A DNA stretch of 47,053 nt from Defluviitaleaceae bacterium (lineage in GTDB: Bacteria > Bacillota_I > Bacilli_A > MOL361 > Turicibacteraceae): positions 1 through 47,053 of the forward strand of contig WRKJ01000101.1 in NCBI GenBank assembly GCA_009778135.1, read 5' to 3'. The translations under genes were made by a program, and so were the position numbers. Numbering within the stretch: the first letter of the stretch is position 1; every line of letters begins with the position of its first letter. The notes beneath the pieces are model-generated. The model searched no databases. It was not told where the DNA came from and was given only the letters and a program-made list of their open reading frames with translations. Shown piece by piece: positions 1-47,053 of this stretch.

Positions 1-54
1 ATTATACTAGGAATACCACCAGGAGCTAATTATATAGCACATTCATATTCATAA
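1..54 (+). CDS. Possible C-terminal end of an upstream gene (partial)
   Basis: Frame 1 is open from the window edge to a TAA at 52-54 and would encode a 17-residue tail ending in AHSYS. A hairpin and a terminator follow, which fits the end of a gene. The stretch is too short to recognise a family or to exclude chance. Confidence 0.3.
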   Translation: MILGIPPGANYIAHSYS

Positions 55-84
55 GATTATGAATTTACGTGCGCACTAGAAAAA

Positions 85-180
85 AGTAACAGCGCCTCTT
101 CCTGCCAGATGATTAGCGTTGTTACTTACATTATTGTAAGAGCTGAAAGTTGTGCGTGACAATCTTGTAGCTCTTTTTTT
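85..180 (+). terminator. Hairpin followed by a rho-independent terminator
   Basis: Arms AGTAACAGCGC (85-95) and GCGTTGTTACT (116-126) form an 11-bp stem with one G-T pair. Next to it, AAGAGCT (138-144) and AGCTCTT (169-175) form a second stem running straight into a T tract (174-180). The second is a credible terminator for a gene lying upstream of the window. The first may be an accessory fold. Confidence 0.6.
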
Positions 181-499
181 ATTGTACGTCAATTATATCA
201 CGTTGATACCTGTTTGTAAACAATTTTTCAGCAACTTAAAGTTTTTCAAGCTCCTACCGCCAGAATGCTGTCTATACTCCTTAACAGGGTATTGGCTATC
301 ATCTTTTAGTATGCTTCATCTCTTCACGTTTTGTGGCGGACACTTTCATCAACGAACCAACACAAAAGCTCATACAAAGCAATATCATGATACACATACG
401 CTGTGGATAAAACATGAGCTCTTTTTGAAGTGTGTGCTTTTTTAAGCTTGGGTCGCATAAGCTATCTACAAGGAAGGATCTATACTTGGAGGTCGCAAA
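181..499. other. Intergenic region without a convincing gene
   Basis: An open frame covers most of this stretch, but it starts inside the terminator, has no ribosome binding site, and its product resembles no family. The stretch contains one exact DnaA-box-like word (TGTGGATAA, 402-410) and loose inverted words AAGCTCAT and ATGAGCTC ahead of a T run. The only clear signal is the GGAGGT at 488-493 that belongs to the next gene. Confidence 0.4.
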
Positions 500-1618
500 A
501 TGAACGTAACGAAAAACAGAACATTAGTAGGAAACGCATTTAATATAACTGGTATTATTGGAAAAAGTGGTAAATCAACAATTGCTCATATGATCCATCA
601 CTGCTACTTGGGATTAGGAATTGAGAGTGAAACAGGAACAGTCACAGAAATTTTAAAAAAAATAAATGATAAAAGCTATGAAAAAAAAGCTAAAGATGTT
701 ATAATGGAAGTTTATCAGTGTGATATTAAAGAAAAAAAAGTGAGTTACATTGACTTAGATACGCTAATCTTCACCAATAGTGGTAAAGATGCAGAAATAA
801 ATGAAAGTTGGACAATGAAGCGCCCTTTTATTGCTTTACCCATTGATAAAATAGCTATCATTAATATAGATGATGATCAAGGTTTGGATTTTTGCAACAT
901 GACGGTTGCAAAAACAGTGACTTACGGTTTTAATGAATCAGCAGACATCCAAGCTTGTTATATCAAGTTGGCGATAGATAAAACACAATTTGATCTTCAT
1001 TACAAAGGCAATTTTGTTTGTCACATAGAAATTCCTTATTTTGGATTTTATAATGTTTATAACATCTTGGCGACAATTGCTTATTTTGTTTCCAAAGGAT
1101 ACGAACCGGTAAACATTTCACAGTTATTATCAAAACTTCCTCAATTAACAGGAAGATTTGATACATTTTCAACGGAGAGTCAGATTAGAGTCATTGTTGA
1201 TTATGCCAGGACACCTGAAGCGACCAAGTCGATACTCACTTCTTTGATGGCAGTTTGTGGCGGACATGTGATCACAGTAGTGGGTGCTGATGGAAATACA
1301 CCTAGGAAGACACGTGAATTGCTTGGTAAAAATGTGCTGTCTTATAGTAAACAAGCCATTATTACGAGTGACAATCCTCGGACAGAAGAACCGCAAAGTA
1401 TTGTTTATGATATGATCAAAGGGAGTGCCAGGCAAAACTATCGTCTTTGCATTGATCGAGAAAAAGCAATTGAGATCGCTTTGAAGATGGCAAAGCCAAA
1501 AGACGTTGTCGTGATACTCGGGAAAGGTCACGAAACAAAGCAAATTGTGAAAGATAAAGTCAGTTTTTTTTGTGACAAAACGACTGCTAAATATTTTATA
1601 CGGAAACTTGACATTTAA
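500..1618 (+). CDS. Degenerate MurE-like Mur ligase lacking the N-terminal substrate domain
   Basis: Mur ligases join amino acids to UDP-MurNAc using ATP. This 372-residue protein aligns by eye with the ATPase and C-terminal domains of MurE: a P-loop near residues 17-27 (GIIGKSGKST), TGRFDTF, VIVDYARTPEA (family form DYAHTP), SDNPRTEEP and ILGKGHETKQI. DNPR is the motif usually linked to diaminopimelate in MurE. Typical MurE has about 490 residues; the first domain, which binds the UDP-sugar, is missing because the P-loop comes almost at the start. The usual DHLDFHGT segment is replaced by KDAEINESWT, so a metal-site histidine is lost. The start is set by GGAGGT at 488-493. The gene sits just before mraY and murD, the normal murE position. 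It may be a paralogue with a changed role or a decaying enzyme; a complete murE would then be needed elsewhere. Confidence 0.75.
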   Translation: MNVTKNRTLVGNAFNITGIIGKSGKSTIAHMIHHCYLGLGIESETGTVTEILKKINDKSYEKKAKDVIMEVYQCDIKEKKVSYIDLDTLIFTNSGKDAEINESWTMKRPFIALPIDKIAIINIDDDQGLDFCNMTVAKTVTYGFNESADIQACYIKLAIDKTQFDLHYKGNFVCHIEIPYFGFYNVYNILATIAYFVSKGYEPVNISQLLSKLPQLTGRFDTFSTESQIRVIVDYARTPEATKSILTSLMAVCGGHVITVVGADGNTPRKTRELLGKNVLSYSKQAIITSDNPRTEEPQSIVYDMIKGSARQNYRLCIDREKAIEIALKMAKPKDVVVILGKGHETKQIVKDKVSFFCDKTTAKYFIRKLDI

Positions 1619-1658
1619 TTATTTAGTTTAAAAGTAGCTTAGAATCGGAGGTGTCCCC

Positions 1659-2636
1659 ATGGACCTAACACTATTATTACCAATATTTACAGCTTTCATC
1701 ATTGCCGTTATCATTGCGCCGCTCTTTATTCCTTTCCTAAAGCGTCTTAAATTTGGACAATCAATTCGAGCAGATGGTCCGCAGTCACATATCAAAAAAT
1801 CAGGAACACCAACTATGGGTGGAATCATCTTTCTTTTATCAACTTTAATAACGGTCATGATTGGTCTCTTATTTTGGGAGAACATGAAGCTAAACGCCAC
1901 GCTTTTCATGTTACTTTTACCGCTGTTTGGTTGTAGTTTAATCGGATTTATCGATGACTTTATTATTGTTGTAAAAAGAGATAACAAAGGCCTTCGACCG
2001 AAGCATAAAATGCTAGGTTTGTTTCTGATCGGTGCTTCCTTTTTCTATTTATTGATGGCTTCTGGCTATCCGACGGTTGTCAATTTAGGTTTTATCCGCT
2101 TTGATTTAGCATGGGCACATGGTATTTGGGTCTTGCTTTTGATTTTAGCAGGTTCTAATGCGACTAATTTGACAGATGGGTTAGATGGTTTACTGGGTGG
2201 TTGCAGCTTTATCGTTTTTGGCATACTAGGTATGATTGCATTAAGACAAGGGGATTATACAATTGCACTATTTTGTTTGATTATGGTAGGGTCATTAGCT
2301 GGGTTTTTAGTATTTAACCTTAATCCAGCAAAAGTCTTTATGGGTGATACAGGTTCATTAGGACTTGGCGCTTTAATGGCTGCTGTTGTGATTTTACTAG
2401 GGCATGACTGGTTGCTAGCTGTCGTCGGATTTATTTTTGTGATTGAGACATTATCAGTTATTTTGCAAGTTTTATATTTTAAAAAGACAGGTGGGAAAAG
2501 GTTGTTCAAAATGGCACCTCTTCATCATCATTTTGAATTATCGGGTTGGGGTGAACGTAAAGTCGTCCTCGTATTTTGGCTAGTCACTTTGTTTTTGGGG
2601 ATGATAGCCATGAAAATCATGTTTTTAATGAGCTAA
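1659..2636 (+). CDS. mraY: Phospho-N-acetylmuramoyl-pentapeptide transferase MraY
   Basis: This membrane enzyme transfers phospho-MurNAc-pentapeptide to undecaprenyl phosphate, giving lipid I on the inner face of the membrane. The 325-residue product has the full MraY signature set: GGIIFLLS near residue 51, GFIDDFI in the first catalytic aspartate region, NATNLTDGLDGL, FMGDTGSLGLGA and the late MAPLHHHFELSGW loop. About ten hydrophobic segments are visible. The length matches the family (about 320). GGAGGT precedes the ATG with good spacing. It lies 40 bases after the MurE-like gene and upstream of murD, so all three may be one transcript, although a small GNRA-loop hairpin follows it. Confidence 0.97.
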   Translation: MDLTLLLPIFTAFIIAVIIAPLFIPFLKRLKFGQSIRADGPQSHIKKSGTPTMGGIIFLLSTLITVMIGLLFWENMKLNATLFMLLLPLFGCSLIGFIDDFIIVVKRDNKGLRPKHKMLGLFLIGASFFYLLMASGYPTVVNLGFIRFDLAWAHGIWVLLLILAGSNATNLTDGLDGLLGGCSFIVFGILGMIALRQGDYTIALFCLIMVGSLAGFLVFNLNPAKVFMGDTGSLGLGALMAAVVILLGHDWLLAVVGFIFVIETLSVILQVLYFKKTGGKRLFKMAPLHHHFELSGWGERKVVLVFWLVTLFLGMIAMKIMFLMS

Positions 2637-2639
2637 TAG

Positions 2640-2664
2640 CCAAGGGAAACCTTGGTCTTATTTT
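2640..2664 (+). terminator. GAAA-loop hairpin between mraY and murD
   Basis: CCAAGG-GAAA-CCTTGG forms a perfect 6-bp stem with a stable GNRA loop at 2640-2655, followed by a weak TCTTATTTT tract. It could reduce read-through into murD or act as an mRNA end or processing site. Confidence 0.5.
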
Positions 2665-2724
2665 GATTGAATCCACATAGTTGTGGAAAACTTGTGAATA
2701 ACACCAAATGAGGATGTGGAAAAG

Positions 2725-4071
2725 ATGTTGAAGACAATGAAATATAAAGGAAAAAATGTACTTGTCATGGGTTTGGCTCGAAGCGGAATGGCTGCAGCAA
2801 GGATTTTGAAAGCGTTAGATGCGCATGTCGTCATTAATGATGGGAGATCTTATGAAGATAACGCTGATGCCAAAGAAATGGAAAGAGAAGGATTTCAAGT
2901 CATTTGTGGTGGACATCCAATGTCACTATTAGAGACTGGTTTCGACTTGATTGTTAAAAATCCAGGCATTCCTTACAAGACAACCCCTTTATTACTCGAG
3001 GCACAGAAAAGAAAGATTCCGATTGTATGTGAAGTGGAAATTGCCTATGCCATCAGTGAAGCGCCTTTTATTGGTATTACAGCGACAAATGGAAAGACGA
3101 CGACGACGACTTTAATTCATGAAATGATGCAAGAAAGTGGCATTAAGTCTAAGTTAGCCGGAAACATTGGGTTTGTCTCTAGCGTCGTTGCAAAAGATGC
3201 GAAAGCTGATGAAGTTTTGGTTACTGAGCTTTCTTCTTTTCAACTGATGGGCATTGAAGACTTTCGTCCGCATATTGGATTGATTCTTAATATCACAGAA
3301 GCTCATTTAGACTACCATACGGATCTTAAAGAATATCGACAAGCAAAGTTGAATTTGGTTAAAAAGCAGTTGGAATCGGACTTTTTTGTTTATAATGCAG
3401 ATGATGACTTTATTGTGAGTCAATTATGGCAAACGAAAGGAAAGACGATCCCTTTTTCGCAGAAGAAAGAAGTGGAAGGGGCTTATTTAGCTGATAATGC
3501 GCTTTATTATAAAGATGAAGCCATCATTGCAGTAGATGACATTTTGCTCAAAGGTGAGCATAATATGCAAGATGTTCTAGGCGCTGTAGCTGTTTGTAAA
3601 CTTTATGGCGCAACCAATGATGCGATTGTTTCAGTATTATGTCGTTTCTCAGGTGTGAAACACCGTCTTCAATTTGTTAAAGAAGTTGAGGGTGTCAAAT
3701 ATTATAACAATTCTAAAGCAACCAATGTGATCGCAACACAGACAGCATTACGCGCTTTTGAACAACCTGTCGTTTTGATTGCAGGTGGTTTGGATCGTGA
3801 TCATGATTTAGAACCCTTGGCTGAAGATTTCAAGCATATCAAAGGGATTTTTGCTTTTGGACAGGCAAAAGAACGGTTTTTGAAGCTGGCTAAAGCTCAT
3901 GGGATCTATTGTGAAATTTTTGATGTCATGGAAGGGGCTTTTGAAGCAGCAGTTAAGTTAGCTGAAGCAGGTGATGTGTTATTGTTAGCGCCAGCATGTG
4001 CCAGTTGGGATCAGTATGTTGATTTTGAAGAACGTGGAGATGCCTTTATTGAGATGGTCGAAGGACTATAA
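2725..4071 (+). CDS. murD: UDP-N-acetylmuramoylalanine--D-glutamate ligase MurD
   Basis: MurD adds D-glutamate to UDP-MurNAc-L-Ala in the cytoplasm. Visible motifs in order are the N-terminal Rossmann GLARSG, the ATP loop ITATNGKTTTTT, ELSSFQL, NITEAHLDYH, the GEHNMQD loop, YNNSKATN, and the C-terminal AGGLDRDHDLEPL and LAPACASWDQ, all at usual spacing. The length of 448 residues is normal. A GTG nine bases upstream (2716) is also in frame, but GAGG at 2710-2713 is better placed for the ATG at 2725. The gene ends just before an oppositely oriented repressor gene, so the usual downstream partners (ftsW/spoVE, murG) are not here and the cluster has been broken at this point. Confidence 0.96.
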   Translation: MLKTMKYKGKNVLVMGLARSGMAAARILKALDAHVVINDGRSYEDNADAKEMEREGFQVICGGHPMSLLETGFDLIVKNPGIPYKTTPLLLEAQKRKIPIVCEVEIAYAISEAPFIGITATNGKTTTTTLIHEMMQESGIKSKLAGNIGFVSSVVAKDAKADEVLVTELSSFQLMGIEDFRPHIGLILNITEAHLDYHTDLKEYRQAKLNLVKKQLESDFFVYNADDDFIVSQLWQTKGKTIPFSQKKEVEGAYLADNALYYKDEAIIAVDDILLKGEHNMQDVLGAVAVCKLYGATNDAIVSVLCRFSGVKHRLQFVKEVEGVKYYNNSKATNVIATQTALRAFEQPVVLIAGGLDRDHDLEPLAEDFKHIKGIFAFGQAKERFLKLAKAHGIYCEIFDVMEGAFEAAVKLAEAGDVLLLAPACASWDQYVDFEERGDAFIEMVEGL

Positions 4072-4076
4072 AGACT

Positions 4077-4097
4077 GTCTAAAGGAAACTTTTAGAC
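4077..4097. terminator. Short convergent hairpin between murD and the repressor gene
   Basis: GTCTAAA (4077-4083) and TTTAGAC (4091-4097) form a 7-bp stem with a 7-base loop. It overlaps the stop codon of the minus-strand gene and follows the murD stop by six bases. It could stop transcription from both sides, but the U tract is weak. Confidence 0.4.
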
Positions 4098-4961
4098 CCA
4101 TCTCGCATTTTGCCATGCTTCTAATTGTTCACGACGGATCACGTCAACGACTTTTCCATACGTTGAAAAATCCATATATTCGTGAAGTTTAATATCTGGA
4201 TATTCTGGATTAATAGAAATTAACTTATCAATCCCCATTTGTTTGACAACACGCCCATCTTCTGTATCGAAGACGCCAATTTGGTGGATGTCAATCGATT
4301 TCTCACGTGTGTCGACCCAAATAATATCACCGTCAAAATACTTGGGTTCCATGCTATCGCCACGTACATACATTGGGATGACATAGGCATGTTCATACGC
4401 TTCACTGCTTGGAATCATGAGTTCATCAAAATCTAAATCTGCATAATGGCTTGTTCCGACTCCAGCGGCAGCACCGATTACATTTGGATAAATAACGGTT
4501 CCATTTTTCTTTTCAAGTACAAAAATAGGTTCAGAGATTGGTTTAGTACTTTTGTTCTGTGATCTTTCTGGCTTATCAACCGATTTGAAACTGTTATTTT
4601 GTTCGATGAGCTGGGCATAAACAAACGCATGTATTTTTTCTTGTCTGGGTTGTGTCAGCTTTCGATAAGTTTGCAGGATTTCTGCTTCACGCTCATCTGT
4701 ACGTGTTGGTTCATTCGTCATTTCAATGTTGTAACCCATCAACCAAGGTTCACTAATTTCAAGTGCTTTTGAAAGTAAGCGCATTTTTTCGTTGTCAGGC
4801 GTTGACCGATCGTTGACATAGTTCGAAAGGTGACTTTTTGACATCTTAATACCCAGACTTTTTTGATACGGTAATGTCTTGGCTAAGATATCAACTTGCC
4901 TTAGGTTTTTTGTTCTCATCAATTCTTTTAATCTTTCACCCGTTGTGAATTTTTTTCGCAT
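4092..4961 (-). CDS. XRE-family repressor with S24 (LexA/CI-like) autocleavage domain
   Basis: The protein has about 289 residues. The N-terminal helix-turn-helix spans roughly residues 8-75 and looks like a phage CI/HdiR domain. The C-terminal half is a peptidase S24 domain with GDSMEPKYFDGD (nucleophile Ser near 203), the partner Lys in GRVVKQMG near 240, and a likely Ala-Gly cleavage site in GAAAG near 166. In this family, RecA filaments or stress trigger self-cleavage and derepression. The ATG is chosen because GAGGTGA lies five bases before it; a GTG three codons upstream overlaps that site. It is read from a TTGAAC-17-TATAAT promoter facing away from a small membrane-protein gene, with operators in between. 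No other phage genes are nearby, so it is either a host regulator or a domesticated prophage repressor. Confidence 0.9.
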   Translation of the reverse strand: MRKKFTTGERLKELMRTKNLRQVDILAKTLPYQKSLGIKMSKSHLSNYVNDRSTPDNEKMRLLSKALEISEPWLMGYNIEMTNEPTRTDEREAEILQTYRKLTQPRQEKIHAFVYAQLIEQNNSFKSVDKPERSQNKSTKPISEPIFVLEKKNGTVIYPNVIGAAAGVGTSHYADLDFDELMIPSSEAYEHAYVIPMYVRGDSMEPKYFDGDIIWVDTREKSIDIHQIGVFDTEDGRVVKQMGIDKLISINPEYPDIKLHEYMDFSTYGKVVDVIRREQLEAWQNARWV

Positions 4962-4985
4962 ATGGATCACCTCAATTCGTTTATT

Positions 4986-5011
4986 ATACGCTAAATCTTT
5001 AAAAAGTTCAA
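4986..5011 (-). promoter_or_regulatory. Promoter of the S24 repressor gene
   Basis: On the minus strand, TTGAAC and TATAAT are separated by exactly 17 bases, and GAGGTGA follows 15-20 bases downstream. The -35 element overlaps one of two 19-bp dyads in the divergent interval, suggesting autoregulation. Confidence 0.75.
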
Positions 5012-5043
5012 GTTATTTTAACAAAGTTTAAAAAATTTGAACT
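5005..5043. promoter_or_regulatory. Two adjacent 19-bp operator-like dyads
   Basis: The right site (5025-5043) reads AGTTTAAA-AAA-TTTGAACT, a dyad with one mismatch. The left site (5005-5023) reads AGTTCAAG-TTA-TTTTAACA, a weaker dyad of the same design. The two start points are 20 bp apart, about two helical turns. The left one covers the -35 element of the repressor promoter and the right one abuts the -35 of the small membrane-protein promoter. The outer arms AAAAAGTTCAA and TTGAACTTTTT also form a perfect 11-bp inverted repeat. This is the expected layout for cooperative binding by the adjacent S24 repressor. Confidence 0.65.
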
Positions 5044-5049
5044 TTTTTG

Positions 5050-5078
5050 TTGACAAAGATGCTTAATTGGTTTATAAT
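5050..5078 (+). promoter_or_regulatory. Perfect consensus sigma-70 promoter for the small membrane protein
   Basis: TTGACA (5050-5055) and TATAAT (5073-5078) are separated by 17 bases, an exact consensus. Such a strong promoter is usually kept under a repressor, and the operator dyads lie just upstream. Confidence 0.85.
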
Positions 5079-5092
5079 GCCATTATCGAGAA

Positions 5093-5109
5093 GTACAAAT
5101 CATTTGTAC
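5093..5109. promoter_or_regulatory. Perfect 17-bp palindrome at the start of the small membrane-protein transcript
   Basis: GTACAAAT-C-ATTTGTAC is a perfect inverted repeat located about 15 bases after the -10 element. It differs in sequence from the AGTTYAAA dyads, so it may bind a second regulator, or it may fold in the RNA leader. Confidence 0.5.
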
Positions 5110-5134
5110 AATTTGGTTGTTAGAGGTGAAATTC

Positions 5135-5359
5135 ATGAAAGTTACAAATTTAGAAAGAATGTTTATCATCATAACATCATTTATTTTGAACAAAGTCTTT
5201 TTGTTTTGGGTAATTGGTGCGAGTACGATGTTTGCGATGTTAATGACCTTCAGCTTACTTATTTTCAACTTTATGATTCTAGCTAAATCTGTTGATAGAC
5301 TGATTGATACTTATGAAAAAGCGAAAAAGAAACAAACAAGCTTTCATATTGACATCTAG
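5135..5359 (+). CDS. Small two-helix membrane protein divergent from the S24 repressor
   Basis: This encodes 74 residues. GAGGTG lies six bases before the ATG at 5135; an earlier in-frame start at 5117 has no such site. Residues 9-28 and 31-50 are hydrophobic and would make two membrane helices, followed by a charged cytoplasmic-type tail (KSVDRLIDTYEKAKKKQ). I recognise no family. The consensus promoter, the shared operators and the LexA-like neighbour suggest it is induced when the repressor cleaves itself. By analogy with small SOS-induced membrane proteins it could inhibit division or depolarise the membrane. Its position between murD and a transpeptidase gene fits a cell-wall or division role. 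That function is inference only. Confidence 0.7.
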   Translation: MKVTNLERMFIIITSFILNKVFLFWVIGASTMFAMLMTFSLLIFNFMILAKSVDRLIDTYEKAKKKQTSFHIDI

Positions 5360-5442
5360 TAAATAAACAGATGAAAACCAGTCGCATTTTTTGATTAGCG
5401 CCGCCATATACTTAAATTAGCACGTTTAAGTTGGATGGTGAA

Positions 5443-7359
5443 ATGATGAAGCATGAAGGTATGATTAGAAAACGAACGGTTTGGTTAGGCATAGCTGTTG
5501 GTTGTTATTTTGTGGCACTTCTGATACGTTTGTTATATTTACAAGTGTTGAATCCTGAGGAATTTACAGCTCATGCAGAGGCTTTATGGTCTCGAAATTT
5601 ACCTATTGAAGGACAACGCGGTATTATTTATGATCGTCATGGAGAAATTATTGTTAATAATGTTGTGGCACCTTCGGTCATTATCATACCACGACAAGTA
5701 ACAGATGTTGATGCTGTTGCCTATTTATTGGCAGAGGTATTGGATTCAACATTTGAAGACATGTATGACCATGCAACAAATCGAGTGAATGTTGAGCGAA
5801 TTCAACCAGAAGGTCGTAAGTTAAGTCATGAGCAAGTGAGGGTCATTAAAGAGGCTAACCTCGACGGTGTCTATTTGGTTAATGATGTGATGCGTTATTA
5901 TCCACACGGGAATATGCTGGCTCATACATTGGGATTTACAGGTATTGATAATCAAGGATTAGCTGGCATTGAAGCGTTGTATAATGACTATCTCATGGGA
6001 GCAAATGGCGCATGGCAGTATTTTTCTGATGCAAAGGGACATGCATTAGAACGATTTTCAGATGTTTATGCACCGTCAGCTCGTGGGATGGACATGGTCT
6101 TAACGGTTGATGCAAGAATTCAAGAAATTATTGAGCGAGAAGCAGATAATGCGATGGCCCGTTACCGACCAGATCAGATTATGATTTTGGCAATGGATCC
6201 TCATACGGGTGCAATTTTAGGTAACACTTCTCGTCCAACATTCAATCCAGCTGCTTATCAAGCATATGATCAAGAAATTTTCAATCGAAATTTACCGATT
6301 TGGTCTACATTTGAACCTGGATCAACATTTAAAATCATGACTTATGCGGCGGCGCTTGAAGAAGGGTTAATGGCGCTCGATGATACATTTAGTTGTATTG
6401 GGCATTCCATGATTGAAGGAACGCGTATTCGAGATTGGAAAGCAGGTGGTCACGGAACTCAGACGATGTTGGAAGTCATCATGAATTCATGCAACCCAGG
6501 ATTTATGCATATTGGTGTAGAGCTTTTGGGAAAAGAACTGTTATTTGACTACATTGATGCTTTTGGTTTCCGTGAAAAGACGGGTGTAGATATGATCGGT
6601 GAAAGCCAAGGACTTATTTTTGACCCAGCAGTGATTGGACCTGTTGAAGTGGCTACTTCTGCTTTTGGTCAAGGGAATTCCATGACACCTCTGCAGCTTG
6701 TGACAGCGGTTGGATCAGTGATCAATGGTGGAAATTTAATGACACCCCACATTGTTTCTGAGATTCGGCATCCTTATACGGGAGAAGTTTTATTTGCTAG
6801 GCAGCCTGAGATTCGGCGTCAAGTGATCAGTCAAGAAACATCTGATACGATGCGCTATGTATTAGAAAACGTCGGTGCAAGAGGCAGTGGGCGTGGTGCT
6901 TTTATTGAGGGCTACCGCGTTGGTGGAAAGACGGGGACAGCTCAAAAACCATCGCCAGAAGGTGGCTATAAAGCCAATGAATATATTTTATCTTTTGTTG
7001 GTGTAGCACCTATGGATGATCCACAGATTTTAATTTATGTCGCTGTAGATAATCCAAGGGATACCATTCAATACGGTGGTGTCGTAGCAGCGCCAATTGC
7101 ACGCAAAATTTTATTGGAAGCATTGCCTTATTTAGGTGTAGAACGTCGAACAGAGCAAATTGAAAAAGCCTATATTTGGGGAGACGTTCGCTATGTTGAA
7201 GTACCAGACTATGTGGGGATGGAAAAAGCGGACATTAATGAATATACGACTTACCGTATTGAGTTTCTGGGGCAAGGAACTGTCGTGACAAGGCAACAAC
7301 CAGCTGCAGGGGCTAAGATTGCCGAAGATGGCGTGATTCGACTTTTCTTAGGAGATTAA
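5443..7359 (+). CDS. Class B penicillin-binding protein with a C-terminal PASTA domain (SpoVD/FtsI type)
   Basis: This D,D-transpeptidase cross-links peptidoglycan at the septum or spore cortex. It is 638 residues from the chosen start, with one N-terminal membrane anchor (about residues 12-35), a dimerisation domain containing GQRGIIYDRHGE, and a transpeptidase domain with all three active-site motifs: STFK near 294, SCN near 349 and KTGTAQ near 496. A single PASTA repeat near the end (EVPDYVGM onward) would sense muropeptide or stabilise the protein. The first in-frame codon is a TTG at 5431, but GGATGGTG is better placed for ATG 5443 or 5446. In many Bacillota this gene precedes murE-mraY-murD; here it follows them, separated by the repressor pair. 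SpoVD and FtsI cannot be told apart from sequence alone, and no sporulation genes are in the window. Confidence 0.93.
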   Translation: MMKHEGMIRKRTVWLGIAVGCYFVALLIRLLYLQVLNPEEFTAHAEALWSRNLPIEGQRGIIYDRHGEIIVNNVVAPSVIIIPRQVTDVDAVAYLLAEVLDSTFEDMYDHATNRVNVERIQPEGRKLSHEQVRVIKEANLDGVYLVNDVMRYYPHGNMLAHTLGFTGIDNQGLAGIEALYNDYLMGANGAWQYFSDAKGHALERFSDVYAPSARGMDMVLTVDARIQEIIEREADNAMARYRPDQIMILAMDPHTGAILGNTSRPTFNPAAYQAYDQEIFNRNLPIWSTFEPGSTFKIMTYAAALEEGLMALDDTFSCIGHSMIEGTRIRDWKAGGHGTQTMLEVIMNSCNPGFMHIGVELLGKELLFDYIDAFGFREKTGVDMIGESQGLIFDPAVIGPVEVATSAFGQGNSMTPLQLVTAVGSVINGGNLMTPHIVSEIRHPYTGEVLFARQPEIRRQVISQETSDTMRYVLENVGARGSGRGAFIEGYRVGGKTGTAQKPSPEGGYKANEYILSFVGVAPMDDPQILIYVAVDNPRDTIQYGGVVAAPIARKILLEALPYLGVERRTEQIEKAYIWGDVRYVEVPDYVGMEKADINEYTTYRIEFLGQGTVVTRQQPAAGAKIAEDGVIRLFLGD

Positions 7360-7508
7360 TTTTTTCTTGACTTTCGTGGTGGTTTACTGTAGGATGAACA
7401 AGGTAGTCTACAACGAAATAGAGAAATAGCGCTAAATATTTCAGATGATTTCAGAAAAATATTGCTTTCATATTATGAAAAAACTGGTTTATATAAAGGG
7501 TGATGAAT

Positions 7509-8534
7509 ATGGATGACAAATTATATTTTGAAGTATTAGAGAGCATTAAGCGCGAACTTCAAAATGCACAAAGCAAGGCAGTTATTAGTGCAAATGAACA
7601 TATGATAACTGCGTATTATAATACAGGAAAAATGCTCATTGAAAAAGACAGCTGGGGTTCAAAGTTCATTGAAAAGCTTGCAAAAGATTTAAAGGTAAGC
7701 TTTCCTAATGTTAAAGGATATTCTGCAACTAATCTTAGATATATGAAAAAATTTGCTAGTACCTATATTGATTTTGAAATTTTCCCACACGCCGTGGGGA
7801 AATTAGCTTGGCGTTCAAATCGTATGCTTTTAGACAAATTGAAAAATAATGAAGAACGTTTATGGTACGCCAAAAAAGCCATTGAAAATAATTGGAACAG
7901 TACGGTTTTAGAACACCAAATTGCGACCAAGTTAATTGACAGACAAGGCGATAACGTCAAGAAAGTTACAAATTATTTAGAAAAATTAGGAGATGGCTTT
8001 AGTGAACGTGTTCAAGAAATTTTTAAAGACCCCTACCTATTTGATTTTATGACGTATACTGATGGAATAATTGAAAGCGAAGTTGAAAATATTCTGATAA
8101 CGCATATTACAAAATTATTAATGGAGCTTGGTAAAGGTTTTGCTTTTGTAGGGCGACAATATCCTTTATCAGTTGGTGCAAGAGAATTTAAAGTCGATTT
8201 GTTATTTTATAACCTTGAATTGAGATGCTACGTTGTTATAGAATTAAAAACCCGACAATTTGAACCTGAGCATACTGGGAAACTGGGATTCTATATATCA
8301 GCAGTTAATAGAACATTAAAAAAGGAAACTGATAACCCAACAATTGGAATTTTATTAACTCGTGGAAAAGATAACTTGGTTGCAGAAGTTGCATTATCAC
8401 AAACTGATGCGCCAATTGGTGTAGCTGATTATAAATATTTGCAAGAAATACCGGAGTATCTAAGTAAGATTATGCCTTCTATTGAAGAAATTGAACGACG
8501 ACTTATTGATGAGAAAATTAATAACGCTCAGTAA
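7509..8534 (+). CDS. PDDEXK nuclease-domain protein, YhcG/DUF1016 family
   Basis: The protein has 341 residues. The N-terminal half (about 1-150) is the helical DUF1016 domain with SAVI-type helices and the conserved GYSATNLRYMKKFA segment. The C-terminal half is a PD-(D/E)XK fold with EFKVDLLFYN near 227 and VIELKTRQFEPEH near 246, which supplies the D...ExK catalytic set. The family is often found near restriction, phage-defence and mobile loci, and its members are presumed DNases. AAGGG lies eight bases before ATG 7509; the earlier GTG 7500 and ATG 7503 overlap that site. The gene stands alone between a cell-wall gene and pst genes, with a plausible own promoter (TTGACT-17-TAGGAT near 7368), so lateral transfer is likely. 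Confidence 0.88.
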   Translation: MDDKLYFEVLESIKRELQNAQSKAVISANEHMITAYYNTGKMLIEKDSWGSKFIEKLAKDLKVSFPNVKGYSATNLRYMKKFASTYIDFEIFPHAVGKLAWRSNRMLLDKLKNNEERLWYAKKAIENNWNSTVLEHQIATKLIDRQGDNVKKVTNYLEKLGDGFSERVQEIFKDPYLFDFMTYTDGIIESEVENILITHITKLLMELGKGFAFVGRQYPLSVGAREFKVDLLFYNLELRCYVVIELKTRQFEPEHTGKLGFYISAVNRTLKKETDNPTIGILLTRGKDNLVAEVALSQTDAPIGVADYKYLQEIPEYLSKIMPSIEEIERRLIDEKINNAQ

Positions 8535-8831
8535 GATGCTTAGATAAGTATATTCTATTGGACTATATTTAAATTTGGCTCTTGGCTGTTTAGAATGGGT
8601 AATATGAAATTCATGTTTTCAGCAGTAGCGTTTCATTAATTTGTAATAGGCTATCATGATGCCTTAAATTTTTGCCAGTAAATATATCTTAAATATTGAA
8701 GAAGATATTAGTTCATTCCAAGGGGTCTCCATGAATCTGGTAGTAGTGTCGAGACGAGTTAGATAAAATGGATTAAATGTCGTCTGACATGATAAAATTT
8801 TGAGTAAAGTAGGTTTTACTTAGTCAACAGT
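8535..8831. other. Intergenic stretch with no gene seen
   Basis: I see no coding signal on either strand between the nuclease gene and the pst hairpin. A small dyad ATGTC-GTCT-GACAT lies near 8777-8790. No convincing PhoP box or consensus promoter is visible, although pstC1 must be transcribed from somewhere here. Confidence 0.4.
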
Positions 8832-8867
8832 ATGAAAAGCGTTAGATACTAGTCTAACGCTTTTCAT
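8832..8867. terminator. Perfect 15-bp hairpin just before pstC1
   Basis: ATGAAAAGCGTTAGA (8832-8846) pairs perfectly with TCTAACGCTTTTCAT (8853-8867) around TACTAG. A-rich left and T-rich right arms make it a two-way terminator in form. Only 31 bases remain before the pstC1 ATG, too few for another promoter plus leader, so it may instead act as an attenuator in the pstC1 leader. Confidence 0.6.
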
Positions 8868-8898
8868 ATGGGCATAAAATGATAAGAGGTGATGCCCA

Positions 8899-9786
8899 AT
8901 GATCAGTTTCAAACGAAAATTAATGGATAAGTTCTTCCATGGGATCTTCTTTTTTTCAGCGGTCTTTGCGATCATGATAACCATCGGCGTGATCTGGTTT
9001 GTATTGGTGCAAGGGTTGCGCCCATTTGTAACGGGTAATCGCCATGGGGTGTACTCAGCCATCAGCTTTCTAACAGGTGATGCATGGTATCCAAGACGTG
9101 CTATTTATGGCATTGGCTACATGATTATTAGTACGCTTCTCGCCACTTTTTGGGCAGTTGTTATAGCCATTCCGATTGCGTTGGGAACAGCTATTTTTAT
9201 TGTAGAATTTGCACCAAAGTGGCTCGCGACTATTTGCCAATTTTGTATCGAATGTCTTGCAGGTATTCCGTCTGTTTTTTATGGGATTTTTGGTTTTATT
9301 TCGCTCTTACCACTGATTAAAAGAATATCACCCTATCCTTATGGAGAATCTTTATTAGCTGTTATTTTGATTCTTGCGATCATGAGTTTACCCACCATGT
9401 GTTTGATCATGATTAATGCACTTAAACGTGTAGATCCCATTTATAAGGAAGGTAGTTTTGCCTTAGGAACTTCTCAACGCCAAACCATTATTTCTGTGAT
9501 GCTACCTGTTTCTAAAGCAGGGATTATGAGTGGGGTTATGATGGGTGCTGCACGTGCCATTGGAGAGACAATGGCGGTGGCACTTGTTGCTGGGAATCGA
9601 GAGCGTGGTTTTGTGAGTGGTCCATTTCAAACAGTCCGCCTCCTTACAACGAATATTGTCATGGAGCAAAGTTATGCAGCAGGTTTGCATGCTCAGTTGT
9701 TGTGGTCGACGGCCATCGTCTTACTGATTTTTATTATTCTTATTAATATGATCTTACGTCGCATTAATGGGAGTGCGCAAAAATGA
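8899..9786 (+). CDS. pstC: Phosphate ABC transporter permease PstC (first copy)
   Basis: PstC is one of two membrane subunits of the PstSCAB high-affinity phosphate importer. The 295-residue product has about six membrane helices, the family segment LAGIPSVFYGIFGF, and the cytoplasmic coupling loop EGSFALGTSQRQTI ... GAARAIGETMAVALVAGN. AGAGGTGAT precedes the ATG. It overlaps pstA1 by four bases (ATGA). This pair has no PstS or PstB of its own, and a second full set follows, so it may share the single PstB and PstS encoded downstream. Confidence 0.93.
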   Translation: MISFKRKLMDKFFHGIFFFSAVFAIMITIGVIWFVLVQGLRPFVTGNRHGVYSAISFLTGDAWYPRRAIYGIGYMIISTLLATFWAVVIAIPIALGTAIFIVEFAPKWLATICQFCIECLAGIPSVFYGIFGFISLLPLIKRISPYPYGESLLAVILILAIMSLPTMCLIMINALKRVDPIYKEGSFALGTSQRQTIISVMLPVSKAGIMSGVMMGAARAIGETMAVALVAGNRERGFVSGPFQTVRLLTTNIVMEQSYAAGLHAQLLWSTAIVLLIFIILINMILRRINGSAQK

Positions 9787-10628
9787 GAAGAAAATTATAC
9801 GATGCTGTTTTTTATCTTTTGACGGGGCTTTGTGCGTTACTGTCGGTGAATATGCTGTACCACCTTATGAGATTTCTGCTGTCAAATGGATTGCCGCTTT
9901 TGTATCGACAATTGAGTGGATTAGAACAAACGGCTATTCTTGAGCCGACCAAGTTGCAGCAAATGATTTTTTCCACTTTATTTCTAACAGGGGTGACTTT
10001 GTTCTTTGTTCTTCCTTTCGCTATATCAGCTGCCATTTATCTTCATGAATATGCACGTGAAAATGTGCTCGCTCAGATGACTCGTTTTTCGGTTCAGACA
10101 TTAGCCAGTATTCCGTCTATTGTATACGGTCTTTTTGGTATGCTTATTTTCGTACAGCTTGCTGGTTTCGGAATGTCTATTTTAGCGGGTTCAGGAACCC
10201 TTTCGTTGATGCTTTTGCCTATTGTCATGACTCAAACAGAAAATACACTGCGCCAAATTCCTCACGCCTATAGAGAAGCTTCGGCAAGTCTCGGTGCCAC
10301 ACCCTTTGAAACCATTAAAAAGATCATTTTGCCTCAAGTAACACCCGGTGTCCTCGTAGGTATGCTTTTAGCTGTGGGTCGTATTATGTCAGAATCAGCT
10401 GCTCTTTTATTTACACTTGGGACATTCGTGAGAATGCCTGTGAATCGACAGACTGGTATGTTTTCAGTTCTCGAAGCGGGGACAACATTAACGATTAGAG
10501 CACTCATTGAATTTAAAGAACATGGGAATCTTGAAGCTGCCGCAGCCATTGGTGTTATCACAGTCGGTGTTGTGATCATTTTGAATGTGATAAGTAAAGG
10601 AATCGTTTGGATTTTTGAGAAAAATTAA
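9783..10628 (+). CDS. pstA: Phosphate ABC transporter permease PstA (first copy)
   Basis: This is the second membrane subunit of a Pst importer, 281 residues, the usual length. It has six hydrophobic segments, the TLASIPSIVYGLFGMLIF segment, the coupling loop YREASASLGATPFETIKKI and GRIMSESAALLFTLGTF. Translation is probably coupled to pstC1 through the ATGA overlap. Unlike the second PstA (12688-13833), it has a short first outside loop and no inserted domain. The PhoP box for pstS begins only 22 bases after its stop. Confidence 0.92.
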   Translation: MRRKLYDAVFYLLTGLCALLSVNMLYHLMRFLLSNGLPLLYRQLSGLEQTAILEPTKLQQMIFSTLFLTGVTLFFVLPFAISAAIYLHEYARENVLAQMTRFSVQTLASIPSIVYGLFGMLIFVQLAGFGMSILAGSGTLSLMLLPIVMTQTENTLRQIPHAYREASASLGATPFETIKKIILPQVTPGVLVGMLLAVGRIMSESAALLFTLGTFVRMPVNRQTGMFSVLEAGTTLTIRALIEFKEHGNLEAAAAIGVITVGVVIILNVISKGIVWIFEKN

Positions 10629-10650
10629 AAATGTTAAGTTGAACGAACTT

Positions 10651-10704
10651 TTAACATTGAATTTACAATTCCTTAACAAAACGTTTGATGCGATCATGTA
10701 TAAT
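10651..10704 (+). promoter_or_regulatory. PhoP box and promoter for pstS
   Basis: Four hexamers sit exactly 11 bp apart: TTAACA (10651), TTTACA (10662), TTAACA (10673) and TTTGAT (10684). They are followed by a TATAAT -10 element at 10699-10704. This is the direct-repeat pattern bound by PhoP of Bacilli (TT[AT]ACA-type half-sites with 5-bp gaps). It predicts induction of pstS and the genes after it during phosphate starvation. Confidence 0.85.
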
Positions 10705-10819
10705 AATTCATGTTGAGTTTCCCAAGCGTGTTTAAGCTTATTTCATTTTGGGTCATATAGACACCAGGTCATCGTTTAAATAAAAATAAGTATCCCAATC
10801 GGGGATGGAGGAATTATAA

Positions 10820-11686
10820 ATGAAGAGAATTAAATTGTTATCATTATTCATGTTGGGATTTGCTGTCTTCTTAGTTGCATGTGATTCAGGGGATAACACG
10901 GGCGCTATTGCGGTTGTAAGCCGAGAGGAAGGTTCAGGTGCGCGTGGTGCATTTGAAGAATTGGTGGATGTCAATACGGAGGAAGCTAATACCATGACTG
11001 ATGCGGCTATTATTCAAAGTGGCAATGGTGTTGTTGCTGGATTTGTCGCTGATAACCAAGCTGCAATTGGTTACATCTCATTTGCAACATTTATCGAACG
11101 TGGAGATGCTTTGGTCGGTTTATATGTAGATGGTGTTGAACCTACGACAGCTAATATGTTATCAGGTGCTTATACATTGGTTCGACCATTCAACTTTGTC
11201 TATATGCCAGAAAATATCGGCATTGTTGAAGAAGCCTTTATTGCTTTTGCAGCATCTACTGATGGATTAGCAATTTTAGAAGGTTTAGGTGCGGTGGTTG
11301 ACACGAGTGGTGCAATGGCATTTCATTCATCTGATTGGGATCTGCCTGCTCAAACGATTGCTTTCGGAGGTTCGACTTCAACTGAGGCAACGGCCACAGC
11401 GCTAATGGAAGAATTCACAGCCTTGTTTCCACAAGTTGAGATCACTTACAATGCGTCAGGTTCAGGTGCTGGTATTGTCGGTGCTCAAGAAGGAACGTAT
11501 GCTTTAGGCTTCGCTTCTCGTGAGATTCGTGATACGGAACTTGAAAGTGGCATTCATGTTGTACAGTATTGCGTTGACGGCATTGTCATTGTCGTTAATC
11601 CAGCGAATACAGTAACAAATTTGACTGTTGAGCAAATTAGAGCGATCTATTTAGGAGAGGTGACAGATTGGTCTGAAGTTCAATAA
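10820..11686 (+). CDS. pstS: Phosphate-binding lipoprotein PstS with circularly permuted domain order
   Basis: PstS captures phosphate outside the membrane and delivers it to PstCA. The 288-residue product has a lipoprotein signal ending in the lipobox LVAC (Cys near 21). After the Cys the order is unusual. It starts with the segment normally in the middle of PstS (VVSREEGSGARGAFEEL, then AIGYISFATF, VDGVEPTTANM, LVRPFNFVY). It continues into the normal N-terminal half (IAFGGSTSTEATATALMEEF, NASGSGAGIVGAQEG, GFASREIRDTE) and ends at VEQIRAIYLGEVTDWSEV, which in standard PstS leads directly into the VVSRE segment. Both phosphate-binding loops (GGSTST, GSGAG) and the SREEGSGAR loop are kept, so binding is plausible. 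The total length is that of one normal PstS. The gene is controlled by the PhoP box upstream, and an attenuator-like hairpin separates it from pstC2. Confidence 0.88.
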   Translation: MKRIKLLSLFMLGFAVFLVACDSGDNTGAIAVVSREEGSGARGAFEELVDVNTEEANTMTDAAIIQSGNGVVAGFVADNQAAIGYISFATFIERGDALVGLYVDGVEPTTANMLSGAYTLVRPFNFVYMPENIGIVEEAFIAFAASTDGLAILEGLGAVVDTSGAMAFHSSDWDLPAQTIAFGGSTSTEATATALMEEFTALFPQVEITYNASGSGAGIVGAQEGTYALGFASREIRDTELESGIHVVQYCVDGIVIVVNPANTVTNLTVEQIRAIYLGEVTDWSEVQ

Positions 11687-11704
11687 TTTAAATATCAGCA
11701 CACG

Positions 11705-11739
11705 AAATGAAGTGGGTATTTCCCTCACTTCATTTTAGT
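11705..11739 (+). terminator. Intercistronic attenuator hairpin between pstS and pstC2
   Basis: AAATGAAGTG (11705-11714) pairs perfectly over 10 bp with CACTTCATTT (11726-11735), followed by a short T run. Partial termination here would give more binding protein than permease, a common arrangement for solute-binding-protein genes. Confidence 0.75.
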
Positions 11740-11782
11740 GCGTTTAAGGGATAGAGATTTTGATAAATGAGGTAGATTTGTA

Positions 11783-12688
11783 ATGGATGTAGAGATAAAA
11801 TTAACTAAAAAACGTGCCTTTTCTGAGAAGTTGTTCCATGCATTATTTTTATCCGCTGGTCTTTTTGCTGTGATATGTGTTACGGCGATTATTATTTTGA
11901 TTTTCACACGTGGTTCAAGGCCATTTATGCCTGGGAATGAATATGGGACGTATCACTTTTTTAACTTTCTTACTGGAACGTTTTGGCGTCCAGCTTTTGG
12001 AGAGTATGGTGTAGGCTATATGATTATTGCTTCTCTTTTTGCGACATTTGGCGCAATGCTTTTGGGTGTTCCAATTGGTATTTTAACCGCTGTTTTTATC
12101 GCAGAAGTTGCACCATCATGGCTTGCGAAAATCATGCAACCAACAGTAGAGTTGCTTGCTGCAATTCCTTCAGTTTTATATGGCGTTTTTGGATTTGCAG
12201 TTATCGTCCCAATGATTAACAATTTCACACCGAATCCAACAGGGTATTCATTAATGGCGGTTATTTTAGTTTTGACGATTATGGTCTTACCTTCAATTGT
12301 CGCCATTTCAGTAACGAGCTTACGTGCAGTTCCGACACACTATAAAGAAGGTTCATTGGCGTTAGGCGCCTCACACATCCAAACCATTTTCAAAGTTTTG
12401 ATACCGGGTGCAAAATCTGGTATTTTAACGGCAGTTGTGCTCGGTGTAGGACGTGCGATTGGAGAAACCATGGCAGTTATTTTAGTAGCTGGAAACCCAG
12501 AGAGTGGTGTTCCAACTTCAATTTTCGATCCGGTTCGTTTGTTGACAACTAATATCGTACTTGAACAAGGATATGCAACAGGTTTACAAGCACAAATGTT
12601 GTTTGCAACAGTGATTGTCTTATTTACGTTTATTCTAGCGATCAATTTAACCCTTTCAAAAATTAGGAAAAAGGCGGTTCGAATCTAA
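11783..12688 (+). CDS. pstC: Phosphate ABC transporter permease PstC (second copy)
   Basis: This is a 301-residue membrane subunit, clearly paralogous to the PstC at 8899. Shared segments include GYMIIASLFATFGAML, LLAAIPSVLYGVFGFA, EGSLALGASHIQTIFKVL and GVGRAIGETMAVILVAGNP. About six helices are visible. The stop of pstC2 shares one base with the pstA2 start (TAATG), so the two are translationally coupled. GAGGTAG stands nine bases before the start. It belongs to the PhoP-controlled pstS-pstC2-pstA2-pstB unit. Confidence 0.94.
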   Translation: MDVEIKLTKKRAFSEKLFHALFLSAGLFAVICVTAIIILIFTRGSRPFMPGNEYGTYHFFNFLTGTFWRPAFGEYGVGYMIIASLFATFGAMLLGVPIGILTAVFIAEVAPSWLAKIMQPTVELLAAIPSVLYGVFGFAVIVPMINNFTPNPTGYSLMAVILVLTIMVLPSIVAISVTSLRAVPTHYKEGSLALGASHIQTIFKVLIPGAKSGILTAVVLGVGRAIGETMAVILVAGNPESGVPTSIFDPVRLLTTNIVLEQGYATGLQAQMLFATVIVLFTFILAINLTLSKIRKKAVRI

Positions 12689-13833
12689 TGCAAAAAAGAA
12701 GAATAAGCGATTACTTAATGACTGCTTTAATTTGGCTTTCAGCGACAGCGACAGCGAGTATTCTGTTAATCATTGTCGGGTTTATTTTTTCAAATGGTTG
12801 GCGTTTAATTTCACCTACTTTTTTAACACGTGAGGCTAATGACACATTACGTATTGTTAATTTTGAGAGTGAGTCGATGGTAACCGCCGAGATTATGGGT
12901 GACTTATTGGTTGTTGAAGGCATTGGATTAACCCTTGAACGGGATGAAACTTACGGAATTAAAGTTAATCATGTGGCTGCTGACGCTCCAGGACGCCATG
13001 CATTAGACAATGCAGGAGAAATCTTTCCGATTCGTCGTGGTCAAGTTTTAGAAGGCATTAATGAAGAACGAATTCATGGTGGAACAACCCTTGATGAGAT
13101 TAGCACGATGTTTGACAATCATTCGACATTTACATTCCGTATTCGACAGCTTGGCGGGGGTATTTTTCCGATGCTGATTTCAACATTAATGTTGATTTTC
13201 ACGACTTTGTTGATTGCAACACCCCTTGGGGTTCTTGCTGCCATCTATATGGTTGAATATGCAAAACAAGGACGTATTGTTAACATGATCCGATTTGCAA
13301 TTGAAATTTTGGCTGGCTTACCATCTGTTGTTCATGGCCTATTTGGCATGTTATTTTTCTCAAGAATTTTAGGATTGGGCATGTCAGTCCTATCAGGGGC
13401 TTTAACCCTGACAGTTTTACTCTTACCTATTATGATTAGATCAACAGAAGAATCTTTAAAAACAGTACCAAATAGTTATCGTGAGGCATCTTTGGGACTT
13501 GGAGCGAATAAAATTCAAACCATAAGGAAAATTATTCTGCCAAGTGCACTTCCTGGCATTACAGTGGGTATTATTCTTTCAATTGGTCGAATTGTAGGAG
13601 AATCAGCTGCGCTACTTTTTACACTTGGAACGTTTGCTCGAATACCTGTGAATCCGGCAACTGGCAATTTATCCATTTTCGAAGCTGGCGCAACTTTGAC
13701 ACTACGTGCATTTATAGAGGTACAAGAATTTGGGAATATTGAAATGGCATCAGCCATTGGAATTGTTATTTTAGTTATTGTCTTTACCCTAAATTTATGT
13801 TCGAAATTAATGACCAAGAAGTTTGGGAAGTAA
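12688..13833 (+). CDS. pstA: Phosphate ABC transporter permease PstA with an inserted PDZ-like domain
   Basis: The 381-residue protein is about 100 longer than a normal PstA. The first helix (about 12-36) and the C-terminal permease part (from LGGGIFPMLISTLML near 155 on, with LAGLPSVVHGLFGML, YREASLGLGANKIQTI and GRIVGESAALLFTLGTF) are standard. Residues about 50-153 are extra and lie outside the membrane. They read like a PDZ domain: YGIKVNHVAADAPG for the ligand-binding loop and strand, IRRGQVLEGINEERIHGGTT for the central strand pair, then LDEISTMFD and FTFRIRQ. A PDZ module in this place could bind the C-terminus or a loop of PstS or another envelope protein. It lies between pstC2 and pstB. 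The permease identity is secure; the PDZ call rests on pattern only. Confidence 0.9.
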   Translation: MQKRRISDYLMTALIWLSATATASILLIIVGFIFSNGWRLISPTFLTREANDTLRIVNFESESMVTAEIMGDLLVVEGIGLTLERDETYGIKVNHVAADAPGRHALDNAGEIFPIRRGQVLEGINEERIHGGTTLDEISTMFDNHSTFTFRIRQLGGGIFPMLISTLMLIFTTLLIATPLGVLAAIYMVEYAKQGRIVNMIRFAIEILAGLPSVVHGLFGMLFFSRILGLGMSVLSGALTLTVLLLPIMIRSTEESLKTVPNSYREASLGLGANKIQTIRKIILPSALPGITVGIILSIGRIVGESAALLFTLGTFARIPVNPATGNLSIFEAGATLTLRAFIEVQEFGNIEMASAIGIVILVIVFTLNLCSKLMTKKFGK

Positions 13834-13894
13834 ATAAAAGTGAAAGTCGTTGTACTCACTCGTACAAATCGTACAAAGAAAGGCGGTTCAAGAA

Positions 13895-14650
13895 ATGGAA
13901 ACCAAGTTTAAGATACAAGATTTGAATTTATTTTATGGAGATTTCCAAGCACTTCATAATATTACCCTAGATTTATATGAAAATAAAGTGACGGCTTTAA
14001 TTGGTCCTTCAGGTTGTGGAAAGTCAACGTTTTTGCGTACGCTCAATCGGATGAATGACTTGATTGACAATGTTAAGATTACAGGAAAAATCTTATTAGA
14101 TGGTCGGAAGGATATTTACGAAAAAATGGATGTGATTGGCCTTCGTACCCGTGTTGGCATGGTGTTTCAAAAGCCGAATCCATTTCCGATGAGTATTTAT
14201 GATAATGTTGCTTATGGGCCTCGTTGTCAAGGGCTTAAAGATAAGAAGAAATTAGATGAGATCGTTGAAGAAGCTTTACGTGGTGCAGCGCTTTGGGATG
14301 AAGTAAAGGATAAGCTCAATAAGTCAGGCATGTCACTTTCTGGTGGACAACAGCAAAGATTATGCATTGCACGGGCAATCGCTATGGCGCCTGAAGTTAT
14401 TTTAATGGATGAACCGACATCGGCGTTGGATCCCATTGCGACTCAAAAAGTTGAACAATTGATGGGTAAATTGAAAGAAAAGTACACCATTATTATTGTG
14501 ACTCACTCGATGCAACAAGCAGCTAGAATCTCTGACAAGACAGCCTTCTTCTTAATGGGAGAAGTGATTGAATTTGGAGACACCGATAAAATTTTTACCA
14601 ACCCTGATAAAAAAGAGACAGAAGATTACATCACAGGTAGATTCGGATAA
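13895..14650 (+). CDS. pstB: Phosphate ABC transporter ATP-binding protein PstB
   Basis: PstB is the ATPase that powers phosphate import. It has Walker [11 protein letters not shown]-loop [10 protein letters not shown], signature [16 protein letters not shown], Walker [14 protein letters not shown] and switch [14 protein letters not shown], in 251 residues (normal). The ATG at 13895 is preferred over an in-frame start at 13850 because AGGCGG lies before it and the family begins at this point. It is the only PstB in the window, so it likely serves both permease pairs. The leader just upstream carries the short repeat CGTACAAAT. Confidence 0.96.
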
Positions 14651-14654
14651 ATAA

Positions 14655-14680
14655 GAAAGTTGCGAGCTGTCCCAACTTTC
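14655..14680. terminator. Hairpin between pstB and phoU
   Basis: GAAAGTTG (14655-14662) pairs perfectly with CAACTTTC (14673-14680). The base run after it is A-rich rather than T-rich on the plus strand, so it is more likely a processing or stabilising fold than a true terminator. phoU has its own strong AGAGGTG site 110 bases later. Confidence 0.4.
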
Positions 14681-14798
14681 GAAAAAATCTTGCCATCTGA
14701 CGCATTGTAAAATAAATGTTATAGCCCAGGAAATAATCTTAGCGTATGGACAGATGTAACTAAATAACGGATGATAAATTAAAAGAGGTGTTTGAAAA

Positions 14799-15467
14799 AT
14801 GGTCGTAGATTCTCCAATCGATGCAGTTTATAATGAATTACTAAATATGGTTAAAGAATTGTCTGATGCAACAATTCGTATGTATGAAAAAACCTTGGAA
14901 ACATTGAATTCTCTTGACACACAGCGTGCACTTTGTATTATTAAATCTGATACAGAAATTGACACCATGGAGGAAGAGTTGATTGAATTTGCAACGATAC
15001 AAATTGTTCGACAGCAACCTGTTGCAACAGATTTACGTAAGATTTTGATGATTATTCGTTTAGCGAGAGAATATGAACGTATTGCAGACTATACTGAAAA
15101 TATTGCTGAATATATTATTTTAATTAAAGAAAACGAATCTTTGGATCATTATGAGAAAAATGTTGATAAGTTTTCGAAAATGATTGAAATTATCATTGAA
15201 ATGCTAAATTTGGTTATCGAAGGGTTGTTAGAAGAGAACAAAGCAAAAATTAAGGAAGCAGCTGACATGGACAACAGGGTTGATACATTTTATCATGAAG
15301 TCATGGAATCGTTAATTCAACATATTCGTATTGTCGATGGAAAAGTATTTGGAACCGCTCATGCGATTTTGATTAATAAGTACTTAGAACGTGCAGGAGA
15401 TCATGTCACGAATATTGCTGAGGAAATGTTGTACGCACTAAAAGGAAGACGGTATAACTTGGGTTAA
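14799..15467 (+). CDS. phoU: Phosphate signalling regulator PhoU
   Basis: PhoU is a cytoplasmic helical-bundle protein that restrains Pst transport and PhoR signalling when phosphate is plentiful. The 222-residue product has the two family repeats with their metal-binding motifs: REYERIADYTENIAEY near 95 and LERAGDHVTNIAEEM near 200. AGAGGTG precedes the ATG. The gene closes the pst block; a terminator and a dispersed repeat follow. Confidence 0.95.
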   Translation: MVVDSPIDAVYNELLNMVKELSDATIRMYEKTLETLNSLDTQRALCIIKSDTEIDTMEEELIEFATIQIVRQQPVATDLRKILMIIRLAREYERIADYTENIAEYIILIKENESLDHYEKNVDKFSKMIEIIIEMLNLVIEGLLEENKAKIKEAADMDNRVDTFYHEVMESLIQHIRIVDGKVFGTAHAILINKYLERAGDHVTNIAEEMLYALKGRRYNLG

Positions 15468-15535
15468 TAAACGCAATGAAGAACTTTTTACCATGGACTG
15501 ATTCTGTCAAACAGACTTCCATATGACACACAAAA

Positions 15536-15588
15536 CCCATCTGGTGGGGTAGATTCATTCTACCACTTCTTCTGATGGGCTTTTTTTA
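15536..15588 (+). terminator. Terminator of the pst-phoU block
   Basis: CCCATC (15536-15541) pairs with GATGGG (15574-15579), the inner GGTAGA and TCTACC also pair, and seven T follow (15581-15587). The distal half of this terminator, with the motif after it, is repeated at 38698-38751. Confidence 0.85.
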
Positions 15589-15589
15589 T

Positions 15590-15612
15590 ACAGTCTGTTT
15601 TTTCTCGCTTAC
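15590..15612 (+). repeat. Dispersed 23-bp repeat, copy 1 (ends CTCGCTTAC)
   Basis: The motif ACAGTCTG followed by TTTTTTCTCGCTTAC occurs here, identically at 38729-38751, and with one mismatch at 46719-46741. Its last 15 bp also occur at 21405-21419 and 26475-26489. All copies are intergenic and on the plus strand. The match of copies 1 and 2 extends leftward to 15556 (CATTCTACCACTTC...TGATGGG). Confidence 0.8.
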
Positions 15613-15621
15613 CGTTCTATA

Positions 15622-15655
15622 TTGACTATAACAAAAACATATGCTATAATATGTT
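15622..15655 (+). promoter_or_regulatory. Promoter with overlapping dyad for the GntR operon
   Basis: TTGACT (15622-15627) and TATAAT (15645-15650) are 17 bases apart. A dyad AACATAT-GCTATA-ATATGTT (15636-15655) covers the -10 element. It is placed to be the operator for the GntR regulator encoded 35 bases downstream, giving autorepression. Confidence 0.75.
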
Positions 15656-15689
15656 ATATCTGATGTAGAACAAGAGAGGAGAGTTGACT

Positions 15690-16067
15690 ATGTTGCTTGA
15701 ATTACAACCTTATAGCGAAAAGCCTATTTATGAACAGTTAATGCTTGAAATTAAACGGGGTATTGTAACAGGAGAACTTGTTCCCGGTGAAGCGTTACCT
15801 AGTGTACGCATGCTCGCAACTGATATTGGAATTAATATGCATACAGTTAACAAGGTGTATAAGCAATTGCAACAAGCAAAGGTATTGGTGAAGAAAAAAA
15901 ATGGGTTTATTGTGAATCCAGAACCGTTAAAACCAACGGAAGATGCCATGACGGGCATTTCGGAAAGAATCTATGAGCTGATGATTGAGAAGGCGCTATA
16001 TGGCATTACTGATGATGAGGTTTTATTTTTAATGAAAAATGTTAATTTGACAAGGAAGGAGCATTAA
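15690..16067 (+). CDS. GntR-family regulator, YtrA-like
   Basis: This short GntR protein has 125 residues. The winged-helix domain covers about 10-75: PIYEQLMLEIKRGIVTGELV, PGEALPSVRMLATDIGINMHTVNKVYKQL. The C-terminal tail of about 40 residues is too small for a metabolite-binding domain, which defines the YtrA subfamily. Members typically repress a linked membrane-protein or ABC operon, often one induced by cell-wall antibiotics. The start is ATG 15690 after GAGGAGA; a TTG two codons earlier overlaps poorly with it. Its stop is one base before the next gene, so the two are co-translated. Confidence 0.9.
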   Translation: MLLELQPYSEKPIYEQLMLEIKRGIVTGELVPGEALPSVRMLATDIGINMHTVNKVYKQLQQAKVLVKKKNGFIVNPEPLKPTEDAMTGISERIYELMIEKALYGITDDEVLFLMKNVNLTRKEH

Positions 16068-16068
16068 A

Positions 16069-17229
16069 ATGAGAGAGTCAACACTGGTATTACTAATCTT
16101 GGTAGGAACGATTTTGTTCACAGGAATAATTTTAGGTGCAACCCCTTATTTGACAAGAAAAAACATTCAATTTGGCATTATGTTACCAGAAGCTGTGGGG
16201 AAGTCTGAACGTGTTAAACAATGGAAAAAGCAATATTTTATTTGGACAGTTTTGATTAGTATTTTGGCAACAATACCACTACTGGTAGGTTTGATCATGG
16301 ATAAAACTGAAGATGAGTTGATTCATTATCTTGCGATGATTGGGGCAGTTTTGGTTATGATGGTCGTTATTTTAAATGTGACCCTTTATTTCAAATTTTA
16401 TCGGAAAGCTAAAAAGTTGAAGGAACAAGATTCTGCTTCTAATCAAAGGAAGGCAGAGGCGCGTGTGATGGTTTCAACTAAATTCCGAACTGAAAAAATG
16501 GCGATTTCTAATGGGATATTTGCTGCCATGGGGATGTTTATCATTGTGGCGACCGGCCTTGCACCTATTGTTTTAAGCCGTCAGATCGGTGCGTATGTGC
16601 CAAAGCATTGGCATGCTGGTGATGCTACCGAATTTGTCTCTGCTACAGTAGGAACGTTTGTGATTGCCCCTTTGATTCAACTGTTGGTTTTAGGAATACT
16701 GATGTTTACCAATTATACGTTTATGGTGACAAAGCAGCTTATCTCACCGAAAAATGCTGTCCGTTCCTTGGAACAAAACCGTCGTTATCGTCTTGCCATG
16801 TCAAAATCCATTGTGTCCATAGGGATTGGGTTGCTACTTGTTTTGGCAATGCCACAGTTTATGATGATTTTTAATGTCCAATCTAGTCCGTTATATATGG
16901 CAATCGGACTGGGTTATATGCTATTTACAATGGTTATTACATTTTATACAGCCATTAAATATGGACAAGGTGGTGAACGATACACGCCACCGGTTCATCA
17001 AGCTGGGCTTAAACCTAAAGCGGGTGAAATGCTAGATGATGATGCCTATTGGAAGTGGGGAATGATTTATGTCAACCCTCAAGACCCAGCCATCTTTGTT
17101 GAAAAAAGGTTTGGCATTGGAACAACGATTAATTTTGGTAGATGGCAAGCATGGGCAATAACAGGAGTTCTTGTTATCATCACTGTTGTGATCTTAGTGG
17201 TGAGTATGTTATTAAGTGGGGAGGGCTAA
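16069..17229 (+). CDS. DUF1648/DUF5808 multi-pass membrane protein
   Basis: The 386-residue protein has about eight hydrophobic segments. The middle holds the DUF1648 signature, here YVPKHWHAGDATEF followed by the FVIAPLIQ helix (family pattern P-x-H-W-x-x-x-G). Near the C-terminus WKWGMIYVNPQDPAIFVEKR is characteristic of DUF5808. Proteins of this kind are often encoded with a small GntR regulator, as here (one base between the genes), and B. subtilis members are linked to envelope stress. No enzymatic activity is established for the family. Confidence 0.85.
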   Translation: MRESTLVLLILVGTILFTGIILGATPYLTRKNIQFGIMLPEAVGKSERVKQWKKQYFIWTVLISILATIPLLVGLIMDKTEDELIHYLAMIGAVLVMMVVILNVTLYFKFYRKAKKLKEQDSASNQRKAEARVMVSTKFRTEKMAISNGIFAAMGMFIIVATGLAPIVLSRQIGAYVPKHWHAGDATEFVSATVGTFVIAPLIQLLVLGILMFTNYTFMVTKQLISPKNAVRSLEQNRRYRLAMSKSIVSIGIGLLLVLAMPQFMMIFNVQSSPLYMAIGLGYMLFTMVITFYTAIKYGQGGERYTPPVHQAGLKPKAGEMLDDDAYWKWGMIYVNPQDPAIFVEKRFGIGTTINFGRWQAWAITGVLVIITVVILVVSMLLSGEG

Positions 17230-17232
17230 GTA

Positions 17233-17757
17233 ATGAGAGAAAAAATGATGTTATCAATGATAGCTTTGGGTACAGTAGCATTAGCTGTATTTATTGCTAA
17301 TAAGATAGTGAATGGAACTGAGGAGCGTTTGACTGTTGAAATTCCAATGATTGTTGAAAACCATTCTATGGAAGATGATTATATTCCAGAAAATGCTATT
17401 ATACGATTTGAACTTGAAGAAATGGAAGAAGCTAGTGGTATAGCTGATATAAAAGATGAACTATTATATCGTGTGACCACATTTGAAAATTTTTCAACAG
17501 GAGCGTTAACGTTCAATTTTGGTGGCTTTGATTTTTCGAGAGCTGGCATTTATAAATATCGTGTGACTCAAGTTCTTCATGAGGATATGACAGAACAAAA
17601 GAATTGGGAACTAGATTTAGTATCGTTTTACATCACGATTACCGTTACTAAAATTGACGGTGAACTAAGTCCATTTGTTACTATTTTACGAGCTAATGAT
17701 AGTGAATGGACAGAAGTTCCAGAAGTTCGATTTGTTAACACTTACCTATCTAAATAA
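17233..17757 (+). CDS. Secreted or membrane-anchored Spy0128-like pilin-domain protein
   Basis: The 174-residue protein has an N-terminal hydrophobic segment (about 5-24) acting as signal or anchor. Residues about 35-172 match the Spy0128/FctA beta-sandwich of Gram-positive pilins: LTFNFGGFDFSRAGIYKYRVTQV in the centre (the FxxxxFxxxGxYxYxVxE pattern) and the final strand VRFVNTYLSK, whose Asn usually forms the internal isopeptide bond. There is no LPXTG sorting signal and no sortase nearby. GGAGG precedes the ATG and the gene lies three bases after the DUF1648 gene, so it is likely the third gene of the GntR operon. Its role is unknown. Confidence 0.75.
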   Translation: MREKMMLSMIALGTVALAVFIANKIVNGTEERLTVEIPMIVENHSMEDDYIPENAIIRFELEEMEEASGIADIKDELLYRVTTFENFSTGALTFNFGGFDFSRAGIYKYRVTQVLHEDMTEQKNWELDLVSFYITITVTKIDGELSPFVTILRANDSEWTEVPEVRFVNTYLSK

Positions 17758-17771
17758 AGTTTTACCCACAT

Positions 17772-17813
17772 GAAAAAGATAGTAGACCAATCACACCGTC
17801 CGCTATCTTTTTC
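17772..17813. terminator. Bidirectional terminator, left arm of a 41-bp inverted repeat
   Basis: AAAAAGATAG and CTATCTTTTT pair across a 20-base loop, with T-rich sequence after. The whole 41-bp unit reappears in reverse complement at 19855-19895 with one mismatch, so the two-component genes sit between inverted copies of the same terminator. Confidence 0.85.
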
Positions 17814-17874
17814 TTTTTTACTAAAAAATTCAAGAAAAATGAAAAAAATTGATGACCCTTACGAGCCAATGTGC

Positions 17875-17880
17875 TATAAT
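17875..17880 (+). promoter_or_regulatory. -10 element of the two-component operon
   Basis: TGC-TATAAT forms an extended -10 (TGn). No clean -35 is seen at the right distance; TTGATG lies 20 bases upstream. The pattern suggests an activator-dependent or extended -10 promoter. Confidence 0.5.
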
Positions 17881-17915
17881 TTGAATAACTATTAAATACA
17901 AAAGACAAAGGTATG

Positions 17916-18596
17916 ATGGCATTGAAAGCACTGGTTATTGAAGATGAAGAAAGTGTGGCAATCTTATTAGAGAGCATTTTACAGAAGAATCGCTTTACCC
18001 AAGTCGATTTGACATTTGATGGGAAAGAAGGCTTGGAATACGGCTTAGCATATCCTTATGATGTGATTTTGCTTGATGTAGGGCTACCCAAAATGGACGG
18101 TTTTGAGGTGCTCAAACAGTTGAGAGAAAAAAAGATTCAAACTCCGATTTTAATGCTAACAGCTCGAAGTGATACGCAAGATAAAATAAAAGGGTTAAAT
18201 AGCGGTGCAGATGATTATTTAACTAAACCTTTTGACCGTGATGAATTGGTAGCTAGAGTCTCAGCAATTACAAGACGTGGTGAAAAACTTAATTTGGAGA
18301 GTGATTTTAAAGTTGCAAATTTGACGTTTAACCCAAGAATGCTAACTTTATCTTCGCAGACTGAAACGTTGCATCTGCCTTTGAAAGAGGCACAGATTTT
18401 AGAGTATTTAGTTAAACAACAACAAATACCATTGTCGCCAGATTGGTTGATTGACCATGTATGGCGTTTTGATGATGAGGTAACTGTTTCAACGCTACAA
18501 CAGCATATTAGCAGGCTACGGAAAAAGTTTAAGCGATTAGGTACAACTGTTGACATTAAAGTGGTTCGAAAAAGTGGCTATTTGCTAAAGGTCTGA
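17916..18596 (+). CDS. OmpR/PhoP-family response regulator
   Basis: The 226-residue protein has a receiver domain (1-120) with acidic residues EDEE, the phospho-acceptor Asp near 54 in VILLDVGLPKMDGFE, Thr in MLTARS and Lys in TKPFDRDEL. A winged-helix DNA-binding domain (about 130-226) contains TVSTLQQHISRLRKKF. The class binds direct repeats spaced by 11 bp. Two such arrays occur in the window (PhoP box at 10651; CTGACA array at 21338), so it is a candidate regulator of pst, but the link is inference. The ATG pair at 17913 and 17916 gives two possible starts. It is followed by its kinase with one base between. Confidence 0.9.
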   Translation: MALKALVIEDEESVAILLESILQKNRFTQVDLTFDGKEGLEYGLAYPYDVILLDVGLPKMDGFEVLKQLREKKIQTPILMLTARSDTQDKIKGLNSGADDYLTKPFDRDELVARVSAITRRGEKLNLESDFKVANLTFNPRMLTLSSQTETLHLPLKEAQILEYLVKQQQIPLSPDWLIDHVWRFDDEVTVSTLQQHISRLRKKFKRLGTTVDIKVVRKSGYLLKV

Positions 18597-18597
18597 T

Positions 18598-19854
18598 ATG
18601 ATGAATAAGACGATTAAGAAATTACGCAATAAAATATGGTTGACCTTATCGATTAGTTTTTCAAGTCTTGTTATCTTAATGCTAGCGATTATTTATTTGT
18701 TGATGAGCCAAAATACACAGCACATGATTTATCAATCGTTAAATATGCGATTATCTTCAGAAGCGTATTTTTTTGAAGATATCTTTTTTAGTGTGTTTAT
18801 CAGTAGCGAAGAAACTCGAAATATTCATGCAAGTTCACAATATTTGTCAACCTCAACACTAGAAAGCCTTGTCTCACAGGCACTACCTTTAATTGATGAC
18901 CATTATTACCATCACCTTTTAATGGATGATGCAACGTGGGCGTATATGGTACAAGGTGCTTATACCATCGAATCAGAAACGCATACAACAGACTATACAC
19001 AGATTATCTTTGTGAATGTAACAGAATTGATGGATAAGTTAAAACGTTTACTTCTTATATTGTCAGTAATAGGAAGTGCTAGTCTTTTTGTTATTATCAT
19101 TGGGAATTTTTTCGTGGCTAATAAGTTGGTTAAGCCGACTATTCGTGCTTTTGCTAAAGAAAAAGAAGTCAATGCTTTTCAAAAGCGTTTCATTGCCAAT
19201 GCGTCGCATGAATTAAGAACCCCACTTACGTTGGTTAAAGGGAGTTATGATGAAGTGCTAGACAATTTATCAAAAACAGTTATCAGTCAAAAGAAATGGT
19301 TTAATGTGATGGACTTTGGCATTAGAAGAATGGAAAGTTTAACAGAAGAATTATTGTTGTTATCTGAACTGGCACATCATAAGAGCGGGAAAATTGACAA
19401 AAATGATGTGGTTGATTTATGCGGATTGGTACAGGAAGTGGTAGCAGTATTAGAAATGAAAGTTGTGGAAAAGGGAATTACCATTTCGACAAGTGAGAAT
19501 TTGGGGATAATGGTTAAGCAGAATAGAGAAAAGTTAAAGCAAGTTGTTTTAATCTTGTTGGATAATGCCATTAAATATGTCAATCCGAAAGGTTGGATTA
19601 AGGTTGAGGTTTTAAGTGTTGATAAACAAGTGAATCTATGTGTTAAAAATAGTGGCAAAGGTATTTCGACAGTTGATTTACCGCATATCTTTGAACGGTT
19701 TTATCGTGGTAATGATGTATCTGGAAAAAGTAAAGGACACGGTTTAGGGCTTGCGATTGCTAAGGAAACCATTGAATTGTTAGGTGGAGAGATTTTTGCA
19801 GAAAGTGTCGTTGGTGAAACAACGACTTTTGGGTTTACGTTGTTCATTGAATAA
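18598..19854 (+). CDS. Sensor histidine kinase
   Basis: The 418-residue protein has two membrane helices (about 14-40 and 146-170) around an extracellular domain of about 105 residues. A cytoplasmic linker leads to HisKA with FIANASHELRTPLTLV (phospho-His near 207), then the ATPase domain with N-box DNAIKYVN, G1 NSGKGISTVDLPHIFERFYRGN and G2 KGHGLGLAIAKETIE. No clear HAMP or PAS domain is seen, unlike classical PhoR, so naming it PhoR would be premature. It shares the operon with the response regulator and ends against the right copy of the inverted terminator. Confidence 0.92.
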   Translation: MMNKTIKKLRNKIWLTLSISFSSLVILMLAIIYLLMSQNTQHMIYQSLNMRLSSEAYFFEDIFFSVFISSEETRNIHASSQYLSTSTLESLVSQALPLIDDHYYHHLLMDDATWAYMVQGAYTIESETHTTDYTQIIFVNVTELMDKLKRLLLILSVIGSASLFVIIIGNFFVANKLVKPTIRAFAKEKEVNAFQKRFIANASHELRTPLTLVKGSYDEVLDNLSKTVISQKKWFNVMDFGIRRMESLTEELLLLSELAHHKSGKIDKNDVVDLCGLVQEVVAVLEMKVVEKGITISTSENLGIMVKQNREKLKQVVLILLDNAIKYVNPKGWIKVEVLSVDKQVNLCVKNSGKGISTVDLPHIFERFYRGNDVSGKSKGHGLGLAIAKETIELLGGEIFAESVVGETTTFGFTLFIE

Positions 19855-19895
19855 AAAAAGATAGCAGACGGTGTGATTGGTCTACTATCTTTTTC
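19855..19895. terminator. Bidirectional terminator, right arm of the inverted repeat
   Basis: The reverse complement of this 41-bp unit matches 17772-17813 except for one base. It forms the same AAAAAGATAG/CTATCTTTTT stem and starts directly at the kinase stop codon. It can stop transcription from both directions. Confidence 0.85.
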
Positions 19896-19933
19896 ATGTT
19901 AACGGTTTACTCTGAGCATCGTAGCTTGTACGT

Positions 19934-20152
19934 TCAATGTTCTCTTAATATCGTAATTATATTGCCTTCTTCTAAACTTAAATCATGAGTAGTTACAAAA
20001 TCGAGCAGAACTTCCACAAATTCTTCATTTTCAAATATGTTAGTAATTATCTCTTCCTCATCGGTCGAACGACCTACGTTTTTAATAAGAGAAATAGCTA
20101 CCAAAACAGCGGATAAAATGACTAACAAAGTCGCAATACGCTTCTTTTTCAT
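19934..20152 (-). CDS. Small single-pass membrane or secreted protein
   Basis: The 72-residue product has a basic start (MKKKRIA), one hydrophobic helix (about 6-24), then an acidic domain (DEEEIITNIFENEEF). GTGAGGTGA lies just before the ATG, so translation is credible despite the small size. I recognise no family. It faces the two-component system tail-to-tail and may be co-transcribed with the lipoprotein gene upstream of it on the minus strand, although 147 bases separate them. Confidence 0.6.
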   Translation of the reverse strand: MKKKRIATLLVILSAVLVAISLIKNVGRSTDEEEIITNIFENEEFVEVLLDFVTTHDLSLEEGNIITILREH

Positions 20153-20299
20153 AAAATCACCTCACAGTACAATTGATAAAACAACTATCTTATACCTGCT
20201 AGAATATTTCTCCTGGTTTGTGTCCAGTTCACTTGTTCAGCATAGAAGCGAACACGATATTCTCGAGAATTTACATTGTTAGCTGTTGGTCCTGCAAAT

Positions 20300-21139
20300 T
20301 TAATCTACATATAACGGCATAAGTGGAATCATATAAGCTACTTGATTTGTTCCAAATTCAATTCTAATGAAAGGTCTAAACACGATAGTCTCACTGTACT
20401 CTGAAAACGATATCCGCACCCTAAATTCATAAGTGTCATCTTCATTTATACTAACATCAACAATCTCATATTTATCTATATTGGCAAAATATTCGGGGAA
20501 AATAAGCTCAAAACTATGTATTTCTTCTCCCGTTACTGGTAAGATACTGTATGTTCCATAAATTTCCAGTTCTTCATCCATTGTTGTCATAACTGGAGAA
20601 GACGTTACAATAAATATCTCTTCAGAGATGGTTTCGCGAGCTTCAATTGAAAAATTAGGGATTTCAAAACTATAGTCATCATTTCGATTTAAAACAATTC
20701 TATCTATTGTCAAAGCATCTGTCATGAGAAGTTCATCAATTTCAATCATTATGTAGAGTATTGGGTTATATTCGGTAAGTGAGTCTCTCCCAGCTGTCCA
20801 AGATATTTCATTTGTCGTAAAAGTTAGGGAATTATCATTGAAATAAATAGTTACTGAGTCAAAATAATCATTAAATAACTTAGTTATTGTCTCTTCATCA
20901 GATTCGAAACTTGAAATATATCTGAAATAAAAGGGTATCATTCTGTTGAAGGAATCTGAATTGCTACTACTTATTGACATGAATGTGTTATCTTGAGTTA
21001 ATTGCAAATTATTTATATTTATTGTATTTTTATCATTACTGATACCAGTATTTGTATCGATTACATTAGAACATCCAGACAATGATAATATAATGATAGT
21101 TAGAGAAATAAATAATGTACTTCTATTTACTTTCATCAT
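20300..21139 (-). CDS. Putative lipoprotein of unknown function
   Basis: The 279-residue product has a signal sequence ending in the lipobox LSGC (Cys near 23). The mature part is Asn/Ser-rich at first, then beta-rich and acidic, and resembles no family I know. AAGGAGG stands eight bases before the ATG pair. Upstream on the same strand is a long leader with a terminator-like hairpin (21165-21196), and further up a -10 TATAAT preceded by four 11-bp repeats (21338-21419). The gene therefore looks regulated both at initiation and by attenuation. Confidence 0.7.
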   Translation of the reverse strand: MMKVNRSTLFISLTIIILSLSGCSNVIDTNTGISNDKNTININNLQLTQDNTFMSISSSNSDSFNRMIPFYFRYISSFESDEETITKLFNDYFDSVTIYFNDNSLTFTTNEISWTAGRDSLTEYNPILYIMIEIDELLMTDALTIDRIVLNRNDDYSFEIPNFSIEARETISEEIFIVTSSPVMTTMDEELEIYGTYSILPVTGEEIHSFELIFPEYFANIDKYEIVDVSINEDDTYEFRVRISFSEYSETIVFRPFIRIEFGTNQVAYMIPLMPLYVD

Positions 21140-21164
21140 AATATATCCTCCTTGTAATAAAATA

Positions 21165-21196
21165 CCTCCAATCTCATTAAAGATTAGGATTGGAGG
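21165..21196 (-). terminator. Attenuator-like hairpin in the lipoprotein leader
   Basis: On the minus strand CCTCCAATC (21196-21188) pairs perfectly with GATTGGAGG (21173-21165), followed by TATTTTATTAC just before the AAGGAGG of the lipoprotein gene. The 3' arm itself ends in GGAGG. Leader termination or sequestration could control the gene. A second dyad (ACCAC/GTGGT, near 21285-21303) lies further up the leader. Confidence 0.55.
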
Positions 21197-21337
21197 GCAA
21201 AGTTTAATAAGTTCTTGTCTCTAATTGTGCAACAATGCCTACATCGAACCCGCTTGAAATTTATTTCAGTTTGCATAAAACCACACCCTTTCAAGGTGGT
21301 AGAAGTAACCCAGGTAATTAAGCTTACCCTCTTCCGA

Positions 21338-21419
21338 TAATGATATTATAGCAGATGAACCTGACATAAACCTGACATAAACCTGAACAAAAGCTGAACT
21401 TTTATTTTTTCTCGCTTAC
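21338..21419 (-). promoter_or_regulatory. 82-bp repeat, copy 1: promoter with four 11-bp direct repeats
   Basis: Read on the minus strand, GTTCAG, GTTCAG, TGTCAG and TGTCAG follow at 11-bp steps and lead to a TATAAT -10 element (21350-21345). This is the layout of OmpR-family activator sites. The whole 82 bp recurs at 26408-26489 with a single mismatch. It faces the lipoprotein gene. The far end carries the CTCGCTTAC motif of the dispersed repeat. Confidence 0.65.
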
Positions 21420-21436
21420 TTTAAATATTTTATTAT

Positions 21437-21441
21437 TCTAA
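21437..21441. repeat. Left target-site duplication of the IS21-family element
   Basis: TCTAA here is repeated at 23848-23852, directly outside the two ends of the insertion sequence. Five bp is within the 4-8 bp range known for IS21 elements. Confidence 0.8.
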
Positions 21442-21581
21442 TGTTTATGGTAAACTAAAAGTTACCAGATAGTGCATTTGAAAAGTTTCCACTCTAAAAG
21501 GAAAAACTAACCCCATCAAATTGATGTGGGGGAAAACAGGAGTGGTAAAATTGTTAAAAGACAGGTTTATCAAGACCAACG

Positions 21582-23056
21582 GTGAGAAAATATATAAACG
21601 AATATGAAAGGAATCAAGAACGAATAAAAGAAGCGTCAATGTTAGAGGAAAAAGAAGCGATTATCATTGAATCATCAAAGAAGCCGACATATGATACAAG
21701 TAATCGAAAGAGATATAAGATAACGCCAGAAGTAGAAGAAATCATAAATGATTGTTTGGATAAAAATGAACTCAAAAAGAAGAATGGTAATCGTAAGCTG
21801 ATCATGAAGCGCATAGATATCCACGAACATCTTAAAACATTGGGATTTAATCTGAGTTATCGTACAGTGTGTAGTTATGTTGAGACCAGGATTAAAAAAA
21901 GAAAGAGGCCTATATTAGACAAAGTTATCCACCAGGTATTAGTGCAGAATTTGATTGGGGTGAGGTTACATTAACGATTGATGAATTAGGCGGTGAGCAT
22001 CGAATGAAGATTGGCGTGTTTAGCCTCAAAAACAGCGATTATCGATTTGCTCGTTTGTACACCCATGAAAATACAGAATGCTTCTTAGATGTGCATCGCC
22101 AATTTTTTGAACACATTGAAGGCGTTCCAAAGGAAATCGTTTATGATAATGCATTGGTTCAGGTAAAGCGATTTGTAGGTGGTGAAAAAAAACCAACTGA
22201 AGCAGTTATCCGTTTGTCGTCCTATTATGGATATGAGCCAAGGTACACCAATTATTTTCGTGGTAATGAAAAAGGTCATGTGGAGCGAAGTGTTGAGATA
22301 GTGCGCCGTAAGGCTTATTGCACCCAACAATGCTTTGCCACAATTGCTGAGGCGGAGACTGCATTAATAAAGGCAATCAATAAGAATAATGCAAGTATCA
22401 AGCAACGAACTGGCATTACGGCAGACACTGCATTTGCTTACGAAAGCGAGTTTCTAATGCCAGCTAGAATACCACTGGATGTTAGTGTCTTTATGGAAGT
22501 GAGTGTGAATAAGTACAGCTTAATTTATGTGGATACCAATTTCTACTCTGTACCAGATTTTCTAAGTGAGAAAAAGGTAATGGTAAGGAAATATCCAAAT
22601 CGAATTAGGGTCTACTACAATGATGAGTTCTTATTTGAAACCAAACGTGTTCTTAAGGGTCGAAATCAGTATCAAATAGATATTAACCACTATTTAGAAA
22701 CATTAAAAAAGAAGCCTGGTGCTATCACACATAGCTTGGCACTAAAACAAGCTAAACCCTGGCTTCAAAAAATATTCCATGATTATTATGGACAAAAGCC
22801 ACGGGATTTCATTACACTTTTGGAATTAATTCAAAAAAATTCCTTACATGACGTTCAGGTTGCAGTCAAGAAATTGGAGATAAAGAAATTGCCTATTGAT
22901 AATTCTTATATTTATAATGAATTAATGGATGAAAGTGCACCAATATCAGCACCTAATGAAGGTTATGATGCGATACACAAGGCATGTGAAGAACAGCTGC
23001 TTGCGATTTCATCATTATATGGTTTTGGAGGTGTTTCAAATGAGCGAGTCCATTAA
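21582..23056 (+). pseudogene. istA: IS21 transposase IstA, frameshifted
   Basis: IstA is the DDE transposase of IS21 elements. The first part (21582-21974) carries the end of the HTH (TVRKYINEYERNQ), and the second (open through 22004-23056) the catalytic core: ISAEFDWGEV for the first Asp, PKEIVYDNALVQV for the second, and the ENDKGH-like region FRGNEKGHVERSVE for the Glu. The frame changes by -1 at a run of seven A near 21895-21901; across it the protein would read KKEAYIRQSYPPG. A further one-base loss near 21560 separates SGKIVK from TGLSRPTV in the HTH. The A run could allow slippage, but two breaks make a dead gene more likely. istB starts inside its 3' end. Confidence 0.88.
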
Positions 23057-23786
23057 GGTACTATCAACACAATTACGCTTGCCCTATTTGAAAGAAAATG
23101 CTCACCTTCATCTTGAGCAAGCAAGATTAGAGAACAAATCATATGAAGATTTTTTGATAGAAATCCTTGAGTATGAGATAGCGTTGAAAAATCAAAATAG
23201 CGTAAAAAATAGGATTAAACGTGCGAAGTTCCCTTATCACAAGACATTAGATGAATTGGTCATTGATGAATTACCTGATGGTGCTAAACAGCAATATCAG
23301 AGCTTGAGAAGCCTTGATTTTATCAGTTCTCATCAGAACATTATTTTAGCTGGAAACCCTGGAACGGGTAAAACCCACATCTCAATTGGACTGGGCTTAA
23401 AAGCTTGTATGGCAGGTTATAATGTTTATTTCACTCATGTTCCAGATTTGATTATCAGACTCAAGGAGGCTCAGAACGAGCGTACATTAGGCTCACTTAA
23501 AAAGCGATTTGAAAAATATGAACTCATCATCTTAGATGAACTTGGCTATATCTCTTTTGATAAAGAAGGTGCTGAGTTATTGTTTAACCTTATCTCCAGT
23601 CGTACTGAATGTGCAGCTACTATATTCACAACTAATCTATCATTTGACCGATGGGATGAAATCTTTCATGACAAAGTCCTTACTGCCGCAATAGTCGATC
23701 GAATTACACATCATTCTTATGTGATTAATATGAATGGTGAAAGTTACAGATTGAAGCAGTCCACTAGCTTAAAAAGAACAATTTAA
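23040..23786 (+). CDS. istB: IS21 helper ATPase IstB
   Basis: IstB is the AAA+ DnaC-like ATPase that assembles with IstA for target selection. The 248-residue product has Walker A LAGNPGTGKTHIS, Walker B LIILDELGYISFD, sensor 1 FTTNLSFDRW and an arginine-finger region AAIVDRITHHSYVI. GGAGGTG at 23027 sets the ATG at 23040, overlapping the istA end; an upstream in-frame ATG at 22929 lies inside istA coding sequence and lacks a site. It appears intact and could serve related elements elsewhere. Confidence 0.95.
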   Translation: MSESIKVLSTQLRLPYLKENAHLHLEQARLENKSYEDFLIEILEYEIALKNQNSVKNRIKRAKFPYHKTLDELVIDELPDGAKQQYQSLRSLDFISSHQNIILAGNPGTGKTHISIGLGLKACMAGYNVYFTHVPDLIIRLKEAQNERTLGSLKKRFEKYELIILDELGYISFDKEGAELLFNLISSRTECAATIFTTNLSFDRWDEIFHDKVLTAAIVDRITHHSYVINMNGESYRLKQSTSLKRTI

Positions 23787-23847
23787 AAAGTTATCAAGTG
23801 GAAAAATTTGAATTGCAATCATGGAAATTTTTTACTTGCAATATACA

Positions 23848-23904
23848 TCTAAATAAAGACATAAAAATCCGTGTTCAAAAACACGAATTTTTATGTCTTT
23901 ATTT
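23848..23904. terminator. Strong bidirectional terminator next to the IS right end
   Basis: AAATAAAGACATAAAAAT (23851-23868) pairs with its perfect reverse complement ending at 23904, and CGTGTT/AACACG extends the stem around a short loop. It serves the minus-strand secreted-protein gene (stop at 23915). Its first bases form part of the right target duplication TCTAA, so the IS sits exactly against it. Confidence 0.85.
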
Positions 23905-23914
23905 ACTAACATTT

Positions 23915-24325
23915 CTAAAAAGCAGGTCCACCACTCCACCACGTGGTTTGCGAAGTTAGAGCAGCGCCATTTATCCACATAGTTTGCCCGTTCCATACTG
24001 CATTTGCACCTGTTGCTCCTGAAATGCTAACTTGAACACGACCATGTTGAGTAATGGTATTTACAACTGTAAGGATTGTCCCTTCATGAACTGACCCACT
24101 CGCTTGATTATTAGCTTGATCAGACCTATGAAATACTAAAACGGCACCTCCTGGGTTTACGGTGAATCGTGCACCATTAAATGGTTGAATGTCTACAAAA
24201 TCTTGCCCAACTGGAATGCTTGTTGAAGCTTGTGCTGCCACAAAGGGTGAGCTTAACGCAAATGCAGTTGCAACTGAAACAGTATATTTTGTTAGTACTT
24301 TTGATAATTTTACATTTTTAGCCAT
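23915..24325 (-). CDS. Small secreted protein with signal peptide
   Basis: The 136-residue product has a long signal sequence (about 1-33), with likely cleavage after AAQA (AAQA|STSIP). The mature domain of about 100 residues is rich in Gly, Thr, Asn and Val and predicted beta (VNPGGAVLVFHRSD, EGTILTVVN, GRVQVSISGATG), and ends WWSGGPAF. There is no Cys, no anchor and no sorting motif. AAGGGGG lies 12 bases before the ATG. I recognise no family; the design resembles extracellular beta-sandwich proteins or large bacteriocins. Compare the other small secreted protein at 42050, which shares the general style but no clear sequence. Confidence 0.7.
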   Translation of the reverse strand: MAKNVKLSKVLTKYTVSVATAFALSSPFVAAQASTSIPVGQDFVDIQPFNGARFTVNPGGAVLVFHRSDQANNQASGSVHEGTILTVVNTITQHGRVQVSISGATGANAVWNGQTMWINGAALTSQTTWWSGGPAF

Positions 24326-24737
24326 AATGAATGACCCCCTTATTTTAGATCAAGGAATTTGAATTTTAATCCTGTGCAGATGTAGTGAAATTATTGTTTC
24401 GAAATTCCTTAAAAACAATGATAGCATATCTGTTCAACTAATATCCATTTTTTTTTAGTAAAAAATCTTGTTTTCATGTTTAATTTTATTCTGTAGTATA
24501 ATAGCTACAAAAATAAAGAAGGAGGAAGCGGTAATATAGAATTTTTGTAGAAATTAATCATAATTTGAGAAAAAAAGTTTAGATTTTCTGCAGAGTTCTT
24601 TTGTAATAACTACATTTGTATTACCTTTTATTCATTTAACCTTGTATCAACTTTTAAGATTCCAAGATGTCATTTTTTGAATAAAACTCCACCATTTTGA
24701 ACTGGATTTCTAGTTATCAACAGTGGGAAATTTAATT
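24326..24737. other. AT-rich gap with an orphan promoter and ribosome binding site
   Basis: No open gene is visible. On the plus strand a -10 element TATAAT (24497-24502) sits inside a small dyad (TGTAG...CTACA) and is followed by AAGGAGG (24519-24525), but no start codon or frame follows: the next bases run into TAG. This looks like the start of a deleted gene. Confidence 0.4.
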
Positions 24738-25028
24738 TTAGAAATACGCTACAACATTCAAAAACCTTAAACCTAAATCATTAAAAGATGTTGTGTCGAC
24801 CACTAGGACAGGTATTTTCTGTTGAATTTCAAGGTATTTCTTTATTGATATGGAGTGTTTTTAGCTTTTATCAGTTCCAACAGTTGATTAGATGGTTGTT
24901 GTTGGGATTGGTATTTCAGTTTCAACAGGTAGCTTTTTAGCTTGTACAAGTTCAATCAGTAAACGAAAACTCGGAATCCCCAAACGCTTTGTCGCATTTT
25001 GATATTCCGAGTTTTGTTTGTATAAAAG
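24738..25028 (-). pseudogene. Decayed coding remnant on the minus strand
   Basis: Two short frames read as protein-like sequence: about 45 codons from 25028 down to a stop at 24888 (includes ATKRLGIPSFRLLIELVQAK) and about 34 codons ending at 24738 (includes IQQKIPVLVVDTTSFNDLG). Between them the words LIELVQAK and LLELIKAK look like copies of each other. No start codon or ribosome site remains. The family is not recognised. Confidence 0.35.
24966..25015. terminator. Bidirectional terminator-like hairpin
   Basis: AAAACTCGGAAT (24966-24977) pairs perfectly with ATTCCGAGTTTT (25004-25015) around a 26-base loop. Both arms have A/T-rich outer ends. It lies downstream of the minus-strand nucleotidyltransferase operon, which ends at 25110. 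Confidence 0.65.
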
Positions 25029-25109
25029 TTACATTGTTGAAAGATTTTAATGCTTTCGGATGTGCCGAATTTAGCTCATGATTATATCATAATCGGAATA
25101 ATCATTTCA

Positions 25110-25469
25110 TCATGAAATAGGCGTTAACTTCAAAGGTTTCCGTTTTCTCTTTCTCGCAAGTAGTAACTCTTTAATTTCATCAGATAAATTTGCTTTTAAT
25201 TCAAGGCTTGTAGCCACGGTATTTAACATTTTAGTTACATCTTTCAAACGCTCAGTATCTACATATGGAAAATGCATCAATACAACTTTTTTGGCGGTTT
25301 CTTGTTCTAAAAATAGGGTGACATCACTGACTTTATGTGCAAGCTCTAAGCAAAAGGTAGCTGTTCCTACTCGATAACTTGTTCCGCCATTTTGAAGATA
25401 TTCAAACTCTTTTGATAATTCGTTCAAAAATATTTCATAAGATATATGATTACTCGGTGTATCAGTCAT
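25110..25469 (-). CDS. Hypothetical protein, second gene of a nucleotidyltransferase pair
   Basis: The 119-residue product is predicted soluble and mostly helical with a basic tail (LLLARKRKRKPLKL). No domain is recognised. AAAGTGGTGAT precedes the ATG. It starts 17 bases after the stop of the DUF6036-like gene, so the two form one operon. In toxin-antitoxin modules of the nucleotidyltransferase type, a small helical partner is usual, and this is a candidate for that role, by context only. Confidence 0.6.
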   Translation of the reverse strand: MTDTPSNHISYEIFLNELSKEFEYLQNGGTSYRVGTATFCLELAHKVSDVTLFLEQETAKKVVLMHFPYVDTERLKDVTKMLNTVATSLELKANLSDEIKELLLARKRKRKPLKLTPIS

Positions 25470-25486
25470 AAAATCACCACTTTCCT

Positions 25487-26053
25487 CTAATGTAAAAGTA
25501 TTCCTTTTTCTTTTAAAATTTCTTCCAGTTGATGCACATTGACATCTGGATTATTTGGGTTAATCATGTAGCCTTTATATTCCACTACCATGTCCAACAA
25601 TTTTTCTATACTACAAAGATTTAAGATGTCGGTTTCTTTTAGATCTCTTAAATCTTTTTCACGAGTTGAAAAAATCTTAGAACAAGCGAGTAACTCAATA
25701 GATGGAACATAGATTTTGATTGCTTCAAAATCTACTCCTTCTAATTTAAATAATTCTGTCTTTTTAAAATCTTCCATTGGTGGTAATTCCATCACACCCC
25801 CAACAGTATCAATTTTCACTTTTTGAAGTAATTCATAAATTTGTTTAGAATTGGTTGTCGACAGCACATTGACATCAATATCTCTTGTTGGACGAAAAGT
25901 TCGTTTCTGGAGTTCCATAAAAAGGAGAACACCTGAAGCTCCAAGAATTACCAATTCCGCTTGAACCTGGTCAGCAACACAATAAATATCTAACAATTCT
26001 AATCGATCCAAGATTTCTTCAGTTTTACTAAAGACAGAATGGCTATCATTCAT
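25487..26053 (-). CDS. DUF6036-like nucleotidyltransferase (AbiEii/MNT-type toxin candidate)
   Basis: The 188-residue product has the start of a nucleotidyltransferase fold: ELVILGASGVLLFMEL (the G-S/A-G loop on the first strand and helix) followed after about 15 residues by RPTRDIDVNVL, the D-x-D metal site. A later helix LLACSKIFSTREKDLRDLKE fits the family segment carrying K and RxxxRDxxD-like residues. Families with this fold include AbiEii and MNT toxins and DUF6036 proteins. ATG 26053 follows AAGGTGG; a GTG four codons earlier lies within that site. It is transcribed ahead of the 119-residue partner. Function as toxin or antitoxin is not shown. Confidence 0.75.
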   Translation of the reverse strand: MNDSHSVFSKTEEILDRLELLDIYCVADQVQAELVILGASGVLLFMELQKRTFRPTRDIDVNVLSTTNSKQIYELLQKVKIDTVGGVMELPPMEDFKKTELFKLEGVDFEAIKIYVPSIELLACSKIFSTREKDLRDLKETDILNLCSIEKLLDMVVEYKGYMINPNNPDVNVHQLEEILKEKGILLH

Positions 26054-26065
26054 AAAATCTACCAC

Positions 26066-26242
26066 CTTTTTATGATGTCACAATACTTAATCCTTAAAAG
26101 TAGATTTAAATAAATGGCATAGTTAAGCCATTTTAGTGCCAACCAACTGTTAGAAAGCACACTCTACTCCTTAGTTACTCGTATAAGACCTAAAAATAAT
26201 AAATCAATTATACCATGAAGTGGCGGAAAGTTAAATAGAAAA
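26066..26242. other. Upstream region of the nucleotidyltransferase pair
   Basis: A small hairpin AATGGC/GCCATT lies near 26114-26134. No gene is seen and no clean promoter could be picked out on the minus strand. Confidence 0.3.
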
Positions 26243-26408
26243 TCAATTAACATTAGCCGCATCTTCATCAATAGGAACGTAACCAATATCAAGGTTAACG
26301 TATGGTTTGAGGGTTTCATAGTGGTGAAAATGATGTTAACGAGTTGCCTTTGAACTGCCTTAATGGCTTGATTTTTGGTCTTGCCCTCGCTCAGTTTCTT
26401 TTGATAGT
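26243..26408 (-). pseudogene. IS110-family transposase C-terminal remnant
   Basis: On the minus strand the frame beginning at 26408 reads YYQKKLSEGKTKNQAIKAV followed by QRQLVNIIF, the typical end of the IS110/IS116/IS902 C-terminal transposase domain. A frame change then leads to a tail ending in a stop at 26243. Nothing upstream of the Tyr pair is in frame: a stop lies in the adjoining 82-bp repeat. This is a fragment cut off at the repeat boundary. Confidence 0.6.
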
Positions 26409-26489
26409 AATGATATTATAGCAGATGAACCTGACATAAATCTGACATAAACCTGAACAAAAGCTGAACTTTTATTTTTTCTCGCTTAC
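26408..26489. repeat. 82-bp repeat, copy 2
   Basis: It is identical to 21338-21419 except one base (T at 26441). It contains CTGACATAAAC twice plus two CTGAAC variants at 11-bp steps, a TATAAT on the minus strand, and the CTCGCTTAC end. Here the minus-strand promoter would point into the IS110 remnant, so this copy has probably lost its gene. Confidence 0.75.
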
Positions 26490-26770
26490 AATTGAACTTC
26501 TGGAACTTCATCATCACCAATAAAATGTAGAAAATGTTGATATGTTCATCTCTAAAAATAGAGAAACTAAGCTATTTTTGGCAGCTAACTGTTTTGGTAG
26601 CGATTTGCAAGTTGGTTTTTCTTTTGATCTAAAACTAGCTTTTTCCCATTTAAAAATGTTATAATATTAAGGCATGTTATTTGGTTAGTCGTCATCTTTG
26701 GCAGATGGATATGAATATTAAACTAAACTTAAATTAAAATGCCTCACAGATATGAGTCAGAAGGGAATAG
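26490..26770 (+). promoter_or_regulatory. Leader of the zinc-ribbon protein gene
   Basis: TATAAT at 26660-26665 is the best -10 candidate; no good -35 lies 16-18 bases upstream. No other gene is seen here. Confidence 0.35.
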
Positions 26771-28975
26771 ATGAATATGGAATCAATAGCAATTAAATGC
26801 CCAGGCTGTACGGGTATTACCGAGGTACCTCAGGAAAAAACGCAAGGGTATTGTCAATATTGTGGAACCATCTTGTATACAGAGCAACCTGAAGCGGAAG
26901 TATTTCCAGAAAAGAATGAATCAGAAGGGCTACTTACGGTTTGGGAAGATGTCAATGCGCAGTATTTTGATGGTGCGCAATTATTTGACGAGGTGTTGGC
27001 TGCGTACGCTCATTTAGAGGTAAGCGAAGCACATCATTCTGAATTTTGGTTAGAAAGGGCGCGCTTTTTTGCCCAAGGTAATATGAAAGAATTCGAAGAA
27101 GGGCGCTTGATGCCCAAACAGTGCAAAGAAGTTGTTGATCAGTATGTGGAGTGGATGGACATTGCGATTGAAACGCATGAAGGGAGTTCAACGCCACTCA
27201 AGATGGAAAAAGAAAAAACCATTGGCGATATTAATAACACATTCGAAGGTCAGAAAAAAAGAGAAGAGAATGAAGCGAGAGAAAAAGCACGCCTTGAAGA
27301 ACAAAGGCAATTAGAAGTTATTGATGAAGCAGCGCTTGCAGCTGAAGAAATGGAAGAGCTTGTGACACATAATAAAAAGCGCAATATCATGATTGCGATT
27401 GCTGGTTTAATCGTGCTAGGTTTATTCGCTTTGTTATTGAGATCATGTATGAGAAATAACGTTGATGTGACTTATTATGAAAAGTTTTTAACATTATCTT
27501 ATATCTTTGAGCTGTTAGATGAAGAAATAACCCGTGAAGAAGTGCTTGATTTAAATCTCAACTTTGGTACACGAAACACTGAAGCAAGAAGCATCAGAAT
27601 ACTAGCACCGACAAATGCAGACTTGGACAGGATAACTTTCCACTTTGATGAAGATGATCTGTTGACGCGTATTGCTGTTTATCACGCCAATTATTTTAAT
27701 GGCATTGCTGCAACGGATGGATTAGATCAACTTCTTTTTTCAGACTTTGACGTTGAAGAATTGGAAGTAGCAGATGATACCTTAGTGAGTAAGATTAATG
27801 GATACGCTGTGCTCATTAGACTAACACAGACAACGCCATCTCAGTTTAATGTGGTTGTTTCAAGGTCTGAAGAAGCATTGACCCTAGAACAGCAAGAAAT
27901 ATGGGATCGAATTGAAGCCCGACTGATCGCAGGCTATGGCTCATGGGCAGACTTGGTCACATGGGCACTTGAACAAGACATTGCATTTTCATTTTTTGAA
28001 GATGGTGATGACCCAATAGAAGCGATACGCTTGCTCATTAATCGATATGGTCTTGTAGGTGACTATATAGAAGCAACACCACGGCTAGGTTCGCTCAATA
28101 ATCCTGAAGAAATTATTTTAGCCCTACATTTTGATCATCTCACATACAACACTGTGGTGGCTGAACTCACTGGTTTAAATCGAACTTCCAATCGTGAGCT
28201 TGATACATGGTTAGATGCAAATGGTCGTAGGAGCTTAGATGATCATTTCGAGCAAGTAGAAATCGTTAATTTGAATGAAGCGGGTCAGGTATTAACAGAA
28301 TTACCAGAAGCCGTGGAATTTATCCTGTGGGAAATCGAAGACTTGGATTTATTTACACCAATGGGCGTCGGTCGAATTAGAATTGAACGCACTTATCGCA
28401 TTTTGGAAATCGAAGATGAAGACGACGATGAAGACGATGACGAAGGTGAAGATGAGGACGATGAAGAGGTAACAACGCCAGAGCCAAGTGGTCCTACGGT
28501 TTTATCTTCAGGTTCTTGGGTTGTTGGTACAGACATCTCTCAAGGTCGCTTTGAGATAACAGGTGACGGCGCAGGAAACTTTTCTATTTGGCGCGGCGCT
28601 TCTTTAATGACCAATGAGTTTTTAGATGGTGGGCATACAGGTGTAAGCCGTGTAACAACTTATTTGTTGAACGGAGATCGGATCGAAATAACAGGAACGC
28701 ATCAAGTCACTTTTAATCCAGTAACCAGTCGAACTTTATCAAATACATTAGGTGCAGGAAACTGGGTTGTAGGTGTCGACATTGGAGCAGGACAGTTTGA
28801 TGTGACGACACCGTCTGGATCTGGACATCTCATTGTGTGGCGTGGAGACAGTTTGGTCACCAGTGAAATTTTAGATGGTGGCAGCACTGAGCCCGAAATA
28901 GAACCCGTTCAAGTGAACTTGATTAATGGCGACATTATTACTATTTCTGGATTAGAGCATGTCGTTTTTGATTAG
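26771..28975 (+). CDS. Zinc-ribbon membrane protein with two C-terminal WVVG-type repeats
   Basis: The 734-residue protein has a four-Cys zinc ribbon (CPGC at 10-13, CQYC at 28-31). A charged coiled-coil region rich in Glu/Lys/Arg follows (about 130-200), then one membrane helix (about 204-226), a large extracellular part, an almost purely acidic linker (about 547-568), and two tandem repeats of about 75 residues: GSWVVGTDISQGRFEITGDG and GNWVVGVDIGAGQFDVTTPS starts, each with a WRG..L....LDGG centre and a GD.I.I.G end. Such repeats occur in secreted proteins of Bacillota and look like beta-sandwich modules. The zinc ribbon is inside and the repeats outside. Its role is unknown; signalling or envelope sensing is possible. 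AAGGGA precedes the ATG. Confidence 0.8.
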   Translation: MNMESIAIKCPGCTGITEVPQEKTQGYCQYCGTILYTEQPEAEVFPEKNESEGLLTVWEDVNAQYFDGAQLFDEVLAAYAHLEVSEAHHSEFWLERARFFAQGNMKEFEEGRLMPKQCKEVVDQYVEWMDIAIETHEGSSTPLKMEKEKTIGDINNTFEGQKKREENEAREKARLEEQRQLEVIDEAALAAEEMEELVTHNKKRNIMIAIAGLIVLGLFALLLRSCMRNNVDVTYYEKFLTLSYIFELLDEEITREEVLDLNLNFGTRNTEARSIRILAPTNADLDRITFHFDEDDLLTRIAVYHANYFNGIAATDGLDQLLFSDFDVEELEVADDTLVSKINGYAVLIRLTQTTPSQFNVVVSRSEEALTLEQQEIWDRIEARLIAGYGSWADLVTWALEQDIAFSFFEDGDDPIEAIRLLINRYGLVGDYIEATPRLGSLNNPEEIILALHFDHLTYNTVVAELTGLNRTSNRELDTWLDANGRRSLDDHFEQVEIVNLNEAGQVLTELPEAVEFILWEIEDLDLFTPMGVGRIRIERTYRILEIEDEDDDEDDDEGEDEDDEEVTTPEPSGPTVLSSGSWVVGTDISQGRFEITGDGAGNFSIWRGASLMTNEFLDGGHTGVSRVTTYLLNGDRIEITGTHQVTFNPVTSRTLSNTLGAGNWVVGVDIGAGQFDVTTPSGSGHLIVWRGDSLVTSEILDGGSTEPEIEPVQVNLINGDIITISGLEHVVFD

Positions 28976-29011
28976 ACATAAGTACATTTCTTCAAAATAG
29001 ACTGAATATCT

Positions 29012-29062
29012 AAAATAAACCTTGTCGAACCTCATGAGATGGTGGCGTACACGGTTTATTTT
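29012..29062. terminator. Terminator after the zinc-ribbon gene
   Basis: AAAATAAACC (29012-29021) pairs perfectly with GGTTTATTTT (29053-29062) around a 31-base loop. It works in both directions, for the zinc-ribbon gene and for any minus-strand transcript from the antitoxin-like remnant. Confidence 0.7.
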
Positions 29063-29072
29063 GCTAGACGGA

Positions 29073-29327
29073 TTAGTCTGTCTTGTTAGTTGGAAAGTTA
29101 AGGCCACCATGCGTGCTGTGACTAACTTTAGAGCGTGCTTTTTCACCATTAAAAGTTTCAGACTGATCTTCACCGAATTCTGTTGTGAAAAGCGATCTGT
29201 AAGTTTCCATACTCATGATAACAGCATCATCGTGATTATTGGTCGTTAAATCTAAAACAGTTCTACTCTTATTCATTTTTTTCATCATCTTCATTCCCAT
29301 CATCCATTTTAGTTTAAGTTGCTCCAA
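29073..29327 (-). pseudogene. Phd/YefM-like antitoxin remnant
   Basis: The minus-strand frame contains TVLDLTTNNHDDAVIMSMETYRSL, split here as TVLDLTTNNHDD and AVIMSMETYRSL. It resembles the middle of Phd/YefM antitoxins (a strand, then the (A/V)VMSxExYxxL helix start). The frame begins with a poor TTG and a Met/Lys-rich stretch unlike the family, no ribosome site is visible, and no toxin gene adjoins it. It is most likely a leftover of a toxin-antitoxin pair. Confidence 0.35.
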
Positions 29328-29589
29328 TTTAAAAATTTCATACCTTTGAATCGAACAAACTTATTTTTCTATTTTTATTCAAATTATTCAAAAAATATCT
29401 CAAAAACTCTAAAATTGAGTATTTATAACGATTTAGCAACGACTCTTTTTTAAATTCGGATCGAAGTAGAAAAAATTCACCTGTAATGACAATTAATAAG
29501 TGTTTAAAAAAGTTAAAGTTTGTTTTATAATTAAAGCTAATGATAGAAAATGAAGGAAATTGATAATTAAAGGAGCGTGTTGGTTAATT
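29328..29589. other. Very AT-rich upstream region of the small XRE gene
   Basis: It contains long A/T runs and a TATAAT near 29525-29530 that could serve the XRE gene. No gene is seen on either strand. Confidence 0.3.
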
Positions 29590-29835
29590 ATGTTTAAAAA
29601 TAGAACAGCAAATGGTAGAAATAATATTGTTGGTGAAAAGGTTGAAAATTTGAGAAAGAGTCTAAAAGGAACGCCATCGCAGCGTCAATTCGCAGAATTG
29701 CTTCAAGTATCAGGATTAGATATTGATAAAAATGCCATTCAACGGATTGAATCGGGAGAAAGGTTCGTGACTGATATTGAACTTAAAGTATTTGCTGCAG
29801 TTTTAGGTGTCACGTATGAAGAGTTGCTAAAGTAA
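29590..29835 (+). CDS. Small XRE-family DNA-binding regulator
   Basis: The 81-residue protein is essentially one Cro/CI-type helix-turn-helix: VGEKVENLRKSL, SQRQFAELLQVSGLDIDKNA, IQRIESGERFVTDIELKVFA, LGVTYEELL. It fits the short stand-alone XRE proteins common in Clostridia and Bacilli. AGGAG at 29571 is rather far (14 bases) from ATG 29590; the in-frame TTG at 29560 is before the site, so ATG 29590 is preferred. No partner gene is apparent. It may be a leftover of a mobile element, as the neighbourhood is full of remnants. Confidence 0.75.
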   Translation: MFKNRTANGRNNIVGEKVENLRKSLKGTPSQRQFAELLQVSGLDIDKNAIQRIESGERFVTDIELKVFAAVLGVTYEELLK

Positions 29836-30204
29836 CAACTCGTCAACCCGTTAAAAATCTCATTGAATAATTTGGGTCCTTTGTCAAATAATGTTGGTGA
29901 AGGATTACAATGTAAGTTAAGACTTCAAGTTGCGAAAGCAATTTAAAGTCTTTTTTTAAATTTTAAGCTGAGCGGTTCGTTAGTTCTTCTTGAGCATGGG
30001 ATTTTTCTTAGCCTTTTAACGGTATGTTTTAAGAGAGATTTTAAATAAATTTTCAAAAATAGGGCATCATGTTTGAAGGTTGTTTAAAAAGTTAAAAGTA
30101 AAATGACTGAAAATAGAATACGTTTACATGTTTGAAAAAAAAGGATTGTCATGTATAATTAAAAGTAAAAGTGGAAATTTGTTTTAAAAAGTAGGAGGAT
30201 TTGT
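29836..30204 (+). promoter_or_regulatory. Terminator of the XRE gene and promoter of pyrB
   Basis: AAGACTT (29919-29925) pairs with AAGTCTT (29946-29952), with an inner TTGC-GAAA-GCAA, followed by seven T: a clear terminator. Further on, TTTGAA (30131-30136) and TATAAT (30154-30159) with a 17-base gap form the pyrB promoter, with a leader of only about 40 bases. No PyrR-type antiterminator fold is seen in such a short leader. Confidence 0.7.
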
Positions 30205-31083
30205 ATGTCGGAAATGAAGCACCTGGTTACACTTGAGGGGTTGACTGTCGATGAAATGATGGCGATTTTGAAAGCAGCGGATGAATTTGCTCGCGGTAGA
30301 CAGCAGACCTTCAATCAAAAGGTTGTAGCAAATTTATTTTTTGAACCGAGTACAAGAACACAATATTCCTTTGAAATGGCGCAAAAAAAGCTAGGAATTG
30401 AAACCATTACATTTAATGAACGTGTCTCAAGTATTAGTAAAGGTGAAACTTTGTACGATACTGTCAAATGCTTTGAAGCTTTTGGTATTGATGCTTTGGT
30501 TATTCGGCATCCGGAGGAGAACTACTTTGATCAGCTCATGGGTCATGTAAGCATACCTATTTTCAATGCTGGTGACGGAAGTGGTCAGCATCCGACGCAA
30601 TCATTGCTTGATCTGTTTACCATTTGGCAAGAGTTCGGTTATTTTGAAGGGTTAAAGATAGCCATTGTAGGTGATGTTGCCAATTCTCGGGTTGCGCATA
30701 GTAATATTCAAGTGATGAAACGATTAGGCATGAAAGTGAGCTTAGTTGCACCTCCTCAATTTCAAGAAGCGGGTTATAAGTGGCATGATTTAGATGAGGT
30801 GTTAACAGAGATGGACATTGTCATGCTACTCCGTGTCCAACATGAGCGACATCAAGAAGCGTTGTCTTTAAGTCAAGCAGCATATCATGAGCAATATGGT
30901 CTTTCTATTGAGCGAGAACGTCAGATGAAAGCGAACGCCATTATCATGCATCCTGCGCCTTTTAATCGAGGGGTTGAAATTGCTGATGAAGTTGTTGCGT
31001 GTGAGCGCAGTCGAATTTTCAAACAAATGGAAAATGGTGTCTATGTAAGGATGGCCATTATGAGTCGTGCATTCGAAAGGTAA
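30205..31083 (+). CDS. pyrB: Aspartate carbamoyltransferase catalytic subunit PyrB
   Basis: PyrB condenses carbamoyl phosphate with aspartate, the committed step of UMP synthesis. The 292-residue product has the carbamoyl-phosphate loop FFEPSTRTQYSFE near 48, SISKGETLYDTV near 78, GDGSGQHPTQSLLDL near 126, GDVANSRVAHSN near 155 and the C-terminal HPAPFNRGVEI. GGAGG precedes the ATG. It is slightly shorter than the usual 300-310 residues. No regulatory PyrI gene is present, as normal for Bacillota. It is followed by pyrC after 49 bases. Confidence 0.96.
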   Translation: MSEMKHLVTLEGLTVDEMMAILKAADEFARGRQQTFNQKVVANLFFEPSTRTQYSFEMAQKKLGIETITFNERVSSISKGETLYDTVKCFEAFGIDALVIRHPEENYFDQLMGHVSIPIFNAGDGSGQHPTQSLLDLFTIWQEFGYFEGLKIAIVGDVANSRVAHSNIQVMKRLGMKVSLVAPPQFQEAGYKWHDLDEVLTEMDIVMLLRVQHERHQEALSLSQAAYHEQYGLSIERERQMKANAIIMHPAPFNRGVEIADEVVACERSRIFKQMENGVYVRMAIMSRAFER

Positions 31084-31132
31084 AAATCGAGTGCGTACAA
31101 GTCGCAAATAAATCAACCTAGGAGAGAAGGCA

Positions 31133-32404
31133 ATGTTACTATTAACAAATGGACAAATGTTAAACGAGGAAGGAACTTTAATAACGACAGATATTTTGGT
31201 AAAAGCGGATAAAATAGCCAAGATTGGAAAGGGTATTAAAGCAGCAGATGCAAAAGTCATTGAACTAGCAGGAAAGCTTGTGACACCAGGACTCATTGAT
31301 GTACATGTACACTTGCGCGAACCAGGTGGTGAACATAAAGAAACGATTGCAACAGGAACGGCAGCAGCAGCGCGCGGTGGCTATACCTTAATTGCAGCGA
31401 TGCCCAATACGAGCCCTGTTCCAGACAGCACAGAAAATTTAAAAGTCGTGCTAGATAAAATCAAAGAAGATGCTGTCGTTCGTGTCATTCCTTATGGCTC
31501 AATCACTGCTAATCTTAAAGGGGAACATTTGAATGACTTTTCAACTTTAGCATCAGATGTCTTTGCTTTTACAGATGATGGACGAGGCATTCAAGAAGCT
31601 GGCATGATGTATCACGCTATGATCGAAGCAGCGAAAGTAAACAAACCGATTGTTGCACACTGTGAAGATGACAGCTTGTTATTCGGTGGCTATTTACACG
31701 ACGGTTCATACGCAAAACAACACAATCATAAAGGCATTCTCTCAGCTAGCGAATCGATCCATATTGCAAGAGATGCTATTTTAGCAAAAGCTGCTGCTGC
31801 GCAATATCATGTTTGTCATGTCAGTACAAAAGAGAGTGTCTCAATCATCCGTTGGGCTAAAGCGGAAGGAATCAACATAACAGCGGAGGTTTCTCCTCAT
31901 CATTTATTGCTGGCAGATAAAGATATTGTCACTGAGGAAATTGCTAATTTTAAAATGAATCCGCCATTAAGAGACGAAGCGGACAGACTGGCTTGTTTAG
32001 AAGGGATTCTTGATGGCACCATTGACATCATTGCAACAGACCATGCCCCACATACTGCAGAAGAAAAGGCATGGCCGATTGATGAGGCACCTTTTGGTAT
32101 TGTAGGGTTAGAAACTGCTTTTCCTTTGATGTATACCCACTTTGTCAAAAATGGGAATTGGTCATTAAAATTTTTAGTTGACAGAATGACGACCATACCA
32201 GCTAAAATTTTTAACTTGCCGTATGGGAGACTTGAAGTGGGAGCACCTGCTGATATTGCAGTATTCGATTTGGATAGCACTTATCAAATAGATGTTGAAA
32301 AATGCTTATCAAAAGGTAAAAATACACCCTTTAATGGTTATGAAGTTAGCGGTGAAACGGTCATGACTGTTGTAAATGGTGAAATTGTTTATTCGACCCT
32401 GTGA
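31133..32404 (+). CDS. pyrC: Dihydroorotase PyrC
   Basis: PyrC cyclises carbamoyl aspartate to dihydroorotate. The 423-residue product is a class I dihydroorotase of the amidohydrolase superfamily: metal ligands in DVHVHLREPGGEHKET near 60, a later His in VAHCEDDSL near 178, VCHVSTKESV near 226, and the catalytic Asp in IIATDHAPHTAEEK near 302. TAGGAGAG precedes the ATG. The rest of the pyr pathway (pyrAA, pyrAB, pyrD, pyrF, pyrE) is not in this operon, so the genes are scattered in this genome. Confidence 0.96.
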   Translation: MLLLTNGQMLNEEGTLITTDILVKADKIAKIGKGIKAADAKVIELAGKLVTPGLIDVHVHLREPGGEHKETIATGTAAAARGGYTLIAAMPNTSPVPDSTENLKVVLDKIKEDAVVRVIPYGSITANLKGEHLNDFSTLASDVFAFTDDGRGIQEAGMMYHAMIEAAKVNKPIVAHCEDDSLLFGGYLHDGSYAKQHNHKGILSASESIHIARDAILAKAAAAQYHVCHVSTKESVSIIRWAKAEGINITAEVSPHHLLLADKDIVTEEIANFKMNPPLRDEADRLACLEGILDGTIDIIATDHAPHTAEEKAWPIDEAPFGIVGLETAFPLMYTHFVKNGNWSLKFLVDRMTTIPAKIFNLPYGRLEVGAPADIAVFDLDSTYQIDVEKCLSKGKNTPFNGYEVSGETVMTVVNGEIVYSTL

Positions 32405-32499
32405 AAAGCTTAAAAAGCTTGATGTTAAGCCAAGAAAATTGAGGAATCATTTTTAATCTTACTAAGCACTTTAATTTTGTGATTAATAAGGTAACACAC

Positions 32500-32528
32500 T
32501 GGACAGTCCGTGAAAAAACTGGTATACT
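32500..32528 (+). promoter_or_regulatory. Promoter of the teichoic-acid-type operon
   Basis: TGGACA (32500-32505) and TATACT (32523-32528) are 17 bases apart, about 110 bases before the first gene. A small overlapping frame (ATG at about 32608) in the leader could be chance. Confidence 0.6.
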
Positions 32529-32641
32529 TGAAGTTAAATTGAGGATAAATGAACGATCATTAAACGGGGCACGCTGAACAATGCAGATAAAAGTGGATGA
32601 TGCCCCCATGGCTTTAATCCCAGAAGTAGGTGTTAATTTAA

Positions 32642-35077
32642 ATGGGAAGCACACAGAAAAAGCGAGGCAATCTAAAGGCTTCTAATGATGAACAAGCGTA
32701 TATCGGCAAAAACAACGCAAACAAGCGCATCAGCGGTTCGCAAACAAACAGAGATTTATCTAAAACGAGAAGCGGGAAGCCGCAAAAAAAATCTAAAAAA
32801 GCCAAACAAGCTGAACGATTACGGATTAAGAAAGAAAATCAGAAGAAAGCGGCACTTGAAAAAATAACCAATAAAGAAGCAGTCACCACGGCAGATCATC
32901 TAGCGCAAGAAGTGCTTCTTGAAGTAGAGCAAGTTGAAAATAAGGCTGAAGCTATTGAGATACGACATGAAGGAGACGATGCTAAACGAAGCGACTTGAA
33001 GCATCCTTCAACTCAAAACAAAAATGAAGCTGAACCAATTGAAGCCATTCAACCAGAAGTTAAAGAAACAAATGGTCATGAAATGGATCATCAAGCAGTG
33101 GCTTCGCTTGAGAAAGAAAAAACGAATCAAAATAAGCAAAGAAAAAATAAGACTAAAAAGAGACGCACGGAACAAAAGATTGATTTGAAAGAGACGTCTG
33201 GAGCGTCAAAGACGCAACCACCTTTAAATTTAGAAAAAAGCAAAACGCTTGAAGATAAAAAAGAGCGGGATAAAAAGCGCAACCCTCGAAAGCCAAAAGT
33301 CTTGGCTGTTACAATTAAGCCAGTAGAAGAGGTACAAGCAAACGAGCCAACTGATTCGGAAAATAGCTTTAAGAAACCCATCACAGAACAAAAAAAAGCG
33401 AATTTACTCCCAAATTCGACTTGGAATTTAGGAGAGCGTGATTGGTTAAAAGAATTTAACAGAAATCGTATCCTTTGCGAGCCAGAAGCTGATAAACCTG
33501 AAAGTCATATTTTACATTTTCCACTGGGTAGAGGATTAGCTTCAACCATCTCTCAACCAAGCGCTGCTATTTTTATGGAAGCCAACAAAACTTATACCAT
33601 CGCATTTGATTTTAAGCAAGATGGCATTTTTGTACCTAATAAGAAAATCATGTGTTTTCGAACATTTGCTAACCCTGACGTGAAAGCAAATAAGGACAAT
33701 GCTAAATGGGATTATAGTTTGACTAATGATGGCATTGAAGCAAAACGGATCAAGCCACTTGGCATCACTGACTTGAACCAATGGTATCGCATTACATGTA
33801 TGTTGAAAGTACCTAAAAATACGTGGTTGCGAGTGATTCCTTTTAATAATGATGACATGAGTATTTTAGGGACGAGTTATCGAGAAATCATGGTGATAGA
33901 AGGTGAAGACGAAGCGACCTGGATGCCTCATAAAAATGACGCATTTAATCGCATGAAGTTGGAAAAACCTCCTCGTCATAAAAATGATTTAATCAAGATG
34001 TCCGATAAAAAGAACCATTCAGATCGTGCAACTAAACGTGTCAAAAGTCTGACTGCAAGTAAAAATACTGAATCGACTGTTAAGATAGAACTTTCCTATG
34101 TAACGAAGCGATTTGAACTATTCGATAGAAAATCAGCAAAGTTAAAAGAGTTTTTAGCTTTTAAAAAGGAAGAAAGTACTAAATTTTGGGCGTTGAAAGG
34201 CATTACGCTTCAAGTGAATGCGGGTGAATCATTAGGAATAGTAGGTGTCAATGGTTCGGGTAAATCAACTTTATCTAACATTATTGCGGGCGTTATCCAA
34301 CCGACGACTGGGCAAGTGAAAATTAATGGAGAAGTTTCAATTATTAGCATCTCTTCTGGTTTGAACCGCGCACTGACGGGGACCGAAAATATTAGGCTTA
34401 AACTACTCATGCTAGGATATAAAATGTCAGAAATTGAAGCGATGCTTGATGACATTGTTTTATTTTCTGAATTAGGAAGTCAAATTGATCAGCCGCTTAA
34501 AAGCTATTCCAGTGGGATGAAGGCCAGATTGGGCTTTGCGATTATGATTCATATGAATCTAGACATTATGATTGTGGATGAAGGGTTGTCAGTAGGGGAT
34601 GCGACCTTTAAAAAGAAATGTGAAGACAAAATTACTGAGTTTAAAAAACAAGGAAAGACATTTGTTATTGTGAGTCATCGTAGCGGTGATATTAAGCGGT
34701 TATGTGAAAAAACTGCTTGGATTGACTTGGGAGAACTGAAGCAATTCGGAGAAACTGATGAAGTGTTAGCAGCTTATTATGACCATATCGAATGGTATGA
34801 AAATTTAGAAGAAGTTCACAGGAATCAAATTACAACACAAAAAAGGGGCGAACGAATCACATTCAATGCGGATCATTATTATGAAAAAGTATTGTCAGAG
34901 ATCGGACCCCAATCAAAAAAGGAACAACTAAAAAAGCTTTTTTATGGTGAAGAAATCGTCGATCGAATGAGCCACGCCGTCATCATTTTGAGTATTAGTT
35001 TATTACTTCTGATGTTCTTTATTATGTTCAGGCAAGTCCAGATTGTCCTCAATTACTGGTCTGGCTTGTCGCATTAG
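32642..35077 (+). CDS. tagH: Teichoic acid ABC transporter ATPase (TagH-like) with N-terminal beta-sandwich domain
   Basis: This is the ATPase half of a two-gene polymer exporter. The 811 residues are far more than the 250-530 usual for TagH. Residues 1-250 are Lys/Glu-rich and disordered or coiled. About 254-435 look like a beta-sandwich carbohydrate-binding module ([15 protein letters not shown], then [47 protein letters not shown]). The ABC domain follows with Walker A VNGSGKST near 537, signature [12 protein letters not shown] near 622, [12 protein letters not shown] and [13 protein letters not shown]-terminal membrane helix is near 778-800, as in TagH. The permease gene TagG follows. The extra domain may recognise the exported glycan, as C-terminal modules do in O-antigen Wzt, but its N-terminal place is unusual. 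Confidence 0.88.
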
Positions 35078-35120
35078 GTTTTAAATGTGTGGTCGAATTT
35101 GTGGAGAAAGGTGTCACATT

Positions 35121-35924
35121 ATGGATAAAATTTGGCTCATTTTAAAAGAGCAACTGGAACATTTGACGGTTATTTTTCGGATTGCTAAATATGAGAGAAA
35201 AGCTTCTTATCAAGGACATTATTTAGGTCGATTATGGGAAATCTTGAATCCAATTCTTCAGACTTTGGTGTTTTACGTTATATTTGGTATTGGTTTGAGA
35301 AGTGGTGCACCTGTTAACGGTGTTCCGTTTCTGGCGTTCTTGACAGTTGGACAAGCTTCTTGGCTCTTTATGAACAGCTGTGTACAAGGTGGGAGCCAAA
35401 GCATTAAAAAGAAGTTAAATTTGGTTTCGAAAATGAAGTTTCCAATCAGTATTTTACCAACCATTTTTACAGTGGGGAAATTAAATGCATTTTTTATTAA
35501 GATGTTAATTGGTATTCTTATTGCACTTTTTTCAGGTATTTTGCCAACGGTTCATTGGTTTCAAGTGATCTACTACTTTATTGCCATGATTTTACTTGTT
35601 CTACTCATTGGATTTTTGACATCTACAATCAGTATATTGATTACAGATTTCCAGTTTATTCTGAGCACGGTCATGCGTTTGATTTTTTTTACTTCAGGTA
35701 TTATGTTTCCGGTTGAAGATATGAGAGGACGTCTGGGTGCTGTGCTCAGATTAAATCCGTTTCATTATATCGTAAGTGGTTTTCGAAGTGCATTGTTGTA
35801 TCAAGAAAATTTTTGGGAAAGAGGAGATCAAACGATCTTTTTCTGGGCTTTTACTTTACTTGTTGGTTTAGTGGGTGCTCATTTACATTTAAAATTTAGG
35901 GCAAGGTTTTCAGACTTTGTCTAA
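35121..35924 (+). CDS. tagG: Polysaccharide/teichoic acid ABC transporter permease (TagG-like)
   Basis: This ABC-2 type permease moves a lipid-linked polymer across the membrane with the TagH-like ATPase encoded just upstream. It has 267 residues and six hydrophobic segments, with the family features YERKASYQGHYLGRLWEILNP near 22 (first contact with the membrane), SKMKFPISILPT in the middle and LRLNPFHYIVSGFRSALL near the end. ATG 35121 is favoured because AAAGGTG precedes it and the family begins there; an earlier in-frame start at 35085 adds a Cys-rich leader unlike the family. Confidence 0.92.
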   Translation: MDKIWLILKEQLEHLTVIFRIAKYERKASYQGHYLGRLWEILNPILQTLVFYVIFGIGLRSGAPVNGVPFLAFLTVGQASWLFMNSCVQGGSQSIKKKLNLVSKMKFPISILPTIFTVGKLNAFFIKMLIGILIALFSGILPTVHWFQVIYYFIAMILLVLLIGFLTSTISILITDFQFILSTVMRLIFFTSGIMFPVEDMRGRLGAVLRLNPFHYIVSGFRSALLYQENFWERGDQTIFFWAFTLLVGLVGAHLHLKFRARFSDFV

Positions 35925-35952
35925 AAATTCATGAGAGTTAAAGGTGTTTGAA

Positions 35953-37458
35953 ATGAAGCATTTTATCTGGCTTTTTGGTGAAAATGAAGGGAAAACGATG
36001 AATAATAATTCATTTTATTTTTGGCAACATGTTGTGAACAAAGGGCTAGAAGTACAATGCTATTTTGTTGTTACCCAAAATGCAAGAAATCAGCTTATTT
36101 TTAAAACATTGTCTTCTGAATTACAAGAAAAAGTCATTTTTAAGAATAGTCAAAAGCATACACTTGTCTATAAACAAGCAGATATGCTTTTTGTTACATC
36201 TAGTTATAAAGATGTGATTCCTGAGCATTATTTTCGTTTTGTGAGACGCATAAAAAAACCTGTTATTTATTTGCAACATGGCACATTGGGTATTAAGAAA
36301 ATTGGTTATACGGGCAAATCGTATTGGAATAATATGTTTAGATTTTTGGTCTATAATCCGGACATAGCACCTAAACTCATCGCAGAACAAGGATTTGAAC
36401 CTTATCAAATTCATTTATCAGAAGCACATCCTCGTTATAAAAAATTAATCGAACTCAATGAGCGGGTCGTTGAGAAAAAACAAATTTTATGGTTTATCAC
36501 TTGGCGAGAATATCTGGAAAATGAAGAAGAAATGAATTTTTTAATTGACAACATAAAAAAAGTCGTACAAAGTGAGCAGTTGCTAAATCATTTGGAAAAA
36601 TCAGATAGCTATTTCAAAATTTGTTTACATGCATTTATTCCGGAATCCGTGGTTAGAAAAGTTTCAGATGTTCTTCATCATAGGAAACTAATGATTGTTG
36701 ATGGAAATCAAATTGATGTCATGGAAGAAGTGGCGAATAGTTCAATGCTGATTACTGACTATTCCTCATTAGGGTTTGATTTTACGTTTCTTAAAAAGCC
36801 AGTCTTGATTTATCAATTTGATCAAGATCGGTATTTGGACAATCGAGATACTTACTGTCATGTGAGAGAAGCATTTGCTCACCTTAATTGTAAAAATGTA
36901 ACCTCATTGATAGATAAAGTGATTAATAGGAACGATGAATTGAATGCTTTTTTTACAGCACCTTTGAAACTTCACCAAGGGTTAGAACGAATTAAACGCG
37001 GGCAACATATTGATGATTTTTATCGCCATTTCTTGTTTATTCAGCAACATTTAGTTACGATTCTAGATTGTGGGAATATAGATCAGCTTAAACTACTGGA
37101 ACTGGCTCGAAAGTTGTTGACAAAAGGTTATCTTGTTGAATTCGTCGTGCTAGATGGCACATGGGCAGAAGATTATCCACCAGGACTCAATGTCAGATTT
37201 ATTTTCAAACGTCATTCTAAGCACCCATTAGATCAAGCGAAGTATCTTTTACACGCAAGAAGTGGAAAATATATGAATAGTGCGATTCATAAGTTTTTGA
37301 CTTTGTCGAAGAGCAGAACCGTGATCATCAGTGACGATCGGTTTTACGCATTGTTGATTCATTCCAATAACGCCTATATTAAAAACAGGATTCGATATTC
37401 GACTATTTCTAAGGAACTGCTTAAAAATCTATTTCCGAATGTGGGAGGTGAGCACTAG
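35953..37458 (+). CDS. CDP-glycerol:poly(glycerophosphate) glycerophosphotransferase-family protein
   Basis: TagB/TagF-type enzymes add glycerol phosphate to a lipid-linked disaccharide or extend the teichoic acid chain at the inner membrane face. The first 390 residues carry the family motifs VIYLQHGTLGIKKIG near 107, SEAHPRYKKL near 157, LHAFIP near 223, and ITDYSSLGFDFTFLKKPVLI near 270. About 110 residues at the C-terminus (from FIQQHLVTILDCGNID) are outside the standard domain and look like the start of a glycosyltransferase Rossmann fold. AAAGGTG fits ATG 35953 (six bases); a GTG at 35944 overlaps it. It shares the operon with tagHG and a GT4 enzyme. Confidence 0.88.
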   Translation: MKHFIWLFGENEGKTMNNNSFYFWQHVVNKGLEVQCYFVVTQNARNQLIFKTLSSELQEKVIFKNSQKHTLVYKQADMLFVTSSYKDVIPEHYFRFVRRIKKPVIYLQHGTLGIKKIGYTGKSYWNNMFRFLVYNPDIAPKLIAEQGFEPYQIHLSEAHPRYKKLIELNERVVEKKQILWFITWREYLENEEEMNFLIDNIKKVVQSEQLLNHLEKSDSYFKICLHAFIPESVVRKVSDVLHHRKLMIVDGNQIDVMEEVANSSMLITDYSSLGFDFTFLKKPVLIYQFDQDRYLDNRDTYCHVREAFAHLNCKNVTSLIDKVINRNDELNAFFTAPLKLHQGLERIKRGQHIDDFYRHFLFIQQHLVTILDCGNIDQLKLLELARKLLTKGYLVEFVVLDGTWAEDYPPGLNVRFIFKRHSKHPLDQAKYLLHARSGKYMNSAIHKFLTLSKSRTVIISDDRFYALLIHSNNAYIKNRIRYSTISKELLKNLFPNVGGEH

Positions 37459-38601
37459 GTGAAAATCATATTTTTCGTATACAGTATATATGGAATGGGT
37501 GGAACAGTAAGAGCCACTGTTAACACTGCTAACTATTTAGTGACTCAAGGACACACAGTTGAAATTATTTCCATGAGAAGAACACATGATAATTCTCTAT
37601 TCGATATTGATTATAATGTTAAACTATCTTGGCTCTTAGATGCAAGGCAAGGTGGCTCTTTCTTAAAAAAATGTTTTAGAAAGCTTGTTTCTTACTTCCC
37701 TAGTCGTCTCGTTGATCCAACAGAAGATCTCTACAAGCATTTTAATTTATTTGTTGACTGGATGCTTATCCAAAAAATGAAAAAAATAACAGAAGGTGTT
37801 GTCATTACAACCATCCCTTCTTTTAACATGGCACAGATTAAATATGTCGGCAAAAATGTGATTAAAATTGGGCAAGAGCATAAAGATTTTTCCGTACATG
37901 ATGTTCGTTTACAAGAAAAAATTAAAGCAACCTACAGTGGATTAGACGCTGTCGTTTGTCTTACCGAAAAAGAAGAGCAACGATACCGGCGTTTTTTATC
38001 GGGAGACGTGAAAATAGCAAGAATAGCCAATGTTACACAAGGCTCTTATGCGCAAACTGATTTAACTCATCAAACGATTATTTCAGCGGGTCGGTTTGAG
38101 TATGAAAAAGGCTATGATCTATTAATAGAAGCTTTTGAAACCATTGCCCCTCATTTTCCAACATGGCGTCTGAAACTTTTCGGTAGAGGATTTGAAGAAG
38201 GAAGACTGAGAGAAATGGTTAAAGCTAAAAATTTGGAAGAACAAGTTTCGATTCAACCGATTTCGAAAGATGTTCAATATGAAATGAGTCAAGCCTCTTT
38301 GTACGTGTTAAGTTCTCGAAGTGAGGCATTCGGTTTGACCATTGTGGAAGCGATGGAAGTCGGGCTACCTGTCGTTAGTTTTTCATGTATTGGGCCGAGT
38401 GAGATTATCGACCATGAAAAAGACGGACTATTGGTAGAAGAAGGCAACATAGAAGCTTTAGCTTCAGCGATGAGTCGCATGATTAGCTCTAAAGAACGCT
38501 TAGCTGATTATTCAATCAATGCGCGTGAAAAGGCGCGGAAATATTCAAGTGATATTATGGGGAAAAAATGGAATAAATTACTGACTGATTTGTCGAGATG
38601 A
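37459..38601 (+). CDS. GT4-family glycosyltransferase
   Basis: This is a retaining sugar transferase with GT-B fold, acting on a lipid-linked glycan or teichoic acid by context. The 380-residue product has the N-terminal GMGGTVRATVNTANYL glycine loop, QEHKDFSVHD, IISAGRFEYEKGYDLLIEAF near 213, and the nucleotide-sugar motif SRSEAFGLTIVEAMEVGLPV near 291, continuing to IGPSEIIDHEKDGLLVEEG. The start is GTG 37459 with GGGAGGTGAG eight bases before it, one base after the stop of the previous gene. It is the last gene of the tag-type operon. Confidence 0.92.
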   Translation: MKIIFFVYSIYGMGGTVRATVNTANYLVTQGHTVEIISMRRTHDNSLFDIDYNVKLSWLLDARQGGSFLKKCFRKLVSYFPSRLVDPTEDLYKHFNLFVDWMLIQKMKKITEGVVITTIPSFNMAQIKYVGKNVIKIGQEHKDFSVHDVRLQEKIKATYSGLDAVVCLTEKEEQRYRRFLSGDVKIARIANVTQGSYAQTDLTHQTIISAGRFEYEKGYDLLIEAFETIAPHFPTWRLKLFGRGFEEGRLREMVKAKNLEEQVSIQPISKDVQYEMSQASLYVLSSRSEAFGLTIVEAMEVGLPVVSFSCIGPSEIIDHEKDGLLVEEGNIEALASAMSRMISSKERLADYSINAREKARKYSSDIMGKKWNKLLTDLSR

Positions 38602-38697
38602 CTGTGATTTGTGAGATAATCATAGCTCCGATTTTTCCATACGAAAATGACCTCCCTTTCGTTGAACCTTTTCAGGTCCAACTTTCGGGGGTCACAT

Positions 38698-38751
38698 CAT
38701 TCTACCACTTCTGATGGGATTTTTTTACACAGTCTGTTTTTTCTCGCTTAC
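38698..38751 (+). repeat. Dispersed repeat, copy 2, with terminator half
   Basis: This stretch matches 15556-15612 apart from a 3-base gap and two changes: CATTCTACCACTTC, TGATGGG, a T run, then ACAGTCTG and TTTTTTCTCGCTTAC. Here the left partner arm CCCATC is not present; instead TGACC and GGTCA words (near 38648 and 38690) may pair. It lies between the GT4 gene and the minus-strand permease gene and probably ends transcription of the tag-type operon. Confidence 0.75.
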
Positions 38752-38765
38752 GATTTATCACTTCC

Positions 38766-40334
38766 CTAGCCTATCTTCCCTTGCATAAGTATTTCTTTAG
38801 CATTCAGCTTCAATACATAGCTTATGGGAAATAGGGTTGACAAAATAATTGTGACAAGTCCAACAGCATAGAAGATCACAATGGTTTCTCTTTCAAGGGA
38901 AACTTCAAAAATCTCAATTAATTCATCAAGTGTCACCTCTCGTCCCATACCTCTAAATTCAAGGCTACTGAACTGTTGCCACTCACCTACGGAAGTCGAT
39001 CCTGTTGTCCAAATGCTTTCTTGAATTAGTCCTTGTCTCAACATCCCTTGAGATACGTGTGAGGAAACAATATTTCCAATAAAAATAGCAACCGTCAGGC
39101 TAACCAATGAAACTGTCATCACCTCCGCTAATAATTGAAAAATGATTTTGATTTTCTTTTCTCCTAATGCCAAATAAATTCCCATTTCATGACGACGATC
39201 ACGAAAATACAGTAAAATTAACAAACTTAATACGATCAATATAGCACCTACACCAAACCACAGAATTTGATCTGCTAACGATTGCATATTTTCCATTGCA
39301 CCATGTAAGGGAGTAAAAACTTGTGTCCAAGCATCAATCTTATAAAAGTCAGGTAAGAGTGGTTCAGCTTCAACAATAAAATCTTCTAAATATAAAGAAT
39401 CTTCAAGCACCCAAAACACTGTAGGTGTCAACATTTCTTCTAATGTTCTTCCTCCTTCTAAATTAAAAATGTTTTGCCATTCAATACGAGCTTCAAATTG
39501 TTCCCGTATCATTTCATCCAACTTCCAATTAGGCGCAAAAACAGTATTGAAAACCACAAATTGCATGTGGAAATTTTCTTCGTTGATTGCCAAGTGATAA
39601 TCCAAATCAAGGAGACCAATGATTTCAAATTCATATGAAACAGACTCCCAATTACTGTAAGGGTGATCCCAAACTTCACTTGAATCAATAAAGAATCCCC
39701 CTTCTGGAACTACTGCATCTTCTGGTAGCATAAAATGCTCATAATATAAATTGAAGACACTTCCAATAGACAAGCCGTTTAACTGTGCAATGACTCTTGG
39801 CATCAAAATAGGCGTTGGAACACTACGATCACTGGGTGGATTCATCTCTGCCGCTGTAAAAACACGTCCCTCAATAAGCTCGAAGAGACCTTCTTCAATA
39901 TGAATCACTTCAGGATGTGAAACCCCACTTAACCAGAAAAAATTATATTCACCATCCAGATTTCCATCAATTCCATCTGTGTCACCATTTTTTAACTCTG
40001 GAACATAGACATCTAAACGTGTAAGTGGATCCACCAATAATGAATAATCAAAATGATTCACATAGGGGAGTTCGCCAATCTTCTCAACAATGTCTTCTGT
40101 AATAAGTTCTAAGACCGGCTGTTCATCAAATAGCCAAAGCAATTCTAAATCCCTACTAGTCGTAACAATCGGTAATACACTACGTTGTGCTTGAAGTATG
40201 GTGTGATTAATTGCTTGTCTAATAATAATCGCACCAGCGATAAGCGAAGCCAATAATAAAATAAGTCCTAGTAAAATAGCTCCTTTTCCAGGGTTTCTAA
40301 TGACACTAGCTCTTGCACGTTGAATGAAATTCAT
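38766..40334 (-). CDS. FtsX/MacB-type ABC transporter permease, second of a pair
   Basis: The 522-residue protein has one membrane helix near the N-terminus (about 19-40), a large extracellular domain (about 45-345) and three C-terminal helices. The cytoplasmic loop DRRHEMGIYLALGEKKIKII is the FtsX-family coupling segment that contacts an ATPase. It is a clear paralogue of the 519-residue protein encoded just upstream on the same strand (matching ends and the same design). GTGAGG precedes the ATG. No ATPase gene lies in the operon, so it must borrow one or work without. Possible roles are export of, or self-protection against, the small secreted protein encoded first in the operon. Confidence 0.85.
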   Translation of the reverse strand: MNFIQRARASVIRNPGKGAILLGLILLLASLIAGAIIIRQAINHTILQAQRSVLPIVTTSRDLELLWLFDEQPVLELITEDIVEKIGELPYVNHFDYSLLVDPLTRLDVYVPELKNGDTDGIDGNLDGEYNFFWLSGVSHPEVIHIEEGLFELIEGRVFTAAEMNPPSDRSVPTPILMPRVIAQLNGLSIGSVFNLYYEHFMLPEDAVVPEGGFFIDSSEVWDHPYSNWESVSYEFEIIGLLDLDYHLAINEENFHMQFVVFNTVFAPNWKLDEMIREQFEARIEWQNIFNLEGGRTLEEMLTPTVFWVLEDSLYLEDFIVEAEPLLPDFYKIDAWTQVFTPLHGAMENMQSLADQILWFGVGAILIVLSLLILLYFRDRRHEMGIYLALGEKKIKIIFQLLAEVMTVSLVSLTVAIFIGNIVSSHVSQGMLRQGLIQESIWTTGSTSVGEWQQFSSLEFRGMGREVTLDELIEIFEVSLERETIVIFYAVGLVTIILSTLFPISYVLKLNAKEILMQGKIG

Positions 40335-40366
40335 TTGATTTTCCTCACTTTCTTAAAAATGAATGA

Positions 40367-41926
40367 TTACAACAACAGCTCCTTCGGTTTTAGCCTTATA
40401 ACATAAATAACAGGAATCAGCGTTGATGTCATTACCGTCCCTAAACCAGTTACATAAAATAGCACAACTGCTTCTATATTAAGAGAAACATCGAATGCTT
40501 CCATCATTTCTTCTGGTGACAAATTTGCTCTTGGTGGGAATCCAATTTGGTTAAAGATGCTAGTTCCATTAGAATTCTGAACATCTCTATCGCTGGTCAA
40601 CTCTAGTAGCTCATTTTCTAGCAGTCTTTGTGAAGCAATCCCTGCAATTTGATTCCCTGTAAAAAGAGCTATCGTAATTCCTGCAATCGCAATCACAACT
40701 ACTTCTGCTAGTATTTGGGAAATAATTTTCCCTTTCTTTTCTCCTAATGAGAGATAAATGCCTATCTCACGGCGACGTTCATGCAAAAATAATGTAATCA
40801 CTAAACTTAAGATTAGTATACTCATTCCAATTGAGCCATATAAAACCCAATTGGCAATATCTTGAAGGGTTCCCATTGCAGTAGCAATATCATCAAATTC
40901 ATTAAATAAATCGACAATATAATAAGCTTCATGTGGTAGCAATGGCGTAATAGCTTCTTTAAATTTATCTAAATTTTCTGGATTTTCCAAAACAAAAATA
41001 GCATTCACATGTTGTTCCATCTGATTTAACATTTCTTGTTCTTCTAAAAACCATTGGGGTGCTTCTCGACCAACAGCTTCCCAAACTGATTGTTCTGCTT
41101 CTCGTCTTCTATCATTAAAACTATCAAAAACCCAATTGGGAACATAGATAGCATTTAATTCATCCTCCCAAACCCATGAAGCAAATTCTGGATTTTCCCG
41201 ATCATACGGAACATCAAACAAACCAATCACTTCAAATGCGATGTCAATTCGTGCATACACATTTTCATCACTAAAAAATTCTGGCGTTACATTTCCCCCT
41301 GTGTTCCCCTCTTCATCTGGAAATCTGACAAATTGATACAAAGAAAACATGGACCCTAAAGTAAGGTCATTCTCATTGGCAAATGCCTCTGAAATCATGG
41401 CAACAGATTGCACCGAATTAGGTTGATATGTCAATTCTTCTGCAAAAAACTGTCGACCTGCAATCAAATCAATTGCGCCTTGTTCTATTTGTATTAGCTC
41501 TGTTTGCGATGTCCCGCGTAATCGAAAAAATTCTGGAATTCCTTCTGGTGTAGGAAACATCTGAGGGTAGACATGAAAGGGTGTTAGTCCAAAACTCCAT
41601 CCCCATGTGTGAACAACATAATCATAAAAATGAATCTCTTCTAGTGAACCTATGGCATTTACATGATCCACAGTTAGTGGTGGTAAAAATAAAAATTCGT
41701 CTGAATCAAAATTATTCCTGTATGCATCCCAAACATCCCAGTCCAAATCAATTGAAACAATGGGTCGAAAACGCCTGTGTAAATTGACTACTGTTGCGTT
41801 AATAGAACCATTCATAGCAACAGCACTTGAAATGACTGTTACTAAAAGCAGTATCAATATGAACAAAATAGTTGTTTTTCCCGATTGCCTCAAACCACTT
41901 GTCATTGCTCTTTTCAAAAAATTCAT
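40367..41926 (-). CDS. FtsX/MacB-type ABC transporter permease, first of a pair
   Basis: The 519-residue protein has the same topology as its downstream paralogue: N-terminal helix (about 18-40), extracellular domain rich in aromatic and acidic residues (about 45-350), three C-terminal helices, and the cytoplasmic segment HERRREIGIYLSLGEKKGKI. The C-terminal tail IRLKPKELLL matches the family NPxxxL-type end. It starts 123 bases after the small secreted-protein gene and ends 32 bases before the second permease gene. The ribosome site before its ATG is weak, so it may be poorly translated or start elsewhere. Confidence 0.85.
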   Translation of the reverse strand: MNFLKRAMTSGLRQSGKTTILFILILLLVTVISSAVAMNGSINATVVNLHRRFRPIVSIDLDWDVWDAYRNNFDSDEFLFLPPLTVDHVNAIGSLEEIHFYDYVVHTWGWSFGLTPFHVYPQMFPTPEGIPEFFRLRGTSQTELIQIEQGAIDLIAGRQFFAEELTYQPNSVQSVAMISEAFANENDLTLGSMFSLYQFVRFPDEEGNTGGNVTPEFFSDENVYARIDIAFEVIGLFDVPYDRENPEFASWVWEDELNAIYVPNWVFDSFNDRRREAEQSVWEAVGREAPQWFLEEQEMLNQMEQHVNAIFVLENPENLDKFKEAITPLLPHEAYYIVDLFNEFDDIATAMGTLQDIANWVLYGSIGMSILILSLVITLFLHERRREIGIYLSLGEKKGKIISQILAEVVVIAIAGITIALFTGNQIAGIASQRLLENELLELTSDRDVQNSNGTSIFNQIGFPPRANLSPEEMMEAFDVSLNIEAVVLFYVTGLGTVMTSTLIPVIYVIRLKPKELLL

Positions 41927-42049
41927 ACACTACTATTGAATACCCAACACATTCAACACTCACATCCTCTCGTTTCATTCCTTAAAATAAAGAAAGCGCC
42001 GGCCTCTTTTGAAGCAAGCACCTTCATATTTCTAACTATTAAATGAGGG

Positions 42050-42400
42050 TTACCTCGTCACCGAACCACTTACTTGAATGTCACTTGTGTTATTTAAATC
42101 AAGCAACCAACCTGAAGTTGCCATTACAGTACCATTACCTGTGTTGCTTCCAGTCGTACTCGTTCTATTTCCAAGTCGGATGGTAGCTGTCGCACGAAGG
42201 TTACCAGTTGCGATTCCTGTTACTCTGCCACGCACTCCCCATTGATTGCTTTGTTGTTCATTTACGATTGAACTCCAACAATGACCACCACTAAGACAAG
42301 TTACATTTGCCTTCACCTCAGCAGGAGTACTAAAAATTAAAGTACCACCAAGTAAAAATGCCGATAATCCCAGTAAAAAGTAATTTTGTTTCTTTTTCAT
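42050..42400 (-). CDS. Small secreted protein, bacteriocin-like
   Basis: The 116-residue product has a classical signal sequence (about 1-31, cleavage after VKA, mature start NVTCLSGGHCW). The mature 85 residues are rich in Gly, Thr, Asn, Ser and Arg, with two Cys close to the N-terminus (CLSGGHC) and a repetitive beta-type pattern. GGAGGG lies before the ATG. It heads an operon with two FtsX-type permeases, transcribed from a TTGACA-17-TATTAT promoter. Lactococcin-972-like bacteriocins share this plan (sec-secreted, beta-rich, large multi-helix partner), but I see no clear sequence match, so the call is by design and context. Confidence 0.65.
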   Translation of the reverse strand: MKKKQNYFLLGLSAFLLGGTLIFSTPAEVKANVTCLSGGHCWSSIVNEQQSNQWGVRGRVTGIATGNLRATATIRLGNRTSTTGSNTGNGTVMATSGWLLDLNNTSDIQVSGSVTR

Positions 42401-42562
42401 TTGTAAATCCCTCCAGTAATTTTATTTTGTTTCATATATCACGTAATGTCATTTAAAAATCAAAGTCCTTCCATGCATCAATGTATATTCTCTGCTCTGT
42501 AAGCTGTCATGAGGATATTAATTTCTTGAATTTTTATTTCGTTTCAATGCTTAACGCTTACT

Positions 42563-42591
42563 ATAATATCATATCCTCCCCCTTTTGTCAA
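42563..42591 (-). promoter_or_regulatory. Promoter of the secreted protein-permease operon
   Basis: On the minus strand TTGACA (42591-42586) and TATTAT (42568-42563) are 17 bases apart. The leader to the ATG at 42400 is about 155 bases long. Confidence 0.75.
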
Positions 42592-42744
42592 CATTTTTCT
42601 GGTTAAAAGCGCGGAAATCAATTTTTAAAACTATAGAGACTCAATGACTGATAATTGATGTCCCTAACCAAAAACTTAAGATACTCCCCATTTTCTTTTG
42701 ATCCATAAGATAAGACATATCTATCCTTGAAAAATGATGATATT

Positions 42745-42845
42745 CTAATTTGGATGCTTCCGATATTTACGAGGCGTTAGAATGTAAAGCTTTGCATTTA
42801 AATCCTGAAATGGGGAATGTTCCACAAGAAAATAAAGTAGCTTAA
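42745..42845 (-). pseudogene. Possible AraC-type regulator C-terminal remnant
   Basis: The minus-strand frame ends VEHSPFQDLNAKLYILTPRK, then YRKHPN and a stop. The pattern F.D.....Y.LTPRKYRK resembles the last helix of AraC-family DNA-binding domains (…G.TPxxYR). Nothing before it is coding-like. It is short and uncertain. Confidence 0.25.
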
Positions 42846-42849
42846 ATCG

Positions 42850-42878
42850 TTGTATTATCAACGTAAATACAGTATAAT
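42850..42878 (+). promoter_or_regulatory. Promoter of ugd
   Basis: TTGTAT (42850-42855) and TATAAT (42873-42878) are 17 bases apart, about 240 bases before the ugd start, so the mRNA has a long leader. Confidence 0.7.
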
Positions 42879-42908
42879 AGGAATCATTAGAAGTTGTGAG
42901 AAATGCAA

Positions 42909-43074
42909 CTAGTGCAGCACAACATAAATAACCACCCCTATTCATGCGTCTCATTTCCAACTACTGCGTCAACTCGTCCTAACGTACCGACATTGGTACG
43001 AGTCGTCCTCCTATCCTTGCATTTGAAAATGATACACGCCAATATGGGCTATTACTTATGTTTTGCTGCACTAG
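42909..43074 (+). repeat. 166-bp element bounded by a 23-bp inverted repeat in the ugd leader
   Basis: The left arm (42909-42931, CTAGTGCAGCACAACATAA...) and right arm (43052-43074, ...TGTTTTGCTGCACTAG) are complementary over 23 bp with two mismatches. Between them is a smaller dyad CGTACC-GACATT-GGTACG. The transcript would fold into a long stem, as in a structured leader or a MITE. Confidence 0.6.
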
Positions 43075-43117
43075 ATATAAATTAAAAGGATAAAGGATAT
43101 AAGTTGGAGGCAGTTAA

Positions 43118-44287
43118 ATGAGTAAAGTTTCGGTATTTGGATTGGGTTATGTAGGGCTGGCAAATGCGCTCTTATTGGGACAGCATGAAGATGTGATGGC
43201 TTACGATATTGTAAGCGAGAAAATCAACATGTTAAAATCAGGAAAATCACCATTAGAAGATGTGGAGATCATTGATTTTTTAGAAAATAAAAAAGCAACA
43301 GTTGCTTATACAACTGACTTTGAACAAGCTGTTCATCATGGCGATTATCTGTTTATTGCAACGCCGACTGACTATGATGAGAAAGTGAACAAATTCAATA
43401 CAAAGACCATTGAAACTGTGATTAGACAGGCTTTAGCCATTAAACCAGATGCTACTTTTATCATTAAATCAACGATTCCAGTTGGTTATATAGAAAGAAT
43501 CAAAAAAGAGTTTGATACAGATAATATTGTTTTTTCACCTGAATTTTTACGCGAAGGAAAAGCTTTATATGACAACTTGTATCCATCTCGTATTGTCGTT
43601 GGTGAAGTATCAGAGCGTGGTCAAGAAATTGCTGATTTGTTAGAAAAAGGCGCACATAAAAATGACATTCCTGTTTTGTTAACCAATGGAACTGAAGCGG
43701 AAGCCATTAAGCTTTTTTCCAATACATACTTGGCATTACGCGTCTCGTACTTTAATGAATTAGATACTTACGCTGAATTAAAAGGGTTGAATGCCAAGCA
43801 AATTATTGAAGGTGTCGGATTAGATCCAAGAATTGGTACCCACTATAATAACCCGTCATTTGGCTATGGTGGGTATTGCTTACCAAAAGATACGAAGCAA
43901 TTAAAAGCGAATTATACGGACGTGCCAGAGAATATTATTTCAGCGATTGTTGACGCTAATACGACAAGAAAAGACTTTATTGCCAATCAGATCATTGATC
44001 GAAGACCTAAAGTCGTTGGGATTTATCGATTGACCATGAAAGCAAATAGTGATAATTTTAGATATTCATCCATTCAAGGTGTGATGAAACGTATCAAAGC
44101 AAAAGGGATTGAAGTTGTTATTTATGAACCCTCTCTTAAAGAAACGGAATTTTTTCATTCTAAAGTCATTAAAGATTTTGAAGTCTTTAAGCAAATAAGT
44201 GATGTCATTGTGACCAATCGCGTTGAAGATGCTTTAGAAGATGTCAAAGCCAAATTATACACACGTGACTTATTTGGAAGAGATTGA
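43118..44287 (+). CDS. ugd: UDP-glucose 6-dehydrogenase family protein
   Basis: The enzyme oxidises a UDP-hexose to the uronic acid with two NAD+, feeding capsule or teichuronic-type polymers. The 389-residue product has the NAD loop [22 protein letters not shown] near 128, [15 protein letters not shown] near 143, [19 protein letters not shown] near 205, the active-site Cys254 in [14 protein letters not shown], and the C-terminal domain ending [16 protein letters not shown] precedes the ATG. It resembles the compact type found in capsule loci (about 390 residues). Part of its 3' end is found again at 46570. Confidence 0.94.
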
Positions 44288-44327
44288 GCGTTAAAAATGA
44301 CTTTTGAACAGAAGGGGGTGACAATGG

Positions 44328-45596
44328 ATGCTAACATTACCAACAGGAATTGACGATTTTAGAGAACTACGAGAGAAAAATAAGTATTACGTTGATAAGA
44401 CATTAATGATTCGGGATTTTATTCAGTATGACGATAAAGTTGCACTCATTACCCGTCCTAGGCGCTTTGGGAAAACATTAAACATGACCATGTTGAGAGA
44501 GTTTTTTGATCTTAATAAAGATAGTAAAGAGATCTTTGAAGGACTTGCGATTATGGAGACTGAATATGCTCGTCTTATCAACACGAAGCCGGTTATCTAC
44601 TTAACTTTCAAAAACTGTTCAGGTGCGAACATGGATGATTTAAAAGATAGCTTAGCCAGCCAGATGATCAAAGAATATGATCGGTTTGCGACTGAGTTTA
44701 AGGATAAAGTGGATAGTGAACGTCTGGCTTATTTTGCTTTTTATGAAACGTACAGTGCACTTAAACAAGTATTGAAAGCACGTCCCAAAAATGAAAGAAA
44801 AATTAGCCAAGTGGACACACATATATTCAAAAGAAGTTTAACGACGCTTATTCAAGCCGTGAGTACGTTTTATGATCAACATCCTATTCTACTCATTGAT
44901 GAATATGACCAACCATTGATTAATGCCCATGATGAAAATTTTAGAGAAGAATTTTCAAAACGAATTTACGCTGATTTTCTAGGAGAAGCGTTAAAAGGCA
45001 ATGGATACTTGGGACAGAATGTATTAACAGGCATACAACGAGTGGCAAAGGAAAGCATCTTTTCTAAGTTGAACAACTTTGTCGTGTATACAGTGTTAGA
45101 TGAGATGTATGCGCCTTATTTTGGCTTAACGGAGGTTGAAACAAAAGAAGCATTGGAACAAGCTGAACTTGTTTTGACTGATGACGTTAAACGATACTAT
45201 GATGGCTATGTAATGGGTGGCATAGGGATTTATAATCCATGGTCTATTTTGACTTATATGCTAAAGAAAAAGCTTGAACCTTATTGGGTGAACACTTCAA
45301 CGAATGGGCTGATTAAAGAAGCCATTCCTAAAGCTGATAAAGGGTTTCATGAAAATTTTGAACGTCTTATTCGAGACAAAGAAGTCCGAATATCTTCTAA
45401 TTTAGAAGCCTCATTCGTAGAATTAGCGACACCACAGACATTGTGGGGCTTATTGATTAATTCAGGCTATTTAACGGTAACAAAGGTTTTTCTTTCTGGT
45501 GCAACTCGGGTTAAAATTCCCAATCAAGAAGTGAAGAAAGAGTTTCGTGAAATTGTGGTTGATGCGTATGGAAAGATAGTAAATACTGGTGAATAA
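44328..45596 (+). CDS. AAA-ATPase-like protein (PF09820 type), C-terminally short
   Basis: The 422-residue protein starts with the family block LPTGIDDFRELREKNKYYVDKT, Walker A-like LITRPRRFGKTLNMTM near 44, and Walker B-like HPILLIDEYDQPL near 184, followed by the GVLTGIQRVAKESIFS-type segment and ILTYMLKKKLEPYW. Members usually have 500-600 residues, with a PD-(D/E)XK domain (DUF1703) after residue 420. Here the protein ends where that domain would begin, so the nuclease-like part is missing. GAAGGGGG precedes the ATG. Such genes come in many copies in gut Bacillota and Bacteroidota; their function is unsettled. A second member starts at the right end of this window. Confidence 0.85.
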   Translation: MLTLPTGIDDFRELREKNKYYVDKTLMIRDFIQYDDKVALITRPRRFGKTLNMTMLREFFDLNKDSKEIFEGLAIMETEYARLINTKPVIYLTFKNCSGANMDDLKDSLASQMIKEYDRFATEFKDKVDSERLAYFAFYETYSALKQVLKARPKNERKISQVDTHIFKRSLTTLIQAVSTFYDQHPILLIDEYDQPLINAHDENFREEFSKRIYADFLGEALKGNGYLGQNVLTGIQRVAKESIFSKLNNFVVYTVLDEMYAPYFGLTEVETKEALEQAELVLTDDVKRYYDGYVMGGIGIYNPWSILTYMLKKKLEPYWVNTSTNGLIKEAIPKADKGFHENFERLIRDKEVRISSNLEASFVELATPQTLWGLLINSGYLTVTKVFLSGATRVKIPNQEVKKEFREIVVDAYGKIVNTGE

Positions 45597-45665
45597 CCCT
45601 GAATACTTTTCAGTTTTTTAGAAGAAAAATGACTTTTGTTAGCAGGAGGTATGAGGTTTCGAAAA

Positions 45666-46574
45666 ATGAAGATATTAGAGTCAGCTCATAAAGTTAAGCA
45701 AATACACACAGGTGTTTCACGAGATGAAAAGTACCATATGAGAGAAGAATTCTTTTTGAGAATTTTTGATCTTGAGCAGATGGCGCAAAAGGAAAGAGAA
45801 TTTCAATTCATGAAGAAGCTTTTTAAGGAAGGGATTCCTATTGCAAAGCCGATTAAAATAGGTGAATGTGACGGAAAAGGATATGTTAAAACTGCTTGGA
45901 TTAAAGGGAAAACCTTTAGCAAGGTAATCGAAAAATTATCGGAAGATGAGATGTATGAAGTTGGTTTAGAAATGGGTCAACATTTGAAGAACATTCATCG
46001 TGTTGGATTAAATAAAAAGAAGGATTCATGGGTTTTAAGGTATAATGAAAGATATGATAGATTTCTTTTGAGGGTTGAAAAAAAGGCAGTTGCATTTCCT
46101 AAACTAGGATTAGTGACTGAATTTTTTGAAAAGCATAAACATTTATTAGAGCACCGTCCGCAAACATTTTTGCATAATGATTTTGGTGCACATAATTTTA
46201 TCATGTCAGAAGCGGGTATGAAGATTATTGATTTCAACAACTTTACATTTGGAGATCCGTGGTATGATTTCCGTTATATTGTACCGAAGTACGATAGACG
46301 AAATGAAAATTTTACGTCTTATTTTTCTACCGGCTGTGTACATGGTTATTTCAATCTATCGTGTAATGAGAATCCACCACAAGCGTTTTGGGATTTATTG
46401 GCGTTGTATACTGTTATTCAGAGAATTGAAAGTTGTACATACGTTGCAAAAGATGAAAAAATAAAACAAAGTAGAGTGGATTATCTCGAATATTGCATGA
46501 TGATTTATGATGACTTACAGCAAACTATTCCTAAATGGTATCAAAACACGATGGCTAAATTGCAAGAAAAGTGA
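45666..46574 (+). CDS. Aminoglycoside/choline-kinase-like phosphotransferase (APH family)
   Basis: The 302-residue product has a protein-kinase-like fold: N-lobe with a Lys candidate in YHMREEFFLRIFD, hinge near VKTAWIKGKTF, catalytic loop FLHNDFGAHNFIM (H-N-D...N) near 180, metal loop MKIIDFNNFTFGDPWYDF near 193. It could phosphorylate an antibiotic, a sugar or another small molecule; no specific resistance is implied. The best start is ATG 45666 with GAGG eight bases upstream; an AGGAGGT further up (45642) would fit an ATG at 45651 only with short spacing. It lies 69 bases after the AAA-ATPase gene. Its stop codon overlaps the leftover ugd 3' end. Confidence 0.8.
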   Translation: MKILESAHKVKQIHTGVSRDEKYHMREEFFLRIFDLEQMAQKEREFQFMKKLFKEGIPIAKPIKIGECDGKGYVKTAWIKGKTFSKVIEKLSEDEMYEVGLEMGQHLKNIHRVGLNKKKDSWVLRYNERYDRFLLRVEKKAVAFPKLGLVTEFFEKHKHLLEHRPQTFLHNDFGAHNFIMSEAGMKIIDFNNFTFGDPWYDFRYIVPKYDRRNENFTSYFSTGCVHGYFNLSCNENPPQAFWDLLALYTVIQRIESCTYVAKDEKIKQSRVDYLEYCMMIYDDLQQTIPKWYQNTMAKLQEK

Positions 46575-46645
46575 TGTGATTGTGACCAATCGTACAGAAA
46601 ATGTAAAAAAAGCTATATACAAGAGATTTATTTGGTCGAGATTAA
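46570..46645 (+). pseudogene. Leftover 3' end of a second ugd copy
   Basis: The first 23 bases (AGTGATGTGATTGTGACCAA...) match 44198-44220 in ugd with one change and encode SDVIVTNR. After a frame slip the last codons read [11 protein letters not shown] and stop, identical to the ugd C-terminus. The internal part has lost 14 bases. No other ugd sequence precedes it; the APH gene runs right into it. Confidence 0.8.
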
Positions 46646-46681
46646 TCTAAAGTTAGATTTGTAACGACAAAGAAATAAGGT

Positions 46682-46714
46682 AAGCATTGGGAAATTTGGA
46701 TCTCAATGCTTTTT
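46682..46714 (+). terminator. Terminator after the APH gene
   Basis: AAGCATTG (46682-46689) pairs with CAATGCTT (46704-46711), followed by a T run. Copy 3 of the dispersed repeat comes directly after. Confidence 0.75.
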
Positions 46715-46718
46715 ACAT

Positions 46719-46741
46719 ACAGTCTGTTTTTTCTGGCTTAC
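46719..46741 (+). repeat. Dispersed 23-bp repeat, copy 3 (one mismatch)
   Basis: It reads ACAGTCTG then TTTTTTCTGGCTTAC, one base different from the copies at 15590 and 38729. Like those, it directly follows a terminator. Confidence 0.8.
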
Positions 46742-46769
46742 CGAAAAATGAAAAAATGACTGCAAAAAG

Positions 46770-46798
46770 CTGACAAGGTTAACAATTGGTGGTATAAT
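46770..46798 (+). promoter_or_regulatory. Promoter upstream of the last AAA-ATPase gene
   Basis: CTGACA (46770-46775) and TATAAT (46793-46798) are 17 bases apart. The leader to the gene is about 165 bases and contains a possible leader peptide. Confidence 0.7.
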
Positions 46799-46891
46799 AT
46801 ATAGATAATGATACTGTTTTTACTGTTGTTAAGGTGGAAAATCGTTAAAAGTTGTGATTCAACCTAAACGATGTTAAGGGGGGGAATAAAA

Positions 46892-46942
46892 GTGGCAATG
46901 GGTTTGTCGTGCTTAAAAACACGGCATGTTATAGCGGTCTGA
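46892..46942 (+). CDS. Possible 16-residue leader peptide
   Basis: An AAGGGGGGG site at 46876-46884 precedes GTG 46892 (second candidate ATG 46898). The frame encodes VAMGLSCLKTRHVIAV and stops 24-30 bases before the AAA-ATPase start. The strong site suggests translation, but a function is unknown. Confidence 0.3.
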   Translation: MAMGLSCLKTRHVIAV

Positions 46943-46971
46943 GTGTTTGAGAAGTGAGGTAGGTGATGGAT

Positions 46972-47053
46972 ATGGGAATGTATGTCAATCCAGGAAATAG
47001 GAAGTTCCAACAAAGTCTTAATTCAGAAATATATGTAGACAAAAGCAACTTAA
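46972..47053 (+). CDS. Start of a second AAA-ATPase-like gene (partial)
   Basis: GAGGTAGGTG (46956-46965) precedes ATG 46972; in-frame ATGs also exist at 46966 and 46978. The 27 visible codons read MGMYVNPGNRKFQQSLNSEI then YVDKSNL, matching the N-terminal block of PF09820 AAA-ATPase-like proteins (MG.YLNPGN..F......YVDKT.L). The gene runs off the window. Confidence 0.8.
   Translation, partial: MGMYVNPGNRKFQQSLNSEIYVDKSNL

Follow-up and report, generated by a model that had tools for sequence, protein, structure and literature searches.

A gene for a phosphate-binding lipoprotein in a Defluviitaleaceae bacterium raised the question of whether PstS can carry its two halves in reversed order and whether such an order is peculiar to one genome. 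The gene lies in a 47,053-nucleotide stretch of DNA (contig WRKJ01000101.1), referred to here as the window. The ORF at 10820–11686 (+) encodes a 288-aa lipoprotein with the lipobox LVAC and Cys21, and its mature part consists of the second half and then the first half of a normal PstS. A lipoprotein signal peptide (aa 1–20, ending in FLVA before Cys21; 10820–10879, +) was assigned from the sequence, and the codon of Cys21, the predicted lipidation site, occupies 10880–10882 (+). Cys21 was invariant across one alignment (A1), and only six residues lead from it to the second half, hereafter B (aa 28–165, beginning GAIAVVSREEGSGAR; 10901–11314, +), which was delimited by phmmer and an HMM half-scan of relatives. 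B includes the phosphate loop SGAR (aa 39–42; 10934–10945, +), in which an alignment of 171 sequences placed Ala41 at the position of a threonine. A new linker within lobe 1 (aa 166–176; 11315–11347, +) connects the old C terminus to the old N terminus, followed by the first half, A, which was delimited by phmmer (aa 177–288, AQTIAFGGSTS to TDWSEVQ; 11348–11683, +) and contains the phosphate loop GSTS (aa 184–187; 11369–11380, +). G184, S185, and S187 of this loop were invariant in 134 permuted sequences. The standard boundary between halves falls one residue before the end of the ORF, and the inter-half linker measures 8 to 22 aa in permuted forms compared with 4 to 6 aa in standard forms.

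Profile searches returned the protein in two exchanged pieces. The Pfam family PBP_like_2 (PF12849) was matched in two stretches at 100.4 bits, above the gathering score of 27, and the best stretch aligned residues 178–286 with profile positions 10–125. In the whole-genome search, profile positions 10–125 fell on the C-terminal side of the protein and positions 129–265 on the N-terminal side, so that the family model begins in the C-terminal part of the protein and ends in its N-terminal part. The PstS subfamily model TIGR02136, which is built in the standard, collinear order, also matched in two stretches and gave 151.3 bits, below its curated score of 206.6, presumably because of the two-piece match. 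Such a shortfall is expected for a permuted sequence, and the protein was therefore filed as a permuted PstS, outside the standard-order model.

The same pattern was obtained with phmmer against the PDB. The standard chains 4Q8R, 4GD5, and 1TWY each aligned with the native sequence in two swapped stretches; for 4Q8R, residues 24–152 matched the C-terminal half of the chain (positions 114–236, 74.3 bits) and residues 179–287 matched its N-terminal half (positions 5–113, 67.0 bits). In contrast, 4H1X aligned with the native order in a single stretch (residues 27–287 to positions 8–264, 109 bits). When the halves were reordered as first plus second, 4Q8R aligned in one stretch (153 bits, E 7e-44), as did 1TWY (118 bits), whereas 4H1X split in two. 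This reciprocal behavior is what circular permutation predicts, and it bears out the proposal in the original prediction that the protein runs from the second half to the first.

To characterize the fold, an AlphaFold2 model was built from an alignment of 24 relatives. The model had a mean pLDDT of 91.4 and a pTM of 0.83, with most of the mature domain above 95 and poor values only around the signal peptide, and it formed a complete two-lobe domain with confidence. This outcome agrees with the original prediction of a single domain pair and excludes two incomplete halves, which had been named in advance as evidence against it. In a Foldseek search of the PDB, which aligns in sequence order, 4H1X ranked first (E 3e-28, TM 0.79/0.88, 265 columns) and no other solved structure was near; the standard structures 4GD5 and 4Q8R aligned over only 128 columns (TM 0.34–0.40). 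The protein thus matched 4H1X collinearly both in sequence, over the whole mature protein, and in fold. A search of a viral fold library with the model gave no relevant match.

The original prediction knew of no described PstS with this order, but 4H1X, released on 2012-10-17, is PstS SP_2084 of Streptococcus pneumoniae, which has the same half order over its full length and the same fold (TM 0.88 on the target). Like the window protein, SP_2084 is the lipoprotein of a phosphate ABC transporter. The two share 31% identity and differ in the second phosphate loop, which reads SGT in 4H1X and SGA in the window protein; moreover, S. pneumoniae has a second PstS, whereas the window's genome has only the permuted one. 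In the literature SP_2084 goes under the name pstS and the function of a phosphate transport binding protein, and phosphate-responsive production and a role in penicillin resistance are cited for it (PMC11075461, PMC6581856). Literature searches, some of them directed at permutation in PstS or in binding proteins, turned up no description of it in the open literature, to which they were largely confined. The permuted kind has been solved structurally since 2012, yet has apparently gone without comment.

Compared with the standard clostridial protein PBP-1 of Clostridium perfringens (4Q8R/4GD5), the window protein showed 40% identity half by half, with the phosphate-ligand arginine and the loops conserved. 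The order is opposite: PBP-1 has the first half and then the second, with its N terminus on lobe 1. To locate the cut, the published lobes of CpPstS were used, in which residues 24–111 and 279–324 form the N-terminal lobe and residues 112–278 the C-terminal lobe, and Pro169 is equated with Arg125 of 4Q8R (PMC12421899). Arg35 of the window protein aligns with Arg125 of 4Q8R and is hence equivalent to Pro169, and the cut lies about seven residues before Arg35, in the loop preceding the VVSRE strand. Since Pro169 is within 112–278, the cut falls inside the C-terminal lobe (lobe 2). A changed set of strands crossing the hinge had been anticipated, but a cut at this place would leave both crossings covalent: they should survive the permutation, with only the termini moving. 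The junction of 4 to 6 residues between the halves of standard forms is open in permuted forms and makes their termini, and the old C and N termini, both in lobe 1, are joined by the linker of about 11 residues. The N-terminal lobe (lobe 1) would thereby become one continuous chain segment, and the lipid anchor would shift from lobe 1 to lobe 2, in line with the new anchor position that had been proposed. With both hinge strands intact, a normal Venus-flytrap action is plausible, in which phosphate would be bound between the GSTS and SG(T/A)R loops and delivered to PstCA by a protein whose lipid tethers lobe 2, not lobe 1, to the membrane.

A database search for the same order, which had been suggested at the outset, yielded 126 single-gene B-A loci and 30 A-B loci in a set that was gathered mostly with a permuted query. 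The lipobox pattern was present in 114 of the 126 permuted loci, as in the window gene. Among 198 genomes of the window's class, 82 gave matches. Of these, 67 had one or more matches covering the greater part of the query in the order seen in the window, and 15 had half-matches in the standard order only, a count that was made with the permuted query and under-represents standard forms. In Bacillota, the permuted order was found in Turicibacter, Streptococcus, Enterococcus, Aerococcus, Granulicatella, Gemmiger, Agathobaculum, Peptoniphilus, Anaerococcus, and Lachnospiraceae. It also occurred in at least five other phyla, with examples in Treponema, Helicobacter anseris, Slackia, Mailhella, and a member of Synergistaceae. 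Some of these genomes are metagenome bins, and complete genomes are also included. Several named genomes, such as those of H. anseris, Granulicatella seriolae, and Gemmiger formicilis, had the permuted form only, whereas the streptococci tested and Enterococcus timonensis had both forms. The permuted PstS is thus a common variant of gut and oral bacteria and not a one-off. The nearest named kin was Turicibacter (L035, identical in the match to family member G065). The PstS proteins of the Turicibacter family (L003–L007 and L035) are permuted, stand in the same pst operon order, and share 54 to 57% identity with the window protein over the compared columns; they differ from it in having Thr in the SGT loop and in lacking, within the stretches examined, an additional PstCA pair upstream.

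The trees were compatible with either one or two origins of the rearrangement. One reading is that permuted forms arose twice with the same cut, in a Turicibacter/uncultured Bacilli lineage and in a Clostridia/Streptococcus lineage; this concerns only the origin and is compatible with the protein being a permuted PstS. In a careful tree of 35 rows, two permuted clades (support 100/100 and 93/89) were separated by standard forms and 0% of bootstraps had one permuted clade; furthermore, the window protein is closer in identity to the standard 4Q8R (40%) than to the permuted 4H1X (31%). However, the AU test did not reject a single clade in this tree (p 0.19). In a tree of the reordered halves with 106 rows, there were two order changes compared with about 30 in shuffles, and a search constrained to keep all permuted rows in one clade found a tree better by 15.7 lnL than the unconstrained one (p-AU 0.70). 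We consider two origins a tentative reading, somewhat less probable than its opposite. A shared linker motif was considered as a sign of one origin and set aside, since a similar motif occurred in 9 of 30 standard forms and was uninformative.

The likely route to the permuted order would be a duplication of pstS, adjacent or fused, followed by loss of the outer halves. Adjacent standard duplicates were found at three loci (L125, L126, and L133), and a fused A-B-A-B ORF was found at 5853–7344 of an Anaerolineae contig (L083, Chloroflexota), where it runs off the contig end; the proposed intermediates therefore exist. That A-B-A-B ORF comes from Chloroflexota, outside the direct line, which weakens the case for the duplication-and-loss route. 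Fused permuted proteins of the B-A-B-A type, about 590 to 680 aa in one ORF, were observed in several Bacilli families (L020, L025, and L135–L137). They were rejected as ancestors because the copies within each protein were mutually nearest, indicating later duplications. Taken together, the adjacent, A-B-A-B, and B-A-B-A duplicates indicate that the PstS family does undergo the kind of duplication from which a permutation can start. Two permuted pstS genes also stand side by side at the head of one pst operon in a related genus (G056; L154, 4493–6499).

Both phosphate loops had been expected to be kept, and both are present, but the second reads SGA instead of the usual SGT. R35, S39, G40, S185, S187, S233, and D253 showed no variation among 134 permuted sequences and were nearly invariant in standard ones, and all seven ligand positions are kept in the window protein. 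The SGT threonine was found in 131 of the 134 permuted and 32 of 37 standard sequences. Among all 171, only the window protein has Ala at this position (codon GCG, 10940–10942); the other two variants among permuted forms are Ser, both in family members that are its nearest relatives. In CpPstS, the side chain and backbone NH of the equivalent Thr175 both hydrogen-bond phosphate (PMC12421899). Affinity or ligand could thus differ owing to Ala41, and the permuted protein might have lost or changed its phosphate binding, for example toward lower affinity or another oxyanion, a reading with which a second, orphan PstC-PstA pair in the genome (8899–10628) would fit. We regard this reading as unlikely: apart from Ala41, every ligand position examined is conserved, Ala41 itself should still supply the backbone NH donor, and the protein is the sole PstS in the genome, with the sole PstB and PhoU adjoining. 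We expect binding that is weaker but not absent, and this particular gene most probably functions as an ordinary PstS.

The genomic context accords with that function. The ORF is the first gene of a pstSCAB-phoU operon, in which it is followed by PstC (11783–12688, +; TIGR02138, 242.7 bits, cut-off 196.45) and PstA (12688–13833, +; TIGR00974, 248 bits, cut-off 193.45, with the match only from residue 153), the permease partners, by the PstB ATPase (13850–14650, +; TIGR00972, 424.6 bits, the only PstB over the cut-off in the genome), and by PhoU (14799–15467, +; TIGR02135, 150.5 bits, cut-off 130.25), all four exceeding their NCBIfam cut-offs. This order is common to Turicibacter and relatives, Monoglobus, and Treponema. 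The window's genome is 97% complete, and the permuted protein was the one PstS-like protein found in it. We are highly confident that the gene is the PstS of a pstSCAB-phoU operon of the Turicibacter family, belonging to one large permuted lineage or to two. The other counterevidence named in advance, a tandem pstS-pstS gene misjoined by an assembly or sequencing error, can be discarded almost completely: adjacent and fused duplicates do occur in relatives (L125, L126, L133, and L083), but the same order, cut, and lipobox recur in more than 120 loci, complete genomes among them, the crystal structure 4H1X has the same order, and the two halves are fused in frame within a single ORF.

Standard-order models such as TIGR02136 score the permuted form below their cut-off, and two annotated permuted examples were named only "substrate-binding domain-containing protein", suggesting that a common type of PstS is under-named. 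The permuted form further provides a natural experiment on whether docking on the transporter depends on which side of the binding protein carries the tether. A wider proposal would be that two independent permutations occurred at the same loop, that many Bacillota, and some members of other phyla, have come to rely on the permuted form as their sole phosphate-binding protein, and that the anchor shift to lobe 2 was selected for a changed presentation to PstCA; as a whole, we hold this to be improbable.

Further features were observed around the operon. The extra PstC-PstA pair lies just upstream of pstS, is about 50% identical to the downstream pair, and has no PstS or PstB of its own; it was not found beside pstS in a genome of the same genus (G074, L193). 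In the PstA at 12688–13833, an additional stretch of about 90 residues on the N-terminal side separates the first transmembrane segment from the transporter domain; this extra segment is common to Turicibacteraceae and G053 and was lacking in the other PstA proteins examined. A link between this segment and the permutation was rejected, as the segment is absent beside permuted PstS in Streptococcus, Aerococcus, Aedoeadaptatus, and Agathobaculum, and although a PDZ domain was suspected in it by eye, Pfam returned no match at E 0.1. A YhcG-type PDDEXK nuclease (DUF1016_N and YhcG_C) is encoded at 7500–8534, flanked by a penicillin-binding protein gene and the pst cluster, and two overlapping ORFs at 22004–23786 resemble, by eye, an IS21-type transposase and its ATPase helper.
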